Source of the DNA: Clostridium sp.
GTDB lineage: Bacteria > Bacillota > Clostridia > Clostridiales > Clostridiaceae
Assembly (NCBI GenBank): GCA_012511315.1
Contig: JAAZGI010000005.1
Span: 1 to 13,312, forward strand
DNA length: 13,312 nt
Reading direction: 5' to 3'
Below are positions 1 through 13,312 of the stretch, one piece after another. The translations under genes and the position numbers were made by a program. Each line of letters starts with the position of its first letter. The first letter of the stretch is position 1. The notes below the pieces were generated by a model that saw nothing but the letters and a program-made list of their open reading frames with translations, made no database searches and was not told where the DNA came from.

Positions 1-2
1 GT

Positions 3-908
3 TTTATGATTGATCGTGATCGAATCATTCACTCCAAATCTTTCCGCCGCTTAAAACATAAAACACAAGTTTACATTCGCACCGCTGGTGATCACTATCG
101 AACGCGATTAACTCATACATTAGAAGTGAGTCAAATTGCTCGCACTATAGCTCGAGGTCTAGGTATCAATGAGGATTTAGTTGAGGCTATTACCTTGGCT
201 CACGACATTGGTCACGTGGCCTTCGCCCACAATGGCGAAGAGATTTTAAACCATTTACTACCAGGGGGATTCCGACACAATGAACAAAGTGTTCGGGTGC
301 TTCGCTACTTGGAACGTGATGGCAGAGGACTGAATTTGTCCCAAGAGGTTTTAGAAGGAGTCTTGCTCCATTCAGGTTTAGGAGGACGGGAAGCCACTAA
401 AGCCAGCCTTGAAGCACAAGTTGCAAAGTATGCCGATAAAATTGCTTATGTGAATCACGACATCGACGATTCAATTCGAGCGGGTATGCTTGATGTAAAA
501 GAAATACCTTCAGAATACTTTGAGGTGTTAGGAGAAACTCACGCTAAAAGAATTGATACCTTGGTTCGGAATATTGTAATGTCAACACAGGAAAATGTAA
601 GCAAGGGTACTTTAGAGGTAGCCCTTAGCCCTAGGGTGGATGAGGCGTTAATGGGGCTCCGCTCCTTTATGTTTAAAAATATTTACCTGGGAGAGGCCCA
701 AGCCAAGGAGAAAGATAAGGCGCAATTTATTATTAGTAATTTATTTTCTTATTATATGAACCATGAGTCAGCTTTACCTGAATTTTATCGAGAAATTTCG
801 CTCCGAGAGGGCAAAGAGCGTGCTGTGGCGGATTACATTGCTGGTATGACGGATGATTTTGCTATGACGACCTTCAAGAGTTACTTTATACCAGGGTTCA
901 CACTTTAG
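3..908 (+). CDS. dgt: dGTPase-like HD-domain dNTP triphosphohydrolase, 5' end cut by the window edge
   Basis: Probable deoxynucleoside triphosphate triphosphohydrolase of the HD superfamily, a cytoplasmic enzyme that would cleave dNTP to nucleoside plus triphosphate. Numbering from the ATG at 6, the metal-binding H...HD...D set is visible: H37 in LTHTLEV, H66-D67 in AHDIGH, and D152 in NHDIDD. The family signature RDRIIHSKSFRRLKHKTQV opens the fragment. Family members normally have about 35-45 residues before this signature and the frame is open to the window edge, so the ATG at 6 is probably internal and the true start lies upstream. The usual TPFGHAGE stretch after the HD motif reads VAFAHNGE here, a mild divergence. 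The gene sits 74 bases before dnaG, as in many clostridia. The family is clear; the substrate (dGTP or other dNTPs) cannot be read from the sequence. Confidence 0.88.
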   Translation, partial: FMIDRDRIIHSKSFRRLKHKTQVYIRTAGDHYRTRLTHTLEVSQIARTIARGLGINEDLVEAITLAHDIGHVAFAHNGEEILNHLLPGGFRHNEQSVRVLRYLERDGRGLNLSQEVLEGVLLHSGLGGREATKASLEAQVAKYADKIAYVNHDIDDSIRAGMLDVKEIPSEYFEVLGETHAKRIDTLVRNIVMSTQENVSKGTLEVALSPRVDEALMGLRSFMFKNIYLGEAQAKEKDKAQFIISNLFSYYMNHESALPEFYREISLREGKERAVADYIAGMTDDFAMTTFKSYFIPGFTL

Positions 909-925
909 TCGGGATGTGCTATAAT
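897..925 (+). promoter_or_regulatory. Promoter for dnaG-rpoD (P1), overlapping the end of the dGTPase gene
   Basis: A -35 element TTCACA (897-902) is followed by a 17-base spacer and a perfect -10 TATAAT (920-925). A TG at 917-918 makes it an extended -10. The -35 overlaps the last codons of the upstream gene. Transcription would start near 932, giving a leader of about 50 bases before dnaG. Confidence 0.7.
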
Positions 926-941
926 GTATATTTGGCGGGTA

Positions 942-950
942 TGCTATATT
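942..950 (+). promoter_or_regulatory. Possible second extended -10 element upstream of dnaG (P2)
   Basis: TGCTATATT at 942-950 repeats the extended -10 pattern of P1 25 bases downstream. No convincing -35 lies 16-18 bases upstream, so it would depend on the TG contact. It would start transcription near 957, just upstream of the dnaG ribosome binding site. Confidence 0.35.
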
Positions 951-982
951 ATTGACTGTCAGGTTCGAAAGATAGGAGAGCC

Positions 983-2725
983 ATGAAACGAATTCCAGAA
1001 GAGATTATTGAACAAATTAAAGAAAGTACAGATATCGTTGAGATCATTCAGGAGAAAGTTAACCTGAAAAGAACCGGTTCTAATTTCACTGGACTTTGTC
1101 CCTTTCATTCAGAAAAGACACCTTCATTTAGTGTGTCTCCATCTAAGCGAATTTATAAGTGCTTTGGTTGTGGAGAGGGAGGGAACGTATTCACCTTCCT
1201 AATGAAAACTCAAAACCTTGGTTTTGAAGAAGCGGTTCGTGTATTAGCAAACCGAGCTGGAATTGAGATTGAAGAGGAAAGCCAAGAACGAGCTGATGCA
1301 CGCCAAACCCGAGAAAAACTAGAAAATATCAACCGAACAGCCGCACGATTTTATTTTGATCAGCTACGTAGAAACAAAGAAGCGAGTGCTTATTTTTTAA
1401 AACGTGGAATTTCAGCTCAAACCATGACAAGATTTGGTTTGGGTTATGCGCCTGATTCCTGGGATTCTCTTTATCGCCATTTACAATCAAAGGGCTATAG
1501 TGAAGAAGATATCAAAAACTCTGGTCTCATGTCAGGCATCGAACGAGGCAAGTGTTATGATCGTTTTCGCAACCGAATCATTTTCCCGGTTTTTGATTAT
1601 CGGGGACGGATTACCGGATTTGGGGCTCGTGTACTTGATGACACCAAGCCGAAATACCTGAATTCACCAGAAACACCTTTATTCCATAAAGGTACCAACC
1701 TGTATGGGTTAAATTTTTCTGTGAAAAATATGAATAAAGAAGATGACACGCTCTTGATTGTGGAAGGTTATATGGATTGTATTGCCTTGCATCAAGCAGG
1801 GATTTACCAAGCGGTGGCTGCACTGGGGACGGCACTGACGCCAATCCAGGCAAAGCTCATGAAACGTTTTGCAACAAAAGTAATTACTTCTTTTGATGCC
1901 GATTCAGCCGGGCAGGAGGCGACCTTAAGAAGCCTTGAAATCCTAGGTCATGAAGGGTTTGAAGTACGGGTATTGAAAATTCCAGAAGGCAAGGATCCCG
2001 ACGATTACATTCATGAACATGGACGGGATGCCTTTATTGAATTAATGGATCAGGCTTTGTCATTGACAGAGTTTCAAATTGAAAAAGCTGGCGAAGGATT
2101 AGATCTTAGCAGGGAAGAAGATAAGGTGACTTATTTTAAAAACCTAGAGCCTGTACTTGAAAAATTATCAGGCATTGAAAAAGATATTTGGGTAGGTAAA
2201 CTAGCCGAAGATACTGGAGTTTCCAAATCAGCCATTCAATCCATGGTTCGAGGTGGATATGATCGTAAACTATGGATGACGTCACGCAAGCCAATTGGGT
2301 TTGTTGAATCGGGTCACCGCAGGGCTCAACGCTATCTTCTGAAATTGATGGCTTTAGGACATGAAGATGTGAGTCAATCAATTAATCAAGAAGAGTTAAC
2401 AGGAAACGCACATCAGCGAATTTATCAATTACTGGCTGATTATGAAGGCGATAATGTAAATACCTATCTCACAGCGAACCTTAGAAATGTTGATGAGCAG
2501 GGTGAATGGGCTCAGATTTTAGCTATTTCGGATTTACCCGATGATATCCAAGTTGATCGGCTGATCGCTGATTATGTGAGGACGGTTCGATATTATAATT
2601 TAAGAGCAAGAAAAAGCGCAATGGTGCAAGAAATAGAAACATTAGAAAAAGAAGGTAAACTGGCCGAATCGTTAGTGGTGGCCAGGGAACTGTTGCAGAT
2701 CCAAAAGGAACTTGGAGGTAAATAG
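983..2725 (+). CDS. dnaG: DNA primase DnaG
   Basis: Bacterial primase, which makes the RNA primers for leading- and lagging-strand DNA synthesis at the fork with the DnaB helicase. The N-terminal CHC2 zinc finger is complete: C39, H42, C60, C63. The catalytic core follows, with the TOPRIM motif at E261 (VEGYMD) and the acidic pair D305 and D307 in FDADSAG. The last 130 or so residues are the less conserved helicase-interaction domain. At 580 residues it is normal length. The start is set by AGGAG at 974-978, four bases before the ATG, and by the typical primase opening IPEEIIEQIK. The gene ends exactly where rpoD begins, so the two are surely co-transcribed and likely translationally coupled. 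No key residue is missing. Confidence 0.98.
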   Translation: MKRIPEEIIEQIKESTDIVEIIQEKVNLKRTGSNFTGLCPFHSEKTPSFSVSPSKRIYKCFGCGEGGNVFTFLMKTQNLGFEEAVRVLANRAGIEIEEESQERADARQTREKLENINRTAARFYFDQLRRNKEASAYFLKRGISAQTMTRFGLGYAPDSWDSLYRHLQSKGYSEEDIKNSGLMSGIERGKCYDRFRNRIIFPVFDYRGRITGFGARVLDDTKPKYLNSPETPLFHKGTNLYGLNFSVKNMNKEDDTLLIVEGYMDCIALHQAGIYQAVAALGTALTPIQAKLMKRFATKVITSFDADSAGQEATLRSLEILGHEGFEVRVLKIPEGKDPDDYIHEHGRDAFIELMDQALSLTEFQIEKAGEGLDLSREEDKVTYFKNLEPVLEKLSGIEKDIWVGKLAEDTGVSKSAIQSMVRGGYDRKLWMTSRKPIGFVESGHRRAQRYLLKLMALGHEDVSQSINQEELTGNAHQRIYQLLADYEGDNVNTYLTANLRNVDEQGEWAQILAISDLPDDIQVDRLIADYVRTVRYYNLRARKSAMVQEIETLEKEGKLAESLVVARELLQIQKELGGK

Positions 2726-3835
2726 ATGGAAGGCAGTATCAACAAAAAGATCGATCTAGACAAAAATGTGGACTTTGATCGTGATTTTCTTCAATCGATT
2801 ATTAACCGGTTGTTAGACAAAGCAAAAAAGACCCATTCGTTGAATTACACAGAAATCAACGATGAACTGGAAGATGTCGAAGTAACGCCAGCACAGATCG
2901 AGCGGATCTATGAAGGACTGGAAGCAATGGGTGTTGAAGTCATCCTAGAGAGCAAGGAAGATGAAGAAGAAGAGGAAGAGGTGGATCTGTCAGTACCTGA
3001 AGGGGTCTCTATTGATGATCCTGTAAGGATGTATCTAAAAGAAATCGGGAAAGTAGATCTTCTGACCTCCGAGGAAGAAGTTGCCTTAGCTAAACGGATT
3101 GAAGCTGGAGATGAAAGAGCTGTACAAGAGCTGGCAGAAGCCAACTTAAGATTGGTTGTTTCCATTGCCAAGCGTTATGTAGGTCGGGGTATGCAGTTTT
3201 TAGATTTGATTCAAGAGGGGAACTTGGGATTAATTAAAGCCGTAGAAAAGTTTGACTTTACAAAAGGATTTAAATTCTCAACTTATGCCACCTGGTGGAT
3301 TCGTCAAGCCATTACCCGGGCAATTGCTGACCAGGCAAGAACCATTCGGATCCCTGTTCATATGGTAGAGACGATTAACAAATTGATTCGAATCGAGCGT
3401 CAACTAATACAAGAGTTGGGGCGATCACCTCAACCTGAAGAAATTGCTGAATTGATGGATATTCCAGCGGATAAGGTTCGTGAAATTATGAAAATTGCTC
3501 AAGAACCAGTTTCTTTGGAAACGCCGATTGGGGAAGAAGAAGATTCACACTTGGGAGACTTCATTGAAGACCAGGATGCACCAGCACCAGCTGAGGCTGC
3601 AGCTTTTACTATGCTAAAAGAGCAGTTGATGGATGTACTGGATACCCTAACACCACGGGAAGAAAAAGTTCTTCGCCTGCGTTTTGGTTTAGACGATGGT
3701 CGTGCTAGAACTTTGGAAGAAGTGGGTAAGGAATTTAATGTTACTCGTGAGCGAATTCGTCAGATAGAAGCCAAGGCGCTAAGGAAATTGCGCCATCCGT
3801 CTCGATCCAAAAAGCTGAAGGATTATTTAGAATAA
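2726..3835 (+). CDS. rpoD: Primary sigma factor RpoD/SigA
   Basis: The housekeeping sigma-70 factor that directs RNA polymerase to -35/-10 promoters. At 369 residues it has the compact Gram-positive SigA form. Region 1.1 (about 1-75) is followed by an acidic run (79-85), region 1.2 (98-130, [11 protein letters not shown]), region 2 (about 133-205, with the aromatic DNA-melting residues in [13 protein letters not shown]), region 3 (about 212-290) and region 4 (about 302-357). The recognition helix [13 protein letters not shown] is intact, so it should read standard promoters. The ATG directly follows the dnaG stop codon; its ribosome site GGAGG lies inside the last dnaG codons. A strong terminator closes the unit about 100 bases downstream. 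Confidence 0.98.
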
Positions 3836-3844
3836 AATAAAGGT

Positions 3845-3868
3845 TTCAGATGGATATATCTATCTGAA
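3845..3868 (+). repeat. Palindrome just after rpoD, hairpin without a U-tract
   Basis: Two 12-base arms meet with no spacer (TTCAGATGGATA and TATCTATCTGAA), pairing throughout with one G-U wobble, so a realistic hairpin has a four-base loop. It starts nine bases after the rpoD stop codon and is followed by A residues, not T residues, so it is not an intrinsic terminator on the + strand. It may protect or process the 3' end; that role is a guess. Confidence 0.5.
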
Positions 3869-3928
3869 AAAATAGAATAAATTTGAATGGTAAAAGATTC
3901 TTTGGTTTATTCCTGAAAGATTGAATCG

Positions 3929-3968
3929 AAAAAAGGCTGCCCAAGAGATTTGCGGGCAGCCTTTTTTT
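3929..3968 (+). terminator. Rho-independent terminator of the dnaG-rpoD unit
   Basis: A perfect 8-bp GC-rich stem, GGCTGCCC (3935-3942) with GGGCAGCC (3954-3961), is flanked by a run of six A before it and seven T after it (3962-3968). The A and T runs extend the stem. This is the end of the operon. Confidence 0.95.
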
Positions 3969-4028
3969 ACGTAGTTGGGTTAATTCACGAAATAGAAACA
4001 AGTCCGCTAAAGTCATCAAGGATTCTGA

Positions 4029-4037
4029 TGCTATAAT
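4029..4037 (+). promoter_or_regulatory. Extended -10 promoter for the PH-like membrane protein
   Basis: TGCTATAAT at 4029-4037 has a perfect -10 (4032-4037) with the upstream TG. The expected -35 position (4009-4014, AAAGTC) is poor, so the promoter would rest on the extended -10. A start near 4044 would give a leader of only about 20 bases. Confidence 0.6.
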
Positions 4038-4063
4038 AGATTAGGTATGGGAGGTTTTATGTA

Positions 4064-4939
4064 ATGGATTATACACCTGAAAAAAATAATATTAGGATAC
4101 TAATTATGCTTGGGCTTTTGCTCTTTGATCTCATCATTATCGCTCTATTTGTCATAGCGACATCCATGAGCATCAAAGGCCTTTTGGTGTTTCTTTTTTT
4201 ACTTTTAAATGTTTATGGAGCTTATATTCTAGTTCTTTTAATGTCTTTAAAATTTCGTCTCACGGACCAGCAATTTACGATCTCAGGAGCATTCGATTTA
4301 AAACAGATTCAAATTCCAGTGACAGAAATTCAATGTTGGTCAAGAAGAATCACCTTACTTGAAAATGTAGGCACTAGTCTACATACAGCTCGTTTCGCCT
4401 TGGGAAAAGGTCTAGACTCAAATGGGGAATCAGCGGATTTATTTATTACTTCTTCAAAAAAAGCTGTCTTTTTAAAAACCAAGCAAGGAAATTATGGGAT
4501 TTCACCAGAGGAGGCGGATGCTTTTGTAGAGCAATTAAAAGAACTAGGGATACCGCAACGGACTGGAAATGAACGTTCTTTTATGAACGCTGATAATAAT
4601 GATGGACGAGCTCCCATGAATCAGTTAACGCGATACTGCATATTGTTAACCGTGATTTTATTGCTCTTACCCGTGGTTATGTATTTTTTAAATCTGCTAC
4701 CCGAATGGGTCCCTGTATCCATGAATCAATACATCACTCGTAGTGCTTATTTAGAATCTGTTATCTTTAAAGGACTACTGGCTCTGGTCACTATTACGGT
4801 TACTTACGGAATTATATTTCTTCTCTCATCTACTGACGGAAAATTTTATTATCGAATTATGTTTGTACCACTGGTTTTTGTAGTAGTTTTGTTGTTTCTT
4901 GAAATCAACACGCACCTTAATATTCTACTTAATTTTTAA
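4064..4939 (+). CDS. Five-helix membrane protein with a probable bacterial PH-like domain
   Basis: Unnamed integral membrane protein of 291 residues. Helices are visible at about 10-34, 37-60, 191-212, 234-256 and 264-282. Between the second and third helix lies a soluble stretch (about 62-165) whose pattern, a short 'FRLTDQQFTISG' strand pair, then 'IQIPVTEIQ', then strands and a final helix, resembles the bacterial PH domains found in many Bacillota membrane proteins. The PH assignment rests on pattern recognition and is moderate. GGGAGG at 4049-4054, nine bases before the ATG, sets the start. It has its own promoter and sits between the rpoD terminator and trmK, in a position where rpoD and trmK are often adjacent. 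No substrate or partner can be named. Confidence 0.75.
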   Translation: MDYTPEKNNIRILIMLGLLLFDLIIIALFVIATSMSIKGLLVFLFLLLNVYGAYILVLLMSLKFRLTDQQFTISGAFDLKQIQIPVTEIQCWSRRITLLENVGTSLHTARFALGKGLDSNGESADLFITSSKKAVFLKTKQGNYGISPEEADAFVEQLKELGIPQRTGNERSFMNADNNDGRAPMNQLTRYCILLTVILLLLPVVMYFLNLLPEWVPVSMNQYITRSAYLESVIFKGLLALVTITVTYGIIFLLSSTDGKFYYRIMFVPLVFVVVLLFLEINTHLNILLNF

Positions 4940-5000
4940 CGTGTTTGGAAAGGCGTGGTTATAGCTTTTAGCAACAATTAGAAAAGATGTAGACTGAAGT

Positions 5001-5026
5001 TCAAAGCTAAAGGTCAAAGCTAAAGG
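5001..5026 (+). repeat. 13-base perfect tandem repeat, two copies
   Basis: TCAAAGCTAAAGG occurs twice without a gap (5001-5013 and 5014-5026), followed by the first four bases of a third copy. It lies in the 259-base gap between the membrane protein and trmK. No terminator with a T-run and no convincing promoter were seen in that gap, and the rest of it holds nothing recognisable. Confidence 0.8.
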
Positions 5027-5198
5027 TCAAGAATGAGAGATTCAAGCAAGACGAAGTATAGAAAGAAGTTATTGGGACACATGTTTGAAAAGGAAATCTG
5101 CAATACAATGCAATAGGGTTCCGAGATAAAGAAAATTCAATGTATTGGGATGAAAAAGATCTAAGAAGTCAGTAATCTTGAAAGTTGGAGGGGTAGAG

Positions 5199-5897
5199 AT
5201 GAAATTATCGAAAAGATTAAGCAAAATAGTGGAGATGACACCTCCTTGCCTTAGCGTAGCAGATGTAGGTACAGACCATGGTTATGTGCCCTGTGCGCTT
5301 CTATTAGCAGATAAAGTGAAAAGGGTGATAGCGTCTGATGTTAACCGAAAACCTCTAGAAAAGGCTGTGATGACATCTAAAGGCTACAACTTAGAGTCAT
5401 TGATTGAGTTTCGTTTGGGGTCTGGACTGGAAGTTTTAAGCAAAGGGGAAGTTAATGGTGCAATCATTGCTGGTATGGGTGGTGAGCTGACTCAAGAAAT
5501 CCTTGAGAAGTCGATGAATCTTGTGAAAGAACTCGATTTTCTTCTTTTGCAACCAGCTCAAAACCAGCCATCCTTGCGTCGGTACCTTTATGCAGGTAAC
5601 TATGACATCTTAAAGGAAGAGCTTGTTCAGGAAATAGATGGTCGATTCTATGAGTTTTTTTTAGTTCGCTACCAAGAAAAATCCCCAGAAATTCTTGAAG
5701 AAGCGATGGATTATTTGATTAGTCCTCGGCTAAGGAAAGACCAACATCCCCTTTTAAAAGAGTTTATTGAATCGAAAATAGTGGAGCTTGAATCAATTCA
5801 AGAAAAGTTAGATCAGTCTTTTCAATCTTCACGCAATAAAAATTTAGAATTAACCAATCAAAAGAAGTATTTAAAGGAGATGCTATTATGGCTGTAA
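5199..5897 (+). CDS. trmK: tRNA (adenine(22)-N1)-methyltransferase TrmK
   Basis: SAM-dependent Rossmann methyltransferase of the TrmK (YqfN) family, which makes m1A22 in the D-arm of tRNAs. The SAM-binding motif I, VADVGTDHGYVP, is at residues 20-31; the family blocks AGMGGELTQEIL (91-102) and LLLQPAQNQPSLRRYL (115-130) are present; the C-terminal third is helical and probably a coiled coil, as in the family. It is 232 residues long, normal size. I chose the ATG at 5199 because GGAGGGG (5187-5193) lies five bases before it and the protein then begins MKLSKRL like its relatives; an in-frame TTG at 5178 is upstream of that site. The stop codon overlaps the next gene by 10 bases, a common pairing with Nif3-family genes. 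Confidence 0.93.
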   Translation: MKLSKRLSKIVEMTPPCLSVADVGTDHGYVPCALLLADKVKRVIASDVNRKPLEKAVMTSKGYNLESLIEFRLGSGLEVLSKGEVNGAIIAGMGGELTQEILEKSMNLVKELDFLLLQPAQNQPSLRRYLYAGNYDILKEELVQEIDGRFYEFFLVRYQEKSPEILEEAMDYLISPRLRKDQHPLLKEFIESKIVELESIQEKLDQSFQSSRNKNLELTNQKKYLKEMLLWL

Positions 5898-6700
5898 AAT
5901 TAGGTGAACTGATAGCAATTATTGAGAAAACTGCGCCATTACAATTAAAAGAAGCTTGGGACAATCCAGGATTGGCTGTGGGCGACCCCGAACAAGTAAT
6001 TGAGAAGGTCTTAATAGGCATGGATGTTACCATGGGACTAATTGATGAGGCGAATGCTCTGGGAGCTCAGCTTATATTAACCCATCATCCCATGCTTTTC
6101 AGTCGACCAGACTCAGTGACGCCACAGAATTTATCAGGTAGAAAAATATTGGCCCTCGTTAAAAACAATTTGAGTGCCTACTCAGCCCACACCAATCTTG
6201 ACAAGGCGAAGATGGGAATGAATGATCGATTGATGCATCTTTTAGGATTTAATGAGTGGACTCTTTTAGAAGATCCAGAAGATGGCCAGTCAGAAGATGA
6301 GGGAATTGGCCGGATGACGACCATAGATCCTATTTCTTTAAATGAGTTAGCCACTAAGGTAACTCATGCCCTGGATTTGGACCAAGTGAGATTCGCAGGT
6401 AATCCAGAGCAAATAATTGAGACCGTAGCCGTAATCAATGGAAGTGGTGCTGAATTCATTCAAGGAGCCAAAGAACAAGGAATTAACTGCATTATCACTG
6501 GAGATACAAAGTACCATGAGGTGTTGGATGCCTTGGAAGATGGAATTTGTGTGATTGACCCAGGTCATTTTGCTTCGGAATGGAAAGTGTTTCAGGCTGC
6601 CATGGCTGACGTAGAGGCAGAAGTGATCAAAAGAATCGGACCAGTTCAATTTATTGTGTCAGAAAGCTCCAAGGATCCCTATCAAACCCTACGGGTCTAA
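5888..6700 (+). CDS. Nif3-like dinuclear metal centre protein (YbgI/YqfO family)
   Basis: A Nif3/DUF34 family protein with a two-metal site; relatives have been called GTP cyclohydrolase 1 type 2-like, but the family's physiological role is unsettled. The five expected ligands are all present: H66 and H67 (LTHHPML), D105 (AHTNLDKA), H227 and E231 (DPGHFASEW), at nearly the same spacing as in E. coli YbgI (H63, H64, D101, H215, E219). The motif TGDTKYHEVLDA precedes the last pair. At 270 residues it is the short form, without the inserted domain of the roughly 370-residue Bacillus version. AAGGAG lies just upstream of the ATG inside the end of trmK, and the genes overlap by 10 bases, so they are co-translated. 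RNase P RNA follows. Confidence 0.93.
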   Translation: MAVKLGELIAIIEKTAPLQLKEAWDNPGLAVGDPEQVIEKVLIGMDVTMGLIDEANALGAQLILTHHPMLFSRPDSVTPQNLSGRKILALVKNNLSAYSAHTNLDKAKMGMNDRLMHLLGFNEWTLLEDPEDGQSEDEGIGRMTTIDPISLNELATKVTHALDLDQVRFAGNPEQIIETVAVINGSGAEFIQGAKEQGINCIITGDTKYHEVLDALEDGICVIDPGHFASEWKVFQAAMADVEAEVIKRIGPVQFIVSESSKDPYQTLRV

Positions 6701-6753
6701 GCATATAATGGGGTTTTGCAGGGAATGGCTATATAGTTAACGACTATTTTTCA

Positions 6754-6782
6754 TTGCTAAAAATAGGGAAAAATGGTATTAT
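6754..6782 (+). promoter_or_regulatory. Promoter of the RNase P RNA gene
   Basis: -35 TTGCTA (6754-6759), a 17-base spacer and -10 TATTAT (6777-6782), with a TG at 6774-6775 giving an extended -10. The predicted start at about 6788-6790 agrees with the 5' strand of the RNA's terminal helix. Confidence 0.75.
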
Positions 6783-6785
6783 TAG

Positions 6786-7134
6786 GTGTGCTGAGTATGT
6801 CAGATGATCGCTGCTATTAATTTAGGAGAGGAAAGTCCGAGCTCCGTAGGGCAGGGTGCTGGGCAATTCCCAGTGAGGGTGACCTTAAGGATAGTGCAAC
6901 AGAGAGATACCGCTGATCGTAAGATTAGTAAGGGTGGAAAGGTGAGGTAAGAGCTCACCAGCATACTGGTGACTTTATGGCTATGTAAACCCCACCTGGT
7001 GCAAGGCCGAATAGAGGGACATATGGAGCTGCCCGTTCCGTCCCTGGGTGTGCCGCTTGAACCTGTAAGAAATTACAGGTCTAGATAGATGATCATTTAA
7101 TACAGAACTCGGCTTATAGACTTACTCAGCACAC
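6786..7134 (+). ncRNA. rnpB: RNase P RNA, type A
   Basis: Catalytic RNA of ribonuclease P, which removes the 5' leader from tRNA precursors. The universally conserved blocks occur in order: GAGGAAAGTCCGAGCTCC (6828-6845), GTGCAACAGAGAGATACC (6894-6911), GTGCAAGGCCGAATAGAGGG (6999-7018) and ACAGAACTCGGCTTATA (7102-7118). The ends pair as helix P1: GTGTGCTGAGTA (6786-6797) with TACTCAGCACAC (7123-7134), 12 perfect base pairs. The layout and the sequence after the first block (GTAGGGCAGGGTGC) match type A as in E. coli, not type B of Bacillus. This supports a clostridial rather than a bacilli source. Length is about 349 nt, normal. It has its own promoter and terminator. Confidence 0.97.
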
Positions 7135-7172
7135 TAAAATGACTGGCAGATGCCAGTCATTTTAGTTTTTTT
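7135..7172 (+). terminator. Terminator of the RNase P RNA gene
   Basis: A perfect 13-bp stem, TAAAATGACTGGC (7135-7147) with GCCAGTCATTTTA (7152-7164), a four-base loop and a run of seven T (7166-7172). It begins directly at the end of helix P1. Confidence 0.95.
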
Positions 7173-7174
7173 GG

Positions 7175-7283
7175 GTGCGCCCAACATGGGCACCATAAGG
7201 TGGATGATATAAGCCGCATGAATGGAAAGATTCACGTACGGTTCCGTGAGAGCTAGGGATGAAGCTCCCTTGGGCTACTCTAT
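7175..7283 (+). mobile_element. Group II intron relic: 5'-end-like sequence fused to domains V and VI
   Basis: Domain V is recognisable at 7212-7243. AGCCG pairs with CGGTT, the inner stem TGAAT pairs with ATTCA around a GGAAAG cap, and the characteristic two-base TA bulge sits just before CGGTT. Domain VI follows: GAGAGC (7248-7253) pairs with GCT and CTC (7274-7276, 7278-7280), leaving A7277 bulged. That A is seven bases from TAT at 7281-7283, matching the branch-point and AY 3' end of group II introns. GTGCGCCC at 7175 looks like an intron 5' end and can pair with GGGC at 7189-7192. Only about 36 bases separate it from domain V, so domain I, domains II-IV and the maturase gene are gone. 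It lies two bases after the rnpB terminator. It cannot self-splice alone. Domains V-VI are strong; the 5'-end call is inference. Confidence 0.75.
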
Positions 7284-7413
7284 TACCAAATTTTAAAGAT
7301 TTGAAAAGATAATAAAAGCTAGCTTACTGAATCAAAGGGAGTACACTGGAACTAGAGGTTCCGCTCATCTCAGGAAAAAATTAACCAAAGTGAAACCAAA
7401 GAATTTCTATTTT
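7284..7413. other. AT-rich spacer downstream of the intron relic
   Basis: No reading frame with a ribosome site was seen. The one visible structure is a small hairpin, GGAAC (7348-7352) with GTTCC (7358-7362) around a five-base loop; it has no T-run and is not a terminator. The stretch could hold more degraded mobile DNA, but nothing diagnostic is visible. Confidence 0.4.
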
Positions 7414-7422
7414 TGCTATAAT
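7414..7422 (+). promoter_or_regulatory. Extended -10 promoter for the membrane protein at 7498
   Basis: TGCTATAAT (7414-7422) is a perfect extended -10. No good -35 is present 16-18 bases upstream. Transcription from about 7429 would give a leader near 70 bases. Confidence 0.55.
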
Positions 7423-7497
7423 ACAAATAACTAAACGTGATACAAGATATAAGTAGAGTTCCTTACATAGCCAGTGCACAGTGAAGGGTTGTTTATA

Positions 7498-7902
7498 TTG
7501 AAAATTAACAGGTCAATTCAGGTATACATAGAACTCATAGTTTTTTCTTTCGTATTTCTGCTTGCAGCCACTATTTTTAAAGACGAGTATTTGTTTGGCT
7601 GGGCTATCCATAACTGGACTTTTTTTCTAATTCTATGTCTCGTTCCGCTATTTTTAGTTTTAATTAATAAACGATTGATTTCAACTTTTATGAGCATTGG
7701 GATTGAGGGCGGACTTTTTATAGGAAATTACCTTGGTGATTATCTAAGAGCTATCAATATAGCTAAAATAACTCCTGAGATCAGTAATCAAGAAATTGCA
7801 AAGCTTCATCTTGACCCTGGATTTTTTATTTGGATTGCTATTATAATAGGATTTGCTATTGTTTCAGTAATAGCCGAATTATTAACGCGGAAAAAGGTCT
7901 AG
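7498..7902 (+). CDS. Unrecognised multi-pass membrane protein
   Basis: I do not recognise this 134-residue protein. It is strongly hydrophobic, with helices at about 10-28, 34-57 and 107-129 and possibly a fourth in the glycine-containing stretch about 66-84 (GIEGGLFIGNYLGDYL). A polar loop (about 85-105) joins the last two, and the protein ends in RKKV, suggesting a cytoplasmic C-terminus. I prefer the TTG at 7498, nine bases after GAAGGG (7483-7488); the frame also opens with GTG at 7474, but that would put the Shine-Dalgarno site inside the gene. It is preceded by an extended -10 and followed by a terminator, so it appears to be a single-gene unit. Codon use and composition look like the neighbouring genes. 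Confidence 0.6.
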   Translation: MKINRSIQVYIELIVFSFVFLLAATIFKDEYLFGWAIHNWTFFLILCLVPLFLVLINKRLISTFMSIGIEGGLFIGNYLGDYLRAINIAKITPEISNQEIAKLHLDPGFFIWIAIIIGFAIVSVIAELLTRKKV

Positions 7903-7938
7903 GATTCTTCTAAGGATTAAGAACATAAAAAGAGGGGT

Positions 7939-7962
7939 AAGGATTCTTTAGAATCCTTTTTT
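7939..7962 (+). terminator. Rho-independent terminator after the membrane protein gene
   Basis: AAGGATTC (7939-7946) pairs perfectly with GAATCCTT (7951-7958) around a TTTA loop, and the run of T continues to 7962. The stem is short and only moderately GC-rich, but well placed 36 bases after the stop codon. Confidence 0.75.
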
Positions 7963-8012
7963 AATCTAAGTTTATTTCATGGAGAATATAATAAATTAGG
8001 CTCATAGAGCAT

Positions 8013-8049
8013 ACTATATTTGGAAAGAAAAAACAATTCCAAATATAGT
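8013..8049 (+). repeat. Perfect 13-bp inverted repeat upstream of the small membrane protein
   Basis: ACTATATTTGGAA (8013-8025) and TTCCAAATATAGT (8037-8049) are exact reverse complements, separated by an 11-base A-rich loop. No T-run follows on either strand, so it is not a standard terminator. A TATAAT at 7987-7992 lies just upstream, so the hairpin would fall in the leader of the gene at 8104. It could be an operator or an RNA element; which is not decidable here. Confidence 0.7.
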
Positions 8050-8103
8050 AAAATAAAGTAAAGGTAGTTTACAGCAAAAAAAGTATTTAATTTGAGGTGG
8101 GAT

Positions 8104-8250
8104 ATGCTAAAGAAAGGAAAATCAACGGATAATAACCTAAGGCGAGAAGCGCAAGAGGAAAAAATAGTTAAATATATTTTAATTGGTTTATTTAGTGTGA
8201 TTGTTTTGTTTTTGCTTTATATGATTTTTAGCTTATGGGGCACACCATAA
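8104..8250 (+). CDS. Small single-helix membrane protein, 48 residues
   Basis: A short gene coding for 48 residues. The first 23 residues are charged and Lys/Arg/Glu-rich, followed by one hydrophobic helix at about 24-43 (ending LLYMIFSLW) and a short tail. The positive charges before the helix suggest the N-terminus stays in the cytoplasm. GAGGTGG at 8094-8100 lies three bases before the ATG: a strong but close ribosome site. The hydrophobic block and its position between a terminator and the next promoter argue that it is real. I know no family for it. Upstream are a TATAAT without a clear -35 and the perfect inverted repeat at 8013-8049. Confidence 0.6.
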   Translation: MLKKGKSTDNNLRREAQEEKIVKYILIGLFSVIVLFLLYMIFSLWGTP

Positions 8251-8277
8251 TCGGTTAAAGTTAGTTTAGTAAATCGA

Positions 8278-8307
8278 TTGATAAAACAAAGCATGAAATG
8301 AGATAAT
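8278..8307 (+). promoter_or_regulatory. Likely promoter for the 8367-9742 gene pair
   Basis: TTGATA (8278-8283), an 18-base spacer and GATAAT (8302-8307) each match the sigma-A consensus at five of six positions. Transcription would start near 8314, about 50 bases before the first start codon. Confidence 0.5.
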
Positions 8308-8366
8308 CTTTAAGCAAGTTTAAATGAGTTTAGTCATGGAACTATAAAATAAAGTGAGGTACGAAA

Positions 8367-8669
8367 ATGAGAATGCTTGTAAAATACACGGCTTTTATTG
8401 ACTTAAATCAGGCTGGAGAAGAAGTGGAACGTAGTTACTATTTATCATTTATTAACAAGGAAGATGTCATTGATATTCCTTTTGAATCATTGGAAGAACT
8501 CCAAACAAAAGCTGGGAAGTATACCTTGGCAGCGTTTATGAAATCGGATGAATTCAAGGAGAAGGTTGAAGAATTTGATGACATGGAAGAGTTTTTTAAG
8601 GATGTTGAAACATTAGTACTTTATGATGAATCGATCCCAGTGGAAGAAATGGAATTGAAGAAGGAATGA
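8367..8669 (+). CDS. Acidic 100-residue protein of unknown function
   Basis: A small soluble protein, rich in Glu and Asp, especially in the second half (runs such as EKVEEFDDMEEFF). No signal peptide, membrane helix or cysteine is present. The start reads as alternating strand-like residues (MLVKYTAFIDL) followed by helical acidic segments, so a small alpha/beta fold is plausible, but I do not recognise a family. GTGAGGT (8354-8360), six bases before the ATG, supports the start. The stop codon overlaps the ATG of the next gene (ATGA at 8666-8669), so the two proteins are translationally coupled and may act together, for example as a cytosolic partner or regulator of the membrane peptidase-like protein. 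That partnership is inference. Confidence 0.75.
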   Translation: MRMLVKYTAFIDLNQAGEEVERSYYLSFINKEDVIDIPFESLEELQTKAGKYTLAAFMKSDEFKEKVEEFDDMEEFFKDVETLVLYDESIPVEEMELKKE

Positions 8670-9742
8670 ACCAAAAGTCACTGACCTGGATTAAAGGGCT
8701 TGTATTACCATTTTTAGCAATAGCTTTGTATCTAGCGTATCATTGGTTGGGAAAAAGTGTACTAGTTGATCAGTTTTTCACACAGGGACTGTCTAAATTT
8801 ATTTTAAGAGGCTTATCAGGGATTTCTGCAGTAGTTTCTTATTCCATTGCAGAGTTTTTGGCTGTAGCCATAATTATACTTCTGATAGTTCTAGTTATTA
8901 AATTGATAGTGAATCTGTATAATGGAAAAAACATCTTGAATTCTTTTTTTAGGATTTCAAATACAGTTTCGCTATTAGTAATTGGGTTCTTACTAATCTG
9001 GGGTTTTAATTATCGTGCCCTTGGGGTTGAAGACAGTATTGGCTTAAGACCCGCTCAAGGAACTGTAGTGGAGCTTGAGGAATTGGCAGCAGACTTAGCT
9101 AAACAAGCTGGTCAAGAAAGGTCCTTGGCAGTAGGGGAAGATGAAATCTTCAATTATGGTGGTGACATCCACCAAGCAAGTAGATTAGCTTACCATGAAA
9201 TGGGAAAGATTTATCCTGAATTTAAAAATCCCGTAGGTAGAGCAAAGCCCCTTTTAAGCAGTCGGATATTTAGTAAAATGGGAATCTCTGGCATCTTTTT
9301 TCCTTATACAGGAGAAGCGAATTACAATGCTGATCAGCAGCCCTTATTATTACCATCTGTTATTTTACATGAACTGGCCCACTTAAAAGGAATTGCAAGA
9401 GAAGAAGAGGCGAATTTTATAGCCTATTTGGTTTCGCGTTATAGTGATGATCCAGCTCTTCGCTACTCATCTACTATGCTGGCGTTGATTAATACACAAA
9501 ATCGACTAAATCAGATGGATGGAGAAGCAGCAGGAAGAGTGCAATCTCTTTACACCTCAGGCATGAAGCTGGATCTTAGAGAACACATTCAATATTGGTC
9601 CGCCTTTGAAGGCCCAGTAATGGAAACAGCTGAACAGGTGAATGATAGCTATTTAAAAGGCAATGGGCAAAGTAGAGGGGTTAAAAGTTATCAAGATATG
9701 GTCTCATACTTACTAGCTTATTATAAGGGTAAACCTAATTAA
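8666..9742 (+). CDS. DUF3810-like membrane protein with a zinc-peptidase HExxH motif
   Basis: A 358-residue membrane protein that fits the DUF3810 family. Hydrophobic helices lie at about 11-27, 55-82 and 100-114; the rest is a large domain presumably on one face of the membrane. That domain holds SVILHELAHLKGIAREEEAN: H235, E236 and H239 form an HExxH zincin motif, and E247 or E248 in EEEAN could be the third ligand, as in gluzincins. A protease role is therefore plausible but not shown for the family to my knowledge. The conserved FFPYTGEANYN segment (211-221) precedes the motif. The start overlaps the upstream stop codon by four bases, and the site AAGGAA lies just before it. A hairpin without a T-run follows the gene. 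Confidence 0.8.
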   Translation: MNQKSLTWIKGLVLPFLAIALYLAYHWLGKSVLVDQFFTQGLSKFILRGLSGISAVVSYSIAEFLAVAIIILLIVLVIKLIVNLYNGKNILNSFFRISNTVSLLVIGFLLIWGFNYRALGVEDSIGLRPAQGTVVELEELAADLAKQAGQERSLAVGEDEIFNYGGDIHQASRLAYHEMGKIYPEFKNPVGRAKPLLSSRIFSKMGISGIFFPYTGEANYNADQQPLLLPSVILHELAHLKGIAREEEANFIAYLVSRYSDDPALRYSSTMLALINTQNRLNQMDGEAAGRVQSLYTSGMKLDLREHIQYWSAFEGPVMETAEQVNDSYLKGNGQSRGVKSYQDMVSYLLAYYKGKPN

Positions 9743-9745
9743 AAG

Positions 9746-9771
9746 TTTTACATATTATTAGATATGTAAAA
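9746..9771 (+). repeat. AT-rich hairpin after the DUF3810-like gene
   Basis: TTTTACATAT (9746-9755) and ATATGTAAAA (9762-9771) pair perfectly around a six-base loop, three bases after the stop codon. It is followed by TAAAATGAG, not a T-run, so it would be a weak terminator at best. It may stabilise the 3' end of the upstream mRNA. Confidence 0.55.
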
Positions 9772-9841
9772 TAAAATGAGAAAACGGTGTAACCACAGAG
9801 AAAGATATTTTTAAAAATCAAACAATGCACAAGGAGATAAG

Positions 9842-10309
9842 ATGAAAAAGATTGTAGTAGCAGGTGGATGTTTTTGGGGAGTAGAAGCTTATTTTAAACA
9901 GCAGGATTATATTTTAAATTCTACAGTAGGGTGCGTAAACTCTAGCGTAGAGAATCCAGATTATAAATTAGTTTGCACAGGTACCACTGATGCAGCGGAG
10001 GCAGTTGAATTAACTTATTCGGGAGATCTTAAGAAAGTGCTGGATACTTTATTTCATATTATTGATCCCACGCTTTCCAACCGTCAAGGTAATGATCATG
10101 GCTCTCAGTATAGAACAGGAATTTACTTTGAATCAGCAGAGGATGAGAAGTATATCAAGGAATATATAGATGGAATTCGTTCAGAATACAGTAAACCCAT
10201 CATGACAGAAGTACTTCCAGTTGAGAATTTTTGGCCGGCAGAAGAATATCATCAAGATTATTTAGATAAAAACCCTGGTGGATACTGTCATATTAATCTA
10301 GATATCTAG
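9842..10309 (+). CDS. msrA: Peptide methionine (S)-S-oxide reductase MsrA
   Basis: Repairs oxidised methionine (the S-sulfoxide form) in proteins, in the cytoplasm. The catalytic cysteine is C10 in AGGCFWGVEAYF. By alignment with E. coli MsrA (C51, Y82, E94, D129, Y134) the equivalents Y41, E53, D85 and Y90 are all present, the last two in GNDHGSQYRTGIY. C149 in GGYCHI is the likely resolving cysteine. The protein is 155 residues, the short form without N- or C-terminal extensions. Two departures stand out: the usual VGYANG reads VGCVNS, so C31 replaces a conserved tyrosine, and the usual TGHAE reads TDAAE. AAGGAG (9831-9836), five bases before the ATG, fixes the start. No msrB is adjacent, and its own terminator follows. 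Confidence 0.95.
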   Translation: MKKIVVAGGCFWGVEAYFKQQDYILNSTVGCVNSSVENPDYKLVCTGTTDAAEAVELTYSGDLKKVLDTLFHIIDPTLSNRQGNDHGSQYRTGIYFESAEDEKYIKEYIDGIRSEYSKPIMTEVLPVENFWPAEEYHQDYLDKNPGGYCHINLDI

Positions 10310-10353
10310 GACTCTCCATAATTATTAAATTTCTACTATCCTTTTTAATTTTA

Positions 10354-10394
10354 AACCTGTTTCTGATTGTCTAACAATTAGAAACAGGTTTTTT
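10354..10394 (+). terminator. Rho-independent terminator after msrA
   Basis: AACCTGTTTCT (10354-10364) pairs with AGAAACAGGTT (10380-10390), and the inner GATTGT/ACAATT extends the stem to 17 pairs with one G-U and a three-base loop. The T-run is 10389-10394. Confidence 0.95.
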
Positions 10395-10495
10395 GCCGTT
10401 TTATTAATCGAGAGCCTTTTTAATAGGGTATTTAATGTTTAGAATTTTAATTTGAAAGGAAAATCAAGGGGAAGTATATAGAAGGATTTATTTTT

Positions 10496-10512
10496 TGTCA
10501 TCAATTTGTAAG
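10496..10512 (+). promoter_or_regulatory. WalR-box-like direct repeat (speculative)
   Basis: TGTCAT and TGTAAG are separated by five bases. The published WalR (YycF) box is TGTWAH-N5-TGTWAH, so ten of twelve positions fit. It lies 27 bases upstream of the -35 of a gene whose relatives (CwlO- and YocH-type wall proteins) belong to the WalR regulon in Bacillus. The two mismatches and the AT-rich setting keep this weak. Confidence 0.25.
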
Positions 10513-10539
10513 ATTTAAAGGACTTGTAAAGGGATGAAG

Positions 10540-10568
10540 TTCATAAATTTAAAGGGTTATGCTATATT
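10540..10568 (+). promoter_or_regulatory. Promoter of the secreted cell-wall protein gene
   Basis: -35 TTCATA (10540-10545), a 17-base spacer and -10 TATATT (10563-10568) with TG at 10560-10561, another TGCTATATT extended -10. A start near 10575 gives a leader of about 84 bases. Confidence 0.65.
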
Positions 10569-10658
10569 TAATGCAATTATACTTTATACTTAATTCACAA
10601 CTTCTTCGTATTATCATACTTGTAAGAAAAGTATTTCATTCGTGGAAGAGGTAAAAAC

Positions 10659-12167
10659 ATGAAAAAAATCCAAATGAAAGTCGTTTCTGTATTGTTAGGA
10701 GTCGGATTGGCTCTAACATCAATACCGGTAGCAACTGCTCAAGCAGCTCCTGGGAGTGCCATTGATAACACAAAAAAACAAATCATGGCTATGACAGAGA
10801 CAATTGAAAAACAAGAAAAGAAGATTACGGAATTATCCGACGACATAATAGCTGTTGGTGAGAGCATCCAACAAAATGAAAAAGAGATTCAAGAATTAAC
10901 GGATCAAATTGAAACCACTAAGGTTGAGACTGAAGTCACAGAAGTTCAGCTAGGGGATAAGGAAGAGCTCTACGGCAAGCGTTTACGTGAAGTCTACAAG
11001 AGTGGTCATACATCAACGATTAGTACACTTTTGAGTGCTGAGAACCTTTCAGACTTACTTTTAAGATTTAAAGTTGTAGAGAATATTGCCAAACATGACA
11101 AAGATCTCATTGATTCCATTAATAATCTAAAAAAAGAATTGGAAGAAAAAGCAAAATCTTTGGAAAATAACCGGAGTAAACTAGAAGATGCCACAGCAAG
11201 TTTAAAGGCCAACCAAGATGAGCTCAATCAAACAAAAATAGCTCAAGAAGATGAGTTGGAAACTTTAAAATCGGAAAAAACTAAATTACGAGAACTTTTA
11301 AGCTCACAAGAAGTTGCATTATTTGCAGATATTGAGCGAATACTAAGTTCGGAAAATAGCTCAGAACAGGATATCAACGAAGCATTGTCTATCCTTGAAA
11401 CAATTCAAGGCCAAGTTTCAACAGCAGAAGCAGTTGAGCTGGGCAGAACCCTTACAAGAGAGGGTGAACAACTAGCTAAAGAACTTACAGCTGCTCGAGT
11501 TGAAGCTGAACGTCTAGCAAGGGAACAAAAAGAAGCTGAACGTATAGCTAAAGAGTTAAAAGCTAAAAATGATGCAGTAGCAGCGGAACAAGCAGCTAAA
11601 AAAGCAGCTGAAAAAGCTAAACAACAAAAAGAAGCAGCTCAAAAAACAAAAGAAATTGAAAAGAAACAAGCAAAACAAGCAGAACAAGCTAAAAAGTTAG
11701 CTGCTGAAGAGAAAGCAGCTAAGGATTCAGCTGATAAAGCGAAAAAGCTGGAAGAAACGAAACCTTCAAAGCCGTCGGAGCCTTCAAAACCGTCAGAACC
11801 GCCAAAATCATCAGAACCGCAAAAACCGTCGGAACCTTCAAAACCAACGACAGGTAATAATGATCTCACCTTCCACTTGTCATTTTATACAGATCTACCA
11901 GAACATAATGGTGGTTGGACAATTACAGCTACCGGAGACAAGCTAACATATGGTGTAGTAGCTAATAATGTGTGGCCCCTATACACTAAGATTTATTTAG
12001 AAGGATATGGAACCATGACCGTTAAAGATCGCGGTGGCGCACACTTTTATAACAAATATCGGTTGGACGTATTTATTCCAAGAAAATCAGGAGAGTCTAA
12101 CAAACAATATACTGCTCGAATCTGGAGTTTAGGAAGAAAAACTGTAAAAGGTCGAATTGTAAAATAG
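10659..12167 (+). CDS. Secreted coiled-coil cell-wall protein with PcsB/CwlO-like N-terminus and C-terminal 3D-like domain
   Basis: A 502-residue exported protein. Residues 1-30 are a signal peptide (KK..K start, hydrophobic core, AQA/A cleavage site near 29-30). Residues 37-225 form a long coiled coil resembling the PcsB/CwlO N-terminal domain, including the break GKRLREVYKSGHTSTISTLL with a hydrophobic hairpin (105-150). A Lys/Ala/Glu-rich stretch (268-366) and a Pro/Ser/Lys linker (368-397) follow. The C-terminal domain (403-502) resembles the 3D fold, a double-psi barrel related to lytic transglycosylase MltA and found in wall proteins such as YocH. D457 (KDRGG) and D470 (RLDVF) match two of the three name-giving aspartates; the first appears to be N436 or N437 (VANNVWP). 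Hydrolase activity is therefore uncertain. AGAGG (10647-10651) supports the start. It has its own promoter and terminator. Relatives with this N-terminus are controlled by FtsEX; that is inference here. Confidence 0.85.
   Translation: MKKIQMKVVSVLLGVGLALTSIPVATAQAAPGSAIDNTKKQIMAMTETIEKQEKKITELSDDIIAVGESIQQNEKEIQELTDQIETTKVETEVTEVQLGDKEELYGKRLREVYKSGHTSTISTLLSAENLSDLLLRFKVVENIAKHDKDLIDSINNLKKELEEKAKSLENNRSKLEDATASLKANQDELNQTKIAQEDELETLKSEKTKLRELLSSQEVALFADIERILSSENSSEQDINEALSILETIQGQVSTAEAVELGRTLTREGEQLAKELTAARVEAERLAREQKEAERIAKELKAKNDAVAAEQAAKKAAEKAKQQKEAAQKTKEIEKKQAKQAEQAKKLAAEEKAAKDSADKAKKLEETKPSKPSEPSKPSEPPKSSEPQKPSEPSKPTTGNNDLTFHLSFYTDLPEHNGGWTITATGDKLTYGVVANNVWPLYTKIYLEGYGTMTVKDRGGAHFYNKYRLDVFIPRKSGESNKQYTARIWSLGRKTVKGRIVK
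11760..11849 (+). repeat. Pro-Ser-Lys/Glu linker repeat inside the cell-wall protein
   Basis: About 30 codons built from imperfect three-residue units of the KPS, EPS and EPP type. The DNA repeats CCTTCAAAACCGTC with small changes. Such linkers commonly span the cell wall between a coiled coil and an enzymatic domain. Copy number may vary between strains. Confidence 0.8.
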
Positions 12168-12197
12168 AAAAGAAAAACTAAAAACAACAAATTATAG

Positions 12198-12241
12198 AAA
12201 CTAGAAAAAACCGGAATTTCCCGGTTTTTTCTAGTTTTTTT
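12198..12241 (+). terminator. Strong terminator after the cell-wall protein gene
   Basis: A perfect 17-bp stem, AAACTAGAAAAAACCGG (12198-12214) with its exact complement at 12221-12237, around a six-base loop and followed by T to 12241. Confidence 0.95.
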
Positions 12242-12276
12242 GAGTCATCTTTTTATTCAAGTCGAAGCATATTAAT

Positions 12277-12304
12277 TGTATAAAAGACTTTATTCTGTAT
12301 AAAA
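12277..12304 (+). repeat. Direct repeat TGTATAAAA, 19-base period
   Basis: TGTATAAAA occurs at 12277-12285 and 12296-12304, with ACTTTAT also repeated at 12287 and 12311. The near two-turn spacing would suit a dimeric regulator or RNA polymerase contacts, but the region is so AT-rich that chance is possible. Confidence 0.35.
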
Positions 12305-12393
12305 ACCTACTTTATGCAGAATATTCAGTTTTCAAAAAGTTAATATTTTTGGTGGGGTTCTAAATCAATATACTAAAGGAGGATTAATTATCA

Positions 12394-12474
12394 TTGAAAT
12401 GGGCAGTATTTTCACTTGAACAAAGGGTTGCTGAGGCTTTTAGCTTAATTGACAAGATTTGTGGATTGATATGA
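12394..12474 (+). CDS. Possible 26-residue peptide with a TTG start
   Basis: A very strong ribosome site, AAAGGAGG (12375-12382), lies 11 bases before a TTG that opens a frame of 26 codons. The peptide starts MKWAVFSLEQRVAEAF and ends DKICGLI; it would be a short amphipathic helix with one cysteine. The alternative ATG at 12398 stops after six codons and lies too far from the site. The spacing is a little long and TTG is a weak start, so the evidence is mainly the near-perfect Shine-Dalgarno sequence. It could be a leader peptide, a toxin-like or signalling peptide, or the stub of a decayed gene. The next gene, a sigma factor, starts about 170 bases on. Confidence 0.3.
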   Translation: MKWAVFSLEQRVAEAFSLIDKICGLI

Positions 12475-12630
12475 TTTCATTGCTCATAGTTGATTTTCTC
12501 CCGAAATTGAAAAGAAAATAGTTAAGTTAGTATTTATTTACTAGAGACATAATTATGCAGTTCACTTTTTAGAATGATTTTAAAGTTTTATAAAATTTAT
12601 CTCTTCACGGATAATAGGCTTAATAAAGTA
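12475..12630. other. AT-rich spacer upstream of the sigma factor gene
   Basis: No frame with a ribosome site and no terminator with a T-run was seen. TTGAAA (12507-12512) with TATTTA (12531-12536) is the best sigma-A-like pair, but its -10 is poor. The promoter of the downstream gene may therefore be read by another sigma factor, possibly its own product; this is conjecture. Confidence 0.3.
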
Positions 12631-12645
12631 AAGGGGACAATGCAG

Positions 12646-13263
12646 ATGAAAATCACCAACGAAGAGCTGATTCGTTTGATCCGAAATGGGGATGAGGCTA
12701 AAAAAGTTGATTTGCTGGAAAATAATCGAGGAATGATTTATAAGTTAATGGGCGAATTCGGATATCTTCTGCGAAACGAAGATGATCGGGATGATTTGTT
12801 TCAAGCGGGCTGCCTAGGCCTTATGAAAGCATTGAATCGTTTTGATTTTAAATACAACACCCAGTTTAGCACCTTTGCCTATCGTTACATCCACGGTGAA
12901 ATTGTTCGTTTAGCCGACGCTATTATGCATCGGGAGACAACGTACACTGATTTATTTGGAAAAGGTGATTCAGACATGGTGGCTGAAGAGGTGGCTGAGT
13001 TCGTCCACCGGTCGGTCACTGGGGACTTCAACCCTGATACCATAGAGAAACAAGTATTAAATAGAGAAACGCTGCGCAGGATCTTAGAGGCAATCACACC
13101 AAGGCAACGGGAAGTATTGTTCTATCGTTATGCCCAGGATTTGACTCAGTCGGATATCGGCGAGATTTTAGGGATTCATCAAGTGGATGTCAGCCGAGAG
13201 GAGAAACGTGCTAAAACAAGGTTAAGACTACTTCTAGGAGATTCTAATTGCGGAATTTATTAA
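12646..13263 (+). CDS. Short sigma-70-family factor with regions 2 and 4
   Basis: A 205-residue alternative sigma factor. Region 2 spans about 23-95, with the core-binding segment DLFQAGCLGLMKALNRFD (50-67) and the promoter-melting segment NTQFSTFAYRYIHGEIVRL (71-89). Region 4 spans about 143-197, with the helix-turn-helix LTQSDIGEILGIHQVDVSRE (166-185). Region 2 is closest in style to the SigF/SigG/SigB group, but the 45 or so residues between regions do not show a recognisable region 3, so the factor has an ECF-like layout. I prefer the ATG at 12646, nine bases after AAGGGG (12631-12636); the ATG at 12640 is too close and the longer frame from 12574 lacks a site. The next gene starts inside its last codons. 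Regulon unknown. Confidence 0.85.
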   Translation: MKITNEELIRLIRNGDEAKKVDLLENNRGMIYKLMGEFGYLLRNEDDRDDLFQAGCLGLMKALNRFDFKYNTQFSTFAYRYIHGEIVRLADAIMHRETTYTDLFGKGDSDMVAEEVAEFVHRSVTGDFNPDTIEKQVLNRETLRRILEAITPRQREVLFYRYAQDLTQSDIGEILGIHQVDVSREEKRAKTRLRLLLGDSNCGIY

Positions 13264-13312
13264 TTCTGATTTTAGGGATAATGCTTGGCATATGTTTTGT
13301 TTATACGAAAGA
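13248..13312 (+). CDS. Start of a membrane-anchored or secreted protein gene, cut by the window edge
   Basis: A TTG at 13248, seven bases after AGGAG (13236-13240), opens a frame that remains open to the window end. The 21 complete codons give MRNLLILILGIMLGICFVYT followed by K, a positive start and an unbroken hydrophobic core, the look of a signal peptide or N-terminal membrane helix. It overlaps the sigma factor gene by 16 bases in another frame, so translation is probably coupled. Genes placed like this after a sigma factor often encode a regulator or a target of it, such as a membrane anti-sigma factor, but only the first residues are visible. Confidence 0.6.
   Translation, partial: MRNLLILILGIMLGICFVYTK

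Follow-up and report, generated by a model that had tools for sequence, protein, structure and literature searches.

A 109-base element behind rnpB of a Clostridium sp., probably the remnant of a collapsed group II twintron

Just behind the gene for the RNase P RNA (rnpB) of a Clostridium sp. lies a stretch of 109 bases that begins and ends like a group II intron and has no intron body in between. From which intron, or introns, did its two ends come, and how were they joined? The element was studied in a window of 13,312 nucleotides (the whole stretch of DNA analysed), which is contig C63 of an assembly of 510 contigs that is 87.65% complete. Its parts and neighbours are listed below; "outer" denotes an intron type that settles behind terminators and "inner" a second type that in relatives is nested within the first.

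6792..7132, plus strand: rnpB, bacterial RNase P RNA class A (RF00010, 295.9 bits), the neighbour supplying the insertion site
7133..7172, plus strand: intrinsic terminator of rnpB, a 15-pair stem (7133–7166) with a T-run to 7172
7175..7191, plus strand: GTGCGCCCAACATGGGC, the start of a terminator-seeking group II intron of IIC type, from the class-genome pattern, the T-run upstream and the comparison with locus L050
7191/7192, plus strand: putative deletion joint, where outer 5' end switches to inner-intron sequence
7192..7211, plus strand: end of an inner maturase gene (CCA TAA, 7193–7198, proline and stop) and linker to domain V, with a motif common to the inner intron of G005
7212..7243, plus strand: inner-type domain V, three of its pairs being non-standard, from the RF00029 alignment and locus comparison
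7244..7274, plus strand: linker, then inner-type domain VI, from RF00029, alignment and fold
7275..7283, plus strand: CTACTCTAT, the 3' end, with last base T and A7277 as candidate branch point, from the sequence and the 3'-end counts in relatives

Between the T-run of the terminator and the GTGCG at 7175 there are only the two bases GG, as the sequence-only reading of this DNA had it. The element finishes in AT (7282–7283), and both termini fit the group II end consensus given in the accessible text of PMC4028801, 5' GUGYG and 3' AY. The Rfam model of group II intron domains V and VI (RF00029, Intron_gpII) matches positions 7209–7283 over its full length with 43.5 bits (gathering score 40, E 6.4e-6), which bears out the earlier placement of domain V (AGCCG...CGGTT) and of domain VI behind it; the 3' end with A7277 likewise stands. 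The score is just over the cut-off; related introns mostly score 48.8–67.2 bits, with a few matches at 40.5–47.9. In the alignment to the model, the three non-standard pairs of domain V are the outermost one, a lower-stem C-A and the one that closes the terminal loop; domain VI contains one more. The element looks decayed. The proposed domain V–VI structure is recovered by the covariance model, while free folding of the single sequence is unremarkable, both for the 109 nucleotides (z -0.94, with 39 of 200 shuffles equally good) and for a 79-nucleotide fold (z -1.39, 17 of 200).

Domain V starts 37 bases behind the 5' end. Domain I is absent from the element, the 13-kb window containing no Rfam D1–D4 match, and so is a maturase gene: there is no open reading frame of at least 60 amino acids, only the proline-stop remnant. 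Further along the window, an open reading frame of 142 amino acids (7474–7902), membrane-like by eye, lies between the element and the next small frame; no obvious counterpart of it was seen by eye in the 420 bases near the rnpB 3' end of the same-genus genomes G001 and G002.

At the 5' end, GTGCGCCCAACATGGGC conforms to the pattern GTGCGCCCRRCATGGGC. Of 391 genomes of the class, 31 contain this pattern, among them the element's own, and the reversed-pattern control has none among the matches listed. A genuine intron start at this place, as proposed from the sequence alone, is thereby confirmed. When both strands of the window are scanned with an IIC-type consensus that we typed ourselves, the site at 7175 has one mismatch and the next best sites have five. 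The exact 17-mer with AA is known from this site alone among the loci examined. Loci with this type of 5' end sit behind terminator-like stems (read by eye), and a T-run lies just upstream in 34 of 36 distinct loci, counted with the window excluded, in agreement with the earlier suggestion of an IIC-like site. The label "IIC-type" is given here on the terminator site and on the character of the IIC domain V, and does not stand for a match to a class-level profile. Class C group II introns insert behind rho-independent terminators, according to the available parts of PMC8919778 and PMC4424553. The element thus has the 5' end and the site of an IIC-type intron; its domain V, AGCCGCATG..., is not of that type when set against CCGCCGTGTACCG... 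of the intron on contig C246.

In the element's own genome the pattern is found at seven places, on contigs C59, C63 (the element), C184, C185, C246, C293 and C424. The copy on C246 is a long intron with an IIC-type body, matches to D1–D4 and to domains V–VI and a maturase of 465 amino acids, and those on C59, C184 and C185 are IIC-type introns running off contig ends. Two are stubs, retaining about 90 bases on C293 and about 20 on C424. A further stretch, C485:19-95 (L006), matches RF00029 with 43.8 bits in the genome scan, yet is not listed by cmscan of the same stretch. Elsewhere, eight of 25 IIC-type 5' ends behind terminators (L130, L132, L135, L144, L152, L158, L163 and L164) run into unrelated DNA within about 20–115 bases; neither an RF00029 match nor an exact IIC 3'-end motif, sought over 1500 bases or as far as the locus extends, accompanies them. 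Such loss of the 3' side is unlike what is expected of reverse transcription starting at the 3' end. A 5S rRNA gene lies shortly ahead of another locus, L133 (G172, C4), whose IIC-type intron has both ends and, at about 530 bases, is too short to accommodate a maturase gene.

The remainder of the element leads to a different intron type. The best match to positions 7192–7280 is the inner intron of a genome of the same family, G005 (Clostridium sp. UBA701), with 82% identity over 89 bases; this intron also ranks first of 71 in similarity to the 3' part of the element (identity 0.80). The sequence ACCATAAGrTGrATGATA is common to the element and the G005 inner intron (L009/L016/L050, of which L016 and L050 are one contig). 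In G005 the maturase gene (..FIP*) finishes with ACCATAAG, which lies as far from domain V as it does in the element.

Inner-type introns were collected by scanning with three maturases (set A1), which gave 262 relatives, of which 80 were kept; 75 loci were used after five duplicate copies were dropped (L060, L061, L063 and L064 from Singulisphaera, L100 from Paraglaciecola). A rule for domain V located it in 69 of these 75, missing L057, L073, L083, L085, L086 and L103. For the 71-row identity comparison, seven loci with mis-set domain V (L054, L056, L065, L078, L084, L109 and L121) were taken out of the 69 and nine other loci added, L053 being entered with a corrected domain V start. Four inner-type loci (L012, L014, L051 and L052) match RF01999 (D1-D4-2). 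The 5' ends recognised by rule in 55 inner-type loci most frequently read GTGTGCCAC (17), GTGCGCCAC (10), GTGTGCTGT (5) and GTGTGCCGC (5), and of the 53 recognised 3' ends 51 finish in C and two in T.

Over the 700 bases that precede the maturase gene, the 17-mer pattern is present in none of the 69 loci (59 of them with at least 600 bases available). In the 150 bases before domain V, the best match to the 17-mer is 12 of 17 (five mismatches). The edit distance of these stretches to it is 4–7, with 4 in one locus, versus 4–9 for shuffled sequence; a distance of at most 5 occurs in 19 of 69 loci versus 206 of 1380 shuffles, i.e. the real stretches are somewhat nearer than the shuffles. IIC-type 5' ends have 0–2 differences from the 17-mer, and no inner-type stretch comes near that. 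Because the 17-mer is absent both from the inner-type 5' ends and from the stretches preceding domain V, the element unites the ends of two intron types. Of the internal deletion that had been proposed, the loss of the body with retention of the ends holds; the ends come from two intron types and not from one intron. The element's own assembly yielded neither an inner-type maturase nor an intact nest, its only reverse transcriptase match being IIC-type.

Relatives contain both types in one place. There, introns of the second type sit within IIC-type introns, exactly between domains V and VI. The 5' joint GGTGGTG/GTGTGC is present in four loci, L014 (a Peptoclostridium plasmid), L050, L051 (Aquibacillus) and L052, where the second intron begins directly after the IIC-type domain V (CGGTGGTG/GTGTGC); the 3' strand of domain V in the IIC-type introns seen terminates in GGTGGTG. 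The 3' joint ACTYGAC/TGAGAGG, followed by the outer domain VI, is found in ten loci (L014, L043, L044, L046, L048, L050–L053 and L168), nine of which end the outer domain VI in CTACTCGAT/T and one, L168, in CTACTTGAT/T. Among the 69 loci of set A1, four contain the TGAGAGG joint. As a pattern, the 3' joint occurs at five places in four of 391 class genomes and its reversed control at two places in two other genomes, so a match is weak by itself; all five places were tied to intron sequence by reading. In the nest of L050, in G005, the outer 5' end GTGCGCCCAGCATGGGT starts at locus base 24, upstream of an outer maturase gene of 472 amino acids, and differs from the element's 17-mer in two of 17 letters. 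With this fitting outer end and the best inner match, a single relative of the same family holds both ends of the element. The nested loci are not always the nearest to the 3' part of the element, ranking 1, 3, 7, 8, 12, 19, 23 and 38 of 71.

Nests have also collapsed elsewhere. In L048 (G183, contig C33, around 178060–178141, minus strand), the start of an outer IIC-type domain V is fused to an inner domain V; an IIC-type body with D1–D4 matches, a frame-broken maturase and the inner followed by the outer domain VI are retained. This locus shows a second, independent collapsed twintron, and that such collapse happens. L168 (G106, C40) is a decayed remnant with only the end of the inner domain V, the inner domain VI and the outer domain VI.

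Three further loci may be recorded here. In L089, from a metagenome-assembled Desulfuromonadaceae genome outside Bacillota, an inner-type intron occupies the same joint of a more distant IIC-like intron. At the end of L045 (G144, C75), a Shine-Dalgarno-like stretch and a start resembling that of the inner maturase, MENSKPYK (by eye), abut domain V; this is probably an inner-type intron copy with its reading frame deleted. In L053, from Metabacillus, the Rfam pemK RNA model (RF02913) matches positions 2667–2764 with 55.2 bits. The nested maturase gene begins a few hundred bases further on, and intron RNA is what one would expect at this place.

We consider it likely that the element is the dead remnant of a collapsed twintron, which is the best explanation of the observations: two ends of different intron types point to an intron within an intron that collapsed, rather than to a single collapsed intron. 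Site and sequence suggest that the first step was the insertion of an IIC-type group II intron behind the rnpB terminator. A group II intron of the other type, as seen in relatives, would then have entered this outer intron between domains V and VI. A deletion would have brought outer base 17 up against the final codon of the inner maturase. In L014 these two points lie about 3.6 kb apart, which would be the length lost from a nest of the same architecture. A second loss would have removed the outer domain VI, possibly when the CTACTCGA repeats at the ends of the two introns recombined. The inner CTACTCGAC and the outer CTACTCGAT end alike, so that recombination between the ends would drop the outer domain VI and leave a T. 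What remains would be the outer 5' end, the inner domains V and VI and perhaps the outer 3' end. The last base of the element, T, agrees with the outer introns seen (..GAT/T), and on this one base the 3' end may be of outer origin. Parts of two intron types are joined in the right order, any outer part after the inner one being confined to at most the last nine bases. Lacking domain I and a maturase, and with a damaged domain V, the element should neither splice nor move.

This explanation draws on the site and the exactly fitting 5' pattern, both of IIC type, the inner-type 3' part, the nests in relatives and the parallel in L048. Counting against it, the own genome has no intact twintron, although the assembly is incomplete and broken inside IIC-type introns; the missing outer domain VI calls for an extra loss; T ends also occur among the inner-type introns (two of 53); and the exact 17-mer with AA is seen only here. 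Two independent events would look similar, namely a 3'-truncated IIC-type stub, like those on C424 and C293, and an inner-type 3' fragment that arrived later alongside it. IIC-type stubs are indeed common: nine of 25 loci with at least 200 bases downstream were scored as having no IIC body after 100 nucleotides, and eight remain as stubs once the ORF-less intron L133 is set aside. Yet inner-type introns are known to reside within IIC-type ones, and a direct joint of exactly these two types would be a coincidence, which makes this course of events unlikely. It is very unlikely that the element is a plain 5'-truncated inner-type intron whose start, GTGCGCCC, is a chance look-alike derived from the C-terminus of the maturase (..FAHWA). 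Most bacterial group II intron copies are truncated, according to the accessible text of PMC4028801, some maturase ends read CGCCCACTGGGC (L015), and the stretch before domain V is, as noted, slightly nearer to the 17-mer than shuffles are. However, the 69 inner-type introns never fall below five mismatches in 17, or below an edit distance of 4 (reached in one locus), and the element starts exactly where IIC-type introns start; on the mismatch and edit-distance comparison a maturase look-alike was rejected as the 5' end.

Copy number bears on the two other alternatives. The element is single-copy in its own genome, where the 118-base stretch across the joint matches the assembly once. In two overlapping sets, one of 57 relatives and one of 390 other genomes of the class, no second copy was found; the matches in five of the 57 and seven of the 390 (at E 1e-6) are intron 3' ends of 73–82% identity. 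A pattern combining the 5' end with a nearby domain V has no match in a collection of 84,980 genomes or in the IMG/VR viral contigs, divergent copies being able to escape it since exact key bases were demanded. The several copies at different sites that would mark a non-autonomous mobile intron were thus not encountered. A minimal intron mobilised by a maturase made elsewhere, as the sequence-only reading had considered, would account for the two ends being kept; an IIC-type maturase gene is present in the genome, and mobilisation of ORF-less introns in trans is known (PMC2882425, in the part available). Against this stand the single copy with none in relatives and no pattern match, the absence of domain I and the non-standard pairs in domain V, and a minimal mobile element was discarded on the copy and pattern searches, leaving this idea extremely improbable. 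An assembly chimera that fused two intron repeats is suggested by contigs C59, C184, C185 and C485, which start or end inside IIC-type introns, but the shared outer end, 17–18 bases, would be too short for usual assembly overlaps and the stretch across the joint has its one assembly match; we regard a chimera as highly improbable. The gene rnpB was found in all 17 of the 57 relatives in which it was searched for, and the element is absent from the 420 bases near its 3' end in all of them, including G001 and G002. On these 17 genomes a conserved RNA linked to rnpB was rejected, which agrees with the earlier view of an insertion. The exact empty site could not be drawn, because the terminators of rnpB differ among the relatives.

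Twintrons and internally deleted introns are already known, as the available parts of PMC4424553 and PMC2882425 describe. The element resembles class C introns in its 5' end sequence and in its position right behind a rho-independent terminator (PMC8919778, PMC4424553, both in part), and differs from them in that everything past base 17 is missing and domains V–VI are of another type. Like the twintrons TeI4/TeI3 of Thermosynechococcus and those of Methanosarcina, it would descend from a group II intron nested in another (PMC2882425, PMC4424553, in the accessible text); here the nest has collapsed, its two members belong to different types, and the site of the inner one is the joint of domains V and VI. 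It shares an internal deletion with internally deleted introns, but the deletion here would join two different introns. In size and in the keeping of its ends it is like the group III introns of Euglena, which have about 90–120 nucleotides and sometimes only domain I and domain VI motifs; those are excised with trans factors and without domain V (PMC4424553, as far as available), whereas the element keeps domain V, is intergenic and gives no sign of splicing. Going by its listings, the literature searched, which takes in little of the subscription journals and parts of the other sources, has no paper on a collapsed twintron or on a non-IIC intron at the domain V/VI joint of an IIC intron; a prior report is possible. 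Twintrons were removed early on in one published intron pipeline (PMC4028801, available part), and another was unable to detect the outer intron (PMC8919778, likewise).

The element illustrates a fate of nested mobile introns that can escape intron surveys, in which the front of one ribozyme class is fused to the catalytic end of another. Tentatively, there may be a group II lineage that is specialised on parasitising IIC-type introns, mostly those of Bacillota, and homes to their domain V/VI joint, an idea put forward as possible and not as probable. Its nests would collapse repeatedly into hybrids with the domains V–VI of the parasite, most of them dead, while some that retain a body, of the kind seen in L048, could exchange catalytic domains without losing the ability to splice. 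The relic behind rnpB itself probably does nothing; more attention than the relic is deserved by the recurrent, site-specific nesting at the domain V/VI joint of another ribozyme.
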